Below are positions 1-64,000 of a stretch of DNA of 64,000 nt, piece by piece. The notes under the pieces were generated by a model. That model worked only from the letters and a program-made list of their open reading frames with translations, was not told the origin of the DNA and made no database searches. Within the stretch, counting starts at the first letter, position 1, and the number at the start of each line of letters is the position of its first letter. Source of the stretch: Rhizocola hellebori (GTDB lineage: Bacteria; Actinomycetota; Actinomycetes; Mycobacteriales; Micromonosporaceae); NCBI RefSeq assembly GCF_016862955.1, contig NZ_BONY01000052.1, forward strand, positions 1 to 64,000. The letters run 5' to 3'. Made by a program: the position numbers and the translations under genes.

Positions 1-3
1 GAC

Positions 4-55
4 AGCGGCGCGGCGCTGCAACATGGGTGTGCAAGCAACGCGCTGCCGCGCCGCT
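4..55. repeat. Inverted repeat, 11-bp arms
   Basis: Arms 4-14 and 45-55 are perfect reverse complements (AGCGGCGCGGC and GCCGCGCCGCT) separated by 30 nt. It lies 3' of tex, next to the palindromic element at 84-143. It may be part of a composite intergenic repeat or a terminator for a gene outside the window. Confidence 0.5.
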
Positions 56-83
56 AGGAAAGCGGCGCTGCGATTCTGGTGTG

Positions 84-143
84 CTTGCTCTGCACCCATA
101 GGCGCAATTTTGGGTCGGTGTGCGGCTATGGGTGCAGAGCAAG
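84..143. repeat. Palindromic intergenic repeat, copy 1
   Basis: Perfect 17-bp arms at 84-100 and 127-143 (left arm CTTGCTCTGCACCCATA) enclose a 26-nt loop. The element sits just downstream of the tex stop codon. A related copy is found at 63655-63713 at the other end of the window, so this is a dispersed family. A transcript in either direction would form a long hairpin, so a termination or mRNA-end role is plausible. Confidence 0.75.
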
Positions 144-152
144 GGTGTTGGA

Positions 153-2387
153 CTACTTGCTGAGGCCGGCTCGGCGGAGGGCGTCGGCCATGGCGCTGTT
201 GGCGGGGGCGGGGGTGGATTCGCGTCGTTGGCCGCCGCGGTTTTGCTGAGGGCGGCCACCGGGCTCGCGTTTGCCGGAGGTGGGTTTGTCGGCGGACGCG
301 GTGGTGTGGTCGTCCTCGAGGCGGAGCGTCAACGAGATCCGCTTGCGGGGGATGTCGACCTCGAGCACCTTGACCCGCACCACATCGCCGGGCTTGACGA
401 CCTCGCGGGGGTCCTTGATGAAGGTGCGCGACATCGCCGACACGTGCACCAGGCCGTCCTGGTGCACGCCGATGTCGACGAAGGCGCCGAAGGCGGCCAC
501 GTTGGTGACGACGCCCTCCAGGATGAGTCCGGGCACGAGGTCCTTGAGTTCCTCGACGCCGTCGGCGAAGGTCGCGGTCTGGAAGGCCGGACGCGGGTCG
601 CGTCCCGGCTTCTCCAGCTCCTTGAAGATGTCGGTGACGGTCGGGATGCCGAAGGTGTCGTCGGCGAAGTCGGCCGGTTTGAGCTTGCGCAACGCGGTCG
701 AGTTGCCGATGACCTCCGTCCCGGCGGCCTGCATGATGCGGCGCACCACCGGGTAGGCCTCGGGGTGAACGCCGGACGCGTCGAGCGGGTTGTCGCCGTC
801 GGGGATACGCAGGAAGCCCGCGCACTGCTCGAAAGCCTTGGGCCCCAAGCGCGGGACCTCTTTGATCGCGGTCCGGGTGCGGAACGGCCCGTTGGCGTCG
901 CGGTGCGCCACGATGTTCATGGCGAGGCTCTCGCCGATGCCGGAGACGCGGGTCAGCAGGGGAACAGAGGCGGTGTTGACGTCGACGCCGACCGCGTTGA
1001 CGCAGTCTTCCACCACCGCGTCAAGCGAACGCGACAGCTTGCTCTCGGCGAGATCATGCTGATATTGGCCGACCCCGATGGATTTGGGATCGATCTTCAC
1101 CAGCTCGGCGAGCGGGTCCTGCAGCCGGCGTGCGATCGAAACGGCTCCGCGAAGCGACACGTTGAGGTCGGGCAGCTCTGCTGAGGCGTAGGCGGAAGCG
1201 GAGTAGACCGAAGCGCCGGCCTCCGAGACCACGATCTTCGTCAGGCTCAGCATCGGGTACTTCTTGATCAGGTCACCGGCCAGCTTGTCGGTCTCCCGTG
1301 AGGCGGTGCCGTTGCCGATCGCGACCAGCTCCACCTTGTGCTTCTGGCACAGCACCGCGAGCACGGCCAGCGACTCGTCCCACTTGTGCGCGGGCACGTG
1401 CGGGTAGATCGTCTCGGTGGCCACCACCTTGCCGGTCGCGTCGACCACCGCCACCTTGACCCCGGTACGGAAACCCGGGTCGAGACCGAGCGTGGGCCTC
1501 GTACCCGCCGGAGCGGCCAGCAACAGGTCACGAAGGTTCGCCGCGAAGACCCGCACCGCTTCGTCTTCGGCGGTGGCGAACAGGCGACCGCGAAGGTCGG
1601 CGCCGATCCGGAACAGCACCCGGGTCTTCCAGGTCAGCCGCACGGTGTCGAGCAGCCATGAACCGCCGCAGCCAAAGTGGACGGCGATGCGCTCCTCGTA
1701 GTTCTCCTCGCCCGGCTCGAGCACCAGGTCGAGGATCTCCTCCTTCTCGCCGCGGAACAGGGCGAGGATCCGGTGCGAGGGCAGCTTGGTGAACGGCTCG
1801 GCGAAGTCGAAATAATCCGAGAACTTCGCGCCTTCGGTCTCCTTGCCCTCGCGCACCTTCGAGGTGACGTGCCCGCGGTTCCACATCAGCTCACGCAGAG
1901 CGCCGATCAGGTCGGCGTCCTCGGAGAAGCGCTCGATGAGGATGGCACGGGCGCCGTCGAGCTCCTCGGCGGTGTGGGCGGTGACGTCATAGCCGGGGTC
2001 GGCGAGAATCGCGTCAGCGAGCGGCTCAAGCCCTGCCTCGCGCGCTATTTGTGCCTTGGTACGCCGCTTGGGCTTGTAAGGCAGGTAGATGTCCTCAAGG
2101 CGGGCCTTGGAATCGGCCTCCATGATCTGCGCTTCCAGCGCCTCGTCCAGCTTGCCCTGGGAGCGGATCGATTCGAGGATGACACCTCGCCGTTCCTCCA
2201 GCTCACGCAGGTAACGAAGCCGCTCCTCGAGCGTGCGCAGCTGCGCGTCGTCGAGTTCCTCGGTGGCTTCCTTGCGGTAACGCGCGATGAACGGCACCGT
2301 CGCCCCGCCGTCGAGAAGCTCTACCGCTGCTTGCACCTGGCGCTCGCGCACCCCGAGCTCATTGGCTATCCGCTGAAGAACAGTCAC
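153..2387 (-). CDS. tex: Tex-family RNA-binding transcription accessory protein
   Basis: The 744-residue product is a full-length Tex protein. Tex binds nucleic acid, associates with the transcription machinery and affects transcript turnover in several bacteria. Visible parts in order are the helical Tex N-terminus, a YqgF/RNase H-like section beginning at [10 protein letters not shown], helix-hairpin-helix segments and a C-terminal S1 domain near residues 618-689 ([20 protein letters not shown]), followed by a 55-residue basic, disordered tail. The GTG start overlaps the upstream gene's TGA (GTGA), so it is translationally coupled to the mannosyltransferase gene before it. This is an unusual partner for tex. 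Confidence 0.96.
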
Positions 2388-3592
2388 AACTGGCCATTAT
2401 GGTGCCCCGCCCCCAGTAGGGCTGGCTGCGGGGCCAGGTTGGGACGTTCTGGTACTTCCAGCTCGGCCGGTTGTGGAACGGGCACCAGGAACAACAGGGC
2501 CAGTCCGACCCACACGTAGGCGTTGCTGCCCAGGAAGCCGTCGATGCCGGAGAAGTGGACCGCCCAGAGCCAAACCAGGCTGCTGCACAGCACGGCATAC
2601 ATCGCGGCCGCGGCGAGGCGATGCCGGCGGGTTCCGGTGTCGGCCAGCACGATCAGGGCGGGGATGAACCAGACGAGATGATGCACCCAGGTGATCGGAC
2701 TGATCAGGCAGGCCACGATGCCGGTGACGGCAAATCCGGCGCGATCGTCGGCGGCGAGCGCGGCTCGGCGGGCCTGACGGGCCCACACCACGAGCAATGC
2801 CAGCACGGCGCCCGCCCAGAAGACGCCGCCGGGCGAGGGTGGGTGCAGACGGGCCAGGATGCCCTGCACCGACTGGTTGGAGACGTAATAGAGCACGCCT
2901 ATCCGGTTGGTGTCCCACAACGCGTCTGTCCAGTAGACCAGCGACTCGGTGGGCGCCACGTTGGCCGCGAACAGGGTGGCCGTGACCGCAACCGCCGTTG
3001 CCACCAGGGCGGGCCGCCTGCGCGCGGTCACCAGCAGGTAGACGATGAAGATGGCCGGGGTCAGCTTGATCGCCGCGGCCAGCCCTATCCCTATCCCGGC
3101 CCAGCGCTGCCGGCCCGTGGACAGCAGCCAGAGATCCAGGTAGACCAGCGCCACCAGAAGCAGGTTGACCTGGCCGAAGCTGACGGTGTCGCGGACCGGC
3201 TCGAGCATGGCGAACAGGCAGGCGGCCAGCACGAAAGTGAACCAGCGATTCCAGCCTTGGCGCTTGGCGATCGGATCGACGAGCCAATAGAGCAGCGCCG
3301 CCGAAGCGGCAACGGTCAGCGCGACACTGACCGCGACCGCCTGATGCCAGGTGAACAGCAGCATCGGCAGCATGCACAGGGCGGCGAAGGGTGGATAGGT
3401 GAAGCCGTAATGGGTACCCGGACGAACATAGTCGTAGATAAGGCCGCCATCGTGGATCCAGTGGTGGATCGTTCCGTAGTAGACGCCGACGTCGAACCAT
3501 CCGCGCTTGCCGGGGACCATCGTGATGAAGATGGTCACGGCCAATGCCAGCAGGGCGACCTGAATCCAGTGTCGTCGCGTTATGCCGGCCAT
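2384..3592 (-). CDS. GT87 (DUF2029) polyprenol-phosphomannose mannosyltransferase, MptC-like
   Basis: This 402-residue polytopic membrane protein has about ten hydrophobic segments. GT87 enzymes transfer mannose from polyprenyl-phosphate-mannose to lipid-linked mannans outside the membrane. Family-like stretches include [50 protein letters not shown] and [11 protein letters not shown], resembling mycobacterial Rv2181 (alpha-1,2-branching enzyme) more than PimE. I chose the ATG at 3592 (MAGITRRHW). The longer reading frame upstream runs antisense-free through the neighbouring gene in another frame and is not used. It overlaps the previous gene by 13 nt and tex by 4 nt. Linkage specificity is inferred. 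Confidence 0.85.
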
Positions 3593-5058
3593 CGCACCCC
3601 GGCCCGCCACAGCGTGACCGCAGCCAGCGCACTGCCGGCGGCGGCCAGTCCAAGCTGTGCCACGGTCGGGGGATACCCATCCGGGAGCACGACAATCGCC
3701 AAGATGGCGCAAAGCGCGGCGCAGTAACGCCGGGCCGCGCCGGGCGGTGCCGCCGCGGCGATCGGGATCAGTCCCCACAACAGGTACCAGGGCCGCGTCG
3801 CCGGACCCAGTAGCGCGAAACCGGCCAGGCTGAGGCCGAGCGCGTAGACGGGACTGTGCCGATGCCACGCCACGAGCGCGGTCGCCGCAGCCGCCGCAAT
3901 GCCGATCCAGCGCCAGGTCGGCACGGCCAGCGCGGCCAGGTCGGAGCCGAGCGAGCGCAACACCTCCCCGGTGAGCCTGCCTATGGCGCTGCTCAACGAC
4001 CAGTTGCTGGCCGAGACCGGGGTGTCCAGAGCCGACATCCAGCCATATCCCGTCCCCGCCGCGAAGGTCGCCGCGACCCCGGTGGCCAGCGCGACCGAGG
4101 CCGTGCCCAGCACCGCCTTGACGCGCCTGCCCGCCGATCCGGCCCATAGCCGTGTGAACGCTGTGCCCGCCACCGCCTTGACACGGCTGCCCGCCGACCC
4201 CGGCCACAGCCGGGCAACAGCTTTGCCTTGGTGGCTTGCCTGATCTGATGCAGCTTTGACCCGGATGCCGGCCGGGTCCGCCCAGCACCAGGCCACCGCG
4301 AGCAGGCCAAGCGCGGCAGGCGCTTTGACCAATCCGGCGAGCGCCACCAAGACAGCGCCCGGGATCGGATAGCGGGCCGCCACGGCTAGTCCGGCCACGA
4401 GAAGCCCCATCATCACCGCGTCGTTGTGCGCTCCGGCCACAAAGTGCAACAGCACCAACGGGTTCAGCGCGCCCAGCCAGAGCGCGGCGGCCGGGTCGAC
4501 CTGGCAGATCCGGGCCAGCCGGGGCAGGAAGAACACGAGCAGGCCAAGGCCGGCCAGGGCGACCACTCGCAACCCGGCCACCCCGGCGATCACGTCTGAC
4601 TGCGCCACCTGCGCCACCGCCGCCGCGATCCGCAGGAACACCGGCCCATAGGGCGCTGGGGTGTCCCGCCAGATCATCGGCACCTGATCGGCCAGCGGGC
4701 CGCCCAGATGCGATGGCCCGAAGCGATAGACGTCGATCCCGGCAACGACCATCGCGCCCTGCGCGAGGTAGCTGTACACGTCGCGGCTGAACAGCGGCGG
4801 CCCCAATGCCAAGGGCAGCAACCACAGCAGCAGGGTGCGCCGCAGCCAGCTTTCGCTGCTCGGCAGGGCCTTGCCCAGCGCCCACCAGGCCGAGATGAGC
4901 ACGATCAGTCCAAAGTAGACAACGATCAGCCCGGCGTCGGCGTGCGGGCGCAGCGTCAGCACCGGCAGCGCGCCGGAGGCCAGGCCGCCGCCGGCCAACG
5001 CCACCGAGCCGGCCACGCCAAGCCACCGGCAGGAGCGCGGGTCAGGATAAGGACTCAT
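3580..5058 (-). CDS. GT-C alpha-(1->6)-mannopyranosyltransferase, MptA/MptB-like
   Basis: This 492-residue integral membrane protein has a large set of hydrophobic helices and an acidic first-loop motif (FSRDVYSYLAQG) typical of GT-C mannosyltransferases that use polyprenyl-phosphomannose. It fits MptA/MptB, which extend the alpha-1,6 mannan backbone of lipomannan-type glycolipids. An ATG start at 5058 is preferred over a TTG at 5067. Both overlap the previous gene's end. An odd feature is a central insertion of two to three copies of a roughly 20-residue unit (core RVKAV.GTA) encoded by a 60-bp DNA repeat. The insertion probably lengthens a loop between membrane helices. Confidence 0.87.
   Translation of the reverse strand: MSPYPDPRSCRWLGVAGSVALAGGGLASGALPVLTLRPHADAGLIVVYFGLIVLISAWWALGKALPSSESWLRRTLLLWLLPLALGPPLFSRDVYSYLAQGAMVVAGIDVYRFGPSHLGGPLADQVPMIWRDTPAPYGPVFLRIAAAVAQVAQSDVIAGVAGLRVVALAGLGLLVFFLPRLARICQVDPAAALWLGALNPLVLLHFVAGAHNDAVMMGLLVAGLAVAARYPIPGAVLVALAGLVKAPAALGLLAVAWCWADPAGIRVKAASDQASHQGKAVARLWPGSAGSRVKAVAGTAFTRLWAGSAGRRVKAVLGTASVALATGVAATFAAGTGYGWMSALDTPVSASNWSLSSAIGRLTGEVLRSLGSDLAALAVPTWRWIGIAAAAATALVAWHRHSPVYALGLSLAGFALLGPATRPWYLLWGLIPIAAAAPPGAARRYCAALCAILAIVVLPDGYPPTVAQLGLAAAGSALAAVTLWRAGVRWPA
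4100..4219. repeat. Two 60-bp tandem repeat units inside the MptA/B-like gene
   Basis: Units 4100-4159 and 4160-4219 match at 41 of the first 50 positions and keep the reading frame (20 codons each). A more diverged third unit follows toward 4290. At the protein level the repeated core is RVKAV followed by GTA or a similar triplet. This looks like an in-frame duplication that produced an extended loop. Confidence 0.75.
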
Positions 5059-6121
5059 GGACCGCAAGGAAACCGCTCACCGCAGCATCCCAGCCAAAGG
5101 TCTCCGCCCGAGCTCGCGCCGCAGCGCGCCGCTGCGGCTCGGGCCGCGCCAGCAACTCGTAGACGCCGCCGGACAGATCCTCTCCGGCGACCGCCGCCCC
5201 GGCTTGGCCGATCACCGCTGGGAGTGCGCTTGACGAGCTGACCACTGTCGGGGTACCGCAAGCAAGCGCCTCAAGCGCGGCAAGCCCGAAGGTCTCGATC
5301 GGGCCCGGGGCGAGGGTGAGATCGGCGGTGGCCAGCAGACTCGCCACGGCCGACCGGTCGCTGAGAAATCCGGTGAAGGTGACCGGCAATCCGGCCGCCT
5401 CCGCCTCCAGCCGGCCGCGCAGGGGCCCGTCACCGGCCATCACGAGCGTGGCCGCCACCCCATCGGCGAGAAGGGTTTCGAGGGTGCGCAAGGCCCGCGC
5501 GGGGCGCTTTTCCGCCGACAATCTGGTGCAGCACACCATAAGCAGCTCATCGGGTTTGGCGAAGCTCGCCCGCAGCAAGCTGTCGTGTTTGGACGGATGG
5601 AACAGGTCGAGGTCGACCCCGAGCGGAACCTGCGTGACGTTGCCGGCTCCGATCCGCGCGAACTCCCTTGCCGCCCAAGCGGTGGTGCAGATGACGCGGT
5701 CGTAGTGCCGGGCCGTGGCCCGGTTCAGCCTGGCCGACAGGGCCGGCAAGGGCAGCAGGCCGTCAAGACTCTCGTGCGAGACCATGACCGAGGGCACGCC
5801 TTCCCGCTTGGCCCAGCGGCCCGTCCAGCGCAGGGTGGTCCGATCGGAAACCTCTATCCGGTCGGGCTTGAGCTCGCCCAGCACCTGCGACACCGCCCGA
5901 TTGTTGAGCAGCAACCGATATCCGCCCATCATGGGAACCAGGGGGGCCGGCAGCTCGACGACGCGGCCGTGTTCGGTCAGCTCATCGGCGTGATCGGGGC
6001 CGGGGATCACCAGGACGGGTTCGTGACCCGCGGCCGCGTAACCCTTGCCCAGCTCGCGCAGGGCTGTCCGCAGCCCGCCGGAGCGGGGCATGACAAAGTT
6101 GGCCAGCCGCACAATCCTCAT
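5042..6121 (-). CDS. GT4-family glycosyltransferase
   Basis: The 359-residue GT-B enzyme begins with a nucleotide-sugar transferase Rossmann pattern (RSGGLRTALRELGKGYAAAG) and carries the C-terminal donor-binding EX7E motif in ETFGLAALEALACG. It probably uses GDP-mannose in the cytoplasm, because it lies between other mannosyltransferases. That donor is inferred. The start at 6121 is fixed by an ATGA overlap with the upstream gene's stop. Adding the 19 residues upstream would add an Arg-rich, non-homologous leader. It is co-transcribed with its neighbours. Confidence 0.9.
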   Translation of the reverse strand: MRIVRLANFVMPRSGGLRTALRELGKGYAAAGHEPVLVIPGPDHADELTEHGRVVELPAPLVPMMGGYRLLLNNRAVSQVLGELKPDRIEVSDRTTLRWTGRWAKREGVPSVMVSHESLDGLLPLPALSARLNRATARHYDRVICTTAWAAREFARIGAGNVTQVPLGVDLDLFHPSKHDSLLRASFAKPDELLMVCCTRLSAEKRPARALRTLETLLADGVAATLVMAGDGPLRGRLEAEAAGLPVTFTGFLSDRSAVASLLATADLTLAPGPIETFGLAALEALACGTPTVVSSSSALPAVIGQAGAAVAGEDLSGGVYELLARPEPQRRAAARARAETFGWDAAVSGFLAVHESLS

Positions 6122-7224
6122 GCCGCGCCGACCGCGGCCCGGTAGTGACCGATCAGCTCGTCGCCGAGCGCGCTCCACGTTCTTGAGGCCACCGCGTCGA
6201 AGGCGGCCACGCCGTACTCCTTGCGCATCCGCTCATCGGCGGCCAGCTCCGCGATCGCGCGGGCGAAGGCGGCGGCGTCGCCCGGTGGCACCAGGATGCC
6301 GGTCTGGCCGGGCTTGACCAGGTCCACCGGCCCGCCGACCGCGGGCGCCACCACCGGAACGCCGCTGGCCATGGCCTCCTGAACGGTCTGGCAGAAGGTC
6401 TCGTAGGGTCCGGTGTGGACGAACACGTCCAGGCTCGCGTAAAGCCTGGCCAACTCGGCGCCCCGGCGCGGCCCGAGAAAGCGTGCGTTGCCCAGCCTTC
6501 GCTGCACCGCCCCCCGCATCGGGCCGTCCCCCACCACCACCAGCTGGACGCCGGGCAGCTTCGCCGCGTCTTCGAGCAGCTCCACCTGCTTCTCCCGGGC
6601 GAGCCTGCCCACATATCCGACGAGCACCTCGTCGTTGGGCGCCAACGATCTTCGGAGCTCGTCATCGCGGCGGCCCGGGTGAAACAGGGCCGTGTCCACG
6701 CCCCGGCCCCACATCCCGACCCTGGGCACGCCGTGCTCGACCAGCTGGGCGGCGGTCGAGGTGGACGGCGCCAACGTCATCGTGGCGCGCGCGTGCAGGC
6801 GCTGGATTACCTTCCAGGACACCACCTCGGTCAGACCCAGGCGGTAGGCGCGGGCGTAGCCCGGCACATCGGTCTGATAGATCGCCACGATCGGCAACCC
6901 GAGCTCGGCCGCGGCCTTGGCCCCCCAGGCCCCGAGCACGAACGGGCTAGCCAGGTGCACCACATCGGGCCGGAAAGCGGCCAGGATCCGCCCGAGCCGC
7001 CGGGTCGGCAACGCCAGCCGCACCGTGGAGTACCCCGGCATCGGGATGGATCTGAGCCTCACCACGGGATGCGGATCAGCACTGTCCACAAGCGACACCG
7101 GACGCGGCGCGATGACCAGCACCGCATGCCCACGCGCGGTCAGGTGACCCGCGATCCGCGCCACCGAGTTGGCGACACCGTTCACCTCGGGCAGGTAGGA
7201 CTCCGTGATGATCACGACCCGCAT
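6118..7224 (-). CDS. GDP-mannose-dependent alpha-mannosyltransferase, MgtA-like (GT4)
   Basis: This 368-residue GT-B enzyme starts MRVVIITESYLPEVNGVANS, the pattern of mycobacterial MgtA (Rv0557), which mannosylates glucuronosyl-diacylglycerol in an alternative lipomannan anchor. The EX7E-type motif is present as ETFCQTVQEAMASG. The ATG at 7224 was chosen because the 55 residues before it lack family similarity and run into the divergent toxin-antitoxin promoter. It is the first gene of the minus-strand operon MgtA-GT4-MptA/B-GT87-tex, every junction of which overlaps. Confidence 0.9.
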   Translation of the reverse strand: MRVVIITESYLPEVNGVANSVARIAGHLTARGHAVLVIAPRPVSLVDSADPHPVVRLRSIPMPGYSTVRLALPTRRLGRILAAFRPDVVHLASPFVLGAWGAKAAAELGLPIVAIYQTDVPGYARAYRLGLTEVVSWKVIQRLHARATMTLAPSTSTAAQLVEHGVPRVGMWGRGVDTALFHPGRRDDELRRSLAPNDEVLVGYVGRLAREKQVELLEDAAKLPGVQLVVVGDGPMRGAVQRRLGNARFLGPRRGAELARLYASLDVFVHTGPYETFCQTVQEAMASGVPVVAPAVGGPVDLVKPGQTGILVPPGDAAAFARAIAELAADERMRKEYGVAAFDAVASRTWSALGDELIGHYRAAVGAA

Positions 7225-7310
7225 GCTCGAAACCGTATGAAGATCACCAGTCCGCGGGGAGTCGCCCGTGCGACCTCTTGGCAAAGACGGGTCGAACAAC
7301 CGGAACCGCT

Positions 7311-7334
7311 TTTGTCTTAGTACTGGCGTACTAT
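7311..7334 (+). promoter_or_regulatory. Toxin-antitoxin promoter with palindromic operator
   Basis: A perfect AGTAC/GTACT inverted repeat (7319-7323 and 7328-7332) overlaps a -10-like TACTAT at 7329-7334, eight bases before the antitoxin ATG. TTGTCT at 7312-7317 could be a weak -35. The arrangement suits autorepression by the antitoxin, and the short leader suggests an almost leaderless transcript. Confidence 0.5.
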
Positions 7335-7341
7335 TCACGTC

Positions 7342-7503
7342 ATGGGCGATGAGGTCAAAGCCGGCTCCATGGACGAGCTCCTTGCGCACATCCCGGTCAC
7401 CGAGGAGGGCAAGGCCCGGTGGCGCGCGCGTCTAGCCGAACTAGACGCCAAATGGACCCCCGAGCGGCGCGAGGAGCTACGAAAGCAGCTCGGTCTGTCA
7501 TGA
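7342..7503 (+). CDS. Small putative antitoxin (53 aa)
   Basis: The product is MGDEVKAGSMDELLAHIP at its N-terminus, followed by a charged, helical C-terminus rich in Arg, Glu and Leu. It has no recognisable DNA-binding domain of a large family. Its stop overlaps the toxin start as ATGA (7500-7503), the usual layout of an antitoxin-toxin operon. I infer that it neutralises the PIN-like toxin by wrapping it with its helical tail. A palindrome covers its promoter, consistent with autoregulation. The family is unknown to me. Confidence 0.75.
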   Translation: MGDEVKAGSMDELLAHIPVTEEGKARWRARLAELDAKWTPERREELRKQLGLS

Positions 7504-7880
7504 CTATTCGGCTAATCCTCGACACCTCTGCGGTCGCAGAGTATGTCAAGGGTTCGATCCACGTTGGGGAGCTGCTCGCCGAGCTCCACGACGAAGCAGC
7601 GGAAGTTCGTTTCGCGGTGCCGGTGACCTGTCTCGCCGAGGCTGGCCTGGCTGCCGTGAGCCCGGAATCCTTGCTGTTACTCGCGAGTCACCAACGTGCG
7701 GCCGTCATTCCGGTCTCTGCGGAGCGATGGCGCGACCTGGTAAACCTCACCAAGCTGATGGGCAGTGTGCTGCATGCCGCGCCCTTCCTCGTCGCGATCA
7801 ATCGGGACGACTGCTACCTCCTGACGGCGACGCCCCAGCGTTATCCCGACACAGATCTTGTTATCGACATAGGTCAATAG
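7500..7880 (+). CDS. PIN-domain-like toxin (VapC type)
   Basis: The 126-residue protein begins MTIRLILDTSAVAEYV, the first beta strand and catalytic Asp (D8) of PIN ribonucleases, with Glu47 in a CLAEAG helix. The later acidic residues are not in the usual DALIAAT/TRD setting. Instead the sequence reads AAPFLVAINRDDCYLLTA, with Asp103/104 as possible substitutes. This variant resembles a PIN-like group common in actinobacteria. It probably cleaves RNA when free of the antitoxin. Activity of this divergent active site is uncertain. It is translationally coupled to the antitoxin gene. Confidence 0.82.
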   Translation: MTIRLILDTSAVAEYVKGSIHVGELLAELHDEAAEVRFAVPVTCLAEAGLAAVSPESLLLLASHQRAAVIPVSAERWRDLVNLTKLMGSVLHAAPFLVAINRDDCYLLTATPQRYPDTDLVIDIGQ

Positions 7881-7917
7881 TCACTCGCGGTCGACATTGG
7901 TCAATGGTCTTGCGGTC
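7864..7917. repeat. 27-bp imperfect direct repeat at toxin 3' end
   Basis: TCGACATAGGTCAATAGTC at 7864 recurs as TCGACATTGGTCAATGGTC at 7891, a 27-bp period spanning the toxin stop codon. The remaining intergenic stretch to 8185 holds no gene that I can support, only the liv promoter. Confidence 0.6.
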
Positions 7918-8119
7918 GCTGGACGCCGGTGGCGATGCCGGCGCCTGGCGATCGCTCTGTTGCCGTGCCGGTGGCTGTGTGGCCGGTATGTGCTGTATTG
8001 CCGGTGTTTTGGGCTCCGGTGCAGGTCAAGATGATCACTGCGGCGGGCCTTCCAATGTTTTTGCACTGCCCGTAACCGAACTGTGATGCTTCCGGCGTGT
8101 GCTCTGACTGTCACGGCTA

Positions 8120-8147
8120 TTGACCTGGCGGTGACACCTTGTTTAAT
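8120..8147 (+). promoter_or_regulatory. Predicted promoter of the liv operon
   Basis: TTGACC at 8120-8125 and TTTAAT at 8142-8147 are separated by 16 bp, close to the housekeeping consensus. They lie about 40 bp before the first liv gene. It is the best promoter in the 7881-8185 gap. Confidence 0.55.
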
Positions 8148-8185
8148 CATCGGTAACTTGTGACGCGCGACACACAGGAGTGGGC

Positions 8186-8959
8186 TTGCTGCAGGTAACC
8201 AACCTAGAGGTCGTATATGACGACGTCGCCCTGGTGCTTCGCGGCATCAGCATCCGGGTGGCGCCCGGTCAGATCGTCGCTCTGCTCGGCGCCAACGGTG
8301 CGGGCAAGACCACTTTGCTGCGCGCGGTGACCGGGCTACTTGATGTGCACGAAGGGGAAATCACCAAGGGATCGGTGTCCCTGGACGGCACCCCCATCCA
8401 CAAGCTCCGGCCAGCCGCAGTGGTACGTATGGGAATCGGGCAAGTGATGGAGGGCCGGCGCATCTTCGCCGAGCTTTCGGTCGAGGAGAACCTTCGCCTC
8501 GGCGGTCATACCAGCTCAGGGTCGCACAAGGAGCGGCTTGAGCGTTGTTACAGCCTTTTCCCGGTACTGGCCACGAGAAAACGAAGCACGGCAGGTTATC
8601 TGTCCGGGGGAGAGCAGCAGATGCTCGCGATGGGACGAGCGCTGATGGCCTCACCGAAGTACCTGCTGCTCGACGAACCCAGCCTGGGCCTCGCGCCGAA
8701 GCTGGTCGAGCAGATCCGCGACCTCATCGTGCAGATCAACGCGAGCGGGACAGGGGTGCTGCTGGTCGAGCAGAACGCGACCATGGCGCTGTCGATCGCC
8801 TCGCACGGCTATGTCATGGAGAACGGGAAGATCGTGCTCGACAAGCCGTCGGGCGAGCTGCTGGCCGATGAGGACATCCGGGAGTTCTACCTCGGGTCCC
8901 ACACCAAGTCCTTCAGGGATGTCAAGCACTACCAGCGCCGGAAGCGGTGGTTGTCGTGA
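8186..8959 (+). CDS. livF: Branched-chain-type ABC transporter ATP-binding protein LivF
   Basis: The 257-residue ATPase of the HAAT importer class has Walker A GANGAGKTT, signature LSGGEQQ and Walker B LLLDEPS. It energises uptake through the LivHM pore. I chose TTG at 8186 because AGGAG (8176-8180) sits five bases before it and the product then begins MLQVTNLEV, as in the family. GTG at 8180 would overlap that ribosome binding site. The C-terminus carries an extra basic stretch (HYQRRKRWLS). It is first in the operon livF-livG-acyl-CoA ligase-livH-livM-binding protein. Confidence 0.93.
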   Translation: MLQVTNLEVVYDDVALVLRGISIRVAPGQIVALLGANGAGKTTLLRAVTGLLDVHEGEITKGSVSLDGTPIHKLRPAAVVRMGIGQVMEGRRIFAELSVEENLRLGGHTSSGSHKERLERCYSLFPVLATRKRSTAGYLSGGEQQMLAMGRALMASPKYLLLDEPSLGLAPKLVEQIRDLIVQINASGTGVLLVEQNATMALSIASHGYVMENGKIVLDKPSGELLADEDIREFYLGSHTKSFRDVKHYQRRKRWLS

Positions 8960-9723
8960 GCAATGTGCTGGAGTTCCACGACGTCCGCCTCGCCTTCGCG
9001 GGCGTGAAGGCGATCGACGGCGTCTCCTTCGAGGTCGGCGAGAAGGAGCTTTTCGCGATCATCGGCCCGAACGGGGCGGGCAAGACCTCCATCTTCAATG
9101 TGCTCTCGGGCGTCTACCGGCCGCAGACGGGGCGGGTCACCTTCAACGGCGTCGACCTGATCGGCAAGCGTCCACATAGGATCGCCGAGCTGGGCCTGGC
9201 CCGCACCTTCCAGAACGTGGAGTTGTTCAGCAACCTCACCGTGCTGGAAAACCTGATGCTGGGCCGGCATCACCACCTGCACTACGGGTCGCTGGCCGCC
9301 ATCGCGTGGTGGGGCCGGGCCAAGCGGCAGGAGATTGAGAACAGGCAACGCGTCGAGGAGATCGTCGACTTCCTCGAGCTGGAGCAGTGGCGCAAGGTCC
9401 CGGTCGGGTTGCTGCCCTATGGGGTGCAGAAGCGCGTGGAGCTGGGCCGCGCTCTGGCCATGGAACCCAAGCTGCTCCTGCTCGACGAGCCGGTGGCGGG
9501 CATGAACCTCGAGGAGACCGAGGACATGGCGCGCTACATCCTCGACATTCGCGACGAGCTGCATCTGCCAATGATTCTCGTCGAGCACGACATGGGCTTG
9601 GTGATGGACCTTGCCGACCGGGTGATGGTGGTCGACTTCGGACAGCCGGTGGCCACCGGTATCCCCGCGGACATCCAGCACCATCCCGAGGTCATCCGCG
9701 CCTATCTGGGGGTGAGCAACTAA
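8956..9723 (+). CDS. livG: Branched-chain-type ABC transporter ATP-binding protein LivG
   Basis: The second ATPase subunit (255 residues) has Walker A GPNGAGKTS, the LivG-typical signature LPYGVQKR and Walker B LLLDEPVAGMN. The GTG start at 8956 overlaps the livF stop as GTGA. Another GTG nine bases upstream is possible. It pairs with LivF to drive the importer. The stop TAA shares a base with the next ATG (TAATG), so translation is coupled to the acyl-CoA ligase gene. Confidence 0.93.
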   Translation: MSNVLEFHDVRLAFAGVKAIDGVSFEVGEKELFAIIGPNGAGKTSIFNVLSGVYRPQTGRVTFNGVDLIGKRPHRIAELGLARTFQNVELFSNLTVLENLMLGRHHHLHYGSLAAIAWWGRAKRQEIENRQRVEEIVDFLELEQWRKVPVGLLPYGVQKRVELGRALAMEPKLLLLDEPVAGMNLEETEDMARYILDIRDELHLPMILVEHDMGLVMDLADRVMVVDFGQPVATGIPADIQHHPEVIRAYLGVSN

Positions 9724-11585
9724 TGACTGCTACTGCTACTTCCACGCCGATCAACACCACCACGACGACGACCATCGCGACCCGGGTCCGAGACAGGGCG
9801 CTGGCCACGCCGAAGGCGGTGGCCATGCGGGAGAAGGACTTCGGCATCTGGCGCGAGGTGACCTGGGCCCAGTACTGGCAGCGGATCCAGGAGGTCGGTC
9901 ACGCTCTGCTGGCCCTGGGCATCGAGCACGGCGACCGGGTGGCCGTGCATTCGGAGAACCGGCGCGAGTGGCTCTACTCCGATCTGGGGGCGGTTTCGGT
10001 CCGGGCGATCACGGTCGGCCTCTATCCCACGAACCCGCCTGCCGAGGTGGGCTACCTGCTGTCGCACTCCGGTGCCCGGGTGCTCATCGCCGAGGATCAG
10101 GAGCAGGTCGACAAGGCGCTCGAGGTGCTCGACAGCTGTCCCGAGCTGGAGTGGATCGTCTACATCGAGCCCCGCGGCATCCGGCACCGCTACGAGAATT
10201 CGAAGCTCATGGCCTGGGAGGAGTTCCTCGCGCTCGGGCGCAAGCACATGGCGGAACATCCCGACGCCGTGGCCCAGCGGATGGCGGCCGCCGGCTCCGA
10301 CGACATCCTGACTCTGGTCTACACCTCCGGCACCACGGGTCCGCCCAAGGGCGCGATGCTCAGTGTGTCCAATGTGGAATTTGCGATCTCCGCGCTGGTC
10401 GACGGCGGCGGCTTCACCTCGCCCCCGCCCGGGCCCAACGACATCCTGCTTTCCTACCTGCCGCTTTGCCATGTGGCCGAACGCATCTTCACCACCTGGT
10501 ACAACGCCGGGGCCGGGGTGCAGGTGAACTTCGCCGAGTCGGTCGCCACGGTGCAGCCCAACCTGCGCGAGATCCAGCCGACGATCCTGTTCGGCGTCCC
10601 GCGGATCTGGGAGCGGATCCTGGCCGGGGTCCAGATCAGGCTGGCCTCCGCGTCATGGTTCAAGCGGCTCAACGCGAAGCTTTGGACGGGCGTGGCCAAC
10701 GGGATCGCCGACACCCTGGTGCGCACGGGCGGCAACCACACCTTCGGCTCGCGTCTTCGCTACGCATTGGGCTGGTTGTTCTACTACCGCTCGCTTCGGG
10801 AACGGCTCGGCATGAGCAACGTGCGTTTCGCCGCTTCGGGCGCCGCCCCGATCGCGCCGGAGGTTCTCAAATTCTTCATGGGCATCGGGGTACCGATGCA
10901 CGAGGTCTACGGCATGACCGAGAACACGGCGGTGGCCACGGGTAACCGGCCCGGCCGCGTGAAGCTGGGCACCGTGGGCGAGCCGCAGAACAACACCGAG
11001 CTTCGGATAGATCCCGATACCGGCGAGATTCAGACCCGGCACGGCGGCACCTTCGTCGGCTACTACCGCGATCCGGCGGCCACGGCCGCGGCGATGACGC
11101 CCGACGGCTGGCTGAAGACGGGCGACGTGGGTGAGTGGATCGACGGAACCCATGTGCGCATCACCGACCGGGCCAAGGACATCATCATCACCTCGGGCGG
11201 GAAGAACATCTCGCCGTCGGAGATCGAGAACGGGCTGAAGGCGTCTCCTTTCATCAAGGAGGCGATCGTCATCGGCGACCAGCGCAAGTTCCTCTCCGCG
11301 TTGATTGGCATCGAGCTCGAGACGGTGGGCGAGTGGGCGCAGCGGCGCAACATCGCCTACACGACCTACCGCGATCTGGGCGAAAAACCCGAGGTGCTCA
11401 AGCTGGTGCAGTCCATTGTGGACGAGGTCAACTCCAAGCACGCCCCGGTTGAGCAGATCCGGCAATTCCGCATGCTGCCCAAGGAGCTCGATCACGAGGA
11501 CGGCGAGCTCACCGCGACCATGAAGGTCAAGCGATCAGCCGTCGGCAAGCTCTTCGCTGAACTGGTGGAAGATATCTATGGTTGA
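9723..11585 (+). CDS. AMP-dependent acyl-CoA synthetase (FadD-like) inside the liv operon
   Basis: The 620-residue adenylate-forming enzyme carries the AMP-binding motif YTSGTTGPPKGAM, the YGMTE motif, the TGDVG motif and a C-terminal DIIITSGGKNISP segment. It matches long-chain acyl-CoA synthetases, which activate a carboxylic acid with ATP and CoA. The N-terminus has an unusual Thr-rich start (ATATSTPINTTTTTT). It lies between livG and livH with overlaps on both sides (1 nt and 8 nt), so it is made together with the importer. This implies that the imported substrate is a carboxylic acid activated on entry. The substrate is unknown. Confidence 0.93.
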   Translation: MTATATSTPINTTTTTTIATRVRDRALATPKAVAMREKDFGIWREVTWAQYWQRIQEVGHALLALGIEHGDRVAVHSENRREWLYSDLGAVSVRAITVGLYPTNPPAEVGYLLSHSGARVLIAEDQEQVDKALEVLDSCPELEWIVYIEPRGIRHRYENSKLMAWEEFLALGRKHMAEHPDAVAQRMAAAGSDDILTLVYTSGTTGPPKGAMLSVSNVEFAISALVDGGGFTSPPPGPNDILLSYLPLCHVAERIFTTWYNAGAGVQVNFAESVATVQPNLREIQPTILFGVPRIWERILAGVQIRLASASWFKRLNAKLWTGVANGIADTLVRTGGNHTFGSRLRYALGWLFYYRSLRERLGMSNVRFAASGAAPIAPEVLKFFMGIGVPMHEVYGMTENTAVATGNRPGRVKLGTVGEPQNNTELRIDPDTGEIQTRHGGTFVGYYRDPAATAAAMTPDGWLKTGDVGEWIDGTHVRITDRAKDIIITSGGKNISPSEIENGLKASPFIKEAIVIGDQRKFLSALIGIELETVGEWAQRRNIAYTTYRDLGEKPEVLKLVQSIVDEVNSKHAPVEQIRQFRMLPKELDHEDGELTATMKVKRSAVGKLFAELVEDIYG

Positions 11586-12468
11586 TCTTTTGGAAGCGGT
11601 GATCCGCGGCCTGGGCCGGGGCAGTATCTATGCCCTGCTGGCGCTGGGATTCGTCATCATCTTCAAGGCGACACGGGTGATCAGCTTCGCGCAGCCCGCC
11701 TTCATGCTGGCCGGGGCGGTGCTCGTCACCTTCCTGGTGGGGCCGCTCGGGTTTTGGGGCGCTCTGATCGCGGCGACGCTGCTGACGGCCCTGCTCGCGC
11801 TGGGGGTGGAGCGCTCCGCGGTGCGGCCGATGGTGGGCAGGCCCGCCTTCGTGGTGGCCATCATCACCCTCGGCGTCGACATCGCGGTCCGGGTGGTGGT
11901 CAACGCCTTCCTCGGCATCAATGTGCGGCAGGTCGACGACCCGTGGGGGCTCAAGACCGTCGAGCTGGCCGGGCTGCGCGTGGAGCAGCGCCACATCGCC
12001 GTGCTGCTCACCACGACCGTGCTCGTCGCGGGCCTGTTCGCCTATTTCCGGTTCACCCGGATGGGTCTGGCCATGCGGGCGGCCTCCTACGACCAGGAAG
12101 CCGCGCTGGCGCAAGGGGTTTCGGTCGGCTCGGTGTTCGCCGTCTCGTGGGCGATGGCGGGCGGGCTCGCCGCGGTCGCGGGGACCTTTGTCGCCGCGGG
12201 GGAGAACGTAGACGGCCTGATGTGGCGCATCGCCCTGGTCGCGCTGCCAGTCATCATTCTGGGCGGGCTCGACTCGCTGCCCGGGGCGGTGGTGGGTGGG
12301 CTCCTCGTCGGCGTGCTGCAGGAGCTGGCGGCCAACTACCAAGCCGAATACGCCCCGGTCTGGCTGGGGGAGAACGTCTCGATCATCACCCCCTATGTGG
12401 TGATGCTGCTGGTTCTGCTTGTCAAGCCTTACGGGCTGTTCGGAACGCGTGAGGTGGAGCGGGTATGA
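11578..12468 (+). CDS. livH: Branched-chain-type ABC transporter permease LivH
   Basis: The 296-residue permease has about eight hydrophobic helices and the family N-terminus GLGRGSIYALLALGFVIIFK. It forms half of the transmembrane pore with LivM. The C-terminal end KPYGLFGTREVERV is typical of LivH. The start overlaps the ligase end by 8 nt, and its stop overlaps the livM start as ATGA. Confidence 0.94.
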   Translation: MVDLLEAVIRGLGRGSIYALLALGFVIIFKATRVISFAQPAFMLAGAVLVTFLVGPLGFWGALIAATLLTALLALGVERSAVRPMVGRPAFVVAIITLGVDIAVRVVVNAFLGINVRQVDDPWGLKTVELAGLRVEQRHIAVLLTTTVLVAGLFAYFRFTRMGLAMRAASYDQEAALAQGVSVGSVFAVSWAMAGGLAAVAGTFVAAGENVDGLMWRIALVALPVIILGGLDSLPGAVVGGLLVGVLQELAANYQAEYAPVWLGENVSIITPYVVMLLVLLVKPYGLFGTREVERV

Positions 12469-13565
12469 AGAATCGGCCGCTGCTTTACACGAGCTACGCC
12501 GGCGAGATGGGTTTGCTCAACACCCGCGCCAAGCAGCTCTCGGTGGGGCTGATGATCCTGGTGGCGCTGGTCCTGCCGTTCGTGCTCGACGACCAATGGC
12601 TCAGCCTGCTGGCGATCTGTGCCGCCACCGCGATCGGGGCGATCGGGCTCGGCCTGGTCACCGGCTACGCGGGGCAGGTCTCGCTCGGGCACGCCTTCTT
12701 CATCGGCATCGGAACATTCACCGCGGCTGTCCTAAGTGGAGATCCCAACGGGCGCACACTTGGCTTCGGCATCACCAACATGCTGATCTGGCTGCCCGCG
12801 GCGGGGCTGGTGGCGCTGGTCGCCGGCATCATCGTCGCGCCGCTGGCCACCCGGCTGCGCGGTCTGTATCTCGCCATCGTCACGCTGGGCCTGGTCGTCA
12901 TCGGCGAGCACATCTTCGCCGAGTGGTCGGACGTGACCGGCGGGCTCGGGGTGGGGCGTCCCCCCGCCACCCTCGACGTCGCCGGCTATCACGTCGGGGT
13001 GACCGATTCAGTGGGGACAAAGGACCAGAAGGCCTACTGGCTCATGCTGATCCTGCTCGTCGTCTTCGCGCTGGCGGCCCGAAACCTGGCGCGTTCCAAG
13101 GTGGGCCGGGCCTTCACCGCGATCCGGGACCGCGACATCGCCGCCGGCGTCATCGGCGTGAACCTGCCGCGCTACAAGACGATCGCGTTCGCCATCTCCT
13201 CGTTCTACGCCGGCTGCGCCGGTGCGCTGCTCTACCCGCTCATCGGCTTCATCGAGCCCGGTTCCTTCAACCTGGGCATGTCGGTGCTGTACGTGGCGAT
13301 GGTGCTGATCGGTGGTGCCGGAACCATCTCCGGCGCGATCGCCGGCGCGTTCTTCATCACGCTGCTGCCGACGCTGACTCGGCAGCTGATGCCGTTGCTC
13401 CCCTTCATAAGCGAGTCGTCGGACCGGATCCCCAACCTGCTGCAGCTGCAGACGATCCTCTACGGCGTTCTCATCATCGGCTTCCTGATCTTCGAGCCGC
13501 GTGGCCTATTCGGGATCTGGATCCGGATCCGCTCGTACTGGAAGAGCTGGCCATTTTCCTACTAG
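12465..13565 (+). CDS. livM: Branched-chain-type ABC transporter permease LivM
   Basis: The 366-residue permease carries the LivM hallmark GLVTGYAGQVSLGHAFFIGIG and the coupling segment near VGRAFTAIRDRDIAAGVIGVN, where it contacts the ATPases. It ends with the usual FEPRGLFGIW motif. Translation starts within the livH stop (ATGA). The binding protein gene follows after 11 bp. Confidence 0.94.
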   Translation: MKNRPLLYTSYAGEMGLLNTRAKQLSVGLMILVALVLPFVLDDQWLSLLAICAATAIGAIGLGLVTGYAGQVSLGHAFFIGIGTFTAAVLSGDPNGRTLGFGITNMLIWLPAAGLVALVAGIIVAPLATRLRGLYLAIVTLGLVVIGEHIFAEWSDVTGGLGVGRPPATLDVAGYHVGVTDSVGTKDQKAYWLMLILLVVFALAARNLARSKVGRAFTAIRDRDIAAGVIGVNLPRYKTIAFAISSFYAGCAGALLYPLIGFIEPGSFNLGMSVLYVAMVLIGGAGTISGAIAGAFFITLLPTLTRQLMPLLPFISESSDRIPNLLQLQTILYGVLIIGFLIFEPRGLFGIWIRIRSYWKSWPFSY

Positions 13566-13576
13566 AAAGGAACATC

Positions 13577-14854
13577 GTGAAGCGAATAGCGGCATTGATA
13601 TTAGTTGCTGCGGTCTCGCTCACCGCATGCCGTGGTGGCGACACCACCACGGATGCGGGCGGCATCAAGACCGACATCGGCGTCACCAAGGAACCGTGCA
13701 AGGACGCCATCGACAAGGCCAAGGGCTGCATCTATCTCGGCATCATCTCCGACCTGACCGAGGGCCCGTTCAAGGCGCTGGCCGTGCCGATCACCGACGC
13801 GCAGAAGGCGTTCTGGAAGCGGGTCAACACCGCGGGCGGCATCGGCGGCTACGAGGTCGACGTCACCACCTACATCCGGGACAACAAGTACAACCCGCAG
13901 GTGCACAAGGAGGTCTACGACCAGATCAAGGGCAACATCCTTGCGCTGGCGCAGACCTTGGGCTCGCCCACGACAGCCGCGATCCTGGCCGACATGAAGG
14001 CCAGCAACATCGTGGCCGCCCCGGCCGCGTGGACGTCGGCCTACGCGTTCGAGGACGTCATCATCGAATCCGGTGCGAATTACTGCATCGAGTCGATGAA
14101 CGCCATGGACTACGCCGCGGACAAGTACAAGCCCAAGAGCGTTCTGTCGATCCACTACGCCGGTGACTATGGCGACGACGCGGCCGCAGGTGCGAAGATC
14201 GCCGCCGAGAAGCTGGGCATGACCTTCTCTCACCTGAAGACCGACTCGGGTGCCGACAAGCAGGCTGGCGCGATCGCCGAGATCATCGCCAAGAAGCCTG
14301 ATCTCGTCCTGGTCACCACCGGCCCGACCGAGCTGGCCACCATCGTCGGCCAGGCTGCCGCTCGCGGCTTCACCGGCCGCTTTATCGGCACCAGCCCGAC
14401 GTGGAACCCGGCCCTGAACGCCAGCGCCGCGGCGCCCGCCCTGGCCGCCCTCTACGAGCAGAGCGCGCCGTGGAACAACTGGGCCACCAACACCCCGGGC
14501 CACGAGGCGATGCGCAAGGCTCTGCCCGGTGTGACGCCCAGCGATGGCTACACCTCGGGTTGGGTCTGGTCCTACCCGCTGAAGGCTGCACTGGCGAAGG
14601 CCGCCGCCAACAAGGACCTGACCCGGGCGGGCCTGCTCGCCGCGGTGAAGTCCCTGGAGTCGGTGGACTACGAGGGCATGCTGCCCGCGACCGCCGGCAA
14701 CTACAAGGCCGGCGCGGCCGGTCAGCTCAAGATGACCGCCTTCTACAAGCCGGACAAGACGGCCCCGACCGGTGGCGTGATGGTCCAGGACCTCAAGGTC
14801 GGCAAGACCGCCGAGGCCTACAAGCTAGAAGGTCCCTGCTTCGCCAAGCTGTAA
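13577..14854 (+). CDS. Substrate-binding lipoprotein of the liv-type importer
   Basis: The 425-residue periplasmic-binding-fold lipoprotein has a signal peptide with lipobox LTAC (cysteine near residue 19) that anchors it outside the membrane. The mature part follows the type I LivK-like fold with a hinge, and has an N-terminal Cys pair (EPCKDAIDKAKGCIYLG). GTG at 13577 is chosen because GAAAGGA lies six bases upstream. It confers ligand specificity. Given the acyl-CoA ligase in the operon, the ligand is probably a carboxylate rather than a branched-chain amino acid. A strong terminator follows. Confidence 0.92.
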   Translation: MKRIAALILVAAVSLTACRGGDTTTDAGGIKTDIGVTKEPCKDAIDKAKGCIYLGIISDLTEGPFKALAVPITDAQKAFWKRVNTAGGIGGYEVDVTTYIRDNKYNPQVHKEVYDQIKGNILALAQTLGSPTTAAILADMKASNIVAAPAAWTSAYAFEDVIIESGANYCIESMNAMDYAADKYKPKSVLSIHYAGDYGDDAAAGAKIAAEKLGMTFSHLKTDSGADKQAGAIAEIIAKKPDLVLVTTGPTELATIVGQAAARGFTGRFIGTSPTWNPALNASAAAPALAALYEQSAPWNNWATNTPGHEAMRKALPGVTPSDGYTSGWVWSYPLKAALAKAAANKDLTRAGLLAAVKSLESVDYEGMLPATAGNYKAGAAGQLKMTAFYKPDKTAPTGGVMVQDLKVGKTAEAYKLEGPCFAKL

Positions 14855-14884
14855 CGGCTTTTAGCGCTGGAAGCACGGACAGGT

Positions 14885-14940
14885 CGTTCGCCGCACGGGA
14901 GTTGCGGCGAACGACCACCACGGACCGGCGCAAAAATATA
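14885..14940. repeat. Dispersed hairpin repeat, copy 1
   Basis: A 56-nt element begins with a perfect 12-bp hairpin (arms 14883-14894 and 14904-14915, loop 9 nt) and continues with CCGGCG followed by an A/T-rich tail. A copy about 80% identical is at 63802-63855. Both lie in 3' intergenic regions. Confidence 0.75.
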
Positions 14941-14955
14941 TAGATAGGCAAAGAA

Positions 14956-14988
14956 AAGCGCCGCAGCCCAAGAAAGGCTGCGGCGCTT
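14956..14988. terminator. Bidirectional terminator between liv operon and DUF349 gene
   Basis: A perfect 13-bp stem (14956-14968 with 14976-14988, loop 7 nt) is preceded by an A-rich and followed by a T-containing stretch, which suits intrinsic termination of both convergent transcripts. Confidence 0.85.
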
Positions 14989-14998
14989 CGCTTTCGGT

Positions 14999-16207
14999 CT
15001 AGTTAGAACTCTCGGCGAGCTCGAGGAACTTCTTCTTGGTGTTGAGGGCCTGCTCGGCTTCCTTGATGCGCTTGGCGTCGCCGGCTGCCTGGGCGCGCTC
15101 GAGGCGGGCCTGGGCCTCAGCAACCTGGTCGCGCATCTGGGTGAGCAGTGGGTTGGCCGACGGCTCGGTGCGCCGCCAGGCAGCGTCCATGGCCTCGCGC
15201 ACCCGCTCCTCGACTGCCCGCAGGCGACGGTCGAGACTGGCCATTGACTCGCGCGGCACCCGGCCGGTGTCGTGCCACTGGCCGAGGATCTCGCGCATCG
15301 CGGCCTGGGCGCCCTTGGGGTCGGACTCGATGTCGAGCGACTCGGCCTTGGTGAGCAGCTCCTGGCGGCGGGTCAGCGCCTGCTTCTGCTCGGCGTCACG
15401 CTCGGAGAAGATCTGCTTGCGGCGGTTGAAGAAGACGTCCTGGGCGGCGCGGAACCTTTCCCACAGCTTCTGCTCGGCTTCCTTGGAGGCGCGCGGGGCG
15501 GCCTTCCACAGGTCCATCAGCTCGCGCAGGCGATCGGTGGTGGCCTTCCAGTCGGTCGACTCCGACAGCGCCTCTGCCTCGGCTACCAGCTCGTCCTTTG
15601 CCGACTGGGCCTGCTTGCGCTGCGAGTCGAGGGTGGCGAAGTGGCCGCCGCGACGGCGGGTGAAGCTGTCGCGGGCGACGGAGAAGCGCTTCCACAGCTC
15701 GCCGTCGGCCTTCTTGTCGACGCCGCGGATGGTCTTCCACTCGTCGAGGATCTCCTTGAAGCGGTCGCCGGTGGCCTTCCAGCTGGTGGACTCGGCCGCG
15801 AGCTTCTCGGCCTCCTCGACCAGCGAGGTCTTGCGGGCAACCGCCTCGGCGCGGGCCGTGTCGCGGGCCGCTTTGGCCTCGGCGGCCTTCTCCTGGGCGA
15901 CGCTGATCAGAAGGTCGAGGCGCTGGCCGAGACCGTCGAGGTCGCCTACCACGTGGGCTTCGTCGAGCCCGCCGCGCAGACGCTTGGCGGTGGTGAGGGT
16001 GTGCGCCGCGTCAGCAGCGCCCGAGCCCAGACGTGTCTCCAGCAGGACGACCTCGGTGAGCAGGTCCTCGTAGCGCCGGACAAAGTGAGCGAGACCCTCT
16101 TCGGGCGTGCCCGCCTGCCATGATCCGACGGTACGCTCGCCTGCGGAGGTCTTGACCCAGACTGTTCCGTCGGCGTCCACCCGGCCGTAGCTCGCCCAGT
16201 CGCTCAT
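14999..16207 (-). CDS. DUF349 domain-containing coiled-coil protein
   Basis: The 402-residue acidic, mostly helical protein has three DUF349 repeats, each with a W-K-x-T-x-D-R-F/L pattern (near SWKATGDRFKEIL, DWKATTDRLRELM and a more diverged third). A coiled coil rich in Ala, Glu and Arg forms the C-terminus. The biochemical role of DUF349 proteins is not established. The start at 16207 (MSDWASYGRV) has a GAGGG ribosome binding site, and upstream residues in frame are unlike the family. It is transcribed alone, divergent from miaA. Confidence 0.9.
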   Translation of the reverse strand: MSDWASYGRVDADGTVWVKTSAGERTVGSWQAGTPEEGLAHFVRRYEDLLTEVVLLETRLGSGAADAAHTLTTAKRLRGGLDEAHVVGDLDGLGQRLDLLISVAQEKAAEAKAARDTARAEAVARKTSLVEEAEKLAAESTSWKATGDRFKEILDEWKTIRGVDKKADGELWKRFSVARDSFTRRRGGHFATLDSQRKQAQSAKDELVAEAEALSESTDWKATTDRLRELMDLWKAAPRASKEAEQKLWERFRAAQDVFFNRRKQIFSERDAEQKQALTRRQELLTKAESLDIESDPKGAQAAMREILGQWHDTGRVPRESMASLDRRLRAVEERVREAMDAAWRRTEPSANPLLTQMRDQVAEAQARLERAQAAGDAKRIKEAEQALNTKKKFLELAESSN

Positions 16208-16380
16208 CTTCGATCCCTCGTTCTTCCCGGCGTCTGCTTTGTAACAGCTCGCCGCCATAGCACAGTGGTCCCGCAGCCCATTCTGCCCTGACCCATGTTT
16301 GAGCAGTGACCGCATGCGACCTTACGGCGTATATGGTCGGCACGCATCAGGTCAGGAGTCCAGTCAAGGGCACGATCCGG

Positions 16381-16394
16381 TTACGTTTACGTAA
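16381..16394. promoter_or_regulatory. Palindrome abutting the miaA start codon
   Basis: TTACGTTTACGTAA is a perfect inverted repeat with a 2-nt centre that ends on the A of the miaA ATG. miaA lacks a clear Shine-Dalgarno sequence. The repeat might be an operator or a small RNA structure, or it may be chance. Confidence 0.35.
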
Positions 16395-17305
16395 TGAGTG
16401 TGATCGCGGTCGCCGGGCCAACAGCCGCGGGAAAGTCCTCGCTGTCGCTGGCGCTCGCCCACGCCTTGGGTGGTGAAGTTGTCAATGTCGACTCTATGCA
16501 GCTCTACCGCGGGATGGACATCGGCACAGCCAAATTAAGTGTGGCGGAAAGAGATGGTGTTCCGCATCACCTGCTGGACATATGGCCCGTGACCCAACCG
16601 GCCAGCGTCGCCGAGTACCAGGTGCTGGCCCGTCGCGCCATCGATGACATTCTGGCCCGGGGCCGGGTGCCGTTGCTGGTCGGCGGCTCAGGACTCTATC
16701 TGCGCGCCGTTCTCGAAGATTTCATTTTTCCGGGTACCTCTTCCGAGTTGCGCGCCGCCCTCGAAGCGGAGCTGGCCACGACCGGGCCGGCCGTCCTTCA
16801 CCAGCGGCTGGCCGGGCTCGACCCGCCGGCCGCCGCCCGGATCCTGCCCACCAACGGCCGCCGGATCGTGCGGGCGCTCGAGGTCATCGAGCTGACCGGG
16901 CAGCCGTTCACGGCCTCGCTGCCCGCGCCGACACCGGTATATAAGGTGCTGACGCTGGCAGTCGATCGCGCTGACCTTGATGAACGCATTGCGCGTCGGG
17001 TGGATCTGATGTGGGAGCAGGGCTTGGTTGATGAGGTTCGGGCGCTTGAGGCCCAGGGTCTGCGCGACGGGCTGACCGCCAGCCGCGCCCTCGGCTACCA
17101 GCAGGTCCTGGCCTACCTGGCAGGCGAGTGCACCGAGCAGGAGGCGCACGCGGCGACGGTTCAGGGCACGAAACGCTTCGTGCGCCGGCAACGGTCGTGG
17201 CTGCGTCGCGACAGTTCGATAGTCTGGCTTGACGGGATGGCGGCCGGCCTGGCCGACCAGGCTCTCGCACTAGCGCAGAAGTCGGCGGCAGGAAATTCGC
17301 AATGA
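16394..17305 (+). CDS. miaA: tRNA dimethylallyltransferase
   Basis: The 303-residue enzyme transfers a dimethylallyl group to N6 of A37 in tRNAs that read UNN codons. The P-loop GPTAAGKSS and the substrate-recognition stretch DSMQLYRGMDIGTAK are intact, and the length is normal. No ribosome binding site is obvious, so a leaderless mRNA is possible. The stop overlaps the dapF start as ATGA. Confidence 0.96.
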   Translation: MSVIAVAGPTAAGKSSLSLALAHALGGEVVNVDSMQLYRGMDIGTAKLSVAERDGVPHHLLDIWPVTQPASVAEYQVLARRAIDDILARGRVPLLVGGSGLYLRAVLEDFIFPGTSSELRAALEAELATTGPAVLHQRLAGLDPPAAARILPTNGRRIVRALEVIELTGQPFTASLPAPTPVYKVLTLAVDRADLDERIARRVDLMWEQGLVDEVRALEAQGLRDGLTASRALGYQQVLAYLAGECTEQEAHAATVQGTKRFVRRQRSWLRRDSSIVWLDGMAAGLADQALALAQKSAAGNSQ

Positions 17306-18108
17306 AATTTACCAAAGGGCACGGAACAGGAAACGACTTCGTCATCGTGGACGAATCGGTTGAGCTGAGCCCAGATCTCGTGGTGGCGCTCTGCGATCGG
17401 CGCTTCGGCATCGGCGGCGACGGCGTGCTGCGCGTGGCGCGCGAAGGCGCCCGCTACTTCATGGACTACTGGAACTCAGACGGCTCCCTGTCGGAGATGT
17501 GCGGCAACGGCGTTCGGGTTTTCGCCCGGTACCTGTGGGAGACCGGTCTTGCGTCGGGTTCGCAGATCGAGGTGGCGACCCGGGCCGGGGTGCGCACGGC
17601 CTACCTGGAGTGGGACGGCATCCGCGTCGACATGGGCGCGCCAAGGATTCTGGGCATCTCCCGGGACGGGCTCGCGATCTCCATGGGCAACCCGCATCTG
17701 GTGTACGAAGTGGACAGTGTCGACAAGATAGACCTGTCCCGCCAGCCCGCGTACGACGATACCTTCTTCCCCGAAGGGGTGAACGTTTCCTATTTCGAGC
17801 GGGTGGGCGAGGGACACGTGCGGATGCGGGTCTACGAGCGCGGCTCGGGCGAGACCTTCTCCTGCGGCACCGGCGCCACCGCGGTCGGGGTGGCCGCGCT
17901 GCACCATTTGGGCGACGCCACGGGTGCGGTAACCGTCGATGTCCCCGGCGGCCGGTTGCGGGTCACCGTCGATGAGCAAACCTCCTGGCTGGCCGGGCCG
18001 GCGGTGCTGGTGGCCACCGGTGAGGCCGACCCGGCTAGCTTGACGGGTCGACCTGTGAGTCCAGCGGAGCACCCGTGGCCGCAAGGGAGACAGCGCGCAC
18101 AGCGCTAG
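17302..18108 (+). CDS. dapF: Diaminopimelate epimerase
   Basis: The 268-residue enzyme interconverts LL- and meso-diaminopimelate for peptidoglycan and lysine synthesis. The two catalytic cysteines are visible, Cys67 in EMCGNGVR and Cys188 in SCGTGATA. It is translationally coupled to miaA. The last 20 or so residues form a Pro/Arg-rich extension that overlaps the 3' end of the convergent malic enzyme gene by 74 nt, so the two transcripts are antisense there. Confidence 0.96.
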   Translation: MKFTKGHGTGNDFVIVDESVELSPDLVVALCDRRFGIGGDGVLRVAREGARYFMDYWNSDGSLSEMCGNGVRVFARYLWETGLASGSQIEVATRAGVRTAYLEWDGIRVDMGAPRILGISRDGLAISMGNPHLVYEVDSVDKIDLSRQPAYDDTFFPEGVNVSYFERVGEGHVRMRVYERGSGETFSCGTGATAVGVAALHHLGDATGAVTVDVPGGRLRVTVDEQTSWLAGPAVLVATGEADPASLTGRPVSPAEHPWPQGRQRAQR

Positions 18109-19468
18109 CCACCGCCGGAGCCACCTTGGGGTCGAAGACGCTCGGCACGATCACGCTCGGGTTCACCTTGTCCTCGCCGACGGCGTCGGCGATCGCCTGC
18201 GCCGCGGCCAGCGCCATGTCGATGGTGAACTCGCGGGCTTGCGCGTCGAGCATGCCCCGGAACACACCGGGGAAAGCCAGCACATTGTTGATCTGATTGG
18301 GCTGGTCCGACCTTCCCGTCGCGACCACCGCGGCATGCTCGCGTGCCGCGCGCGGATCGACTTCTGGATCCGGGTTCGCTAGCGCGAAAACGATGGAGCG
18401 CGGGGCCATCCGGGCAATGTCGTCGCCGGTGAGGATGTTGGGCGCGCTCACTCCGATGAAGACATCCGCGCCCACGAGCGCGCCGGCCAGATCGCCCGAA
18501 TAGTTCTCGCGATTGGTGTGCTCGACCAGCCACGCCCAGTTCGGCGTGAGATCGGGCATCCCGCGGTGCAGGACGCCGCGCCGGTCGTTCGCGATGATGT
18601 TGCCAACCCCTTGGCGCAGAAGGAGTTTCATGATGGCGGTGCCGGCGGCCCCGGCGCCCGAAACGACGACGGTGACGTCGCCGAGTTTCTTGCCCACCAC
18701 GCGAAGCGCATTGGTCAACGCGGCGAGCACACAGATCGCCGTCCCGTGCTGGTCGTCGTGAAAGACCGGAATATCAAGCAATTCGCGAAGGCGCGCCTCA
18801 ATCTCGAAGCATCGCGGGGCGGCGATGTCCTCGAGGTTGATACCGCCGTACACGGGCGCGATGGCCCTGACGATATTGACGATCTCGTCGGTGTCCTGGG
18901 TGTCCAGACAGACCGGCCAGGCGTCCACCCCGCCGAACCGCTTGAACAGCGCGGCTTTGCCCTCCATCACCGGCATCGCGGCGAGCGGGCCGAGGTTGCC
19001 CAGCCCCAGCACGGCCGACCCATCGGTGACCACGGCCACGGTGTTGCGCTTGATGGTCAGCCGCCGCGCGTCCTGCGGGTTCTCGGCGATGGCCTGGCAT
19101 ACCCTGGCCACGCCCGGGGTATAAGCCCGGGAGAGTTCATCCCGGTTCCGCAATGCGATCTTCGGGGTGACTTCGATCTTGCCGCCTAGATGCAGGAGGA
19201 ACGTGCGGTCCGAGACCTTGCGCACCTCCACCCCGGCGAGGGCCTTGAGCGCCTCGACGACCTGGTCGGCGTGCTTGCTGTCCGCGGTGTCACAGGTCAG
19301 GTCGGCGACCACCCGAACATGATCGGAGTCGACGACGTCGAGCGCGGTGACGATCGCCCCCGCCTCGCCCACGGCGGTGGTGACCCGGCCGATCGCGGAG
19401 GCGTCAGCCGTCACCGCGACGCGGATGGTGATCGAAAATCCAGCGCTCGGGAGCCGGATGGAGGCCAC
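18035..19468 (-). CDS. NAD(P)-dependent malic enzyme with N-terminal ACT-like domain
   Basis: The 477-residue enzyme oxidatively decarboxylates malate to pyruvate. Motifs include AYTPGVARVCQ, GGINLEDIAAPRCFEIE, FHDDQHGTA and the dinucleotide-binding GAGAAGTAI. The first 85 or so residues form an ACT-like regulatory domain (SITIRVAVTADASAIGRVTT), as in other actinobacterial malic enzymes with allosteric control. The GTG at 19468 is supported by GAGGGG upstream. The gene is divergent from hflX and overlaps dapF tail to tail. Confidence 0.94.
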   Translation of the reverse strand: MASIRLPSAGFSITIRVAVTADASAIGRVTTAVGEAGAIVTALDVVDSDHVRVVADLTCDTADSKHADQVVEALKALAGVEVRKVSDRTFLLHLGGKIEVTPKIALRNRDELSRAYTPGVARVCQAIAENPQDARRLTIKRNTVAVVTDGSAVLGLGNLGPLAAMPVMEGKAALFKRFGGVDAWPVCLDTQDTDEIVNIVRAIAPVYGGINLEDIAAPRCFEIEARLRELLDIPVFHDDQHGTAICVLAALTNALRVVGKKLGDVTVVVSGAGAAGTAIMKLLLRQGVGNIIANDRRGVLHRGMPDLTPNWAWLVEHTNRENYSGDLAGALVGADVFIGVSAPNILTGDDIARMAPRSIVFALANPDPEVDPRAAREHAAVVATGRSDQPNQINNVLAFPGVFRGMLDAQAREFTIDMALAAAQAIADAVGEDKVNPSVIVPSVFDPKVAPAVASAVRAVSLAATGAPLDSQVDPSS

Positions 19469-19557
19469 GGTGCCACCCCTCTTGAAAGAAAGTGTCTGCA
19501 GAATGCGGTCGCGCTCCACACCTACCACATGCCAGCATCGAGGGTGAGGAGGCAAAC

Positions 19558-20991
19558 TTGCGTACTAATCATCAAATAGAGGAACAAGCGGATGAGGTCT
19601 CGCTCGAGCTGGAGGAAAGGCACGCGATGCGTCGTGTGGCCGGTCTGTCCACCGAGCTGGCCGATGTCACCGAAGTCGAATACCGGCAGCTTCGCCTCGA
19701 GCGCGTAGTTCTGGTCGGGGTTTGGACCACCGGGACCATCGTCGACGCTGAGAATTCCCTCACCGAGCTTGCCGCCTTGGCCGAGACCGCCGGCTCCCAG
19801 GTTCTGGAGGGCTTGATTCAGCGGCGTCAGCAGCCGGACGCGGCGACTTTCATCGGTCGTGGCAAGGTCGATGAGCTTCGGGCGGCGGTGGAGTCCAGCG
19901 GCGCCGACACGGTCATCTGTGACGGTGAGCTTTCACCGAGCCAGCTGCGAAACCTGGAACAGCGCACGAAGGTCAAAGTGATCGACCGGACGGCGCTGAT
20001 TCTGGACATCTTCGCCCAGCACGCGAAGAGCAAGGAGGGCAAGGCGCAGGTCGAGCTGGCGCAGCTGCAGTATCTGGTACCAAGGCTGCGGGGTTGGGGT
20101 GAAGCCCTTTCCCGGCAGGCCGGTGGTTCGGCCAGCGGCTCCGGTGGAGGCGTGGGTCTGCGCGGGCCGGGTGAGACGAAGCTCGAAACGGACAGGCGGC
20201 GCATTCACACCCGTATCTCCAAGCTCAAGCGTGAGATCGCTGAGATGAAGACGGTACGGGAAACCAAGCGCGCCGATCGCAGGCGTAAGTCTGTTCCGGC
20301 TGTAGCCATCGCCGGCTACACCAACGCCGGAAAGTCGAGCCTGCTCAACCAGCTCACCGGGGCCGGAGTGCTGGTGCAGGACGCGCTTTTCGCCACTCTT
20401 GACACCACCACCAGGCGCGACACCACCCGCGACGGCCGCGAGTTCACGCTCTCGGACACCGTGGGATTCGTTCGGCATCTGCCGCACCAGCTCGTCGAGG
20501 CGTTCCGCTCGACGCTGGAGGAGGTGGCGCAGGCCGATCTGGTGCTGCACGTGGTGGACGGCGCTCACCCCGATCCGGAGGAGCAGGTGCGCGCGGTGCG
20601 CGAGGTGCTCGCCGAGGTTGGCGCTGAACGCATCCCCGAGCTGTTGGTCGTGAACAAGGTCGACGCCGCGGCGCAGGAAACGCTTTTGCGTCTGAAACAC
20701 GACTGGCCAGAAGCGATCTTCGTTTCCGCCCGCTCCGGGGTGGGGCTCGACGAGCTGCGTTTGGCGATCGAGGAAAGGCTGCCACGCCCCGCGATCGAGC
20801 TGCTTCTCCTGGTTCCCTACGACCGGGGTGAGCTGGTCGACCGCATCCACCGCAAGGGTGAGGTACTTGAATCCGTTCATGCCGAAGGTGGCACCCGACT
20901 GCGGGCGCGGGTCGACGCTGAGCTGGCCGCTGAGCTGGCTCCGTTCGCTTTGACCGGCGAGGAGTGGATCAAGGTGGGCACGCTGGGGTAG
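19558..20991 (+). CDS. hflX: Ribosome-associated GTPase HflX
   Basis: The 477-residue GTPase has a glycine-rich linker ([20 protein letters not shown]) between the N-terminal HflX domain and the G domain. G1 is [10 protein letters not shown]3 is DTVGF and G4 is NKVD. HflX splits stalled 70S ribosomes after stress. I chose TTG at 19558 because GAGGAGG (19546-19552) is five bases before it. The GTG/ATG candidates farther up would place that motif inside the gene. A 20-residue acidic N-terminal extension precedes the conserved part. Confidence 0.94.
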
Positions 20992-21025
20992 GCAACTGGC
21001 CACAACGGTGTGTCAGACTGTCCCG

Positions 21026-22582
21026 ATGCAGTTCACGGGAGCTCGGGTCGTTCTTGTTGCGCTGACAGGCGCGCTGCTCGCTGCGGTGCCTGTCAGCGCC
21101 GCTGCGGCTGCGCCCACGCCAGCGCCCACCCCCACCGCCGTGGCTGGGGCCAACGACGCCAAACGCGGCAGCACTGTCTGCACGATCGCTGACAAGAACG
21201 CCATTGAGCTGTCCGGTCTGGTGGTGGCCAACGGTTTCCTCTACGCGGTCAACGACAGCTCCGACACCGCGGCGCGCAAACGCGTCTTCAAGTTCGACAG
21301 CGCCGACTGCAAGCTCGTGGGAACCCCGTTGGCGTTCCCCACGCCCGGCCCGGCCGACCCCGAGGACCTGGCGATAGGGCCGGACGGCACGATCTGGATC
21401 GGTGACATTGGTGACAACACCGGGGTGCGGGCGACCGTCGCGGTGTGGAAGATCGTCGACGACAAGATCGACGGGCCGTACCGTATGTCCTATCCGGACG
21501 GTGCCAAGCCCAACGCGGAAGCGCTCCTGATCGGCAGCGACGGTCTGCCCATCATCATCACCAAGCCGACCAGCGGCCCGGCCAAGATCTACGTTGCCAC
21601 CAAGCCACTGGAGAAAGGCACCCCCGCCGGCGTCCCCCTCAAACTGGCCGGCGAGGTGACCCTGCCCAAGACCGAGACGGAAAACGTGTTCGGGGCGGCG
21701 GGACGGGTGGCCGTCACCGGTGCGGCCATGTCGACGGACAAGACCAAGGTCGCGCTGCGCACCTACGCCGACGCCTTCGAATGGACCGTGACCAACGGCG
21801 ACATCATCGGCGCGCTGACCCAAGGCAAGCCCCGGATCACGCCGCTGCCGATGGAGCCGCTGGGCGAGTCGATCGCTTACTCCGCCGACGGCACCAAGTT
21901 CCTCACCGTCTCGGAGACCGATCGGCTTGCCGAGGACAAGCGCAAGCCCGATGTGCTGAGCTACGTCCCCAACACCGCGACCCAGACCTCGCCCGCGGCC
22001 GCGGCGCCGCAAGCTCCCGCCGCGGAGAAGGCTTGGTGGTCTTCGCTGGTCTCCAGCACCGATCGGCTCTACCTGCTCATCGGCTCGGTGGGCGTGGTCG
22101 GCCTGCTGCTGGTGCTGCTGGGAGTCTTCGGCATCCTGCGCTCCCGCAAGCGGGGCAGCGACGATGACGAGGACGAGGAGCTGGCCGAGGAGACGCGCCT
22201 GATCCGCAACGTTCACCCGAATCAGGGCTATCCGCCGCAGGGCGGCGAATTCTACGACCAGGGCTATGGGCAACAGCCCGGCTACGGCTACCAGCAGCCG
22301 GGCTATGGCTACCCCAACCAGCAGCCGGGATACCCGCAGCCGAACCAGCAGGGGTATCCGGGTCAACAGGGCTATCCGGATCAGGGCGGCTATCCGCAGC
22401 CAGACCCGGGTTACCCACCGCAGCCCGGTTACGGACAGCAGCCGAACTACGGTGGCCAGCCGGGCTACGGCCAGCAACCCAACTACGGCTACGGGCAGCA
22501 GCCACCGCCGCCGTATCAGGAGCCCCAGCAGTACCAGTACCCCGACCAGGGCTACGGGCAGCCCCCGCAGCAGTATCGGTGA
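21026..22582 (+). CDS. Membrane-anchored extracellular beta-propeller with Tyr/Gln/Pro-rich cytoplasmic tail
   Basis: The 518-residue protein has a signal peptide ([19 protein letters not shown]), a roughly 270-residue extracellular part with propeller-like strands ([27 protein letters not shown]), a Pro/Ala linker, one membrane helix ([19 protein letters not shown]) followed by RSRKR, an acidic patch, and then about 130 residues of repeats on the themes [10 protein letters not shown] and GYPQP. The tail is predicted to be cytoplasmic, disordered and prone to phase separation or multivalent binding. No ribosome binding site is evident. Function is unknown. Confidence 0.85.
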
Positions 22583-22589
22583 GCTTGAG

Positions 22590-23324
22590 CTACGGCAGCC
22601 GCCGCATCACCGCGACGACCTTGCCCAGGATCGTGGCCTGGTCGCCCGGGATCGGCTGATAGGCCGTGTTGCGCGGCACCAGCTGAACGTGCCCGTTGCG
22701 GATGCGGTAGACCTTCACGGTGGCTTCGCCATCGATCATCGCGGCGACGATGTCGCCGTTTTCCGCGGTGGGCTGCTGGCGCACAACCACAAAGTCGCCG
22801 TCGCAGATTGCCGCCTCGATCATCGAGTCGCCCTTGACGTGAAGCGAAAAGAGGGTGCCCTGCCCGACCAGCTCGCGAGGCAGCGGCAGCACATCCTCCA
22901 CCTGCTCCTCGGCCAGGATCGGGCCACCGGCGGCGATGCGGCCGAGCAGCGGCACATAGGCCGGCGTGGGCCGGGCGATGCGGGCGCCATCGTCGTCATC
23001 GGACGGTCCGCGCACGTCGACAGCGCGCGGGCGGGACGGGTCGCGGCGCAGGAAGCCTTTGCGCTCAAGCTCTTTGAGCTGATAAGCCACCGACGACGGG
23101 GAGACCAGGCCCACCGCGTCACCAATTTCGCGCACGGTCGGGGGATAGCCGTATTGCTCCACCCATTCCCGGATAACCACCAGGATCCGTCGCTGCCGGC
23201 TGCTCAGATCTGACTCGGCCAGGTCGCTCACGGTGGCGGCCGTGGGCGCCACGGAACGCATCGGCCCTGCGCCTACAGGGGCGGAGGGCGGCCGTCCAGG
23301 GCGCGCTCGATCAACTGGGGACAT
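22590..23324 (-). CDS. lexA: SOS-response repressor LexA
   Basis: The 244-residue repressor has a winged-helix N-terminal domain ([24 protein letters not shown]) and a self-cleaving C-terminal domain with the Ala132-Gly133 scissile bond (GRIAAGGP), Ser167 (VKGDSM) and Lys204 (ATVKVYR). RecA-stimulated autocleavage derepresses DNA-repair genes. ATG at 23324 has GGGAG six bases upstream. Residues 1-40 form an actinobacterial Pro-rich extension. A LexA box lies over its own promoter. Its 3' end is 7 nt from the convergent propeller gene. Confidence 0.96.
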
Positions 23325-23358
23325 CGCAGACTCCCATTCGCATCTTCGTGACGGCATG

Positions 23359-23387
23359 ACTCTAACCGGACATGACTCAACTTTCAA
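23359..23387 (-). promoter_or_regulatory. lexA promoter
   Basis: On the minus strand, TTGAAA (23387-23382) and TAGAGT (23364-23359) are 17 bp apart, 35 bp before the lexA ATG. The -35 element overlaps the LexA box. Confidence 0.65.
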
Positions 23388-23399
23388 ACATCTGTACGA
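23384..23399. promoter_or_regulatory. LexA (SOS) box
   Basis: TCAAACATCTGTACGA differs from the actinobacterial consensus TCGAAC-N4-GTTCGA at one base in each half. Its position over the -35 element implies autorepression of lexA. Confidence 0.8.
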
Positions 23400-23491
23400 C
23401 ACCTAGTGCAATCGTACTAGCGTCCTAAAGTGCGGCGCGCGACACACCGTGTCGCGACTTGAATCGGATGCGATCCGAGCCTAGGGTCAAG

Positions 23492-23507
23492 CCACAACAT
23501 CTTGTGG
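23492..23507. promoter_or_regulatory. NrdR box 1
   Basis: CCACAACATCTTGTGG is palindromic and fits the NrdR box pattern (ACAC-W-A-T-A-T-A-T-W-GTGT type). It is 31 bp, about three helical turns, from box 2, which is the characteristic paired spacing. Confidence 0.8.
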
Positions 23508-23522
23508 TGACATCCGGCTAAT

Positions 23523-23538
23523 CCTCTATAGATTGGGG
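23523..23538. promoter_or_regulatory. NrdR box 2 overlapping the -10 region
   Basis: CCTCTATAGATTGGGG matches most key positions of the NrdR box and contains a -10-like TATAGA, about 55 bp before nrdR. Binding here would occlude polymerase, giving dATP/ATP-responsive repression of the nrdR-nrdJ operon. Confidence 0.7.
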
Positions 23539-23592
23539 TTAGCGTCGTGGGATGGTCACTATCTGTGATCACAAGCGAAGGGTGGGTGTGAC

Positions 23593-24066
23593 GTGCGGTG
23601 CCCATACTGCCGCCATCCGGATTCCCGGGTCGTCGACTCGCGCGAAGCCGATGATGGCGCGCTGATCCGGCGCAGGCGGCACTGCCCCGAGTGCGGAAAA
23701 CGGTTCACCACGGTTGAGGAAGCGGTGCTCGCGGTCGTCAAGCGCAGCGGTGTCACCGAGCCCTTCAGTCGATTGAAGATAATGAATGGGGTGCGCAAGG
23801 CCTGCCAGGGTAGGCCGGTGGCCGAAGACGCCATCGCCCTGCTGGCGCAGCGGGTGGAAGACGTGGTGCGGGCCCGCGGCGCCGCCGAAGTCCCCAGTCA
23901 AGAGGTGGGCCTGGCCATCCTGGGCCCACTGCGCGAGCTCGACGAGGTCGCGTACCTGCGATTCGCGAGCGTGTATCAGGACTTCCAATCAGCGGACGAC
24001 TTCATCCGCGAAATAGACAATCTCCGAGCATCCAAAAAAGACGACGGTCAGCAAGGGGGCGAATGA
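23593..24066 (+). CDS. nrdR: Ribonucleotide reductase repressor NrdR
   Basis: The 157-residue repressor has an N-terminal zinc ribbon (Cys3, Cys6, Cys31, Cys34) for DNA binding and an ATP-cone domain that senses ATP versus dATP. GTG at 23593 gives the family start MRCPYC. Two NrdR boxes upstream imply autoregulation together with nrdJ. The stop overlaps the nrdJ start (ATGA), so the two proteins are made from one mRNA. Confidence 0.97.
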
Positions 24067-27000
24067 TGGGGGAAAGCAACACTGCAAGTGCCAAGCGCAA
24101 CCGGGCAAGTGGTGGCCTGCGCATCGAGCGGGTATGGACGACTGAGGGCGCCCATCCCTTCGATGAGGTTTCCTGGGAGCGCCGCGATGTCGTGATGACC
24201 AACTGGCGCGACGGATCGATCAATTTCGAACAGCACGGTGTGGAATTTCCGGACTTCTGGAGCGTCAACGCTACAAACATCGTCACCACCAAATACTTCC
24301 GGGGCGCGGTGGGCACCCCCGAACGCGAGTGGAGCCTCAAGCAGCTGATCGGCCGGGTCGTCAAGACCTATCGCAACGCCGGTGAGAAGCACGGCTACTT
24401 CGCTACCGCCGATGACGCCGAAGTCTTCGAGCACGAGCTCGCCTGGATGCTGTTGCACCAGGTGTTCAGCTTCAACTCCCCGGTGTGGTTCAACGTGGGC
24501 ACCGCCTCGCCTCAGCAGGTCTCAGCGTGTTTCATTTTGTCCGTTGACGACTCTGTCGACTCGATTATGGACTGGTACAAAGAAGAAGGCCTGATTTTCA
24601 AGGGGGGCTCGGGTTCGGGCATCAACCTCTCCCGGATCAGGTCGAGCAAGGAGCTGCTTTCCTCCGGCGGCACGGCTTCCGGGCCGGTGAGCTTCATGCG
24701 CGGCGCCGACGCTTCGGCGGGCACCATCAAGTCCGGCGGCGCGACCCGGCGGGCGGCGAAGATGGTCATCCTCGACGTGGACCATCCCGACGTGGAGGAC
24801 TTCATCGTCACCAAGGCCCGTGAGGAAGACAAAATCCGGGCCCTGCGCGACGCCGGCTTCGACATGGACCTCGGTGGTCAGGACATCGTCAGTGTCCAAT
24901 ACCAGAACGCCAACAACTCCGTGCGGGTCTCCGACGAGTTCATGAAGGCGGTCGAGGCGGGCAAGCCCTTCGATCTGGTCGCGCGCCTCGACGGCAGCGT
25001 CATCAAGACCGTCGACGCGAAGACCCTGTTCCGCAGCATGGCCCAGGCGGCGTGGGAATGCGCCGACCCGGGCATCCAATACGACGACACCATCAACCAC
25101 TGGCACACCTGCTCCGAAACGGGGCGCATCACCGCAAGCAATCCCTGCTCCGAGTACCTTCATCTGGACGACACGTCATGCAACTTGGCGTCGTTGAATC
25201 TGATGAAGTTCCTCAAGGCCGACGGCACGTTCGACATTGGACAGTTCACCAAGTCGGTGGAGCTGGTCATTACGGCGATGGACATCTCCATCTGTTTCGC
25301 CGACTTCCCGACGGTGAAAATCACCGAAAACACCAGAGCCTATCGCCAGCTGGGTATCGGATACGCCAACCTCGGCGCGCTGCTGATGGCCTCCGGGCTG
25401 CCCTACGACTCCGACGGCGGTCGATCGCTGGCCGCCGGCATCACGGCGCTGATGACGGGTACGGCCTATCGCCGCTCGGCAGAGCTGGCCGCGGTGGTCG
25501 GCGCCTACGACGGCTACGCCCGCAATGCGTTGCCGCACAAGAAGGTCATGACCCTGCACGCCGAGGCCGCCCAGGCGCTCAAGCCCCACGGCCCGGTCGC
25601 GGCGGCAGTGGCCAAGGCGGCGCAACGCGAATGGCAGGCCGGCAACAAACTCGGTGAGAAGCAGGGCTGGCGCAACGCGCAGGCGAGCGTGCTCGCGCCG
25701 ACCGGCTGCCTGACCGGCGACACCCTGGTGACCACCGACCGTGGCCTGATGCGGCTCAGCGAGATCGGCGATGTCTACGGCGACCGTTGGCAGAGCTTGG
25801 ACATGCAGGTCTCGACCGACGAAGGCCCGCGCCAGGCGACGAAGTTCTTCGTCAACGGCGAGGAGCCGACGCGGCGCATCGTCACGCAGGCCGGTTACCG
25901 GATCCAGGGCACGCTCGCCCACCGGATCAAGGTGGTCGACCGTGACTCGGGAAGCTGGGTGTGGAAGCGCCTTGCCGACATCGCCGCCGGTGACATCGTG
26001 CCGATGCAGATGAAGACCCTGGTCGGCGGGCCGCGGCGGGTGCCGTTGCCAGTTCTCGATCAGGCCTACTACACCGGCGATCGTGGCATCCGGGTGCCGG
26101 ACGCGATGGACTGCGAGCTGGCCGAGCTCGTCGGCTACTTCATGGGCGACGGAAGCTTGCACGCCAAGGGAATCAGGCTGTCCGTTGCCGACGCCGACCT
26201 CGATGTGGTGGAGCGGCTGCGGATTCTGAGCAAGAGCCTGTTCGGGCTCGAGCCGGTCGTCACCCAGGCTGAGGGCTACCAGGAGGTCGTGCTGCAGTCG
26301 GTGCGCCTTGCCCGTTGGTGGCAGGCCGCCGGTTTCGCCAAGGACCTGCCGGGCCTTGACCACTCGGGCAAGGGCTGGACGCCACGGGTCCCGTCGGCGG
26401 TGCTGGAGAGCAACGACGCCGAGGTCTACGCGGCGTTCCTGCGCGGCCTGTTCGAGGCGGACGGTTCGGTGACCGGTCACGTTCCGGCGCTGTCCACGGC
26501 AAGCGACCGGTTCGCGGCGGAGCTGTCCACCATGCTGCTGGCGCTGGGCATCGCGACCACTACTCGTAGGACCGAAAGCGGCTGGGGCGGCGACATCCAT
26601 CAGGTAAGGGTGCGCAACCTGGATCACGCCCTGAACTTCGACGAGACGGTAGGGTTCCTCGGCGACCGCAAGAACTCGCTGCTGGCCGGGCTTGAGCCGG
26701 ATCCGTCCGGCTACAAGAGGGACAGGGTCTACCTCCCGTCCGCGGCGTGGGAGGAGCTGATCCCGGCTGGGCATCGCCTGCGCAACTCCGCGCAGCTGTC
26801 CTTGAAGAAGTCCGGTGGGGTCAGCCGTTTCGTGGCCCGCCGGGTCTTTGAGGAGACCTTCGACCCGCGCCTGGGTCACGCTCTGGGCTACCTGTTCGAG
26901 ACCGTGGAGGCCAACGAGGACGGCGGAATCCAGCCGACCTACGACCTCTCGGTTCCGGAGAACGTGACCTACGTGGCCGGCGGCTTCGTCAGCCACAACA

Positions 27001-28151
27001 CCATCGGCTTCATGATGGACTGCGACACGACGGGTGTGGAGCCCGATTTGGCGCTGGTGAAGTTCAAGAAGCTGGTCGGTGGCGGATCGATGCAGATCGT
27101 CAACCAGACCGTGCCGCGGGCGCTGCGCAACCTGGGGTACCAGGAGGAGCAGATCGAGGCGGTCACCGAGTTCATCGCGGCGCACGGGCATGTGGTGGAC
27201 GCACCCGGGTTGAGGAGCGAGCACTATCCGGTCTTCGACTGCGCGATGGGTGAGCGGTCGATCGAGCCGATGGGGCACGTGCTGATGATGGCCGCGGTGC
27301 AGCCGTTCATCAGTGGCGCGATCAGCAAGACGGTGAACATGCCCGAGACGGCGACGGTGGAAGACGTCGAGAAGATGTACTTCGACGGCTGGCGGCTGGG
27401 GCTCAAGGCGCTGGCGATCTACCGGGACAACTGCAAGGTGGGGCAGCCGCTCAGCGTGGGTGGCAAGAAGAAGGAAGCCGCGCCCGCAGAGCCGGAGAAG
27501 GCGGTCGAGAAGGTCATCGAGTACAGGCCGGTGCGCAAGCGCCTGCCCAAGAAGCGCCCGTCGCAGACGGTGTCCTTCGCGGTCGGTGACGCGGAAGGTT
27601 ACCTGACCGCATCGTCCTACCCGGACGATGGTCTGGGTGAGGTGTTCCTGAAGCTGGGCAAGCAGGGCTCGACGCTGGCCGGGGTGATGGACGCGTTCTC
27701 GATCGCGGTGTCGGTGGCGTTGCAATACGGCGTCCCGCTGCGCACCTATGTCGAGAAGTTCATGAACATGAAGTTCGAGCCGGCCGGGATGACCGACGAC
27801 CCGGACATCCGGTTGGCGAACTCGGTCATGGACTACATCTTCCGGCGGCTCGCGCTCGACTTCCTTCCCTACGAGCAGCGCGCGGAGCTCGGCGTCTTCA
27901 CGGCGTCGGAGCGCCGGGCCCGCCTTGAGGCGGAAGAGGCCGGGGTCGAGTATCAGCCGTCTGCCGTCGCGCAGGATGAGGAGCGACCGGCGTTGCCGTC
28001 GGGCCGGGTGGGCTCGTCCACCGAGGCCTTGGAAGCCTTGATAGGTAAGGCTTCCGACGCGCCGCTGTGCTACACCTGCGGCACCAAGATGCGCCCGGCG
28101 GGCAGCTGCTACGTGTGCGAGGGGTGCGGCTCCACCAGCGGCTGCAGCTGA
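24063..28151 (+). CDS. nrdJ: Adenosylcobalamin-dependent (class II) ribonucleotide reductase with intein
   Basis: The 1362-codon precursor becomes a 931-residue enzyme after removal of a 431-residue intein. The reductase makes deoxyribonucleotides independently of oxygen using vitamin B12. Conserved parts are [31 protein letters not shown], the [12 protein letters not shown] segment and a Cys-rich C-terminus (CYTCGTK and CYVCEGCG) that probably shuttles reducing equivalents. A strong AGGGGG site precedes two possible ATGs, 24063 and 24066. The intein interrupts a highly conserved active-site region, so splicing is essential for activity. A terminator follows. Confidence 0.97.
25707..26999 (+). 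mobile_element. NrdJ intein with LAGLIDADG homing endonuclease
   Basis: The in-frame insertion encodes 431 residues from Cys1 (APTG/CLTGD) to terminal Asn ([10 protein letters not shown]), with Thr as the +1 extein residue. Block B is GTLAH and blocks F/G end [12 protein letters not shown]. Two dodecapeptide motifs, [10 protein letters not shown] (residues 141-150) and [12 protein letters not shown], mark an apparently intact homing endonuclease between the splicing halves. Removing it restores the conserved PTGTIGFMMD sequence. Base composition is like the host gene, so it is not recently acquired from a low-GC source. Confidence 0.95.
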
Positions 28152-28164
28152 GATAGCTAAGCCG

Positions 28165-28204
28165 AACGGCCGCCCGGTAGCCAAGAACCGGGCGGCCGTT
28201 TTTT
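28165..28204 (+). terminator. Rho-independent terminator of nrdR-nrdJ
   Basis: A perfect 14-bp stem (28165-28178 with 28187-28200, loop 8 nt) is followed directly by TTTT, making a run of six T residues with the stem end. Confidence 0.93.
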
Positions 28205-28214
28205 CGTCCTTGCT

Positions 28215-28236
28215 GTATGCTCGTAGACGAGTATAC
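28215..28236. promoter_or_regulatory. Palindromic operator of the PadR operon
   Basis: The half-sites GTATGCTCGT and ACGAGTATAC flank a central AG. They are reverse complements apart from one position. The element overlaps a TTGCTG (28210-28215) and TATACG (28232-28237) promoter pair, so PadR autorepression is likely. Confidence 0.75.
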
Positions 28237-28254
28237 GGGCGCGAGGAGTGTGTC

Positions 28255-28890
28255 ATGGCGAAGCGGCGGAAGGTGGGCAACCTGCTCGCTCTGGCGCTGC
28301 TTGCCCTTCTTGCGCCGGGGCGGCCGATGCATCCGTACCAAATGGCAGGGATTCTTCGCCGCACGGGCAAAGAGCAAGACATGAAGATCAAGTGGGGCTC
28401 GCTCTACACGGTCGTCCAGAACCTGGAGAAGCACGGCCTCATCGAAGAGACGGGCAGTCAGCGGGAAGGCCGACGACCCGAGCGCACCGTTTATGCGATC
28501 ACCGACGCGGGGCGGGCCGAGGTGCGCGACTGGCTGCGTGAGCTGGTCGCCGAGCCGGAGCCGGAGCTGCACAGGTTCGAAGCCGCGCTATCGGTGCTGG
28601 GCGTGCTGCCACCCGACGAGGTCATCGAGCTGCTGGCGGCGCGGCTGCGCGCGCTTGACGAAAACATTGCGCGACAGCGCAAAGCGCTCAAACAGAGCGA
28701 GCAGGTTCCGCGCCTGTTCCTCGTCGAGGCCGAGTACGCGCTGGCGATGACCCAAGCCGAAGCCGCGTGGGTGAGCGGGCTGCGCAAGGAGCTGATGGAT
28801 GGCTCGCTTGCCGGGATTCAGCAGTGGCGCGACTACCACGAGACCGGCGAGCCGATCAGCGACTGGGAGCGGCTGCTGGAAGAGGAATGA
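28255..28890 (+). CDS. PadR-family transcriptional regulator
   Basis: The 211-residue regulator has a PadR winged helix (HPYQMAGILRRTG and WGSLYTVVQNLEKHGLIEE) and a C-terminal helical dimerisation domain. GAGGAG lies six bases before the ATG at 28255. It begins the operon padR-ABC ATPase-ABC permease-methyltransferase, so it probably represses an export system and is released by the exported compound. A 22-bp palindrome covers the promoter. Confidence 0.92.
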   Translation: MAKRRKVGNLLALALLALLAPGRPMHPYQMAGILRRTGKEQDMKIKWGSLYTVVQNLEKHGLIEETGSQREGRRPERTVYAITDAGRAEVRDWLRELVAEPEPELHRFEAALSVLGVLPPDEVIELLAARLRALDENIARQRKALKQSEQVPRLFLVEAEYALAMTQAEAAWVSGLRKELMDGSLAGIQQWRDYHETGEPISDWERLLEEE

Positions 28891-28898
28891 CGAAGAAG

Positions 28899-28930
28899 CC
28901 CGGCCGCGGTGTTGCAGCACCACGGCCGGG
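28899..28930 (+). other. Intercistronic hairpin between PadR and ABC genes
   Basis: CCCGGCCG-c-GGTG pairs with CACC-a-CGGCCGGG around a 6-nt loop. There is no T run, so it may adjust mRNA stability or differential expression rather than end transcription. Confidence 0.6.
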
Positions 28931-28971
28931 ACCAGAGCACGAACACATCACCCGTGAAGAGGAGATTTGTC

Positions 28972-29694
28972 ATGCAAGTCGAGGCTACCAACCTCGTCAA
29001 AACGTATCCATCGGGCGTGCGTGCGCTCGACGGACTGAGCCTGGCTCTGCGAGCCGGCGAAGTTTTCGGGCTGCTGGGCCCGAATGGGGCCGGAAAGTCC
29101 ACGGCCATCAAAATCCTGACCACCCTCGCCCGGCCCGACAGCGGCAGCGCTTCTGTGGCCGGGCATGACGTGACGCGCCATCCGGAGCGGGTGCGCCGCG
29201 CGATCGGCGTGGTGGCGCAGCGTTCCGGAGCCGACCCGATGGCCTCCGGCCGCGACAACCTCACCCTGCAGGGCCGTCTCCATCGGCTGCGGGGCGTGGC
29301 GCTCAAGCGGCGTGTCGACGAGTTGCTGGACCGCTTCGGCCTGGCCGAGGCGGCGGGACGTGCGGTGCGCACCTACTCCGGCGGCATGCAGCGCCGCCTC
29401 GATGTGGCCATGGGCCTGGTCCACCGGCCGGTCGTGCTGTTCCTCGACGAGCCGACCACGGGTCTGGATCCCGAGGCGCGAACGGCCCTGTGGCAAGAGA
29501 TCGGGCAGCTGGCCGGGGCGGAGGGCCTGACCATCCTGCTGACCACCCACTATCTCGAGGAGGCCGATCGGCTGGCGGATCGTCTGGCCATTGTGGACAG
29601 TGGCCGGGTCGTTGTCAGCGGCACTCCCGCGCAGCTCAAGGGCGAGCGGTCGCTCGACGACGTGTACCTGCAGTACGCGGGAGGGATCAGATGA
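28972..29694 (+). CDS. DrrA-type ABC exporter ATP-binding protein
   Basis: The 240-residue ATPase resembles daunorubicin-resistance DrrA. Walker A is GPNGAGKST, the signature is YSGGMQRR, and Walker B is FLDEPTTGLDP. It powers efflux with the permease that follows. The ATG at 28972 is preceded by GAGGAG. The C-terminal accessory domain of longer DrrA proteins is short here. The stop overlaps the permease start (ATGA). Confidence 0.92.
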   Translation: MQVEATNLVKTYPSGVRALDGLSLALRAGEVFGLLGPNGAGKSTAIKILTTLARPDSGSASVAGHDVTRHPERVRRAIGVVAQRSGADPMASGRDNLTLQGRLHRLRGVALKRRVDELLDRFGLAEAAGRAVRTYSGGMQRRLDVAMGLVHRPVVLFLDEPTTGLDPEARTALWQEIGQLAGAEGLTILLTTHYLEEADRLADRLAIVDSGRVVVSGTPAQLKGERSLDDVYLQYAGGIR

Positions 29695-30431
29695 TCGCCG
29701 ACACCTGGTGGATGACCCATCGCCAGCTCAAGGCGCTGGTGCGCCAGCCCGCTGTGCTGGTCATCACGCTCGTGCAGCCGATGGTCTGGTTGTTCCTGTT
29801 CGGCAACCTGTTCCGGCGCGTGGTCGAGCTGCCCGGCTTCGGTACTGCGTCCTATTTGGACTATCTGGTGCCGGGCGTGGTGGTGATGAACGCCGTGTCG
29901 GCGAGCATGTGGGCGGGAATGGGCACCATCGAGGAGATCGAGCGCGGCACCATGAATCGCTTCCTCACCACCCCGGTCAACCGGGCGGCGATTATGAACG
30001 CCAACGTGATCGTGCAGGCCGTCAGCACCGGTATCCAGTCCACGCTGATAGTGCTCATCGGCTCGGCGGCCGGCGCGCACTACACAGGCGGCGTCTCCGG
30101 CTCGATCACGCTCGTGCTGGCCTCGATGCTGCTGGGCATCGTCTTCAGCGCGCTGTCCAATGTGCTCGGTATGACGTTGCGGCAGCGGGAAAGCATCATC
30201 GGCCTGAGCATCTTCCTCCTGCTGCCGCTCACCTTCCTGTCCACCGCGTTCATGGCCAAAAGCCTTATGCCGGGCTGGATGCAGGCCATCGCCACGGCGA
30301 ATCCGGTGAACTGGGCCCTGGAAATGGCCCGCGGCACCCTCCCGCTGGCCGGCGGCTGGCTGCTCGTGCTCGCGGCGCTCATGGTCTGGCTATCGACCTT
30401 CACCTTCCGGTCCTATCAGAAAACGGTGTAG
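29691..30431 (+). CDS. DrrB-type ABC exporter permease
   Basis: The 246-residue ABC-2 permease has six hydrophobic helices and the family pattern PMVWLFLFGNLFRR, followed by YLVPGVVVMNAVSASMWAG and a C-terminal NPVNWALEMAR. With the preceding ATPase it forms a drug or lipid exporter. Substrate is unknown. It is coupled to the ATPase by ATGA. Confidence 0.91.
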   Translation: MIADTWWMTHRQLKALVRQPAVLVITLVQPMVWLFLFGNLFRRVVELPGFGTASYLDYLVPGVVVMNAVSASMWAGMGTIEEIERGTMNRFLTTPVNRAAIMNANVIVQAVSTGIQSTLIVLIGSAAGAHYTGGVSGSITLVLASMLLGIVFSALSNVLGMTLRQRESIIGLSIFLLLPLTFLSTAFMAKSLMPGWMQAIATANPVNWALEMARGTLPLAGGWLLVLAALMVWLSTFTFRSYQKTV

Positions 30432-30435
30432 GCCA

Positions 30436-31104
30436 ATGGAAAAGAAGCGATTCAAGCTGATGCCCGAGATGGAGGGCACGATGGCGCGCTGGTATGCGCG
30501 GCAGCGAGGCACGCGCAGTCAGCTCGACGCCTACCGGATCCAGGCGGAGCGTCTGGCCGGAACATTGCCTGCCGGGGCAAAGGTTTTGGAGATCGCGCCG
30601 GGGCCGGGCTATTTCGCCGTCGAGCTGGCCAGGCACGACCATATCGAGGTGACCGGGCTGGATGTCAGCCGCACCTTCGTGCAGATCGCCGCGGAGAACG
30701 CTCAGCGGGCAGGGGTAAAGGTGGACTTCAGGCAGGGCGATGTCGCCGGAATGCCGTTTGCGGCAGAATCATTCGACCTCGTCATCTGCCAGGCCGCGTT
30801 CAAGAATTTCGCCGAGCCAGGCCGGGCTCTTTCTCAGATTTATCGGGTACTGCGCCCAGCCGGCCTTGCCATCATCGAGGACATGAGCCGGGAGGCGTCA
30901 CGCGCGGACATCGCCGCAGAGGTGGGCGGGATGCGCCTGAGCGGGTTCAACGCCTTCATGACCAGGCTGGCCCTGGCCGGGCTGAGGCGGCGGGCCTACT
31001 CGCCCGAGCGGTTCCGCGAGCTGGTGGCCGCGAGCCCCTTTCGCACCTGTGAGATCCACACGGAGGGCATCGGCCTGGAGGTGCGCCTGACAAGGCATCC
31101 CTGA
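30436..31104 (+). CDS. Class I SAM-dependent methyltransferase
   Basis: The 222-residue enzyme shows the SAM-binding motif LEIAPGPGYFAVELA (motif I) and an acidic LDVSRTF (motif II). Motif III-like AESFDLVICQAAFKNF resembles UbiE/methyltransferase 11. It follows the exporter genes by 4 nt, so it may methylate the exported compound or its target and so add resistance. The acceptor is unknown. Confidence 0.88.
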   Translation: MEKKRFKLMPEMEGTMARWYARQRGTRSQLDAYRIQAERLAGTLPAGAKVLEIAPGPGYFAVELARHDHIEVTGLDVSRTFVQIAAENAQRAGVKVDFRQGDVAGMPFAAESFDLVICQAAFKNFAEPGRALSQIYRVLRPAGLAIIEDMSREASRADIAAEVGGMRLSGFNAFMTRLALAGLRRRAYSPERFRELVAASPFRTCEIHTEGIGLEVRLTRHP

Positions 31105-31112
31105 CATGCCAA

Positions 31113-31155
31113 GACGCCGGCCGGTCTCACCCGAATGGGGAGGCCGGCCGGCGTC
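31113..31155. terminator. Convergent-gene hairpin terminator
   Basis: A perfect 12-bp stem (31113-31124 with 31144-31155) encloses a 19-nt loop between the methyltransferase and DtxR genes. Lacking a T run, it may act with Rho or by structure alone. Confidence 0.7.
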
Positions 31156-31167
31156 CGGTATGGACTG

Positions 31168-31857
31168 TCAGCGGGCGGTGACAAAGACCCGCGACGCGAC
31201 CTCACGGGGCAGCCTGATCTGATCGCTGCCCTGGTCGATGCGGACGCCGTCTCGCTCCTGAGCCACCGTGACCGTCGTGCCCGGATCGATGCCTGCCGCG
31301 TGCAGCTGGCGCAGCACCTCGGCATCGGTCTGCACGCTTTCGCAGATGCGGCGCACCACGACCGGGCCGGTCAGGCCGGGGAAGGCGAGGTTTCGCTCGG
31401 TGGGGCCAAGGGCCGGCGCGTCTTTGGCGGCGGTGTCGAGGGCGTCGAGACCGGGAATCGGATTGCCATAAGGGGAACGGGTCGGGCGGTTGAGCATCTC
31501 GTAGACCCGCTTTTCCACCGCGTCGCTCATCACATGCTCCCAGCGGCAGGCCTCATCGTGCGCCTCCTCATAGGGCATGCCGATCACGTTGACCAGCAAG
31601 AGCTCGGCGAGCCGGTGCTTGCGCATCACCGCCACGGCGTGGGCACGGCCGTTTTCGGTGAGGGCGAGATGCCGGTCGGTCTCGACCACCTGTACCAGGC
31701 CATCACGCTCCATGCGGGCCACGGTTTGGCTGACGGTCGGACCACTCTGGTGCAGCCGCTCCGCGATGCGCGCCCGCAGCGGTGGCACGCCTTCCTCCTC
31801 GAGCTCAAGGATGGTGCGCAGGTACATCTCGGTGGTGTCGATGAGATCGTGTGACAT
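31168..31857 (-). CDS. DtxR/IdeR-family metal-dependent repressor
   Basis: The 229-residue repressor has the DtxR winged helix, the dimer and metal-binding domain and a C-terminal SH3-like domain. Metal ligands align with those of DtxR at Met11, His81, Glu85, His100, Cys104, Glu107 and His108 (motif HDEACRWEHVMSD). The Cys at position 104 favours iron over manganese. It would repress iron uptake in Fe(II). The start at 31857 follows GGAGGG. I did not see a clear iron box in this window. Confidence 0.93.
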   Translation of the reverse strand: MSHDLIDTTEMYLRTILELEEEGVPPLRARIAERLHQSGPTVSQTVARMERDGLVQVVETDRHLALTENGRAHAVAVMRKHRLAELLLVNVIGMPYEEAHDEACRWEHVMSDAVEKRVYEMLNRPTRSPYGNPIPGLDALDTAAKDAPALGPTERNLAFPGLTGPVVVRRICESVQTDAEVLRQLHAAGIDPGTTVTVAQERDGVRIDQGSDQIRLPREVASRVFVTAR

Positions 31858-31934
31858 GTGCGGCGGTCCCTCCAAGCGGCTTGCGCAATTCTATTGGGTC
31901 CGTGTGACAGGGGTGGTTATCGAGGCCAGCGATG

Positions 31935-32507
31935 TCAGTGGGGTGAATATTCCTCCAGCAGCGTGGAGACTGCCTGCTTGAGCGCGGCCCGGGTAGCTGC
32001 TGGATCATCGAGGGCGCCGCCGACCATGGCGCCGTCGCGAAGCAGCATCAGGGTGGTGGCGGCCTGCTGGGGGTGGGGGTGCCCGGCGTCGGCGAAGAGC
32101 TGGCGGAGCCCTTGGTGCACCGAGCGCCGATGCTCGGCGATGAGCACGCGCACCGGATGGTCAGGGTCAGGGTACTCGGCGGCGGCGTTGATGAACGCGC
32201 AGCCACGTGTGCCCGGGGTGCAGGCGAGCTCGACCAGCCAGCCGACCAGTGCGCTGATCAGATCGCGCGGGGTTTTTGCTTGCTTCGCAAGCTCTTCCAC
32301 CTTGGTGCGGACCGCCTGGTGAGTCCGTTCGAGGTAGGCGCGAACCAGCTCGTCCTTGGCGGGGAACTGGCGGTAGAAGGTGGCTCGTGTGATCTTCGCT
32401 TCGCTCACCAGCCGGTCAACCCCGACAGCCTGAATGCCTTCGGTGTAGAAGAGGCGGGCTGCCGTGTCGAGCAGGCGGCTGCGGGCTGGGCTGGCCGTGA
32501 TGCTCAC
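31935..32507 (-). CDS. TetR-family repressor divergent from ohr
   Basis: The 190-residue regulator has an N-terminal helix-turn-helix (LFYTEGIQAVGVDRLVSEAKITRATFYRQF) and a C-terminal ligand domain with a conserved CAFINAAAEYPD stretch. Similar TetR proteins lie beside peroxide or electrophile resistance genes. It is divergent from ohr, with two palindromic sites in the shared 78-bp spacer, so it probably represses both genes and responds to oxidants or electrophiles. Confidence 0.92.
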   Translation of the reverse strand: MSITASPARSRLLDTAARLFYTEGIQAVGVDRLVSEAKITRATFYRQFPAKDELVRAYLERTHQAVRTKVEELAKQAKTPRDLISALVGWLVELACTPGTRGCAFINAAAEYPDPDHPVRVLIAEHRRSVHQGLRQLFADAGHPHPQQAATTLMLLRDGAMVGGALDDPAATRAALKQAVSTLLEEYSPH

Positions 32508-32522
32508 GGCTTTGACAGTAAC

Positions 32523-32536
32523 AGAACGTTCGGTCT
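32523..32536. promoter_or_regulatory. TetR operator site 1
   Basis: AGAACGTTCGGTCT is an imperfect palindrome in the tetR-ohr spacer, sharing the GAACG half-site with site 2. Confidence 0.6.
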
Positions 32537-32554
32537 ACTGTCGGGCGAGCAGTG

Positions 32555-32566
32555 GAACGATCGTTC
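32555..32566. promoter_or_regulatory. TetR operator site 2
   Basis: GAACGATCGTTC is a perfect 12-bp palindrome 32 bp (three helical turns) from the start of site 1 and just upstream of the ohr ribosome binding site. Confidence 0.65.
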
Positions 32567-32585
32567 TACCCCCGGAGGAGATCAC

Positions 32586-33008
32586 ATGAAACCGCTTTAC
32601 ACGGAGTCCGCGACCGCGATCGGTGGCCGCCAGGGCCGCACCACGTCCAGCGACGGCAAACTCGACCTGCAGATGTCCCCTCCCGTTGAGGCCGGCGGCG
32701 ACGGCGTGGGCACCAACCCGGAGCAGCTTTTCGCGGCGGGATACGCGGCCTGCTTCAGCAACGCGCTGCACACCGTCGCGCGCCGGATGAAGCTCGACGC
32801 GACCGGCGCCACCGTGACCGCGGAGGTGAGCCTGGGCGCGATCGGGGAGGGAAGGTACGGATTGTCCGTCGCGTTGCGGGCCGCCCTGCCGGCCACGATC
32901 GAGGACGAAGCGGCCCAGAAACTGGTGGACACCACGCACCTGGTCTGCCCTTATTCGAACGCCACCCGCGGCAACATAGAGGTTGAGGTGACCCGTGTCA
33001 CGCTATGA
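32586..33008 (+). CDS. ohr: Organic hydroperoxide resistance protein Ohr
   Basis: The 140-residue Ohr/OsmC peroxidase reduces organic hydroperoxides with two redox cysteines, Cys56 (GYAACFSNAL) and Cys121 (LVCPYSNATRGN). The stretch GTNPEQLFAAGYAACF is diagnostic of Ohr. A GGAGGAG site precedes the ATG at 32586. Upstream in-frame codons lie within the divergent regulatory region and were excluded. It is probably repressed by the adjacent TetR protein. Confidence 0.95.
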   Translation: MKPLYTESATAIGGRQGRTTSSDGKLDLQMSPPVEAGGDGVGTNPEQLFAAGYAACFSNALHTVARRMKLDATGATVTAEVSLGAIGEGRYGLSVALRAALPATIEDEAAQKLVDTTHLVCPYSNATRGNIEVEVTRVTL

Positions 33009-33015
33009 GTGTTGG

Positions 33016-33033
33016 TTGTTGACGGTTCAACAA
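33016..33033. promoter_or_regulatory. Palindrome over the yceI -35 region
   Basis: TTGTTGA and TCAACAA arms with a 4-nt centre overlap TTGACG (33019-33024). TAAGCT (33041-33046) gives a -10 at 16-bp spacing. It is a likely operator for an unlinked regulator. Confidence 0.6.
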
Positions 33034-33051
33034 TCGGCGCTAAGCTAGCGG

Positions 33052-33069
33052 TAGTTGAAAACGCAACTA
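33052..33069. promoter_or_regulatory. Second palindrome between yceI promoter and start
   Basis: TAGTTG-AAAACG-CAACTA has perfect 6-bp arms and lies downstream of the promoter, shortly before the AAGGAG site. The TTGA/TCAA cores resemble MarR-type targets, but no MarR gene is nearby. Confidence 0.55.
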
Positions 33070-33083
33070 TCCAAGGAGTTCAC

Positions 33084-33647
33084 ATGACCACCACTGTCGC
33101 CCCCACGCTTTCCGAGCTGACCGGCCAGTACAGCCTTGACCCCGCGCACTCGCGGATCGGCTTCGTCGCCCGTCACGCCATGGTGACCAAGGTGCGCGGT
33201 GCGTTCAACGACTTCGAGGGAACGGCCCACCTCGACGGCGACGACCCGAGCCGGTCCACGGTCTCGGTCACCATCAAGGCCACGAGCATCGACACCCGTA
33301 ACGAGCAGCGCGACGGTCACCTGCGCAGCAACGACTTCCTTGCCATGGAGGAGTTCCCGGAGATCACCTTCGTCTCCACCGCCGCCAAGCAGCTCGACGA
33401 CACCACCTTCCAGCTGACCGGCGACCTCACCGTGCGCGGCGTCACCCAGCCGATCACCATCGACTTCGCCTTCGAAGGCGCGGCTGTTGACCCGTTCGGC
33501 AACCAGCGGGTCGGTTTCGAGGGCTCGGTCGCGATCAGCCGCAAGGACTATGGCATCACCTGGAACGCGGCTCTGGAGACCGGCGGCGTCCTGGTCAGCG
33601 ACAAGATTGTGCTCGAGTTCGAGATTTCTGCCATCAAGCAGGCCTGA
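33084..33647 (+). CDS. YceI-family lipid-binding protein
   Basis: The 187-residue YceI barrel protein binds isoprenoid-like lipids in its family. Typical stretches are YSLDPAHSRIGFVARH, GHLRSNDFL and DFAFEGAAVDPFGNQRVGF. No signal peptide is present, so it appears cytoplasmic. ATG at 33084 follows AAGGAG, and the 25 codons in frame before it contain the promoter. Two palindromes upstream point to regulated expression, possibly by a stress regulator. Confidence 0.92.
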   Translation: MTTTVAPTLSELTGQYSLDPAHSRIGFVARHAMVTKVRGAFNDFEGTAHLDGDDPSRSTVSVTIKATSIDTRNEQRDGHLRSNDFLAMEEFPEITFVSTAAKQLDDTTFQLTGDLTVRGVTQPITIDFAFEGAAVDPFGNQRVGFEGSVAISRKDYGITWNAALETGGVLVSDKIVLEFEISAIKQA

Positions 33648-33659
33648 TTCTCAAACTCC

Positions 33660-33689
33660 ATGTGCCGGCGGGTATCACCGCCGGCACAT
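33660..33689. terminator. Terminator hairpin whose loop holds a stop codon
   Basis: A perfect 12-bp stem (33660-33671 with 33678-33689, loop 6 nt) separates yceI from the convergent small gene. The small gene's TGA (33677-33675) lies in the loop. Confidence 0.8.
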
Positions 33690-33905
33690 TATTGCGTAAA
33701 TCTGGTTACCGCTGAACTCGCTGATGTTGACCAGGTCAAACCCTTGATGGCTCAACACCTCCGCTGCCGCGAGCACCTGCCGCACTCCGTCGCCACGGAA
33801 CTTGTTGTAGGTGTAGACCGACAGGTAGCGGTAGGGATAGGCGCGCAGGTCGACCTTGTTTTCCAGAACCGCGGCGGCCGTTATCACGGCATCGGGTGCA
33901 GACAT
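33675..33905 (-). CDS. Small conserved-looking hypothetical protein (76 aa)
   Basis: The product begins MSAPDAVITAAAVLENKVDL and continues with a Tyr-rich stretch (AYPYRYLSVYTYNKFRGDG), then a helix and GFDLVNISEFSGNQIYAIM. There is no signal peptide or membrane segment, and it resembles a compact alpha/beta domain. An AGGGTGG sequence precedes the ATG. It is divergent from the lipoprotein gene with 33 bp between starts. I do not recognise its function. The balanced composition and ribosome binding site suggest a real gene. Confidence 0.7.
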   Translation of the reverse strand: MSAPDAVITAAAVLENKVDLRAYPYRYLSVYTYNKFRGDGVRQVLAAAEVLSHQGFDLVNISEFSGNQIYAIMCRR

Positions 33906-33938
33906 GCCAGCCACCCTACAAAAGGGTAGGTTCACCGT

Positions 33939-34565
33939 GTGGCTCGTCTATCTCTGCTTGCGGTCGTAGTGGCGCTGACCCTGGTGTCCACCGGATGCAC
34001 CAAACCGCTGCCGGATCCCGTTCCCCCTGTTCCGCCGAGGCCGACCGGGTCCGCGACACCGGGCGCAGAGGTCACGGTGCCGTACCGGCTCAACGTGCTC
34101 GACCTGTGCAAGCGGACAGATCTCGCGCCGCTGCAAGACTTCTCGCTGAAGGTGCGCTCGACCGACCCGCGTTCACCCTTCCTCGGCTCGGGTGAGTCCT
34201 GCCTTTTCGAGTTTGATCAGGCGAACGGTTTGCCTGCCACGCTTCAGGTTCAGGCGCTGGCCCCGCCCACCGTGGAGGAAGCCAAGCGGATGTACGCCGC
34301 CCAGCGCGGCACGCGAATGACCCGCGACACAGCGGTAAGCGGAGTGGGTGAAGAGGCGGAGGGTTTCGCCATCGAGACAGAGCCGAAACCTGGCTTCAAA
34401 TATGGCGAGTACCGGATCCAAGCGCGAAACGCCAACCTGGTGCTCGACGTCTGGCTGGCCATCGGCGCCGCCGCGTTCATTCCTAAAGAGACGCTCGCCG
34501 CGAAGGTGCTCGCCATTCTCAAGAACACCCTCGCGACGGTCGACGACTCCTGGCGCGTCAAATAG
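33939..34565 (+). CDS. Hypothetical lipoprotein (DUF3558-like)
   Basis: The 208-residue lipoprotein has a signal peptide with lipobox STGC and a Pro-rich linker. The extracellular domain has conserved cysteines (LDLCKRTDL and GESCLFEFDQ), a pattern seen in DUF3558-type actinobacterial lipoproteins. The GTG start at 33939 follows AGGGTAGG. Its stop is two bases from the stop of the convergent type VII cassette. Function unknown. Confidence 0.8.
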   Translation: MARLSLLAVVVALTLVSTGCTKPLPDPVPPVPPRPTGSATPGAEVTVPYRLNVLDLCKRTDLAPLQDFSLKVRSTDPRSPFLGSGESCLFEFDQANGLPATLQVQALAPPTVEEAKRMYAAQRGTRMTRDTAVSGVGEEAEGFAIETEPKPGFKYGEYRIQARNANLVLDVWLAIGAAAFIPKETLAAKVLAILKNTLATVDDSWRVK

Positions 34566-34567
34566 CG

Positions 34568-35329
34568 TTATCCGACAACGGCCTCGGGCCACTTGCCGCC
34601 CAGGAGCTTGGAATGGTTGCCCACCTCGCTCCAGAGGTCGCGCACATCGCCAAGCGTGTTGAGGAGCTTCTTGCCGATCTCGGAAAGCAGCGTGAAGCCG
34701 TCCTTGACCACCTGCCCGGCGAGGTCGCCCAGCTCGCCCGCGGCCTCGGCGATGCCGACCACGGTCGCCGCCTTGACCACCAGTGCCACCAGGCTTTCCA
34801 CGAACTTGACGACGATCTCGGCCATCTTGATCGCATAGTCCACATTGGACTTGGCGATGGTGAACAGCCACTTGCTGATGAACTGCGCCTTGGCCACTGC
34901 GTCGTCCACGGCGCCCTTCTGCTCGGGCAGCTTGTAGATGCGGTAGGAGGTCGAGGCGTCGCCTGTCCACTTGGCCAGGTTTTCGTTCTCGGGCCGGCTG
35001 ACCAGGGTCGACATCTCCGAGACCGGCGTCTCGACCTGGCTGATCCAGCGGTAGCTGGCGATGATCAGCGACAGCACCGGAGTCTGATGCTCAATTGCGT
35101 AGTTAACTTTCTCGATTAGCTGCTCCAGGGCATCGCGGCATTGGTCCAGCCCGTGCTTGATGTACAGCGCGGCCGCGGCGCCCGCAGCGCCGGCCAGGCT
35201 GAACATCCACCACTTGTCCTTGACCTTGCCGACAAGCTCGTTGAACTTCTCGACAGCCTGCTTGATGCCCTCTTTGATCCTGTCGAAGGCCTGGTTGAAG
35301 GGATCAACCAGCTCCGCTTCCGACGCCAT
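34568..35329 (-). CDS. WXG/LXG-like secreted-type protein, third gene of a type VII-like cassette
   Basis: The 253-residue protein is mainly alpha-helical and amphipathic with no signal peptide. It has a WW pair (KVKDKWWMFSLAGAAGAAAALYIKHG) and one short hydrophobic segment, followed by helical stretches. The order YbaB-like, EspC-like, then this protein recurs in actinobacterial cassettes associated with ESX/type VII secretion. No toxin domain is evident. The role is inferred from context only. Confidence 0.65.
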   Translation of the reverse strand: MASEAELVDPFNQAFDRIKEGIKQAVEKFNELVGKVKDKWWMFSLAGAAGAAAALYIKHGLDQCRDALEQLIEKVNYAIEHQTPVLSLIIASYRWISQVETPVSEMSTLVSRPENENLAKWTGDASTSYRIYKLPEQKGAVDDAVAKAQFISKWLFTIAKSNVDYAIKMAEIVVKFVESLVALVVKAATVVGIAEAAGELGDLAGQVVKDGFTLLSEIGKKLLNTLGDVRDLWSEVGNHSKLLGGKWPEAVVG

Positions 35330-35357
35330 GCTGTGGTCCTTCCGAAGCAGGTGAGAG

Positions 35358-35681
35358 TTACGGCCGCCAGATCTGGTTGAGGTCGAGCGAAACGATTTGA
35401 TCGGCCTGATCGTAGGCAGCCGCGATCTTGTCGAGCGCCCCGCCGATCTGCTCGAACTCGGTTACGGCGCCGCCCAGAGCGGTGACCATCAAGTTCTGGA
35501 AGTCGTTGTAGGAGTTGGAATAGATGAGGAAGTTCAGGCCGTCGCCGATGTAGAAAGCCGATCCGGCAAGGTCGAGGCCATCGGCCGACGACTTGATCGG
35601 CTCCATCTGACCGGCGAGGCGACGCCACTTGGCTGCCTCGTCGACCACTGCCTCGGTGATGACGACCACCTCTTCGGCCAT
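35358..35681 (-). CDS. EspC-like WXG100-superfamily protein
   Basis: The 107-residue helical-hairpin protein lacks a signal peptide and ends with AAAYDQADQIVSLDLNQIW, a Y-x3-D-type signal resembling the YxxxD/E export motif of type VII substrates. It resembles EspC-family proteins. It sits 28 nt before the larger helical protein and 4 nt after the YbaB-like gene. It is probably exported by a type VII apparatus encoded elsewhere. Confidence 0.72.
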   Translation of the reverse strand: MAEEVVVITEAVVDEAAKWRRLAGQMEPIKSSADGLDLAGSAFYIGDGLNFLIYSNSYNDFQNLMVTALGGAVTEFEQIGGALDKIAAAYDQADQIVSLDLNQIWRP

Positions 35682-35685
35682 GGGT

Positions 35686-36345
35686 TCACTTCCCCTCGTG
35701 ATTGGCGGCGCGGAAAATGGCTAGAGCCTCGGTGCGCAGCCGACTCGGGTCGGCCGAGGCTATGCGCTCGGCGTCGCCGGTGATGCCGGTGATGGTGGTG
35801 CCCTGATGCCGCAGCACGAGATGCCCGTAGGGACTGGGCACCTTGCTTTCCGGCTCGGCGGCTTCCTTGCGCCCGAGGTGGTGCAGCTTCTCATCGAGGT
35901 CGTAAAGCTTGTCCCAGGTGGCGCGCAGCCAGGCCCTGTCCTCCTCGGGGGGCGAATAGCTCAGGTCGTCCTGGATCTGCACGGAACGCCGGTGCTCATC
36001 GCGCTCGCGCTCATGCTGGCTCTTGCCCTGGTCTTTCACCAGCGCCGCCAGCCCTTCGGCCTCGACAGCGCGGGTTATCGCGGCTTGGTAGGCGGCGAAG
36101 AGCGCGGCGGGAAACTCGGCCGGCTTGACCCGGTCTCTCCACTCACGACTGACCTGGATGTCGATGACTGTTGCCTGCCGGTCAACGGTGACCCGGACCG
36201 AGCCGGTGCTGTCGGCGCCCTCTTGCCGATCTGGCGGGCTGAAACCGGTGCCGGCGGCCAGCACCGCGGCCCGTGCCTTGCTCTCAAGCTCCGCTGTGCT
36301 GCCCATGAAATCCAGGCTGGCGAGTTTGAACTCATCGCCATACAT
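35686..36345 (-). CDS. YbaB/EbfC-like protein of the type VII-like cassette
   Basis: The 219-residue protein begins MYGDEFKLASLDFMG, then a coiled segment and a beta-sheet part (DSTGSVRVTVDRQATVIDIQVS) typical of YbaB-family proteins, which bind nucleic acid or act as adaptors. The C-terminal half is charged. It heads the cassette with EspC-like and WXG-like genes. The start at 36345 is chosen over one 18 nt upstream. It might act as a chaperone for the secreted pair, which is inference. Confidence 0.7.
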   Translation of the reverse strand: MYGDEFKLASLDFMGSTAELESKARAAVLAAGTGFSPPDRQEGADSTGSVRVTVDRQATVIDIQVSREWRDRVKPAEFPAALFAAYQAAITRAVEAEGLAALVKDQGKSQHERERDEHRRSVQIQDDLSYSPPEEDRAWLRATWDKLYDLDEKLHHLGRKEAAEPESKVPSPYGHLVLRHQGTTITGITGDAERIASADPSRLRTEALAIFRAANHEGK

Positions 36346-36438
36346 GGCAGGACGCCTCCCCAAGCAATAACAAATCCGTCAACGCGGACACGGTACCTTA
36401 TCGATGCTTGGATAGGGAGATCGGCAGATCTGAAGGCG

Positions 36439-36855
36439 TCAGCCGTGCAGGGGAACGCAGATGGTGATGGTGGTGCCCGCCGGACCGCTGTAGATCTGGA
36501 CGGTGTCGGCCAGCGAGCGGACCACCCACAGCCCGCGTCCACCGGGCTCCCCGGCGCGGGGCGCGGCCATGCCCACCTCGTCGGGGTGGGGGATGCCGTG
36601 GCCGACATCGCTTACCTCGCAATAGAGATGGTGCCCGAGCCGCCAAAGCTGCACCCGGCCGCGGCCCCCGCCGTGCGAGACGGCGTTGACGACCAGCTCG
36701 CTGGCCATGAGCACGAGTTTGTCGACCTGGCCGCCGGAAGCGCCGTGCCGCATGGCGAACGACGTTGTCGCAGTGCGAATCCTATGCAGGTCACCGCGAC
36801 GAAACTCGAGATCCACCAGCACTATCCGATCGGAACGCTGTGCAGCATCAGCCAT
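36439..36855 (-). CDS. RsbW-type ATP-binding anti-sigma/serine kinase
   Basis: The 138-residue GHKL ATPase has the N box MASELVVNAVSHGG, G1 box EVSDVGHGIP and G2 box GGRGLWVV. Stand-alone proteins of this type act as anti-sigma factors or phosphorylate anti-anti-sigma factors. ATG at 36855 or TTG at 36861 may start translation, with GAGGG upstream. No sigma factor gene is adjacent. It lies between the type VII cassette and the ROK regulator. Confidence 0.86.
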   Translation of the reverse strand: MADAAQRSDRIVLVDLEFRRGDLHRIRTATTSFAMRHGASGGQVDKLVLMASELVVNAVSHGGGRGRVQLWRLGHHLYCEVSDVGHGIPHPDEVGMAAPRAGEPGGRGLWVVRSLADTVQIYSGPAGTTITICVPLHG

Positions 36856-36917
36856 GATCAAACAACCCTCACGTATCGCGCTCTACCCTGCGCGCGGTCG
36901 TTTGAAACATTGCCCGG

Positions 36918-38108
36918 CTACGCCAGCGGATCGTTAAGGAGCTGCTGAAAAGCCAGCTCCGCGGCGCCGATCAGGGCACCGTCGCTGCCCAGGGCGGGTG
37001 TGCGCAGGCGGACGTGCTCGCGGGTGGCGGCAAGCGCGATGCTGTTGAGCTTGCTGCGGACCTGGGCCGCCGAGGCGAGGTAGACGTCACGCAGCGTGCC
37101 ACCGAAGATGACGAGCTCCGGGTTGAATATGTTGACCAGGTTGGCGACTCCGAAGCCCAGCCAGTCACCAACCTGGCGGACAGCGGCTTGCGCGATATGG
37201 TCGCCGCGGGAGGCGCGATCCACCACAGCCAGCACCGCTTGCGCGCCGATGTCGGTGCTCTGAGCCAGCTTCAGCAGGGTGTGCTCGCCGATTTCGGTCT
37301 CCCAGCAGCCTTTCGAGCCGCATCCGCAGGGGCGGCCGACCGGGTTGACCACCATGTGGCCGACCTCGCCGCCGTAGCCGCCGTGACCGGTGACCCGGTG
37401 CCCACCGGCGACTATGCCCGCTCCGACACCGACGTCGCCGTACATGTAGATGAAGTTGTCGCAGCCCGCCGCCACGCCCCGGGTGTGTTCGGCCAGCGCG
37501 CACAGGTCGGCCACGTTGGCCACGGCCACCTGGGGAAGCAGCTCCGGCAACCGTTCCCGCAGCGAGTCGGCGATCGGTTCATCGACCGCGCCGCCCAGGT
37601 AGGGGCTCAGGTGCACCATGCCGTCCTCACGGCGCACCATGCCGCAGACCGCTATCCCCGCGCCCACACAGCGGCCCTCGCCGGCCATCTGTTTGATGAA
37701 CGTCGTGATTGGATCGATGGTCCCGGCGATCGAGCCGCGCGGGCGGGGGATGCTGCGCTGGTCGAGCAGGACGCCGCCGAGCCCTATCCGTGCCACGCGG
37801 ATCTGGTCGACCTCGACGCTGACCGCGTAGGCGTAGATGGACTCGGACATGGCCCGTACCACCAGCGACGGCCGGCCCGCCCGGCCGGTTTCGCGCGGCG
37901 CCTCCTCGGTGACCAGGCCGGCTTCGGTCAGATCAGCGGTGAGCGCCCCGATGGTGGAGCGGTTGAGCCCGAGTTCGGAGGTGAGCTCGGCCCGCGAAAT
38001 CTGGCCACGTTCATGCACAAATCGCAGTAACGCGCCGAGATTCTGACGGCGGATCTCCTCCTGGCTCGGTGCTCCAGCCCGCATGTTTCTGTTGGTGCTC
38101 ACGGTCAC
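36918..38108 (-). CDS. ROK-family transcriptional repressor of the sugar importer operon
   Basis: The 396-residue NagC/XylR-type repressor has a helix-turn-helix (ISRAELTSELGLNRSTIGALTADLTEAG) and a ROK sugar-sensing domain with the zinc motif GRPCGCGSKGCWE. GTG at 38108 overlaps the permease stop as GTGA, so the regulator is translated with the transporter it controls. It probably binds the two related palindromes at 41261 and 41314, upstream of the binding protein gene. Confidence 0.93.
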   Translation of the reverse strand: MTVSTNRNMRAGAPSQEEIRRQNLGALLRFVHERGQISRAELTSELGLNRSTIGALTADLTEAGLVTEEAPRETGRAGRPSLVVRAMSESIYAYAVSVEVDQIRVARIGLGGVLLDQRSIPRPRGSIAGTIDPITTFIKQMAGEGRCVGAGIAVCGMVRREDGMVHLSPYLGGAVDEPIADSLRERLPELLPQVAVANVADLCALAEHTRGVAAGCDNFIYMYGDVGVGAGIVAGGHRVTGHGGYGGEVGHMVVNPVGRPCGCGSKGCWETEIGEHTLLKLAQSTDIGAQAVLAVVDRASRGDHIAQAAVRQVGDWLGFGVANLVNIFNPELVIFGGTLRDVYLASAAQVRSKLNSIALAATREHVRLRTPALGSDGALIGAAELAFQQLLNDPLA

Positions 38109-39289
38109 GTGCTTACGGACGCCCGTTTGCGGGACAGTGCATCCACGCTGGCCGCCAGCAGCAGCACCGTTCCGGTGACCACGTACTTGACGCCTGCGGT
38201 GTAGCCCATGAGCCCCATGCCGTTATCGATCACGGCCACCACGAGCCCGCCGAGGACCGCGTCCAGGACACGTCCCTTGCCACCGAAGAGGCTGGTGCCG
38301 CCGATGACCGCGGCGCCGACCGCATAGAGCAGCACGTTGGAGCCACCCGTGTTGGGGTCGACCGACGCGTTGCGGCTCGCGGCCACGATGCCGCCCACGG
38401 CCGCCATCGTGGAACAGATGACGAAGGCCGACATGCGGATCCAGTCCACGTTGATGCCGGCGCGCCGCGACGCCTCGCTGTTACCGCCCACCGCGTAGAG
38501 GTGGCGGCCGTAAGCGGTGCGCCCCAACAGGAACGTACCGAGCACCAGGAAGAAGGCGATGACCGGAACGACGATGGGCACGCCTTTGAGCGAGACGATG
38601 AGGGCGTTGCGGCTGCGCTCCTGATTCAGCACGGCCACCATGATGCCGAGCAGCACGGCTACCGCGCCGACGCGGAGCAGCACGGTGTTCCACGAGTCGG
38701 CCGTCACGCCCTGCTTGCGGCGGGAGATGGTGCTGCGCACCTGAACGGCCGCGTAGCCGACCACGGCGATACCGAAGAAGACCCAGCCCAGCAGCGGGGT
38801 GAGGTTCTTCGTGGCCACCGCGATGATGATGGGATCGCGGATCGGGACGATGTTGCCCGCCTTGACCACCAGCAGCACCACGCCCTGGAAGGCCAGGAAC
38901 GCGGCCAGCGTGACCACAAAGGACGGAATGCCGGCCTTCGCGACCAGGAAGCCGAGCACCAGACCGATGACAGAACCAGTCACGATGGCCAGGCCCATGC
39001 TCACGTACCACGGAAAGCCTTGTTGGTCCATCGTCACAGCGAGCACCGCGGCGCAGACGCCGGAGGTGAAGCCGGCACTGAGGTCGATCTCGCCCAGCAG
39101 CAGGACGAAGACCAGGCCCATGGCGATGAGGGAGACCTGCGCGGCCTGGGTGAACAGGTTGGCGAAGTTACCTGCGGTGAAGAAGACGGGGCGCATCACG
39201 GAGAAGACGACGCAGAGCACGATCAGCCCGGCGACGGCCGGCAGGGCGCCGAGATTGCCCTTACGGATCGAGGCAAGCCACTCGTTCAT
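38105..39289 (-). CDS. Xylose/ribose-type sugar ABC transporter permease
   Basis: The 394-residue permease has about ten hydrophobic helices and the XylH/RbsC pattern LLGEIDLSAGFTSGVCAAV, plus GRHLYAVGGNSEASRRAGIN, which forms the coupling loop for the ATPase. The predicted cargo is a pentose or related sugar. It overlaps the ATPase end by 4 nt. Confidence 0.93.
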   Translation of the reverse strand: MNEWLASIRKGNLGALPAVAGLIVLCVVFSVMRPVFFTAGNFANLFTQAAQVSLIAMGLVFVLLLGEIDLSAGFTSGVCAAVLAVTMDQQGFPWYVSMGLAIVTGSVIGLVLGFLVAKAGIPSFVVTLAAFLAFQGVVLLVVKAGNIVPIRDPIIIAVATKNLTPLLGWVFFGIAVVGYAAVQVRSTISRRKQGVTADSWNTVLLRVGAVAVLLGIMVAVLNQERSRNALIVSLKGVPIVVPVIAFFLVLGTFLLGRTAYGRHLYAVGGNSEASRRAGINVDWIRMSAFVICSTMAAVGGIVAASRNASVDPNTGGSNVLLYAVGAAVIGGTSLFGGKGRVLDAVLGGLVVAVIDNGMGLMGYTAGVKYVVTGTVLLLAASVDALSRKRASVST

Positions 39290-40035
39290 GCCTGCTGTCC
39301 TTCGCTCTTGCCAGACGTGATGAGCTCGACGACCTGGGCGTGGGTGACATCTGTGGTCTTGACCTGAGCGACCATCTGTCCTAAGTAGAGCGCGGCGATG
39401 CGGTCCGAGACGGCGAAGACGTCGTTCATGTTGTGGGAGATGAGGACAACCGCCAGACCGTTGTCGGCCAGCGCCCGGACCAGCTCCAGCACCTGGGCGG
39501 TCTGGGCCACGCCCAGCGCGGCGGTCGGCTCATCGAGGATGACGAGCTTGCTGTTCCACAGCACGGCTTTCGCGATGGCAACGGTCTGCCGCTGACCGCC
39601 GGAAAGGCTCGAAACGGGCTGGCGCACCGTGCTCACCGTGCGCACCGCGAGGCTGTCCAGGGTCTTGCGGGCCAGCTGCTCCATCTCCGGCTCGTTGAGC
39701 ACCCATCCGCTCGTGCGCTCCCGGCCGAGGAACATGTTCTGGACGATGTCGAGGTTGTCGCACAGCGCCAGGTCCTGGTAGACGATTTCTATACCCAGCT
39801 GCGCGGCCTCGCGCGGGCTGTGCACGTGGACCTCGCTGCCGTTGATGAACATCTCCCCACTGTCCATCGGGTGAATGCCGCCGACGCACTTGACCAGTGT
39901 GGATTTACCAGCGCCGTTATCGCCGACGAGAGCCGTGACCTCGCCCGCGCGAACACTCATCGCCACATCGCGGAGCACTTGCACGGCGCCAAAGCTTTTG
40001 TTGATTCCCCGCAATTCGAGGAAGGGAGCTTGCAT
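39286..40035 (-). CDS. Xylose/ribose-type sugar ABC transporter ATP-binding protein
   Basis: The 249-residue protein is a single-domain ATPase (Walker A GDNGAGKST, signature LSGGQRQ, Walker B VILDEPTAALG), half the length of two-domain RbsA/XylG, as usual for actinobacterial versions. ATG at 40035 is preceded by GGAAGGA. The start at 40056 would run into the intercistronic hairpin. It works with the permease downstream. Confidence 0.92.
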   Translation of the reverse strand: MQAPFLELRGINKSFGAVQVLRDVAMSVRAGEVTALVGDNGAGKSTLVKCVGGIHPMDSGEMFINGSEVHVHSPREAAQLGIEIVYQDLALCDNLDIVQNMFLGRERTSGWVLNEPEMEQLARKTLDSLAVRTVSTVRQPVSSLSGGQRQTVAIAKAVLWNSKLVILDEPTAALGVAQTAQVLELVRALADNGLAVVLISHNMNDVFAVSDRIAALYLGQMVAQVKTTDVTHAQVVELITSGKSEGQQA

Positions 40036-40053
40036 GAGGGGGTCCTTCCAGCT

Positions 40054-40088
40054 CATACCGGCCCCTCCGGGATGGAGGGGCCGGTATG
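40054..40088 (-). other. Strong intercistronic hairpin between sugar-binding protein and ATPase
   Basis: A perfect 15-bp stem (40054-40068 with 40074-40088) encloses a 5-nt loop. It could be a partial terminator or an mRNA-stabilising element that keeps the binding protein more abundant than the membrane parts. Confidence 0.85.
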
Positions 40089-40101
40089 AAGGGCAGCGTA
40101 C

Positions 40102-41190
40102 TTACTTGATTCCGGCTTCGGTGCACTTGGCCGCGAAGGCCGCGGTGCACAGCTCCTCCTTGGTGACATAGCCGTCAGCGACGACGTCCTTCACGTTGGC
40201 GAAGGTGATGGCCTGCGGCGTCAGCAGCACCGACGGCACCTCACGCTTGGACTCCGGGTCGGTGACCTTGTCCGAGACCGGCAGCTTGGTGCCCTTGGCC
40301 AGAGCGATGGCCAGCTCGGCGGCCTTGTCGGCCTCCTGCTTCACAGCCTTGTAGACCGTCATGCACTGGTCGCCGGCGAGGATGTTCTGCAGACCCTGCA
40401 CGGTCGCGTCCTGGCCGGTCACCGGCACCTTGCCGTTGAGGCCGTTCTTCTTCAGCACGGTGATGGCCGCGTTGCCGAGACCGTCGTTGGCGGCGAGCAC
40501 GCCGTCAATCTTGCCGCCGGCCTTCGTCAGCATCTGCTCGAAGATGGTGCCACCGGTGTTGTTGTCCCAGCCGGGAACGGACTCGTCCCCGCCCTTGGTG
40601 TATTCCTTGCTCTCGAACTTCGGCTTGATGACACCGTCGTAGCCCTGCTTGAACAGAGTGGCGTTGTTGTCGGTCGGGGAGCCGTTGAGGTAGGCCACCA
40701 CCGGGTTGGCAACCTTCTTGTCGGCCAGGCACTTGACCAGGCCCTCACCCTGAAGCTTGCCCACGCCGACGTTGTTGAAGCTCACGTAGTACTCGGCGGA
40801 GCCGTTGAGCGTCAAGCGGTCGTAGTCGATGGTCGCGACGCCCTGGGCCTTCGCCTTGTCGAGAACCGCTTTGCCAGAACCGGAGTCAAGGTTAACGATC
40901 ATCAAAACGTTGACGCCGCCGGTGATCATCTGGTCGGCGATGGTCTGGAAAGCGTTCTTGTCGTCCTGGGCGTTCTGGATGTCGTAATCCACGCCGGCCG
41001 CCTTGAATGCGGCTTCAAGGTATTTGCGGTCAGCGGTCTCCCAGCGGACGGAAGACTTGCTGTCGGGGAGAATCACCCCGATCTTCGGCTTCTTAGGCGT
41101 GCTGCCCGGGGTTTCTGTCTCTTTGCCGCAGCCGGCCAGACCGCCGATGGCCAGCAAGGCCGCGGTCATAGCCAGGATCGTCTTGCGCAT
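40102..41190 (-). CDS. Xylose/ribose-type sugar-binding lipoprotein
   Basis: The 362-residue lipoprotein has lipobox LAGC (Cys near residue 20) and a type I periplasmic binding fold (PKIGVILPDSKSSVRWETAD). The stretch NLDSGSGKAVLDKAKAQGVATIDYDR resembles XylF. It delivers the sugar to the permease. ATG at 41190 has AAAGGA upstream; earlier in-frame codons are within the operator region. It is the first gene of the operon, followed by a strong hairpin. Confidence 0.92.
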   Translation of the reverse strand: MRKTILAMTAALLAIGGLAGCGKETETPGSTPKKPKIGVILPDSKSSVRWETADRKYLEAAFKAAGVDYDIQNAQDDKNAFQTIADQMITGGVNVLMIVNLDSGSGKAVLDKAKAQGVATIDYDRLTLNGSAEYYVSFNNVGVGKLQGEGLVKCLADKKVANPVVAYLNGSPTDNNATLFKQGYDGVIKPKFESKEYTKGGDESVPGWDNNTGGTIFEQMLTKAGGKIDGVLAANDGLGNAAITVLKKNGLNGKVPVTGQDATVQGLQNILAGDQCMTVYKAVKQEADKAAELAIALAKGTKLPVSDKVTDPESKREVPSVLLTPQAITFANVKDVVADGYVTKEELCTAAFAAKCTEAGIK

Positions 41191-41260
41191 GTTTGCTCGA
41201 TCCTTTCGAGGGGGACTTGCAAGGCAGGTATGTGTGCTTTGTGACGGGTCACACAGGGTT

Positions 41261-41277
41261 TTGTTGTGAGCGACAAC
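41261..41277. promoter_or_regulatory. ROK operator-like site 1
   Basis: TTGTTGTGAGCGACAAC is an inverted repeat (GTTGT/ACAAC) that shares TTGTTGT..GCGA.AAC with site 2, 53 bp away. It lies about 70 bp upstream of the binding protein ATG. Confidence 0.65.
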
Positions 41278-41313
41278 GTATGTGCGTGGCGCATATTTCC
41301 GCAAGCCTTGGGT

Positions 41314-41332
41314 TTGTTGTCGGCGATAACAA
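41314..41332. promoter_or_regulatory. ROK operator-like site 2
   Basis: TTGTTGTCGGCGATAACAA has 8-bp arms with one mismatch. Its 53-bp offset from site 1 is five helical turns, so looping or cooperative binding by the ROK repressor is plausible. It also lies about 52 bp upstream of the DUF5709 start. Confidence 0.65.
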
Positions 41333-41383
41333 TTCAGCAACGCGGCCGTTACCTGACCGCCACCCCTGGGTAATTGACCTGCT

Positions 41384-41806
41384 ATGACGTATCCACGCGA
41401 CGAGGAGCGGCTCGACCCGGACGCGGAAGGGCTGCCCTCGGTCGCCGACGACACCTCCACCGCCTTCGACGAGCCGGAGGGGCGGATGCGTGACGATACA
41501 GCGCCCGCGCTGCCCTCCGACGAGCCGCTCGGCCTGGACCATTACGGCGTGACCGCGGCAGAGGCGGCGCACCGGGAGCCGCTCAAGGCGCGGCTGCTGC
41601 GCGAGGAGCCGGAAGTGGACGCGCGGGACATAGACGACACGATCGACTCAATCGACCTGAACGAGCCACCATCGCGACGGATCGGCCGTCTGGAGGACAC
41701 GGACTCCCAATCGGTCGCCTACGAGACGGGCGAGACCCTGGGGCTGTCGGCGGAAGAGGCCGCCATGCACGAGGTACCAGAAGAAGGGGAAGAGGACGAC
41801 CAATAG
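41384..41806 (+). CDS. DUF5709 domain protein
   Basis: The 140-residue acidic protein has the DUF5709 pattern LDHYGVTAAEAAHREPLKARLLREEP and RIGRLEDTD, then ETLGLSAEEAAMHEVPEE at its C-terminus. The family is actinobacterial and of unknown function. No ribosome binding site is present. TAATTG lies seven bases before the ATG, so a leaderless mRNA is likely. It is divergent from the sugar importer and shares the intervening operator region. Confidence 0.88.
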   Translation: MTYPRDEERLDPDAEGLPSVADDTSTAFDEPEGRMRDDTAPALPSDEPLGLDHYGVTAAEAAHREPLKARLLREEPEVDARDIDDTIDSIDLNEPPSRRIGRLEDTDSQSVAYETGETLGLSAEEAAMHEVPEEGEEDDQ

Positions 41807-41818
41807 CCGTCCCCTTCC
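41788..41818. terminator. Hairpin terminator between DUF5709 and lipoprotein genes
   Basis: An 11-bp stem with one mismatch (41788-41798 with 41808-41818) overlaps the end of the DUF5709 gene and separates two convergent genes. Confidence 0.55.
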
Positions 41819-41831
41819 ACGGGTTTCGGAG

Positions 41832-42488
41832 TTACTTGTCCAGATCGCTGGTCTTTGTCAGCTTCCAGGTGACACCCTTGTTGTCCTCGGGCGTCAGCGT
41901 CAAGGTATTCGTGCCGCAGTCATACTTTGCCTTGCCCAGCAACGGGTCCACGTCGACCACACCGCCGGTCTGACTGTTGGTGGCGTTGTCCACCACGCTG
42001 GCGATCGGAAGGTTGTCGAACGGCTTGGCCTTCAGCGGCTCGGTCAATTCGAGCGTCACCTTGACATCGCCCCAGTTAGCCTTGCCGACCGGCTCCCACG
42101 CCCCGTTGAACGAGGTGGCGTCGCCGGTGCGGATCTGGCCGGTGGCCTTGCCCGTGTGCACGAACTGACCCTTGACGGTGGTGCCCATTGCCGTTCCGCT
42201 GAACATGATTGGCTGCATGCCGGTGAAGTCGACCTCGGTCTGGCCGGTGGCGGCCACCTTCACCTTGACCCCGCTGCCGCCGCTGGCGCTCCCGCTGCCC
42301 AGCGGGCCACCGGCGACAACGCTCGCCTCGGTGGTCTGCCAGTTGCCAACAACGCAAGCGGCCACGGGACCACCGGCGACCGCGGTGGGGGCGGCCGTCG
42401 ACGGCGAACTGCTCGGTGTTGTGGTTCCTGTCCCGGCCGCGCAGCCTGCCACGACCAAAGAGGACAGCAAAGTTACTACTACTCGCAT
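41832..42488 (-). CDS. Hypothetical secreted lipoprotein
   Basis: The 218-residue lipoprotein has a signal peptide (VVVTLLSSLVVAGC), a Thr/Ser/Pro linker and a roughly 130-residue beta-rich domain with conserved ACVVGNWQTTE and NTLTLTPEDNKGVTWKLTK. Similar C-x-V-G-x-W starts are found in small lipocalin-like lipoproteins. It could be an independent extracytoplasmic factor. Function unknown. Start at 42488 chosen for the signal peptide. Confidence 0.8.
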   Translation of the reverse strand: MRVVVTLLSSLVVAGCAAGTGTTTPSSSPSTAAPTAVAGGPVAACVVGNWQTTEASVVAGGPLGSGSASGGSGVKVKVAATGQTEVDFTGMQPIMFSGTAMGTTVKGQFVHTGKATGQIRTGDATSFNGAWEPVGKANWGDVKVTLELTEPLKAKPFDNLPIASVVDNATNSQTGGVVDVDPLLGKAKYDCGTNTLTLTPEDNKGVTWKLTKTSDLDK

Positions 42489-42531
42489 GCTTCTGCGGTA
42501 CCCGATAGGCCCCGCCAGAAACATGCGCCGC

Positions 42532-43497
42532 TCACCCCGCCCGAGCCACCGCGATGGTGCTTGAACTACGCTGGCCCGCTTCGTAGAACATGTACTCCAC
42601 GCCGCCGTCCGTGCCAAAGGAGGGCGCGGCGGCGCGGCCGTTGTCGGGAGCGCCGCTCAGCGAATGGTGGAACACGCCGAGGTAGACCTTGCGGTCGAAG
42701 CTGTTGCCCACCTCGCTCAGGTGCATGTCGCCGCCGTCGCCGTGGTAGGCGACATAGCAGGTGTTGTTGCGCTTCAACAGATATGGCGCGCTGATCTGGG
42801 TCTGGCCCGCGTCGGAGGGCCACAGCAGCGGGGTGGTGGCGAACTGGAAGGTCTTGCCGGTGCTCGACCATCCCCAGAAGATCCGCCGGGTGCCGCCCTG
42901 ATTGCCCATGAACAGCATGACGTATTTGTTGCCCAGCCCCGGAATCTGGTGCTCGAAGACCCGCGCATAGGAGACCTCGCTGGTACCCGGGACGACGCCG
43001 GTGTGCAGGACGACGCCGTGGTAGGTGAAGTCGATGCCGTTGGTGGACCACGCCATCCGGGTGGTCGTGTTCTCGCCGTGAAAGTAGAGGTAGAACTGGC
43101 GATTGTCGGCGTTCCAGATGACGTGCGGGGAGGAGACGTGGCTGACCGAGTAGTGCGGCGACCAGTTGTTGGAGATGATCGGGTTGCTCGGGTACTCGGT
43201 GAACTGCCCGCCAAGGGAGTTGCCGTAGGCCAGGCAGATGCCACCGGGCGCGTCATGCGGGGCGTAGTAGAGGTAGTAGCGGGCTCGCGGAGCGGTGATC
43301 TTGTCGTAGACCCCGCGGATGCACGGGAAGATGAGCTCGTTGGTCGGGTTGTAACGCAGGTTCGCCTTGGTGAAAGCGGTCCCGATGTATTGGTAGGTGG
43401 GGAATCCGGCCGGGCCGGCCAGGGCGGGGGAGCCGGGAAGCAGCGCGCCCGCGGTGAGGCCGGCGGCCCCGGCGAGCACAGCGCGTCGATCGATCAT
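42532..43497 (-). CDS. Tat-secreted five-bladed beta-propeller protein, GH43-like
   Basis: The 321-residue protein has an MIDRRAVLAGAAGLTAG Tat-type signal peptide. Its mature part shows repeated propeller-blade patterns (YYLYYAPHD, QFYLYFHGENTT, KYVMLFMGNQGG, TCYVAYHGDGGD, VEYMFYEAG), as in GH43 or related glycan-acting folds. Catalytic residues could not be assigned. Its promoter region holds an LacI-type operator shared with the divergent lacI operon, so it may process the sugar taken up there. Confidence 0.8.
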   Translation of the reverse strand: MIDRRAVLAGAAGLTAGALLPGSPALAGPAGFPTYQYIGTAFTKANLRYNPTNELIFPCIRGVYDKITAPRARYYLYYAPHDAPGGICLAYGNSLGGQFTEYPSNPIISNNWSPHYSVSHVSSPHVIWNADNRQFYLYFHGENTTTRMAWSTNGIDFTYHGVVLHTGVVPGTSEVSYARVFEHQIPGLGNKYVMLFMGNQGGTRRIFWGWSSTGKTFQFATTPLLWPSDAGQTQISAPYLLKRNNTCYVAYHGDGGDMHLSEVGNSFDRKVYLGVFHHSLSGAPDNGRAAAPSFGTDGGVEYMFYEAGQRSSSTIAVARAG

Positions 43498-43560
43498 GGT
43501 AATCCTCCCTACGGTGGGTAACGGTGAGTTTCGATCCGCCGGGCCGTCATCGTCAAGGGG

Positions 43561-43574
43561 CTAATACGAATTAG
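43561..43574. promoter_or_regulatory. LacI operator-like site A
   Basis: CTAATACGAATTAG is a CTAAT-N4-ATTAG palindrome in the spacer between the glycosidase-like and lacI genes. Confidence 0.75.
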
Positions 43575-43633
43575 TAAACACTTTGGGTCTTGACAGCGGA
43601 TCTGCCCTGCCCGCACGATGGCATCTCACTGAA

Positions 43634-43651
43634 AACTAATGCGCATTAGTT
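43634..43651. promoter_or_regulatory. LacI operator-like site B
   Basis: AACTAATGCGCATTAGTT is a perfect 18-bp palindrome sharing CTAAT-N4-ATTAG with site A, with the central CG typical of LacI targets. It sits about 20 bp before the lacI start. The centres of the two sites are 75 bp apart, about seven turns. Confidence 0.85.
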
Positions 43652-43672
43652 CGCGATGATTGGACACAGACC

Positions 43673-44725
43673 GTGACCGGTGCAGGGCGCAGGCGGGTGA
43701 CGCAGCAGGACATCGCCCGGATGACAGGCGTCAGCCAGGCGACCGTCTCGATCGTCCTCAATGGACGGTCCGAGGGCGAGGTGCGGATAGCGCCGGAGAC
43801 GCGTGACCGGGTGCTGCGGGCGATAGCCGAAACCGGATACGTGGCCGATCCCGTGGCCCGCCGCCTCGCCGCCGGGCACAACCGCATCATCGGCGTCTTC
43901 ACCTACGAGTCCGTCTTCCCGACCAGCAACAGCGACTTCTACCACCCGTTCCTGGTCGGCATCGAGCAGCGCGCCGAATCGCTGGGCAGCGACCTGCTCC
44001 TGCTGACCAGCGCGCCGGTCGTCGACGGGCGCCGGCGCATCTTCCACGAGGGCAACCGGCTGCGCCTAGCCGACGGCTGTGTCCTGCTTGGACGGTCGCT
44101 CGACCGGGAAGAGCTGGCCCGGCTGCTCGCCGACGGCCTGCACTTCGTCTCGATCGGCCGCCGCGACGACGCGGGCGGCCCGGTCCCCTACGTCGGTGCC
44201 GACTACGCGGCCGCCGTCTCCGCCCTCGTCCACCGGGCAGTGCGGTTGGGCCACACCAATCTGGCCTACCTCGGCCACGGCGGCCCGGCCGAGTCGTGGG
44301 CCGACCGCATGCGTGGCTTCACCGACACCGTCTCTTCACTTGGCGTGCAAGGAATCCACCTACCCCCCGCCACCCCTGCCCCCGCCGCCGTGGGAGGCGT
44401 GGGCGGTGGGGTGGCGGAGGTTTGGGAGAGGGTGCGGGCGGCGGGGGTTACCGCGGTGTTCGCGGAGGATCACGCCGACGGGGTGGCGCTGTATCAGCAT
44501 GCGAAGCAGCTGGGAGTGCCGCTTTCCATTGCCACGCTTGGCGAGCCGATGCGGCCCGGCAACGAGTCCAATGTGGAGTTCAGCGGGTTCCGCATTCCGC
44601 GGCAGCGGATGGGCGCGGAAGCGATGGACGTGCTCACGGCGCTGATCGAGGGAAATCCGACGCAGACCCAACGCCTGCTGGAGTGCGAGCTCGTGGTGGG
44701 CGAAACGCTGGTGGAGAGGAAGTGA
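43673..44725 (+). CDS. LacI-family transcriptional regulator
   Basis: The 350-residue repressor has the LacI headpiece (VTQQDIARMTGVSQATVSIVLNG) and a periplasmic-binding-like effector domain. GTG at 43673 is used. Paired palindromic operators between it and the glycosidase-like gene suggest it controls both directions, including the FAD enzyme and importer genes downstream, which follow within 2-13 nt. Confidence 0.93.
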   Translation: MTGAGRRRVTQQDIARMTGVSQATVSIVLNGRSEGEVRIAPETRDRVLRAIAETGYVADPVARRLAAGHNRIIGVFTYESVFPTSNSDFYHPFLVGIEQRAESLGSDLLLLTSAPVVDGRRRIFHEGNRLRLADGCVLLGRSLDREELARLLADGLHFVSIGRRDDAGGPVPYVGADYAAAVSALVHRAVRLGHTNLAYLGHGGPAESWADRMRGFTDTVSSLGVQGIHLPPATPAPAAVGGVGGGVAEVWERVRAAGVTAVFAEDHADGVALYQHAKQLGVPLSIATLGEPMRPGNESNVEFSGFRIPRQRMGAEAMDVLTALIEGNPTQTQRLLECELVVGETLVERK

Positions 44726-44727
44726 CA

Positions 44728-46302
44728 ATGCGAGCCGAAATCCTCGTGATCGGGGGAGGCCTCGGCGGTGTGGCCGCAGCGCTGGGCGCGTTGCGGGCGG
44801 GCCGGCGGGTGGTGCTCACCGAGGAGTTCGACTGGCTCGGTGGACAGCTCACGAGCCAGGCCGTTCCGCCCGACGAACACAGCTGGGTGGAACAGTTCGG
44901 GGTCACGGCGAGCTATCGCGCGTTGCGGGAGGGGATCCGCGACTACTACCGGCAGCACTATCCGCTGGTCCCGGCGGCCCGGGCGTGGCGGGAGCTGAAT
45001 CCGGGCGGCGGGCACGTGAGCCGGCTGTGTCACGAGCCGCGGGTGGCGGTGGCGGTCATCGAGGCCATGCTCGCGCCCTACCGAGGCTCGGGCAGGCTTA
45101 CCGTCCTGCAGCCGTACCGGCCGGTCGCGGCCACCACCGAGGGCGATCGCGTCACGTCGGTGACCGTCGAGCATCGCGACACCGGGCGGCGGCTGACGCT
45201 CGAAGCGCCCTACATCCTCGATGCCACCGAGACCGGGGAGTTGCTGCCGCTCACCGAAACCGAGTACGTCACCGGATTCGAGTCGCAGCATGACACCGGT
45301 GAGCCGAGCGCGCCCGACACCGCCCAGCCGATGAACATGCAAGCGGTATCGGTCTGTTTCGCCATCGACCACGTCGACGGCGATCACACCATCGATCGGC
45401 CTGCCTCCTACCGTTTCTGGCGCGACTACCAGCCGCCGTTCTGGGGCGACAAACTGCTCTCGTTCCGGTCGCCGAACCCGCGCACGCTCGGGATCAGCGA
45501 GCGCAGCTTCACCCCGAACCCCGATGACGACCCGCTTGCCGTGGTCGCTGATCAGCGAGTCAACCCCGGCGACGGGAACCTGTGGACGTTCCGGCGGATC
45601 GCCGCCCGCAAGCTGTTCACCGAAGGCGCCTACGAAAGCGACATCTGCCTCGTCAACTGGCCGATGATCGACTATTTCGAAGGACCGGTTATCGACGTGC
45701 CTGATGCGGCCATCCATCTGGCACGGGCACGTGAGCTGAGCATGTCGGTTCTCTACTGGCTGCAGACCGAGGCCGGCTTCAAGGGGCTGCGCCTGCGCGG
45801 TGACGTGACCGGCGGCGCCGACGGGCTGGCCCAAGCGCCCTACATCCGCGAGTCGCGGCGCATCAAGGCCGAGTACACCGTGGTCGAGCAGGACCTGTCG
45901 CTGGCCGTACGCGGCGACAAGGGCGCGGTCTGCTACCCCGACTCGGTCGGCGTGGGCATGTACCGCATCGACCTGCACCCCTCCACCGGCGGCGACAACT
46001 ACATCGACGTCGGGTCCTGCCCCTTCGAGATCCCGCTGGGCGCGCTGATTCCGCAACGCGTGGAGAACCTTCTCCCGGCCGGGAAGAACATCGGCACCAC
46101 CCACATCACCAACGGCTCCTATCGGCTGCACCCGGTCGAGTGGAACGTCGGTGAGGTCGCGGGCGCGCTCGCGGCCTACTGCCTGGCCAACACCACCAGC
46201 CCGCGAGCGGTCCGCAACGATCCGCAGCAGCTCGCGGCCTTCCAAACACATCTGATCCGGGATGGCGTGCAGCTGCGCTGGCCCGATATTTCCGGCTACT
46301 GA
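44728..46302 (+). CDS. FAD-dependent oxidoreductase in sugar operon
   Basis: The 524-residue flavoprotein starts with the dinucleotide-binding motif ILVIGGGLGGVAAALGALRAG and has a cofactor-domain segment (EEFDWLGGQLTSQAVPPDE) typical of the FAD_oxidored (PF12831-type) enzymes found with polysaccharide degradation. The C-terminal NITNGSYRLHPVEW-like stretch is conserved in this class. No signal peptide is seen, so it is cytoplasmic. It may oxidise a deoxy- or uronic sugar. The substrate is unknown. GAGGAAG precedes the ATG at 44728. Confidence 0.88.
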   Translation: MRAEILVIGGGLGGVAAALGALRAGRRVVLTEEFDWLGGQLTSQAVPPDEHSWVEQFGVTASYRALREGIRDYYRQHYPLVPAARAWRELNPGGGHVSRLCHEPRVAVAVIEAMLAPYRGSGRLTVLQPYRPVAATTEGDRVTSVTVEHRDTGRRLTLEAPYILDATETGELLPLTETEYVTGFESQHDTGEPSAPDTAQPMNMQAVSVCFAIDHVDGDHTIDRPASYRFWRDYQPPFWGDKLLSFRSPNPRTLGISERSFTPNPDDDPLAVVADQRVNPGDGNLWTFRRIAARKLFTEGAYESDICLVNWPMIDYFEGPVIDVPDAAIHLARARELSMSVLYWLQTEAGFKGLRLRGDVTGGADGLAQAPYIRESRRIKAEYTVVEQDLSLAVRGDKGAVCYPDSVGVGMYRIDLHPSTGGDNYIDVGSCPFEIPLGALIPQRVENLLPAGKNIGTTHITNGSYRLHPVEWNVGEVAGALAAYCLANTTSPRAVRNDPQQLAAFQTHLIRDGVQLRWPDISGY

Positions 46303-46314
46303 GTTGGAGACCCG

Positions 46315-47568
46315 ATGAAAATCCGCGCCACCGCCCTTGCCCTCGCCGGGCTCTTAGCGCTGACGGCGTGCGGCGGCAAGACCGAGGAGCCGGCCGCCGC
46401 CGGCCCGGTATCGCTGCGCATGACCGTGTGGACCTCAAACGAAGCGCACCTCAAGCTCTTCAACGAAATCGCGGCCGCCTACCGGGCCGAGCACCCGAAC
46501 GTGACCGAGATCAAGTTCGATCCGATCCCATTCGAGAGCTACACGACCACGCTCACCACGCAGATCGCCGGGGGCAACGGGCCGGATCTGGCTTGGGTGC
46601 TCGAAAACGCGGCCCCGGACTTCGTCTCCAGCGGCGCGCTGGTTCCGCTCGACGGCTATGACACGAGCGATCTGGTGCCCGCCGCGACGAAGCTTTGGCA
46701 GAAGGACGGCAAGCTCGTCGCCTACCCGTTCTCCACGTCGCCGTTTGGCGTCTTCGTCAACAACGATCTGCTCAAAGCGGCCGGGCAGCCGACCGCCGCG
46801 GAGCTTATCGCCCAAGGCAAGTGGACTTGGGACAACGTGATCGCTGCTGCGACGGCCGTGAACACGAAGAGCGGCAAAGCCGGTCTGGTGGTACGCGACT
46901 TCGACTACAAGGGATGGGACAACCTCTCCACGGTCTGGGCCGGCTGGGGCGCCGAGGCGTGGAGCGCCGACGGTAAGACTTGCGGGTTCAACAAGCCGGC
47001 CATGGTCGAGGCGATGACCTTTCTGCACCGGGCCATCTTCACCGGCAAGGCGCTGCCTGGACCTGGTACCACGGCAGACTTCTTCGCCGGAGACGCGGGC
47101 ATGACGATTACCCAGATCTCCCGCGCCTCGCTGCTCAAGGATGGCAAGTTCGGCTGGGACCTGGTGCCCCTGCCGAGCGGGCCGAAGGGCAACTATGCGG
47201 TCATCGGGCAGGCCGGGCTCGGCGCGCTGAAGAAGGGCCGCAATGCCAAGGCGGCAGCCGAATTCCTCACCTACTTCACCAACGCGGCCAACTCCGCCAA
47301 GCTCGCGGCCTACTTCCCGCCGCCGCGCAAGTCTCAGCTCAACGCCGAGACGCTGGCCAAGACCAACCCGCTGCTCAAGCCGGATCAGCTGCAGAAGGTC
47401 GTGGTCGACGGGATATCCACCGGCGTGGTCAAGCCGAGCCACAGCGGTCAGGCCGAGATAGCTCAAGCTGTTCGGGCCGCGCTCGACCCGCTGTGGAAGG
47501 CCGACGCGAACGTGACCGCGGTGCTGGACGGGGTCTGCTCGAGCATCAACCCGCTCTTGGCCAAATGA
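46315..47568 (+). CDS. Sugar ABC transporter solute-binding lipoprotein (family 1)
   Basis: The 417-residue lipoprotein has lipobox LTAC and a type II binding fold (SLRMTVWTSNEAHLKLFNEIAAAY). It binds an oligosaccharide outside the membrane. Its TGA overlaps the following permease ATG (ATGA). As part of the LacI operon it feeds the two permeases. An MsmK-type ATPase is not encoded here and must be shared from elsewhere. Confidence 0.92.
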   Translation: MKIRATALALAGLLALTACGGKTEEPAAAGPVSLRMTVWTSNEAHLKLFNEIAAAYRAEHPNVTEIKFDPIPFESYTTTLTTQIAGGNGPDLAWVLENAAPDFVSSGALVPLDGYDTSDLVPAATKLWQKDGKLVAYPFSTSPFGVFVNNDLLKAAGQPTAAELIAQGKWTWDNVIAAATAVNTKSGKAGLVVRDFDYKGWDNLSTVWAGWGAEAWSADGKTCGFNKPAMVEAMTFLHRAIFTGKALPGPGTTADFFAGDAGMTITQISRASLLKDGKFGWDLVPLPSGPKGNYAVIGQAGLGALKKGRNAKAAAEFLTYFTNAANSAKLAAYFPPPRKSQLNAETLAKTNPLLKPDQLQKVVVDGISTGVVKPSHSGQAEIAQAVRAALDPLWKADANVTAVLDGVCSSINPLLAK

Positions 47569-48461
47569 CGAAGAAGCCGTTCTGGACGGGACGCCGGCGG
47601 GACCATCTCGCCGGCTACCTGTTCGTCGCTCCGCAGCTGCTCGGCTCGATAGTTTTCGTCTTCGTGCCGCTGGGGCTGGTCTTCTGGTACAGCCTGCACG
47701 AGTGGAACGTGCTGGCGGACACGTTCGACTTCGTTGGCGCGCAAAACTATCAGGCGCTGGCCGACGACCCGAAGCTGCCGGGTGTGCTTGCCGCGACCGG
47801 CCTGTTCTCGGTCGGGCTGGTCGCGCTCAACCTCAGTCTGGCCCTGCTCCTGGCGGTGCTCCTCAATCAGCGCTTGCGTGGCACCATTTTCTTCCGCACC
47901 GTGTTCTTCTCGCCGGTCGTCGTCAGCCTGGTCGCGTGGACGATTGTGTGGGGATTCCTGTTGCAGGACAACGGCGGCATCAACGGGATGCTCGGCGCGA
48001 TCGGCGTTGACGGGCCGAACTGGCTGCGCGGGGAGACCACGGCGATGGTTTCCGTGGTGGTTGTCCAGGTCGTGAAGAACGTCGGCCTGAACATGGTGTT
48101 GTTTCTGGCCGCGCTGCAAGGGGTACCCGCCAATCTCTATGAGGCGGCAAAGGTCGACGGCGCCGGTCGATGGCGGCAGTTCCGCACCATCACCGTGCCT
48201 CTGATCAGCCCGACAATCCTGCTCACGATGATTATCACCGTGGTGGGGTCGCTTCAGATCTTCGCGCAGATCGCGGTGCTGACCCAGGGCGGGCCGGGCA
48301 CCTCCACCACCGTGCTGGTCTACTACCTTTACCAGCAGGCCTTCCAGTTCCACCATTTTGGTTACGGGGCAACACTTTCCGTGCTGCTCTTCGCGATCGT
48401 GCTCGTGCTGACGGTGGTGCAGTGGCAGCTGCGCAAGAAGTGGGTGTTCCATGAGTCTTAG
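47565..48461 (+). CDS. Sugar ABC transporter permease (MalF/UgpA type)
   Basis: The 298-residue permease has six hydrophobic helices and the EAA loop YEAAKVDGAGRWRQFRTITVP that docks the ATPase. It is one of two membrane subunits of the importer. It starts in the binding protein stop (ATGA) and overlaps the next gene by 11 nt. Confidence 0.93.
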   Translation: MTKKPFWTGRRRDHLAGYLFVAPQLLGSIVFVFVPLGLVFWYSLHEWNVLADTFDFVGAQNYQALADDPKLPGVLAATGLFSVGLVALNLSLALLLAVLLNQRLRGTIFFRTVFFSPVVVSLVAWTIVWGFLLQDNGGINGMLGAIGVDGPNWLRGETTAMVSVVVVQVVKNVGLNMVLFLAALQGVPANLYEAAKVDGAGRWRQFRTITVPLISPTILLTMIITVVGSLQIFAQIAVLTQGGPGTSTTVLVYYLYQQAFQFHHFGYGATLSVLLFAIVLVLTVVQWQLRKKWVFHES

Positions 48462-49281
48462 AGCCAAGACCGCGGTCTATGGATTGCTCTGCGTGCTGGC
48501 GCTGCCTTTCCTCTTCCCGACCTGGTGGATGGTCACCTCGTCGGTGAAGCCGCTGAGCGAGGTCTTCGCCTTCCCGCCCACGCTGTTTCCGAGCTCGGTC
48601 AGCTTCCAGGCCTACCGCGACGTGTTCACCTTGCAACCCTTCGCGCAGCAGTACTTCAACAGCATGTACATCGCGCTGGCGGTGACCGTGGGCACGCTCG
48701 CGGTGTCTTCCCTGGCCGGTTACGCCTTCGCCCGGATCAGGTTTCCCGGTGCGAACGTGTTGTTTCTGGTCATCCTGACCGGATTGCTCATCCCGAGCGA
48801 GGTGACGATCGTGCCGCTGTTCCAGATGTTCCACTCGTGGGGCATGATTGACACCCATTGGCCCCTTATCTTGGTACCAATCCTAGGCGCGCCAAGCGTT
48901 CTGGCCACCTTCATCATGCGCCAGTTCTTCCTCGCCCTGCCGGGCGAGCTGGAGGAGGCGGCCCGCATGGACGGCCTGGGCCGTTTCGCCATCTTCAGCC
49001 GGATAGCGCTCCCGCTGGCCCGGCCCGCCCTGGGCGCGGTAGCCATCTTCACGTTCCTGCACAGCTGGAACCTTTATCTGGAGCCGATCGTCTTCCTGTC
49101 GACCGCCGAGAAGTTCACGCTGCCGCAGGCCCTGACCCAGTTCGTCGACGCGTATGGTGGCCCGATGTGGAATGTTCAGCTGTCGGCGGCCTCGCTGACC
49201 GCCATCCCGGTGCTCGTCATTTTCGTCATAGCGCAACGCCAGTTCATCGAGGGCCTCGCACACACCGGGCTGAAGGGCTGA
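48451..49281 (+). CDS. Sugar ABC transporter permease (MalG/UgpE type)
   Basis: The 276-residue second permease has six hydrophobic helices and the EAA loop LEEAARMDGLGRFAIFSRIALP. It pairs with the MalF-type subunit. It is followed after 3 nt by the esterase gene. Confidence 0.93.
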   Translation: MSLRAKTAVYGLLCVLALPFLFPTWWMVTSSVKPLSEVFAFPPTLFPSSVSFQAYRDVFTLQPFAQQYFNSMYIALAVTVGTLAVSSLAGYAFARIRFPGANVLFLVILTGLLIPSEVTIVPLFQMFHSWGMIDTHWPLILVPILGAPSVLATFIMRQFFLALPGELEEAARMDGLGRFAIFSRIALPLARPALGAVAIFTFLHSWNLYLEPIVFLSTAEKFTLPQALTQFVDAYGGPMWNVQLSAASLTAIPVLVIFVIAQRQFIEGLAHTGLKG

Positions 49282-49284
49282 GCC

Positions 49285-50232
49285 GTGCCGATTAGCGAAA
49301 CCGATCCGGCTTCCTACGTCACGGCCGCGCGGGCGCCGGAGGACTTCGACAGCTTCTGGGCCTCGACCCTGAGTTTTGACGAGCCCCTCGATGCGCGCTT
49401 TGAGCCGGTGTGGGCGAGGGCCATCACCGTCCACGACGTCACCTTCAACGGGTTCGGCGGGCAGCCGGTCAAGGCGTGGCTTGCGGTGCCGACCGGCACC
49501 ACGACCCGGTTGCCGTGCGTGGTGGAGTTCCCGGGATACGGCGGTGGTAGGGGGTTGCCGCATCAGTGTTTGCTCTATGCGGCCGCGGGTTATGCCCACC
49601 TGTTCATGGATGTGCGCGGGCAGGGCAGCGGCTGGCGGGCCGGGGACACGCCAGATGCCAACGCCGGCGACCCGCAACATCCCGGGTTCATGACGCGCGG
49701 CGTGCTCGACCCGTCGACCTACTACTACCGGCGGGTCATCGCCGACGCGGTGCGAGCCGTACAGGCGGCCCGGGTCCATCCGCTGGTCGACCCGACCCGG
49801 GTGGCGGTGACCGGCATCAGCCAGGGCGGCGGGCTCACCCTGGCGGTGGCCGGGTTGGTGCCCGATCTGGTCGCCGCCGCGCCCGATGTGCCGTTCCTGT
49901 GCGACTTCCGGCGCGGCTGCGACGTCGCACCGGCGGGCCCGTACCCGGAACTGGTCCGCTATCTGGCGATCCACCGCGATCGCGCGGAGCGGGTTTTCGA
50001 CACGCTCGCCTATTTCGACGGCGTCCACTTCGCGGCGCGGGCCACCAGCCCGGCCCTGTTCAGCATCGCCCTGATGGACGAGAGCTGCCCGCCCTCCACC
50101 GGCTACGCCGCCTACCACGCCTACGCCGGGCCTCGTGAACTGAGTGTGTATCCGTTCAACGGGCACGAAGGAGGCGAAGCCACCCATGACGCGGTCAGGC
50201 TTCGCTTCCTCGACGACGCCTTCAGCCGGTGA
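49285..50232 (+). CDS. Acetyl-xylan esterase family (CE7) enzyme
   Basis: The 315-residue alpha/beta hydrolase has nucleophile Ser179 in GISQGG, Asp265 in LMDESCPPS and His294 in FNGHEGG, the CE7 triad. CE7 enzymes deacetylate xylo-oligosaccharides or cephalosporin C, usually in the cytoplasm. There is no signal peptide. Its place at the end of the sugar importer operon suggests it removes acetyl groups from imported oligosaccharides. It overlaps the convergent membrane protein gene by 11 nt. GTG start at 49285. Confidence 0.92.
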   Translation: MPISETDPASYVTAARAPEDFDSFWASTLSFDEPLDARFEPVWARAITVHDVTFNGFGGQPVKAWLAVPTGTTTRLPCVVEFPGYGGGRGLPHQCLLYAAAGYAHLFMDVRGQGSGWRAGDTPDANAGDPQHPGFMTRGVLDPSTYYYRRVIADAVRAVQAARVHPLVDPTRVAVTGISQGGGLTLAVAGLVPDLVAAAPDVPFLCDFRRGCDVAPAGPYPELVRYLAIHRDRAERVFDTLAYFDGVHFAARATSPALFSIALMDESCPPSTGYAAYHAYAGPRELSVYPFNGHEGGEATHDAVRLRFLDDAFSR

Positions 50233-50821
50233 CACCGACCTCATTCGCCGGGACCGCGGTCAGGTAGATCGCGGTCACGCTCGGCGGGAGAATCCCGAGG
50301 TTGCCGCGCTTGGCGAGGTTGAAGTATCCGCGAACGACGATGCTGCCCGCGCCGAACTCGCCGTTGTCGATCTGAGCGTCCGCGACCCTGTCGGCGAAGA
50401 AGTACAGGATTACCGAGCCGTCGCACGCGGATTCGCGGTCGGGCTCGCAGCTGGGATCGTCGTTGAGGTCCAGCACCGTCACCGCCTGCTCCAGCGGATC
50501 GGCCTGCTGCACACAGGCCATCGGCTGGTCATCGTGGTAGACGCACTTCAGATCGAGCTTGACGAGCTGGCCGTCGTGCTCGTCTGCGAAGTCCAGGAAG
50601 CCGCGCATGCCGGCGGCCGTGTCCACGGCGCCGGTGAAAACGGCCGGGCCCTTGTCGCGGTTGACAAATTCGTATATCGCTATCGCACCGGAGATCACGC
50701 CGACGATGGTCGCGATCGCGGTGACCAGCTTTGTCCATCGCCTCGGGGTGGAGGCGTTACCCGGCGCGACTACCTGATCAGGATGCACCAGGCCATCTTT
50801 GGCCCTGAGCCCGCTGCGCAC
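50222..50821 (-). CDS. Hypothetical single-pass membrane protein
   Basis: The 199-residue protein has one membrane helix (KLVTAIATIVGVISGAIAIYEF) near residue 40 and an extracellular region of about 140 residues with cysteines (LKCVYHDDQPMACVQQ and SCEPDRESAC) that could form disulfides. The first GTG is taken as the start, but later codons are possible. The GNAT gene ends 15 nt upstream in the minus direction. Function unknown. Confidence 0.6.
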   Translation of the reverse strand: MRSGLRAKDGLVHPDQVVAPGNASTPRRWTKLVTAIATIVGVISGAIAIYEFVNRDKGPAVFTGAVDTAAGMRGFLDFADEHDGQLVKLDLKCVYHDDQPMACVQQADPLEQAVTVLDLNDDPSCEPDRESACDGSVILYFFADRVADAQIDNGEFGAGSIVVRGYFNLAKRGNLGILPPSVTAIYLTAVPANEVGVTG

Positions 50822-50836
50822 ATCGCCACGGCGGGC

Positions 50837-51541
50837 TCAACGGTCAAACCGGATAGCTGTCCGAAGCAGCCGATCGCGGTAACCCATATGACGGAAAGCT
50901 GCTTTCGCCCGCGCGTTGTGGTCCATCACCCCGAGCAGGCAGATGTCGAACTCCCGCAGCAGAAGGCGGGTGATCGCCGTGGTCACCGCCGCCCCGAAAC
51001 CACGGCCCTGGTATCCGGGAGCGACCGCGATCGCCGCCAGATAGCCCACGTCATGGCGGCTTCGCTCGGCCCCGACGGCGACCAGCCGGTCGCTGGCGAA
51101 GATCCCGTACCAGTTCCGGATGCGGCTGTCACCTGGCCGATTCCCGGTGTACGGCAGCGCCTCGTCGAGGAGTTCGTTGATGGCGCTGTGATGCGGTGCC
51201 CCCAGCGGGACGATCTCGCTTTCCAGATCCCGGGCCGGTGCCGGCTCGGTGGTCCACCGGATTTCCCAATCGTCGCGCCTTGCCGACGGGAAGAGCCTCG
51301 CCGCCTCATCCGCGCTCTGGCGGGGCAGGTCGAGAAAGGTCAACCCGGTCAGCCCGGCACCGATGGCGGCGGCGAGCAGCGGGTCGCCGAGGCTGTTCGC
51401 GATGGTCCCGGTTGTCCACACCACGGTGCCGTTGTCCTGGTAGCCCACCACGTCGTGGCCGGGACCCGGGCTGAACCTGGCCAGAAAATGATGACCGGTC
51501 GCGGCAAGCAGTGCCTCGCGACCGGTCCAGGAAGGGTTCAT
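50837..51541 (-). CDS. GNAT-family N-acetyltransferase
   Basis: The 234-residue enzyme carries the acetyl-CoA-binding pattern VAPGYQGRGFGAAVTTAI and a preceding YLAAIAV strand. The N-terminal 120 residues form an extra domain containing GYQDNGTVVWTTG and a WxxRW segment. It probably acetylates an amino group on a small molecule or peptide. The substrate is unknown. Start at 51541 lies 5 nt after the Rieske gene's end. Confidence 0.88.
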   Translation of the reverse strand: MNPSWTGREALLAATGHHFLARFSPGPGHDVVGYQDNGTVVWTTGTIANSLGDPLLAAAIGAGLTGLTFLDLPRQSADEAARLFPSARRDDWEIRWTTEPAPARDLESEIVPLGAPHHSAINELLDEALPYTGNRPGDSRIRNWYGIFASDRLVAVGAERSRHDVGYLAAIAVAPGYQGRGFGAAVTTAITRLLLREFDICLLGVMDHNARAKAAFRHMGYRDRLLRTAIRFDR

Positions 51542-51546
51542 ACGGA

Positions 51547-52002
51547 TCAGGCTAGTTTGATGGCTCCATCCACGACGGTGACCGCGACCGCGGGCAGCGC
51601 CCGCTTGGCCGGCCCGGCCGCCACAGAACCATCGGCAACTTTGAATGCACTGCCGTGGCAGGGGCAGTTGATCGTTCCGCCGGACACGCCCTCGACCGTG
51701 CAGCCCTGATGGGTGCAGACCGCCGAAAACGCTTTGATCACGCCCGCGCTGGGCTGGGTCAGCACCACCTTGCGATCCGCGAAGACCTTGCCACCGCCGA
51801 CCGGGATATCGGCGACCTTGGCCAAGGCGGGCGCCCCGGCCGGTGGGGCGGCGGCGGGCCCGGACGATCCCGGCGCATTGGCCTGCGCCGGAGGCTGCTG
51901 CTGGGCGGGCTCGGCCACCTGCTCGTCGCCGTAAGCCTGGCAGCCCGCGAGCAGCGCGGCCGCCGCACAGCCGCCGGTCAGGATCACCCGTCGAGACGTC
52001 AT
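51547..52002 (-). CDS. Exported Rieske [2Fe-2S] lipoprotein
   Basis: The 151-residue protein has an RR-type signal peptide with lipobox LLAGC (Cys21), a Pro/Ala-rich linker and a Rieske domain. Cluster ligands are Cys96, His98, Cys113 and His116 (CTHQGC and CPCHGS), with Cys101 and Cys115 as the disulfide pair. It would hold a high-potential cluster outside the membrane. It is downstream of the DUF6529 gene with a 47-nt gap, so electron transfer between them is plausible. Confidence 0.9.
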   Translation of the reverse strand: MTSRRVILTGGCAAAALLAGCQAYGDEQVAEPAQQQPPAQANAPGSSGPAAAPPAGAPALAKVADIPVGGGKVFADRKVVLTQPSAGVIKAFSAVCTHQGCTVEGVSGGTINCPCHGSAFKVADGSVAAGPAKRALPAVAVTVVDGAIKLA

Positions 52003-52049
52003 GCCGTGGCCTCCAGACGTTCCGCAAGATCGATCATCGGTTGTGCCTC

Positions 52050-52583
52050 CTAGAACTTGACGCCGAAAGTGGTGAAGAACCAGTAGGAAGAGGTCAGCCA
52101 GAGGCCGATCAGGGCGGTGAACACCAACCCGCCCAACACCGGCAGCACCCATCCGGCCAGGCCCTGCTTGGGCAGCGCGAGCATCTTCAGCGTGAACGCG
52201 CCGAAGAAGAAACAGCCCAGCAGCGAGTGGATGAGAGTTCGCGAGTCGAAGCTGGAAAAGCCAAGCGCGTAAAGGCAGTGCACCGCCACCGGTACCGCGA
52301 AGAGGAACGCGATGCGTCCTGACCAGCGGTGTAGAGTACCGGCCCAGGCGGGCGGGTTAGGCCCGAGCTTGCCATACATGGCCAGGGCCGAGGCCAGCTG
52401 CACCAGGGCGAACAGGGCTGCGCCGCTGGCCAGCCACACCTTGACGGTTTGCGGCGAGGAGAACCCGGCCACGTTGACGGCGACCCCTGTCCCGGTGTGC
52501 AGGTTGGCGTAGACCCCGAGGGCCACCGTTACAGCCGCCCCGGCGAGCAGCGGAATCGAGAGAAGTTTGAGGTTGCTCGTCAT
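52050..52583 (-). CDS. DUF6529 membrane protein, candidate heme-binding electron carrier
   Basis: The 177-residue membrane protein has about five hydrophobic helices. Histidines in helix ends (TLHRWSGR, VAVHCLYALG and LIHSLLGC) are placed as in cytochrome b561-like folds, so heme binding is possible. This is inference. It starts four bases inside the preceding gene's stop (ATGA) and is followed by the exported Rieske protein. Confidence 0.75.
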   Translation of the reverse strand: MTSNLKLLSIPLLAGAAVTVALGVYANLHTGTGVAVNVAGFSSPQTVKVWLASGAALFALVQLASALAMYGKLGPNPPAWAGTLHRWSGRIAFLFAVPVAVHCLYALGFSSFDSRTLIHSLLGCFFFGAFTLKMLALPKQGLAGWVLPVLGGLVFTALIGLWLTSSYWFFTTFGVKF

Positions 52584-53212
52584 GTCGGGTCCTGGGGGTT
52601 GATGGGCCGCGCCGCGGTCACGTCCAGGCGCGGGGCGGGTTCGGGTTCCTTGCCGTCGGGCGTGCACACGCCCACCTGGGTGCCGTCGGCCAGGACGATC
52701 CATCCACAAACGACATTGGCGGAGTTGACGAACTGGGCTGCGCGGTAAAGCCCACCGGGCGGTTGTGCGGTCGGGGCGGTGAAGGTCCAGGACTTGCCCG
52801 AGGCGACGATCTTCCCGGTGGCTTTGCCGCCGCCGAAGGTTCCGGTCAGCGTGGCGCCGTTCTTGCCGGTCAGCGAGAGCTTTCCCGCCGCGGCGGTGCC
52901 CTGCAGCCAGGCCTCGATCTTCTTGCCGTCGCACAGATAGGCGACGGCCACGCCATCTTTGACGGCGATCGCGATGGTCGCCGCGCCGCCATCGACCACC
53001 CCGGCCCAGGTGGCGTTGACCTTGGCGGGTGCCTGCGTGGGAGGTGGCGTCGGGGACAGGGTGGGGGCCGGTGCTGCGGTGCTCGCGGGCAGCTCATTTG
53101 CGGCCGTTACCTTGTCGTCGGCCGGTTTGTTGGCCGCGATCGCGCTCATCACCAGCAGCACCGCTGCTACGGCCAATCCGGCCAGCAGCGTTAGGACAGG
53201 GGTGCGCTTCAT
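52580..53212 (-). CDS. Secreted or anchored hypothetical protein
   Basis: The 210-residue protein has one N-terminal hydrophobic helix (LLAGLAVAAVLLVMSAIAA), a Pro/Thr linker and a beta-rich domain with WAGVVDGGAATIAIAVKDG, YLCDGKK, LTGKNGATLTGTFGG and NVVCGWIVLADGTQVGV. It is the first gene of the DUF6529-Rieske set, coupled to DUF6529 by ATGA. Function unknown. Two cysteines could form a disulfide. Confidence 0.82.
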   Translation of the reverse strand: MKRTPVLTLLAGLAVAAVLLVMSAIAANKPADDKVTAANELPASTAAPAPTLSPTPPPTQAPAKVNATWAGVVDGGAATIAIAVKDGVAVAYLCDGKKIEAWLQGTAAAGKLSLTGKNGATLTGTFGGGKATGKIVASGKSWTFTAPTAQPPGGLYRAAQFVNSANVVCGWIVLADGTQVGVCTPDGKEPEPAPRLDVTAARPINPQDPT

Positions 53213-53269
53213 GTCTGTAATGGAAGGTCTGATCTCTTACGAAGTCTGCGTAGAAATCCACAGAGCGCG

Positions 53270-53275
53270 TATGGT
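53270..53275 (+). promoter_or_regulatory. -10 element for the cyclase gene (leaderless)
   Basis: TATGGT ends six bases before the GTG start, with no ribosome binding site, which suggests a leaderless mRNA. Confidence 0.4.
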
Positions 53276-53281
53276 TTCGGC

Positions 53282-54919
53282 GTGCCGCGTGTCGTCATTT
53301 GGACCTTTCACCTCGCACTGCCCATGGCGGGGCTGTGGTTGCTGCTCGCCCAACCGGCCGCCGACCTGACCTGGCACGACTCGGAGAGCCACTTCTGGCT
53401 GGTCCTGGTGGTGGCAGTGATCAACGTCGCGCTCGGGGTGCGGATGAGCTCCGCCGCGAGCGCGCGTTCGGACGCCCGCCTCTTCCTGGTCTCGCTGGCG
53501 TTCCTGTCCAGCGCGGGCTTCTTCGCGCTGCATGCCCTGGCCACGCCGGGTGTGCTGCTGCATCACGCCAATGCCGGCTTCGATGTCTCCCAGCCGATAG
53601 GCCTTGCCGTGGCCGCGATCTTTGCGGTCGCGTCGTCGCTTCAGCTCGACGACCGGCGGGCGGCGGCGGTGCTGCGTGCGCAGCCGCTGCTGCAGATCGG
53701 GCTGGCCACCCTGATCGTTTTCTGGGCGGTGATTTCCCTTCTCGACCTGCCGCCGCTCAACGCCACCCCGGGCACCCGCGAGGTGGAGGGGCCGTTGATC
53801 GTGATCGCCTTCCTCACGGTGGCGCTCTACATCTTCGCGGCATTCCGTTACTACCTGTTGCACAGGCGCACACCGGCGGCAATGTTGATCAGTGTGGTCA
53901 CCGCGTTCGTGCTGCTGGCCGAGGCCATGGTCACGGTGACCCTCGCGCACAAATGGCAGCTGTCGTGGTGGGGATGGCATGTCCTGCTCGCCTTCGCCTT
54001 CGGCTTCGTGGCCTACAGCGCGTATGTCCAATACGGACGGGAGGGAACGAGCGCCGGTCTGTTCGACGCGATCACCCTCGACCGCACGGCAAAGGCCATC
54101 CGAGCCGAATACGGTGCGGCCCTTGAGGAATTGGTCACCGAGCTGGAGGAGCGGGAGCGATCGGGCGGCCCTGCCCCGCACGTGGCGGGTCGGCTGGCGG
54201 AACGGTTCGGGCTCAGCGAGGGGCAGACCGCGGTGCTCGACCGGGCCGCCGCCGCGCTTTCCGCTGAGCGAGAGGTCAGCCGCAAGCTCAACACCCTGTT
54301 CCGGCACTATCTTTCGCCCGACGTGGCGGCCGCGCTGATCGCCGACCCGGATCAGGCTGCGCTCGGCGGGTCGGTGGTGGAGGTGACCGCACTCTTCGCC
54401 GATCTGCGTGGCTTCACGACCTTCTCCGAAGGGGTGGAGCCGGCCGAGATCGTGGCCATGCTCAACCGGTACCACGGAGTGGCCGTTCCCTCCATTTTGG
54501 ACAATGGCGGCACCATCGTGCAGTTCGTGGGCGACGCGTTGCTGGCCCTGTTCAATGCGCCCGCCCGGCAGCCGGATCACGCCTTGCGCGCGATCCGCGC
54601 GGCCATGCAGATGCAGGTGGCGGTGGAAGCCATCGCCGAAGAGCGCCCGGACTGGCCCCGCTTCCGGGTCGGCGCCAACACCGGCCCCGCGTTGGTGGGA
54701 AACATTGGCAGCGAAGCATTACGGGGCTTCAACGCGATGGGCGATGCCGTCAACGTGGCCGCCCGGCTGCAGACGCTCGCCCAGCCCGGCCAGGTCATCA
54801 TCGGCCAGCACACGATGCTGGCCGCCGGCGACCGCGTCAAGAGCGAACCCCTGGGCGACCTGGAGGTCAAAGGCCGGGTGCAGACCGTCAGCGCCTATCT
54901 GGTGACCGGCCTGACATGA
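53282..54919 (+). CDS. Membrane class III adenylate cyclase
   Basis: The 545-residue protein has six to seven N-terminal membrane helices, a coiled connector and a C-terminal class III catalytic domain from about residue 350. Metal-binding Asp residues are in LFADLRGFT and FVGDALLALF, and the transition-state motif is NVAARL. The stretch GNIGSEALRGFNAMGDAVN is typical of adenylate cyclases. It makes cAMP at the inner membrane face. It is coupled by ATGA to a CRP-type regulator gene, suggesting local signalling. Confidence 0.93.
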   Translation: MPRVVIWTFHLALPMAGLWLLLAQPAADLTWHDSESHFWLVLVVAVINVALGVRMSSAASARSDARLFLVSLAFLSSAGFFALHALATPGVLLHHANAGFDVSQPIGLAVAAIFAVASSLQLDDRRAAAVLRAQPLLQIGLATLIVFWAVISLLDLPPLNATPGTREVEGPLIVIAFLTVALYIFAAFRYYLLHRRTPAAMLISVVTAFVLLAEAMVTVTLAHKWQLSWWGWHVLLAFAFGFVAYSAYVQYGREGTSAGLFDAITLDRTAKAIRAEYGAALEELVTELEERERSGGPAPHVAGRLAERFGLSEGQTAVLDRAAAALSAEREVSRKLNTLFRHYLSPDVAAALIADPDQAALGGSVVEVTALFADLRGFTTFSEGVEPAEIVAMLNRYHGVAVPSILDNGGTIVQFVGDALLALFNAPARQPDHALRAIRAAMQMQVAVEAIAEERPDWPRFRVGANTGPALVGNIGSEALRGFNAMGDAVNVAARLQTLAQPGQVIIGQHTMLAAGDRVKSEPLGDLEVKGRVQTVSAYLVTGLT

Positions 54920-55578
54920 CAGGAGAGTTCTGGGCGCTGCTTACGCCCGCTGAGCGGGAGGACTTCACCCGGCACAGCGTGGTCAAGCAATGGCGGCGCG
55001 GAGACGTGCTCTTCCGAGAGGGGGCCGATTCCGACTGGGTGGTCGTGGTGCAGACCGGCCGGGTCAAGGCGTCCTGCCACACCGCTGGCGGGTCGGAGGT
55101 CGTCCTCGCCGTAAGAGGCCCGGGTGCCCTGCTGGGTGAGCTTTCCGCGGTCGACAGGGAACCCCGCTCAGCCACCATCCAGGCCGTGGAGCCGTTGACC
55201 GCGCTGGTGATGCCGCTGCCCGAGTTCGAGGCCTACCTGTCCGCCCACGGCCGGGTCGCCTACCTGCTGATGCGCATGCTCGCGCAGCGGCTGCGCGACG
55301 CCGACCGCAAACGCATCGAGTTCGGTGCGCAGGACAGCACGGGCCGGGTGGCGGCCAGGCTGGTCGAGCTGGCCGAGCGGTTCGGCACCAAGCACGGCAA
55401 CGGCGAGATCAAGATCGCGCTGCCGCTCTCCCAGGACGAGCTGGCGGGCTGGGTCGGCTCGTCACGCGAGGCCGTGAGCAAGGCGCTTGGCGTGTTGCGT
55501 TCGGCGGGCTGGATCCGTACCAGCCGGATGTCGGTGGTCGTCCTCGACCTGGAGGCGCTGCGCCGCCGCGCGGCCTGA
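54916..55578 (+). CDS. Crp/Fnr-family transcription factor coupled to cyclase
   Basis: The 220-residue regulator has a cyclic-nucleotide-binding domain with the phosphate-binding cassette GELSAVDREPRSAT and a winged helix (LSQDELAGWVGSSREAVSKALG). No cysteine cluster typical of FNR is present. It is translated from the cyclase stop (ATGA), so it is the obvious effector of the cyclase. Its target sites are not known. The divergent Rieske/DUF6529 operon is a candidate. Confidence 0.92.
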   Translation: MTGEFWALLTPAEREDFTRHSVVKQWRRGDVLFREGADSDWVVVVQTGRVKASCHTAGGSEVVLAVRGPGALLGELSAVDREPRSATIQAVEPLTALVMPLPEFEAYLSAHGRVAYLLMRMLAQRLRDADRKRIEFGAQDSTGRVAARLVELAERFGTKHGNGEIKIALPLSQDELAGWVGSSREAVSKALGVLRSAGWIRTSRMSVVVLDLEALRRRAA

Positions 55579-55615
55579 TGGAATTGGCCGCTTCGCGGCG
55601 TTGTTGGGACCTGGC

Positions 55616-55954
55616 ATGACCTCCGAAGAGTCGATCCTGCGCAAATATGAGCGCGCCCAGCTCTTCTTCGCGGCCAAGGACTATCTGGTGGCGGCGGAGT
55701 TGCTGGAGTCGGTCGTCGCGGATGCTCCGGCCGACGTTGCCCCGCGCGAGTTGCTTGCGCGTGCCTACTTTCACTCGGCTCAGCTCAAGCGGGCCGAGGC
55801 GCAGCTGCGGCTTATCGTGCAGCGCCACCCCACCGAGAGCTACGCCCACCTGATGCTCGGTCGCACTCTGCAACGGCAGAGCCGCCACGAGGAGGCTCAA
55901 TCCTGGCTTCGGATAGCCGCCGCGCTCGGTGAGGACGTGTCCACCGCGAGCTGA
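55616..55954 (+). CDS. Small TPR protein
   Basis: The 112-residue protein consists of about three tetratricopeptide-like helix pairs (ILRKYERAQLFFAAKDYLVAA and LARAYFHSAQLKRAEAQLRLI, then LMLGRTLQRQSRHEEAQSWL). It probably acts as a protein-interaction module in the cytoplasm. Its 3' end overlaps the convergent zinc-ribbon gene by 58 nt. Confidence 0.88.
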   Translation: MTSEESILRKYERAQLFFAAKDYLVAAELLESVVADAPADVAPRELLARAYFHSAQLKRAEAQLRLIVQRHPTESYAHLMLGRTLQRQSRHEEAQSWLRIAAALGEDVSTAS

Positions 55955-56259
55955 GCCTTGGGCCGGGTGGCCCACCACGCCTCGACCTGGGCCGCGAGGG
56001 TCGGCTCCGGGTCGTCGCGGCCGTCGAGCGAACCGAGCCAGTGGCCGAGCAGTTCCGAAACGTGGGACATGTCCTGTGGCTGAACGCTTCCGTGCGCAGC
56101 GAAGTAGCCGATCAACCGCTCCGCGTGCGGGTCTGCCGAGTCGCAGGACGGGCAGAGTGCCACGGTTCGCTTTCCGCCGATGCTCGCGGTCAGGCACAGC
56201 CTTGCCGCACAGCGCGGGCAGCGGGTGTCTGAGGCGACGCGGACCTCCACAGCAGTCAC
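55897..56259 (-). CDS. Zinc-ribbon protein (DUF6300-like)
   Basis: The 120-residue protein has an N-terminal zinc ribbon (Cys14, Cys17, Cys36, Cys39) and a helical C-terminus with ERLIGYFAAHGSVQPQD. The family is actinobacterial and uncharacterised. Possible roles include DNA or RNA binding. It overlaps the TPR gene end. Confidence 0.82.
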   Translation of the reverse strand: MTAVEVRVASDTRCPRCAARLCLTASIGGKRTVALCPSCDSADPHAERLIGYFAAHGSVQPQDMSHVSELLGHWLGSLDGRDDPEPTLAAQVEAWWATRPKAQLAVDTSSPSAAAIRSQD

Positions 56260-56399
56260 GCGGTGATCTTAGGGCACCCGAGGTCGGGAGCTTCGGATCT
56301 GGTGCGTGGATACTCAAACAAGAAGAGATGTCGCAAAACGGCCGGGCTTTCGGTTTCACCCGTTCGGGTTTGCTGTGGGAGCGCTTCCGCGGATTTCTG

Positions 56400-56435
56400 G
56401 CCGCGCCCCCGGACATGAGACCGGGGGCATGCGGC
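56400..56435. terminator. Hairpin downstream of the DUF6158-like gene
   Basis: GCCGC-GCCCCCGG pairs with CCGGGGGC-AT-GCGGC around an 8-nt loop. It follows the DUF6158-like stop codon (minus strand). The remaining 56260-56399 holds no gene that I can support. Confidence 0.6.
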
Positions 56436-56443
56436 CGCGGTGC

Positions 56444-56704
56444 TTAGCCCAGCTTTTTCGGCTGGCGCTCGAACTCCTTGCCCGGCAACGGCCATGGCCA
56501 TTTGGTGGCGGCGTGGGGGAAACGGCGCAGGTACTCTGCGTCGAGCTCGGCTAACCGGAGCCCAACCGAACCCAGTTCATGGGGGAATCCTCGCTGTTGA
56601 ACTACGACCTGAAGCTGATGCGTGGCTGCCAATTCTCGTCTGAGAGCGTCATCATCCAACTCAACCGCCGGGATCGCGGTGAGCGTCTGCGTCGGGTAGG
56701 TCAT
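56444..56704 (-). CDS. DUF6158-like small protein (86 aa)
   Basis: The product begins MTYPTQTLTAIPAVELDDDA and contains ELAATHQLQVVVQQRGFPHEL, then RLAELDAEYLRRFP, a helical pattern seen in a small actinobacterial family of unknown function. Its C-terminus is basic (GKEFERQPKKLG). ATG at 56704 chosen over one 45 nt upstream. Confidence 0.75.
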   Translation of the reverse strand: MTYPTQTLTAIPAVELDDDALRRELAATHQLQVVVQQRGFPHELGSVGLRLAELDAEYLRRFPHAATKWPWPLPGKEFERQPKKLG

Positions 56705-56839
56705 CGAGCAGTTCCTAGTCGGGTGTGAAGGTGTCAGGCACATTTGCACGCGAGCAGAGGTACCCCCGAGGACTTCAGGCTAAGCATTCAATTCTCGGCG
56801 GTAACCCGACAGAAGGAAATTCTATCCAGGGGTGTCAAT

Positions 56840-57343
56840 TTAGCGCATCGTCGTCGCGTAGTCACTCGTGAGTTCCTCTGCGCGTTCCCACATTGAACTC
56901 TCCGGCTTGGTTCCGTCAAGTTGTGCTTTGACGATCTCCAGGCCAGCGTGCCAGGCGGCCGCGATAGCGGGCGCGTCGGAGGCATCGGCGATGGTGTTGG
57001 CGAAGATCAGATTTGTGCCGCCCGCGGAGTCTTCGGTCAGCTCCCAGCGCAGCACCTCGTCACCCCAGCTGAACTCGAGCAGGGCCGGCGGGTTGGCCTG
57101 CAGCACCTCGCCCGTGCCCACCTGGTCGGCCGGGATGCCAAACTTTTCGACCTGCACCTTGGTCGGTCTGAAGCTCAATGGCGCACCCGCCCGTGGCTCG
57201 AACTCCACTCGAGCGGGAAACCAGCAGGCCCGCGGCTCCGGCTGAGCGAGCGCGTGCCAGACGATCTCGCGGCTCTGGTCGAGGTGCAGCTCGAAGCGCA
57301 GGACGAACTTGCCGTCGGCGGTCGGGTGAAGAGTTCCCAACAT
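56840..57343 (-). CDS. SRPBCC (AHSA1-like) domain protein
   Basis: The 167-residue START-like fold protein shows LDQSREIVWHALAQPEPRACWFP and LLEFSWGDEVLRWELTED, the AHSA1 pattern. Such proteins bind hydrophobic ligands or assist Hsp90. Ligand unknown. It lies 12 nt from the quinone reductase-like gene and is probably co-transcribed with it. Confidence 0.88.
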   Translation of the reverse strand: MLGTLHPTADGKFVLRFELHLDQSREIVWHALAQPEPRACWFPARVEFEPRAGAPLSFRPTKVQVEKFGIPADQVGTGEVLQANPPALLEFSWGDEVLRWELTEDSAGGTNLIFANTIADASDAPAIAAAWHAGLEIVKAQLDGTKPESSMWERAEELTSDYATTMR

Positions 57344-57355
57344 GCTTCAAGTCTC

Positions 57356-58282
57356 TCAGGGTACGAGGACAATTTTGCCGATTGTGCGACCGGTTTCGCC
57401 ATACGCGTGAGCCGCCGCGGCGTCTTGCAGGGGGAAGGTCTTCGCCACGTGGACCCGCAACCGGCCCTGATCGGCGAGCAGAGCGAGCGCTTCCAGCCCC
57501 GCATGATCGGGCTCGGCCAGAAAATCCAGCGCCCTGACGCCGCGCTCAGCGGCGTTCGCGGCCACCTCGGGCGGCGTGTCGCTGGTCATGGCCACGAGCA
57601 GCCCGCCCGGGCGCACCGTCGCCAAGGCCGCGCCCGCCTGCGGCCCGATCAGGCCGATCGCGACGTCGATGCCGGTCACCGAGGTCGCGATGTCCATCGA
57701 GGTGTAGTCGATGACCTCGTCCGCCCCCAGCCCGAGCACGAACTCGTGCTTGGCCGGGCTCGCGGTCGCCACGACGTGGGCGCCCAGCGCCTTGGCCAAC
57801 TGAACCGCGAGATGGCCGACCCCGCCGGCCGCGGCCGGGACCAGCACCCGTTGCCCCGGCTGCAGGTTGGCCGTGTCCACGAGCACCTGGCGCGCCGTGA
57901 GACCGGCCAGCGGCAGGCCCGCCGCCTCCACATGCGACAGCGTGGCCGGTTTGCGGGCCAAGTGGCGGCTGGGCGCGGTGATGTACTCGGCATAGGCCGC
58001 GGCTTGAGCGGGAAAACGGGGCATCCCAAAGACTTCGTCGCCGACCGCGAACCGGGTCACGCCCCGCCCGATCTTCTCGACCGTGCCGCTCACATCCCAC
58101 CCGACCGTGAACGGGGGCCGGCCGAGAAACCCACCCGAGCGGCGCACCTTCCAGTCCACCGGATTGACCCCGGCGGCGTGCACTCTCACCAGCACCTCGG
58201 TGGGGCCGGGCTCGGGCCGGTCGGCCTCGATCATCCGCAGCACCTCAGGCCCACCCAGGGACTCCTGACGGATCATCCTCAC
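57356..58282 (-). CDS. Zinc-independent NADPH:quinone reductase-like enzyme (MDR family)
   Basis: The 308-residue medium-chain dehydrogenase has the QOR start IRQESLGGPEVLR, substrate domain GVNPVDWKVRRSG and cofactor motif AAAGGVGHLAVQLAKALGA, without zinc-binding cysteines. It probably reduces quinones or enones with NADPH. GTG at 58282, GTG at 58291 and ATG at 58276 are all possible starts. It is divergent from the phosphotransferase gene. Confidence 0.9.
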   Translation of the reverse strand: MRMIRQESLGGPEVLRMIEADRPEPGPTEVLVRVHAAGVNPVDWKVRRSGGFLGRPPFTVGWDVSGTVEKIGRGVTRFAVGDEVFGMPRFPAQAAAYAEYITAPSRHLARKPATLSHVEAAGLPLAGLTARQVLVDTANLQPGQRVLVPAAAGGVGHLAVQLAKALGAHVVATASPAKHEFVLGLGADEVIDYTSMDIATSVTGIDVAIGLIGPQAGAALATVRPGGLLVAMTSDTPPEVAANAAERGVRALDFLAEPDHAGLEALALLADQGRLRVHVAKTFPLQDAAAAHAYGETGRTIGKIVLVP

Positions 58283-58306
58283 CCGGTTCACCCTACCGGG
58301 GGCACA

Positions 58307-59203
58307 ATGAGCGGCATGCTTCCTCCCATCGCCCCGGCCTTCGACCTCGAGACCCTGGTGCAGGCGGCCACCGCCGAGGGCAGCGGGCTGTGGGACCTGT
58401 CCCGGGCCACGCTGCACGCCGACGGCTGGGAAAACGCCGTCCTGGAGACAGGTGACGGCTGGATCCTGCGCTTCCCGCGCGACGAGGAGCTCGACTTCGA
58501 CCAGGAGATCGCCATCCTGCAGCACCTGCAGGGGCGCCTGCTGGTGCGCACCCCGAGCGTCGAATGGATCGGGCAGAAGACCCGCTTCGCGGCCTATCGC
58601 AAGCTCACCGGCGCGGCCTTCGACCGGGAGCGCTACGCGTCGGCGAGCGAATTCCAGCGCGAAGCCCTGGCCAGCTCGCTCGCGAGGTTCCTGGCCGCGA
58701 TGCACGACAGCATGGACGAGGTGGAGGAGACCGAGCTGGAGGTCCCGTTCCTCGACCACGAGCCCACGCTCGAGCTGGTGGTCAAGGAGATGCGCTGGCT
58801 GCCCGCGTCGCACTGGAGACACGCCGAGAACCTCATCGGCCAGTTCGCCACGATGTGGGTGGGCGATAACGTTCCCGGCCCAGAGGTGTTGCTGCACAAC
58901 GATTTCCACACTGGCAACATGGTCTTCGCCGAGCCGGTGGGCGACCTGACCGGCATCTGGGACTTCTCCAACGTCCAGATTGGAGTGCCCACCTTCGACT
59001 TCCGGTACTTCGACGGCGCGCCGCGCGATCTGCTGGAACGCATGGCGGGGCACTACCAGATGCTGACCCAGCGCCCGATCGACGTGCGGGCGGCCGTCGT
59101 AGCCAACCGCATGGAGAACCTCTTCGACGTGCTGCAGACCCGCCGCATGGATCTTTTTGACACCGTGACCGCCCGGTGGGCAGCAGCCGACGCCGGGCTG
59201 TAG
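58307..59203 (+). CDS. Aminoglycoside phosphotransferase-like (APH/ChoK) kinase
   Basis: The 298-residue kinase has the Brenner loop HNDFHTGNMV and the metal-binding WDFSNVQIG. The N-lobe (DGWENAVLETGDGWILRFPR) binds ATP. Such proteins phosphorylate antibiotics or metabolites such as macrolides or choline. The natural substrate is unknown. The ATG at 58307 follows a G-rich stretch. Confidence 0.88.
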   Translation: MSGMLPPIAPAFDLETLVQAATAEGSGLWDLSRATLHADGWENAVLETGDGWILRFPRDEELDFDQEIAILQHLQGRLLVRTPSVEWIGQKTRFAAYRKLTGAAFDRERYASASEFQREALASSLARFLAAMHDSMDEVEETELEVPFLDHEPTLELVVKEMRWLPASHWRHAENLIGQFATMWVGDNVPGPEVLLHNDFHTGNMVFAEPVGDLTGIWDFSNVQIGVPTFDFRYFDGAPRDLLERMAGHYQMLTQRPIDVRAAVVANRMENLFDVLQTRRMDLFDTVTARWAAADAGL

Positions 59204-59225
59204 TGCGGCGTTCTATTGTGAGGCT

Positions 59226-60044
59226 GTGCCCAGACCACTGATCGATGCCGCCTCGCTGGCCGCGAAGCTCTCCGCGGAGAACCCGCCGACCGTTCTTGAC
59301 GTGCGCTGGAAGCTCGGGGCGCCGTCCGCCTACCCCGACTACCTGGCCGGGCACGTGCCCGGGGCCGCCTTTGTCGATCTGGAGCAGGAGCTGTGTGGGC
59401 CGGCCGGCGCCGGTGGGCGCCACCCGCTGCCCGATCCGGAGCAGCTCCAGGTGGCGCTGCGCGCGGCCGGTGTGAGCAGCGACCGCGAAGTGGTCGTCTA
59501 CGACCACGGTGACGGCATGGCCGCGGCCAGGGCCTGGTGGACCCTTCGTTGGGCCGGTCATCATCTGGTACGGGTGCTCGACGGCGGATATCCGGCCTGG
59601 GTGGCCGCGGCGGGGCCGATAAGCGTAGAGCCGTCGGCGGTGACGCCGGGCGAATTCAAGGTCGAGCCCGGCGCGATGCCGGTGCTCGACGCGGAAGAGG
59701 CCGCCCGGGTGGCCCGGGAAGGGGCGCTGCTGGACGCACGCGCACCGGAACGCTTCCGCGGCGAAACCGAGCCGATCGATCCCGTGGCCGGCCACATTCC
59801 GGGCGCGATGAACATGCCCTACGCCAAACTGGTCAACGCCGACGGCACCATGCGCGACGACCTCATCTCGATCCTGCCCGCGGCCGTTCAGGTCGGGGCC
59901 TACTGCGGGTCGGGGATCACCGCCGCCCACACCGTTCTGGCGCTGTTCCAGGCGGGCCGGGACGACGCGGCGCTCTACGTCGGCTCGTGGAGCCACTGGA
60001 TCACCGACGAGGACCGTCCAATCGCGACAGGCGACGGCGAATGA
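59226..60044 (+). CDS. Rhodanese-fold sulfurtransferase (mercaptopyruvate type)
   Basis: The 272-residue two-domain rhodanese has an inactive N-terminal domain and active-site Cys227 in AYCGSGITAAH. The CGSG(I/V)T loop favours 3-mercaptopyruvate over thiosulfate as donor. GTG start at 59226. Its TGA overlaps the acuC start as ATGA, so a sulfurtransferase is made with the acetylation enzymes. Confidence 0.93.
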   Translation: MPRPLIDAASLAAKLSAENPPTVLDVRWKLGAPSAYPDYLAGHVPGAAFVDLEQELCGPAGAGGRHPLPDPEQLQVALRAAGVSSDREVVVYDHGDGMAAARAWWTLRWAGHHLVRVLDGGYPAWVAAAGPISVEPSAVTPGEFKVEPGAMPVLDAEEAARVAREGALLDARAPERFRGETEPIDPVAGHIPGAMNMPYAKLVNADGTMRDDLISILPAAVQVGAYCGSGITAAHTVLALFQAGRDDAALYVGSWSHWITDEDRPIATGDGE

Positions 60045-61216
60045 AGTCGCTTGTGCTGTGGAGCGAAAAGCTCCTCGAATACGACCTGGGCAACCATCCG
60101 CTCGACCCGGTGCGGGTGGAGCTGACCATCGCGCTGGCCCGCGACCTCGGCCTTCTCGACCGGCCCGGCGTGACCGTACGTGAGCCGGTCGCGGCCACCG
60201 ATGAGGAGCTGTTGCGGGTGCACCGAGCCGACTACCTGCATGCGGTGCGAGTGGCGCCCGACGACCCGTTCTTCCGCGGGTACGGGCTGAACACCCCGGA
60301 CAATCCGGTTTTCGACCACATGCACGAAGCCTCCGCCCTCGTCGCGGGGGCGAGTCTGGCCGCGGCCCGGGCGGTGTACAGCGGCGAGGTGACCCGGGCG
60401 GTGAACGTCTCCGGCGGGCTGCATCACGCCATGCCCGCGCGGGCATCGGGCTTCTGCGTCTACAACGACCCGGCCATCGCCATCGCCGATCTGCTTGCGG
60501 CTGGCGCGCAACGGATCGCCTACGTCGATATCGATGTGCATCACGGGGACGGGGTGCAGGAGATCTTCGCCGATGACCCGCGGGTGCTGACCGTGAGCCT
60601 GCACGAGAGCCCGATGACCCTGTTCCCGGGGACGGGTTTCCCGACCGAGGTGGGTGGGCCCGCCGCGCTTGGCACTGCGGTGAACGTCGCGCTCCCACCT
60701 GGGACCCGGGACAGGGGATGGCTTCGGGCTTTTCATGCGGTGGTGCCGAGCGTGCTTCGTGCGTTCCGGCCGCAACTGGTGGTGCTGCAAGCGGGCGCCG
60801 ACTCGCACCAGCTCGATCCGCTCGCCAACCTGCAGCTCAGCGTGGACGGGCAGCGGGCGGCCGCGATCGCCGTGCGCGACCTGGCCGACGAGTTGTGCGG
60901 CGGGAAGGTGATCGCGACCGGTGGTGGCGGCTACGCGCTGATGCAGGTGGTGCCGCGCACCTGGTCGCATCTGATCGCGACGATGACCGGTGATCCGCTC
61001 GACCCGGCCACGCTCACCCCGCCCTCGTGGCGTGCCTTGGCGCGCAAGCGTTTTCCCGATCAGGATCCACCGCAGCGGATGACCGACGACGCCGACGTCG
61101 GGTTCGAGCCCTGGCAGCCGGGGGTGGGGCAGGATCCGCTCGACCGGACCATCCTCGCCACGCGTCAGGCGATTTTCCCCTACTACGGGCTCGACCCGAT
61201 GGATGCGCGAGACTGA
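60041..61216 (+). CDS. acuC: AcuC-type class I protein deacetylase
   Basis: The 391-residue zinc-dependent HDAC-like enzyme has GGLHHAMPARASGFCVYND, the zinc motif DIDVHHGDGVQ, a later Asp (AGADSHQLDPL) and GGGGY. AcuC removes acetyl groups from acyl-CoA synthetases and relieves their inhibition. It overlaps the rhodanese stop by four bases and is followed after one nucleotide by the acetyltransferase gene. Confidence 0.94.
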   Translation: MKSLVLWSEKLLEYDLGNHPLDPVRVELTIALARDLGLLDRPGVTVREPVAATDEELLRVHRADYLHAVRVAPDDPFFRGYGLNTPDNPVFDHMHEASALVAGASLAAARAVYSGEVTRAVNVSGGLHHAMPARASGFCVYNDPAIAIADLLAAGAQRIAYVDIDVHHGDGVQEIFADDPRVLTVSLHESPMTLFPGTGFPTEVGGPAALGTAVNVALPPGTRDRGWLRAFHAVVPSVLRAFRPQLVVLQAGADSHQLDPLANLQLSVDGQRAAAIAVRDLADELCGGKVIATGGGGYALMQVVPRTWSHLIATMTGDPLDPATLTPPSWRALARKRFPDQDPPQRMTDDADVGFEPWQPGVGQDPLDRTILATRQAIFPYYGLDPMDARD

Positions 61217-61217
61217 C

Positions 61218-63641
61218 ATGCGTCCCCGGGCGGCAGATGTCCTGCTGGCGGATGGCACCACCGTCCACTTGCGACCGATCGACGCGACCGACGCCGATGC
61301 GGTGGTCGCCATGCACGGCCGCTTCTCCGAGCAGACCCGCTATTTCCGCTATTTCTCGCCCTATCCACGGATCCCGGCGCGAGATCTGGACCGTTTCGTC
61401 AACGTGGACCACGTCGACCGCGAGGCGCTGGTCATTGCGGCAGGCCCGGATCTGATCGGGGTGGGTCGCTACGAACGGCTCGGCCCGGACGCGCCCGACG
61501 CCGAGGTGGCGTTCGTGGTGGAGGACGCCTATCAGGGCCGCGGCGTGGGTTCGGTGTTGCTGGAACACCTGGCGGCCGCCGCACGCGAGGTGGGCATCGA
61601 AAGGTTCGTCGCCGAGGTGCTTCCCGCCAACGGCGCCATGTTGCGCGTGTTCACCGACGCGGGCTATGAGGTGAGCCGTCAATACGCAGACGGCGTGGTG
61701 CATCTGACCTTCCCGGTCGCCCAGACGCAGCGATCGCTTGCCGTGCAATGGGATCGCGAGCACCGCACGGAGGCGCGCTCGGTCGCCCGGCTGATGCGCC
61801 CGGAAGGCGTGGCAGTCTATGGCGCAAGCTCCTCCGGGCGCGGGGTGGGCGCGGCCGCCCTTGCCCACCTGCGTGCGGGCGGCTTCACCGGGCCCATCCA
61901 CGCCGGCCGCCACCTGACCGAACAAGCCGACCTGGCCGTGGTCGCGGTGCCGCCGGAAGCCATCGGCGAGGTCGTCGCCGACGCGGCCGCGGCGGGAGTG
62001 CACGGCCTGCTGGTGATCACCGAGCTGGATCCTTCGCAGCGCCGCGACCTGGTCGAGGCCACCCGAGCCGCCGGGATGCGGCTGGTCGGGCCGGGCAGCC
62101 TGGGCCTGGCCGACCACACCGTGCACCTGAACGCGACCCTGGTGCCCAGACTGCCCGCCCCGGGCCGGGTGGCGCTGTTCAGCCAGTCCGGAACATTGGG
62201 CCTGCACCTGATGGCCGAAGCGGACCGCAGGGGCCTTGGCATGTCCAGCTTTGCCAGCGTGGGCAGGCGCGCCGACGTGTCCGGCAACGACCTGCTCCAG
62301 TTCTGGGCCGACGACCCGCAGACCGACATCATCGCCATGTACCTGGAAAGCTTTGGCAATCCGCGAAAGTTCGCCCGGATCGCGCGCACGGTCGGCCGTC
62401 GCAAGCCCATCATCGTGCTCGCATCGGAGACCGGCGCCGGGGGAAGCTCCACTTTGGACTCCGCGGCGCTGGAGGCGTTGCGCGCTCACTCCGGTGTCAT
62501 TGAGGTGGGTACAGTGTCGGAGCTGCTGGACGTGGCCAGCGTGCTGGACAGTCAGCCGCTGCCCGTCGGCGACCGGATAGCGGTGGTGAGCAACGCTTTC
62601 GCCATGACCGCCCTCGCCGCGGCGCGGGTCCGCTCGGCCGGGCTGCAGGTGGGCCGCAGCGGCTCGGTCAGCACCTCCGCACCGCCCGCGGAGCTTGCCG
62701 CCGCGGTTCGCTCCGCCGTGGAAAGCGACGACGCCGACGCGGTTGTGGTGGTGGTGACCCCGCCCCTGCCCACCGGCCCGCTGAGCGCCTCGGAGACCGA
62801 GCTGCTGCTGCCCTACATGCAGGTGCTGGCGGAGGTGGTGCAGGCGGCCGACAAGCCGGTGGTGGTGACCAGCCTGCCGGGCGAGGCGGGCCCGGCCGGA
62901 GTCCCGTCCTTCCGTTCCATCGAGGAGGCGGTGCGCGCCCTGGCCCACGCTGTCCGGCGGGCAGCTTGGCTGCGCGAGCCGCCGGGCACCCTGCCCACAC
63001 CGTTGCGGCCCACGGTTTCGAGCATCGCCGAGGCACTTGAGGCCTACGACATCCCCGTGCTCACCTCATATCTGGCCGATTCCGTGGACGCCGCGCAGGC
63101 CCGCGCCGAGGAGGCTGGATATCCGGTGGCGCTCAAGGCGGCCGAGCATCCGCAACGGATCGACCTCGGCGCGGTGCGGCTCAACCTGGGCTCGGCCCCG
63201 CTGGTGCGCGGCGCCTACACCGACCTCGCCGCCGCGTTCGGCCCGACCGTGGTCGTGCAGAAGATGGCCCCACCCGGCGTCGCCTGTGTCATCGAGGTCC
63301 GAGACGATCCCGCTTTCGGCCCGGTGGTCGGTTTCGGCCTGGGCGGCCCCATTCCCGAACTGGTAGGCGACCGCGCCTGGCGCGCAGCCCCGCTAACCGA
63401 TCGCGACGCACAAGCCCTGCTGCGCACACCCAAAGCCGCCCCACTACTGGCCGGTGTAGATCTGGCCGCCCTCGCCGAACTCCTCGTCCGGATAGGACAG
63501 CTGGCCGATGAGGTCCCAGGCTTGCGCAACATCGTCCTCAACCCCGTGCTAGCACACGAAAAAGGCTGGACCGCCCTGCACGCCGCCGGCGTCCTCGACA
63601 CCCCCGCCGACCGCCCTGACTCCGGCCCCCGCCGCCTCTAA
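61218..63641 (+). CDS. GNAT-acyl-CoA synthetase (ADP-forming) fusion protein acetyltransferase, Pat-like
   Basis: The 807-residue protein has an N-terminal GNAT domain (VVEDAYQGRGVGSVLLEHL, about residues 1-165) followed by an acyl-CoA synthetase-like region and a C-terminal ATP-grasp (AYDIPVLTSYLADSVDAA). GNAT first and synthetase second is the reverse of enterobacterial Pat. Pat enzymes acetylate and inactivate acyl-CoA synthetases. It is adjacent to AcuC, its likely opponent. The GNAT core is complete. The CoA-binding part of the synthetase domain looks eroded. The ATG at 61218 is preferred over one 15 nt upstream, but the ribosome binding site is weak. Confidence 0.91.
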   Translation: MRPRAADVLLADGTTVHLRPIDATDADAVVAMHGRFSEQTRYFRYFSPYPRIPARDLDRFVNVDHVDREALVIAAGPDLIGVGRYERLGPDAPDAEVAFVVEDAYQGRGVGSVLLEHLAAAAREVGIERFVAEVLPANGAMLRVFTDAGYEVSRQYADGVVHLTFPVAQTQRSLAVQWDREHRTEARSVARLMRPEGVAVYGASSSGRGVGAAALAHLRAGGFTGPIHAGRHLTEQADLAVVAVPPEAIGEVVADAAAAGVHGLLVITELDPSQRRDLVEATRAAGMRLVGPGSLGLADHTVHLNATLVPRLPAPGRVALFSQSGTLGLHLMAEADRRGLGMSSFASVGRRADVSGNDLLQFWADDPQTDIIAMYLESFGNPRKFARIARTVGRRKPIIVLASETGAGGSSTLDSAALEALRAHSGVIEVGTVSELLDVASVLDSQPLPVGDRIAVVSNAFAMTALAAARVRSAGLQVGRSGSVSTSAPPAELAAAVRSAVESDDADAVVVVVTPPLPTGPLSASETELLLPYMQVLAEVVQAADKPVVVTSLPGEAGPAGVPSFRSIEEAVRALAHAVRRAAWLREPPGTLPTPLRPTVSSIAEALEAYDIPVLTSYLADSVDAAQARAEEAGYPVALKAAEHPQRIDLGAVRLNLGSAPLVRGAYTDLAAAFGPTVVVQKMAPPGVACVIEVRDDPAFGPVVGFGLGGPIPELVGDRAWRAAPLTDRDAQALLRTPKAAPLLAGVDLAALAELLVRIGQLADEVPGLRNIVLNPVLAHEKGWTALHAAGVLDTPADRPDSGPRRL

Positions 63642-63654
63642 CCCCACCCACTGA

Positions 63655-63713
63655 CACCCAAAGACGCACCTTGACCATGAAGTTGCGTCTATGGGTGCAG
63701 AGCAAAGGTGTGG
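63655..63713. repeat. Palindromic intergenic repeat, copy 2
   Basis: Arms CACCCAAAGACGCA (63655-63668) and TGCGTCTATGGGTG (63684-63697) pair with one mismatch, followed by CAGAGCAAAGGTGTGG. The right half matches copy 1 (127-150). It lies just downstream of the acetyltransferase stop. Confidence 0.75.
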
Positions 63714-63801
63714 CGCAGACACTGTCCTGCCAGGCGGGGAACACTGCCGCGGGGGAGGTTGTCGCCGGCGGAGCCGGCGGGGGTGGGGAGCACGCAGGTG
63801 G

Positions 63802-63855
63802 CGTTGCCGCCGGGAGATACGGCGAAAGACCACAACGAACCGGCGTAAAGGCATA
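63802..63855. repeat. Dispersed hairpin repeat, copy 2
   Basis: It aligns to 14885-14940 at about 45 of 56 positions with two single-base gaps. The hairpin is shorter here and the CCGGCG-AAA tail is kept. It lies in the 321-bp gene-free region 63642-63962, which also holds a 7-bp GC hairpin at 63763-63779. Confidence 0.75.
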
Positions 63856-63911
63856 AAGGAAGGCGGGGCAGCGAACCGAGACGGTGGGCTGGGGTGAGCG
63901 GGCAGAGTAAG

Positions 63912-63941
63912 AGGGCGCGGCCCGGGAGTGGGTCGCGCCCT
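63912..63941. terminator. GC-rich terminator hairpin
   Basis: AGGGCGCG (63912-63919) pairs with CGCGCCCT (63934-63941) just beyond the stop codon of the minus-strand gene at the window end. Without a T run its efficiency is uncertain. Confidence 0.6.
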
Positions 63942-63962
63942 GTGAAGGCTGGGGAGAAAGGG

Positions 63963-64000
63963 TTAGCTGGCGTAGACGGAGAGGCGGGTGCCGCGGTCGC
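63963..64000 (-). CDS. 3' end of a minus-strand gene (partial)
   Basis: The last 11 codons before TAA (63965-63963) read DRGTRLSVYAS in the frame that ends at the window edge. This is too short to identify. A hairpin follows, supporting a real gene end. Confidence 0.45.
   Translation of the reverse strand, partial: DRGTRLSVYAS

Follow-up and report, generated by a model that had tools for sequence, protein, structure and literature searches.

A rhodanese–AcuC–Pat gene trio of Rhizocola hellebori, conserved through the Micromonosporaceae, encodes a predicted lysine-acylation switch

The window, the whole 64,000-nucleotide stretch of DNA analysed here, from the soil-dwelling actinobacterium Rhizocola hellebori, contains three consecutive open frames on the + strand that encode a rhodanese, an AcuC deacetylase and a fusion of a GNAT domain to an NDP-forming acyl-CoA synthetase-like region (Pat; Table 1). 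The rhodanese and AcuC frames overlap by 4 nt, with the AcuC ATG placed within the rhodanese stop (ATGA), and the Pat fusion begins 1 nt past the AcuC stop. The frames, their Pfam families and this spacing confirm the claim of the preliminary description that a sulfurtransferase, an AcuC and a GNAT-synthetase fusion are coupled at this locus. An APH-like gene lies 22 nt upstream of the rhodanese, and read-through from it may occur.

Table 1. Genes and sequence features of the rhodanese–AcuC–Pat locus (window coordinates).
Feature	Position	Strand	Details
-10-like hexamer TATTGT	59214..59219	+	6 nt upstream of the rhodanese start codon (GTG); candidate promoter, putative leaderless operon transcript
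Two-domain rhodanese, 3-mercaptopyruvate sulfurtransferase type (predicted)	59226..60044	+	272 aa, GTG start; two PF00581 stretches; CGSGIT loop
AcuC-type zinc deacetylase (HDAC fold)	60041..61216	+	391 aa, ATG start; PF00850 4.4e-85; catalytic motifs present
GNAT-NDP-forming synthetase fusion (Pat)	61218..63641	+	807 aa
GNAT domain of Pat, residues 6-166	61233..61715	+	Glu96; acetyl-CoA loop QGRGVG (106-111); 4nxy/4u5y match
Shortened alpha phospho-histidine loop site, residues 403-421	62424..62480	+	histidine absent (alignment)
ATP-grasp segment EHPQRIDLGAVRL, residues 643-655	63144..63182	+	2-residue deletion; Gln in place of the HK/HR histidine found in other rows

The lead gene product contains two PF00581 stretches (3.5e-28, Pfam) and an active-site loop, CGSGIT, whose Cys227 is encoded at 59904-59906. 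The signature loop of 3-mercaptopyruvate sulfurtransferases is CGSG[VI]T rather than CRKGVT, and the rhodanese carries the former. This loop, a DARAPERFRGE motif and the two rhodanese domains are common to the window protein and SseA/MST (3-mercaptopyruvate sulfurtransferase), from which it differs in belonging to a Pat-linked ortholog group and in scoring 143.9 bits (5e-42) against the 250-bit cut-off of the NCBIfam equivalog NF008557. The rhodanese is thus a predicted sulfurtransferase of the 3-mercaptopyruvate type that remains under the equivalog cut-off. The second gene product scores above the PF00850 cut-off, which places it in the HDAC fold, and has complete GGLHHAM, DIDVHHGDG, QAGADSH and GGGGYAL motifs, which we take to be the zinc and charge-relay motifs.

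The Pat fusion contains PF13302/PF00583, PF13380, PF13607 and PF13549. Its GNAT half matches the Streptomyces lividans PAT GNAT (4nxy/4u5y) at 5.9e-47 with 50% identity over 165 columns, 4u5y being, by its title, this domain bound to the C-terminal domain of Acs, and Glu96 aligns to the Glu of DAEF in Escherichia coli PatZ 9it0. The synthetase-like half departs from catalytic homologues at both relay positions. An active NDP-forming acyl-CoA synthetase has phosphorylatable alpha and beta histidines; in the alignment, the window Pat has an alpha loop of 27 residues with no histidine, compared with 35 residues in most rows with a GHx loop, and a glutamine at the beta position. The loop is shortened in 9/9 Micromonosporaceae rows (25-30 residues), and pLDDT of the model falls below 50 at residues 404-414, within the loop site. 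That this half still makes acyl-CoA while the GNAT part regulates, as in a bifunctional synthetase, is very improbable: Pfam recognises every synthetase domain, the predicted structure resembles PatZ and ADP-forming synthetases, and a paralog in the same genome (L068) retains SHT and HK, but the window Pat lacks both relay histidines and the loop shortening runs through all the family's rows. Further points in its favour come from relatives, as four Catellatospora rows (L045, L046, L047 and L049) carry (A)GHTG nearer the strand, and the beta-position histidine is kept in two of these, along with Catelliglobosispora L044 and L047/L049. A first histidine pattern scored these four rows as GH because of the AGHTG, and the window Pat as H from an RAH outside the loop; in the later scoring, by eye on the alignment, all Micromonosporaceae rows count as histidine lost. 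The Pat alignment omits L048 (a second stretch with the gene order of L049, from the same strain) and the repeat fetches L059, L061, L064 and L070.

With a GNAT at the N terminus and an NDP-forming synthetase-like region at the C terminus of a single chain, a catalytic Glu96, a QGRGVG loop of the R/Q-x-x-G-x-G/A form and a synthetase half whose shortened alpha loop and beta glutamine leave it without catalytic histidine, the window fusion is, by these sequence features, a type II Pat of the SlPatA kind. In the excerpted text of PMC8556138, this reversed domain order and non-catalytic synthetase half define the type II GNATs, S. lividans PatA among them, and the role of the synthetase-like half is called incompletely understood. 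The reversed order and eroded synthetase pointed out earlier therefore stand as descriptions, borne out by the alignments, but not as peculiarities of this locus, both being already known from type II Pats. As in SlPatA, the GNAT (about 50% identical) comes first and the synthetase-like half second; unlike SlPatA, the window Pat is coupled to AcuC, has no DUF5998 neighbour and has a shortened histidine loop, whereas the Streptomyces-type rows L053, whose GNAT is nearly identical to the solved SlPAT, and L091 carry GHx. It is also shorter, at 807 aa against mostly 870-930. Salmonella Pat and E. coli PatZ, which are type I GNATs, share its domains and overall fold, with 9it0 as the best Foldseek match, but have the opposite domain order and, to our knowledge, an operon without an AcuC partner.

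The preliminary description had paired Pat and AcuC as opposing enzymes, and the intact catalytic motifs, tight coupling and conservation lend this pairing support. Judged from its protein families, from which both activity and substrate are taken, the locus probably encodes a reversible lysine-acylation switch operated by Pat and AcuC. The GNAT domain of Pat would turn AMP-forming acyl-CoA synthetases off by acetylating their catalytic lysine, and AcuC would take the acetyl group off again. In favour of the switch, AcuC occurs in 103/105 genomes with Pat vs 24/53 without. The synthetase-like half, without its phosphohistidine-relay histidines, would most likely act as an acyl-CoA sensor. A candidate Pat substrate is the genome's own Acs, which carries a PKTRSGK motif and is encoded on another contig. 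In Bacillus subtilis acuABC, an acetyltransferase and AcuC are encoded together and act oppositely on acetyl-CoA synthetase (PMC8556138, excerpted text); by analogy, the same gene pairing would predict opposing action at the window locus. According to the same excerpt, the Bacillus AcsA switch differs in that AcuA is a small stand-alone GNAT, AcuB is present and acsA adjoins acuABC, whereas acs of the window organism lies apart. The R. hellebori genome also encodes a sirtuin and a second Pat-like fusion, which could do the same work.

A survey of the rhodanese–AcuC–Pat neighbourhood, proposed in the preliminary description as a check, covered 81 Micromonosporaceae genomes at E-value thresholds of 1e-60 (Pat) and 1e-40 (rhodanese), and the trio recurs. 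In 42/64 genomes with both, the rhodanese precedes a co-oriented Pat across a gap of 1177-1811 nt, and AcuC lies between the two in all 46 distinct loci read (49 rows minus three duplicates), which were chosen because rhodanese and Pat are close. The trio is beyond chance and is conserved through the Micromonosporaceae, and the 4-nt overlap, with the translational coupling it implies, is found in the window and in many relatives. ORF picking in parts of the neighbourhood analysis was crude, with some long spurious frames, and identities were taken from tblastn, Pfam and genome searches. Searches of open PubMed Central found no paper on AcuC with a sulfurtransferase and an acetyltransferase in actinobacteria, or on 3-mercaptopyruvate sulfurtransferase with protein acetylation and Streptomyces; rhodanese with AcuC gave none on this operon, the matches by title concerning cassava feeding and endonuclease G.

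Independent promoters for each gene had been named as what would speak against a shared unit. In the window, a promoter-like element precedes the rhodanese and none precedes AcuC, but 19/42 relatives have a -10-like hexamer 5-9 nt upstream of the AcuC gene, and co-transcription is therefore not strict across the family. Starts could be set for 39/46 rhodanese, 45 AcuC and 46 Pat upstream regions, of which 38, 42 and 40 remained after removal of near-copies. The rhodanese upstream regions of relatives have a start-anchored information peak at -20..-6; a Shine-Dalgarno search (5 of 6) found no match in the 38 regions, and the strict xAxxxT hexamer occurs 5-9 nt before the start in only 14/38, the commonest form being GTTGACT. 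Between 57800 and 64000, a sigma-70 scan found no full promoter and terminator-like sites are at chance level (2 vs 1.9 expected). Control by IdeR found no support: the best matches to its consensus box, sought within the roughly 270 nt that precede the rhodanese in the window and 8 relatives, have 6-11 mismatches of 19.

Beyond the trio, 22 genomes from five further families have a member of the rhodanese ortholog group downstream of Pat and in the same orientation. Because of this second placement, the lead gene is not random; its ortholog group accompanies Pat in two different arrangements, and the rhodanese looks like an old companion of Pat. A rhodanese lies on the Pat strand within 11 kb in 24/80 genomes with both, against a rough chance estimate of about 0.15. 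In the rhodanese tree, a 100/99 branch separates the Pat-linked members from 11 unlinked ones, and the linked side includes four rows without demonstrated Pat linkage. An AU test of trio against Pat-downstream rhodaneses (p 0.261) was badly posed, the grouping being compatible with the best tree, and was discarded as evidence. Two families (f18 and f2) have AcuC-Pat without the rhodanese.

The prospects are close to even that the rhodanese is a housekeeping gene, unrelated to acetylation, kept by genomic convenience in an old conserved neighbourhood, either the row of Pat, DUF5998, phosphodiesterase, thymidine kinase and rhodanese genes or the interval flanked by IdeR and a sigma factor; this would concern the lead gene only and is compatible with the switch. 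Unrelated genes such as thymidine kinase separate Pat from rhodanese in the Streptomyces-type row, the rhodanese remains close to DUF5998 in 3 genomes that lack Pat, and in 56/80 genomes with both, some of them on broken contigs, the two were not found linked on a single contig within 15 kb, all of which fits such convenience. The retention of one ortholog group both upstream of AcuC and downstream of Pat, and the translational coupling of the lead gene, argue against it. Functional coupling of the rhodanese to the switch is plausible, though not quite favoured; the rhodanese would then most likely tie the breakdown of cysteine and 3-mercaptopyruvate, to pyruvate and persulfide, to acetyl-CoA control through co-expression.

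The wider Pat survey separates two gene contexts. DUF5998 lies downstream of Pat on the same strand in 75/83 genomes with both, 70-3438 nt from the matched Pat end, which in this class survey often falls near residue 594, so that true gaps are shorter. AcuC lies directly upstream of Pat in 21/105 Pat genomes, and DUF5998 is missing in 20/21 of these vs 2/84 others; it occurs in 0/81 Micromonosporaceae genomes. Moreover, the loop histidine is lost in 26/28 rows with AcuC upstream (22/28 if the four Catellatospora rows with GHTG are scored as having kept it), while GHx is kept in 38/40 SlPatA-type rows without it. These patterns are consistent with an exchange, in which DUF5998 would work through the Pat histidine loop and AcuC-adjacent lineages would have dropped both DUF5998 and the histidine, but we regard this only as a tentative and rather doubtful proposal. 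The tree holds only 2 changes for DUF5998 and 4 for the loop, and paired sign tests of loop loss against AcuC linkage or DUF5998 loss give p = 1, with too few events for power. There are also exceptions: G009 and G086 retain the loop, G108 retains DUF5998, G029 has lost the histidine despite DUF5998, and G006, whose contig ends at this point, has lost it with no AcuC neighbour shown. Because the evolutionary events are few, we can only infer function for the two contexts.

A broader joint claim is unlikely as a whole: that the type II Pats of actinobacteria fall into two mutually exclusive kinds, one with DUF5998 acting via the GHx loop, for instance by reading or setting, as a regulator, the ligand or phosphorylation state of the synthetase half, the other without DUF5998 and histidine, with a dedicated AcuC, of a lineage distinct from that of most free-standing AcuCs, joined to the operon, and that in Micromonosporaceae the sulfurtransferase leads, tying acetyl-CoA control to cysteine-derived sulfur. 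For the protein-acetylation field, the locus offers two leads, namely a deacetylase in the transcription unit of a type II Pat in a large actinobacterial family, and DUF5998, a conserved SlPatA-type neighbour without assigned function, for which open PubMed Central gave one mention and nothing on gene order. Natural lineages that miss both the loop histidine and DUF5998 make the role of the synthetase-like half testable. Adjacency itself is not required for function, because most Pat genomes without an upstream AcuC still have AcuC elsewhere.

A rhodanese, an AcuC-type deacetylase and a GNAT-synthetase fusion (Pat) form three complete genes on one strand, spaced as listed in the table, so the three-gene observation of the preliminary description is borne out. 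All three genes belong to known families and their arrangement is conserved; the literature search, which covered open PubMed Central, returned no description of it. The earlier interpretation is supported in part. Among 81 surveyed genomes of the family, taken as Micromonosporaceae, 66 carry Pat, 77 carry the rhodanese and 64 carry both. The neighbourhood survey proposed earlier shows that the trio order recurs: the rhodanese precedes Pat in the same orientation, with a gap of 1177-1811 nt, in 42/64 genomes carrying both (not so in 22/64), and AcuC sits between them in 46/46 distinct loci (49 rows, three duplicates). The named carriers are Catelliglobosispora, Catellatospora and Micromonospora.

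Coordinates of the trio and of associated features (window positions unless a locus is given)
Feature	Position	Strand	Description
Trio	59226-63641	+	4-nt overlap, then 1-nt gap
Rhodanese	59226-60044	+	Two-domain; loop CGSGIT, Cys227; best solved relatives sulfurtransferase and 3-mercaptopyruvate sulfurtransferase
AcuC	60041-61216	+	AcuC-type deacetylase; HDAC motifs present
Pat	61218-63641	+	GNAT, then CoA-binding, flavodoxin-like and ATP-grasp domains
TATTGT	59214-59219		Window version of the element preceding the rhodanese start
L068	G000:C41:51433-53985		Second GNAT-synthetase fusion of the window genome
DUF5998	L057:3349-3921		Downstream of type II Pat
DUF5998	L053:6451-7062		Downstream of type II Pat
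DtxR/IdeR-type regulator	31168-31875	-	
Cyclase/CRP pair	53282-55578	+	Adenylate/guanylate cyclase-domain protein, then CRP-family regulator; 4-nt overlap
APH-family phosphotransferase	58301-59203	+	Stops 22 nt short of rhodanese
Sigma-70 (regions 3 and 4)	L067:13964-14428		Just past window end, downstream of Pat

A match at 5.9e-47 links the GNAT half of Pat to the solved S. lividans PAT GNAT, and the folds nearest to an AlphaFold model (mean pLDDT 73.9, pTM 0.63, built from 9 sequences) are those of E. coli PatZ, DddX and ADP-forming synthetases. Among the named loci, the closest Pats belong to Catelliglobosispora and Catellatospora, both Micromonosporaceae, at 65-70% identity. A review (PMC8556138) defines type II GNATs, exemplified by SlPatA, by GNAT-first order and an inactive synthetase domain without the catalytic histidine; reversed order and an inactive synthetase are therefore already known for the class. 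The reversed order and eroded synthetase described earlier are thus correct for the window Pat, but by that definition class-wide rather than peculiar to it. Judged from the sequence, erosion in the window Pat exceeds what this definition states. When the window Pat is aligned with those of 71 loci (72 Pats), the alpha phospho-histidine site is SHT in 4 rows and GHx in 40, and 28 rows lack this histidine. The alpha loop spans 25-30 residues in the window and eight Micromonosporaceae relatives, where the histidine is gone, and 35 in most GHx rows; in four Catellatospora rows a GHTG lies closer to the strand. The beta position is Gln in the window, Asn in two Catellatospora rows (L045, L046), and His in Catelliglobosispora (L044), two further Catellatospora rows (L047, L049) and Micromonospora; a 2-residue deletion there is common to the window, Catelliglobosispora and Catellatospora rows. 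L068 keeps both SHT and HK, an internal contrast to the erosion of the window Pat, and may be a functional synthetase or another type of Pat.

Across a class survey of 158 genomes (E-value cut-offs: Pat 1e-60, AcuC 1e-40, rhodanese 1e-30), Pat is present in 105, AcuC in 127 and rhodanese in 101. AcuC immediately precedes Pat in the same orientation in 21/105 genomes and sits downstream of it in another 2. The survey also provides a new lead, the association with DUF5998 (PF19461; 95/158 genomes), which is encoded in the same orientation no more than 4.5 kb downstream of Pat in 75/83 genomes with both (gap 70-3438 nt, median 853, counted from the matched part of Pat) and is a strong candidate for a partner of type II Pat. 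DUF5998 is absent from 20/21 AcuC-upstream genomes versus 2/84 other Pat genomes (Fisher 3e-18, relatedness ignored). It was matched in 0/81 Micromonosporaceae genomes by a search whose own controls gave no match, although the same search did give matches in 95 genomes of the class. Of 28 AcuC-upstream rows, 26 have lost the loop histidine (22 of 28 if the Catellatospora GHTG is scored as kept), and GHx is kept in 38/40 SlPatA-type rows without upstream AcuC. On the Pat tree, linkage requires 2 changes, DUF5998 2 and the loop 4, paired tests being powerless; because the backbone is weakly resolved, AcuC-Pat may have arisen a single time. Free-standing AcuCs cluster apart from linked ones in 19/20 rows (94/90), the exception, L164, standing beside the linked L018. 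Three genomes (G086, G108, G012) each carry one free-standing and one linked AcuC, the linked copy lying downstream of Pat in G012.

In the class survey, 2 genomes, both from the window's family, have the rhodanese upstream of Pat with AcuC between. In 22 genomes spread over five other families it follows Pat in the same orientation, at 2.7-10.6 kb from Pat's matched part. There the row runs Pat-DUF5998-phosphodiesterase-thymidine kinase-rhodanese, with variations (genes named by Pfam in locus L057 and by clustering elsewhere). By a rough estimate, same-strand linkage within 11 kb is expected by chance in about 0.15 genomes of 80. Family f19 is assigned to Streptomyces because the GNAT of its L053 Pat is almost identical to solved SlPAT. 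In a small, midpoint-rooted rhodanese tree (35 sequences), 9 trio, 11 Pat-downstream and 4 other members, the last not shown linked to Pat, separate from 11 unlinked ones on a 100/99 branch, which places the lead gene in a Pat-associated ortholog group.

Mechanistically, Pat most likely acetylates and thereby silences AMP-forming acyl-CoA synthetases, AcuC most likely undoes this acetylation, and the synthetase half of Pat most likely serves as a ligand sensor; the rhodanese plausibly couples 3-mercaptopyruvate use to acetylation control. The window genome encodes an Acs with PKTRSGK and one sirtuin. Cysteine-regulated ACT-GNAT Pats, reported from Micromonosporaceae among others in PMC6434083, are a suggestive hint, and only that, of a rhodanese-acetylation tie. 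In S. spinosa, acuC is reported to affect growth and spinosad, with no Pat neighbour named in the relevant excerpt (PMC8296664).

Upstream of the rhodanese, 38 regions from relatives (near-copies removed) share a start-anchored element, most commonly GTTGACT, that stops 6-7 nt short of the start codon. A strict xAxxxT hexamer lies 5-9 nt before the start in 14/38, and none of the 38 contains a ribosome-binding site with 5/6 matches; this pattern suggests a leaderless transcript. Such a hexamer precedes Pat in 2/40 regions. Independent promoters, which would speak against an operon, may exist for AcuC in some relatives: the hexamer precedes AcuC in 19/42 relatives' regions, chiefly those with a longer rhodanese-AcuC gap, and is not found before AcuC in the window. 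A GTGCGACGATGG-like element is anchored to the AcuC start in loci L050, L051, L064, L119, L127 and others with the longer gap.

In 7/8 relatives a divergent DtxR/IdeR-type regulator precedes the rhodanese by 127-598 nt; it is 4 kb away in Catelliglobosispora and 27 kb away in the window. In the window, transporter, oxidoreductase, cyclase/CRP and APH-like genes separate the regulator from the trio, so a segment was inserted or rearranged; the APH-family gene is absent by tblastn from the eight relative loci checked. Downstream of the trio, a sigma-70 gene (assigned by Pfam only for the window's genome and by clustering for the others) lies on the opposite strand with at most two genes between, and its blastp cluster is present in 11/24 regions from several families.
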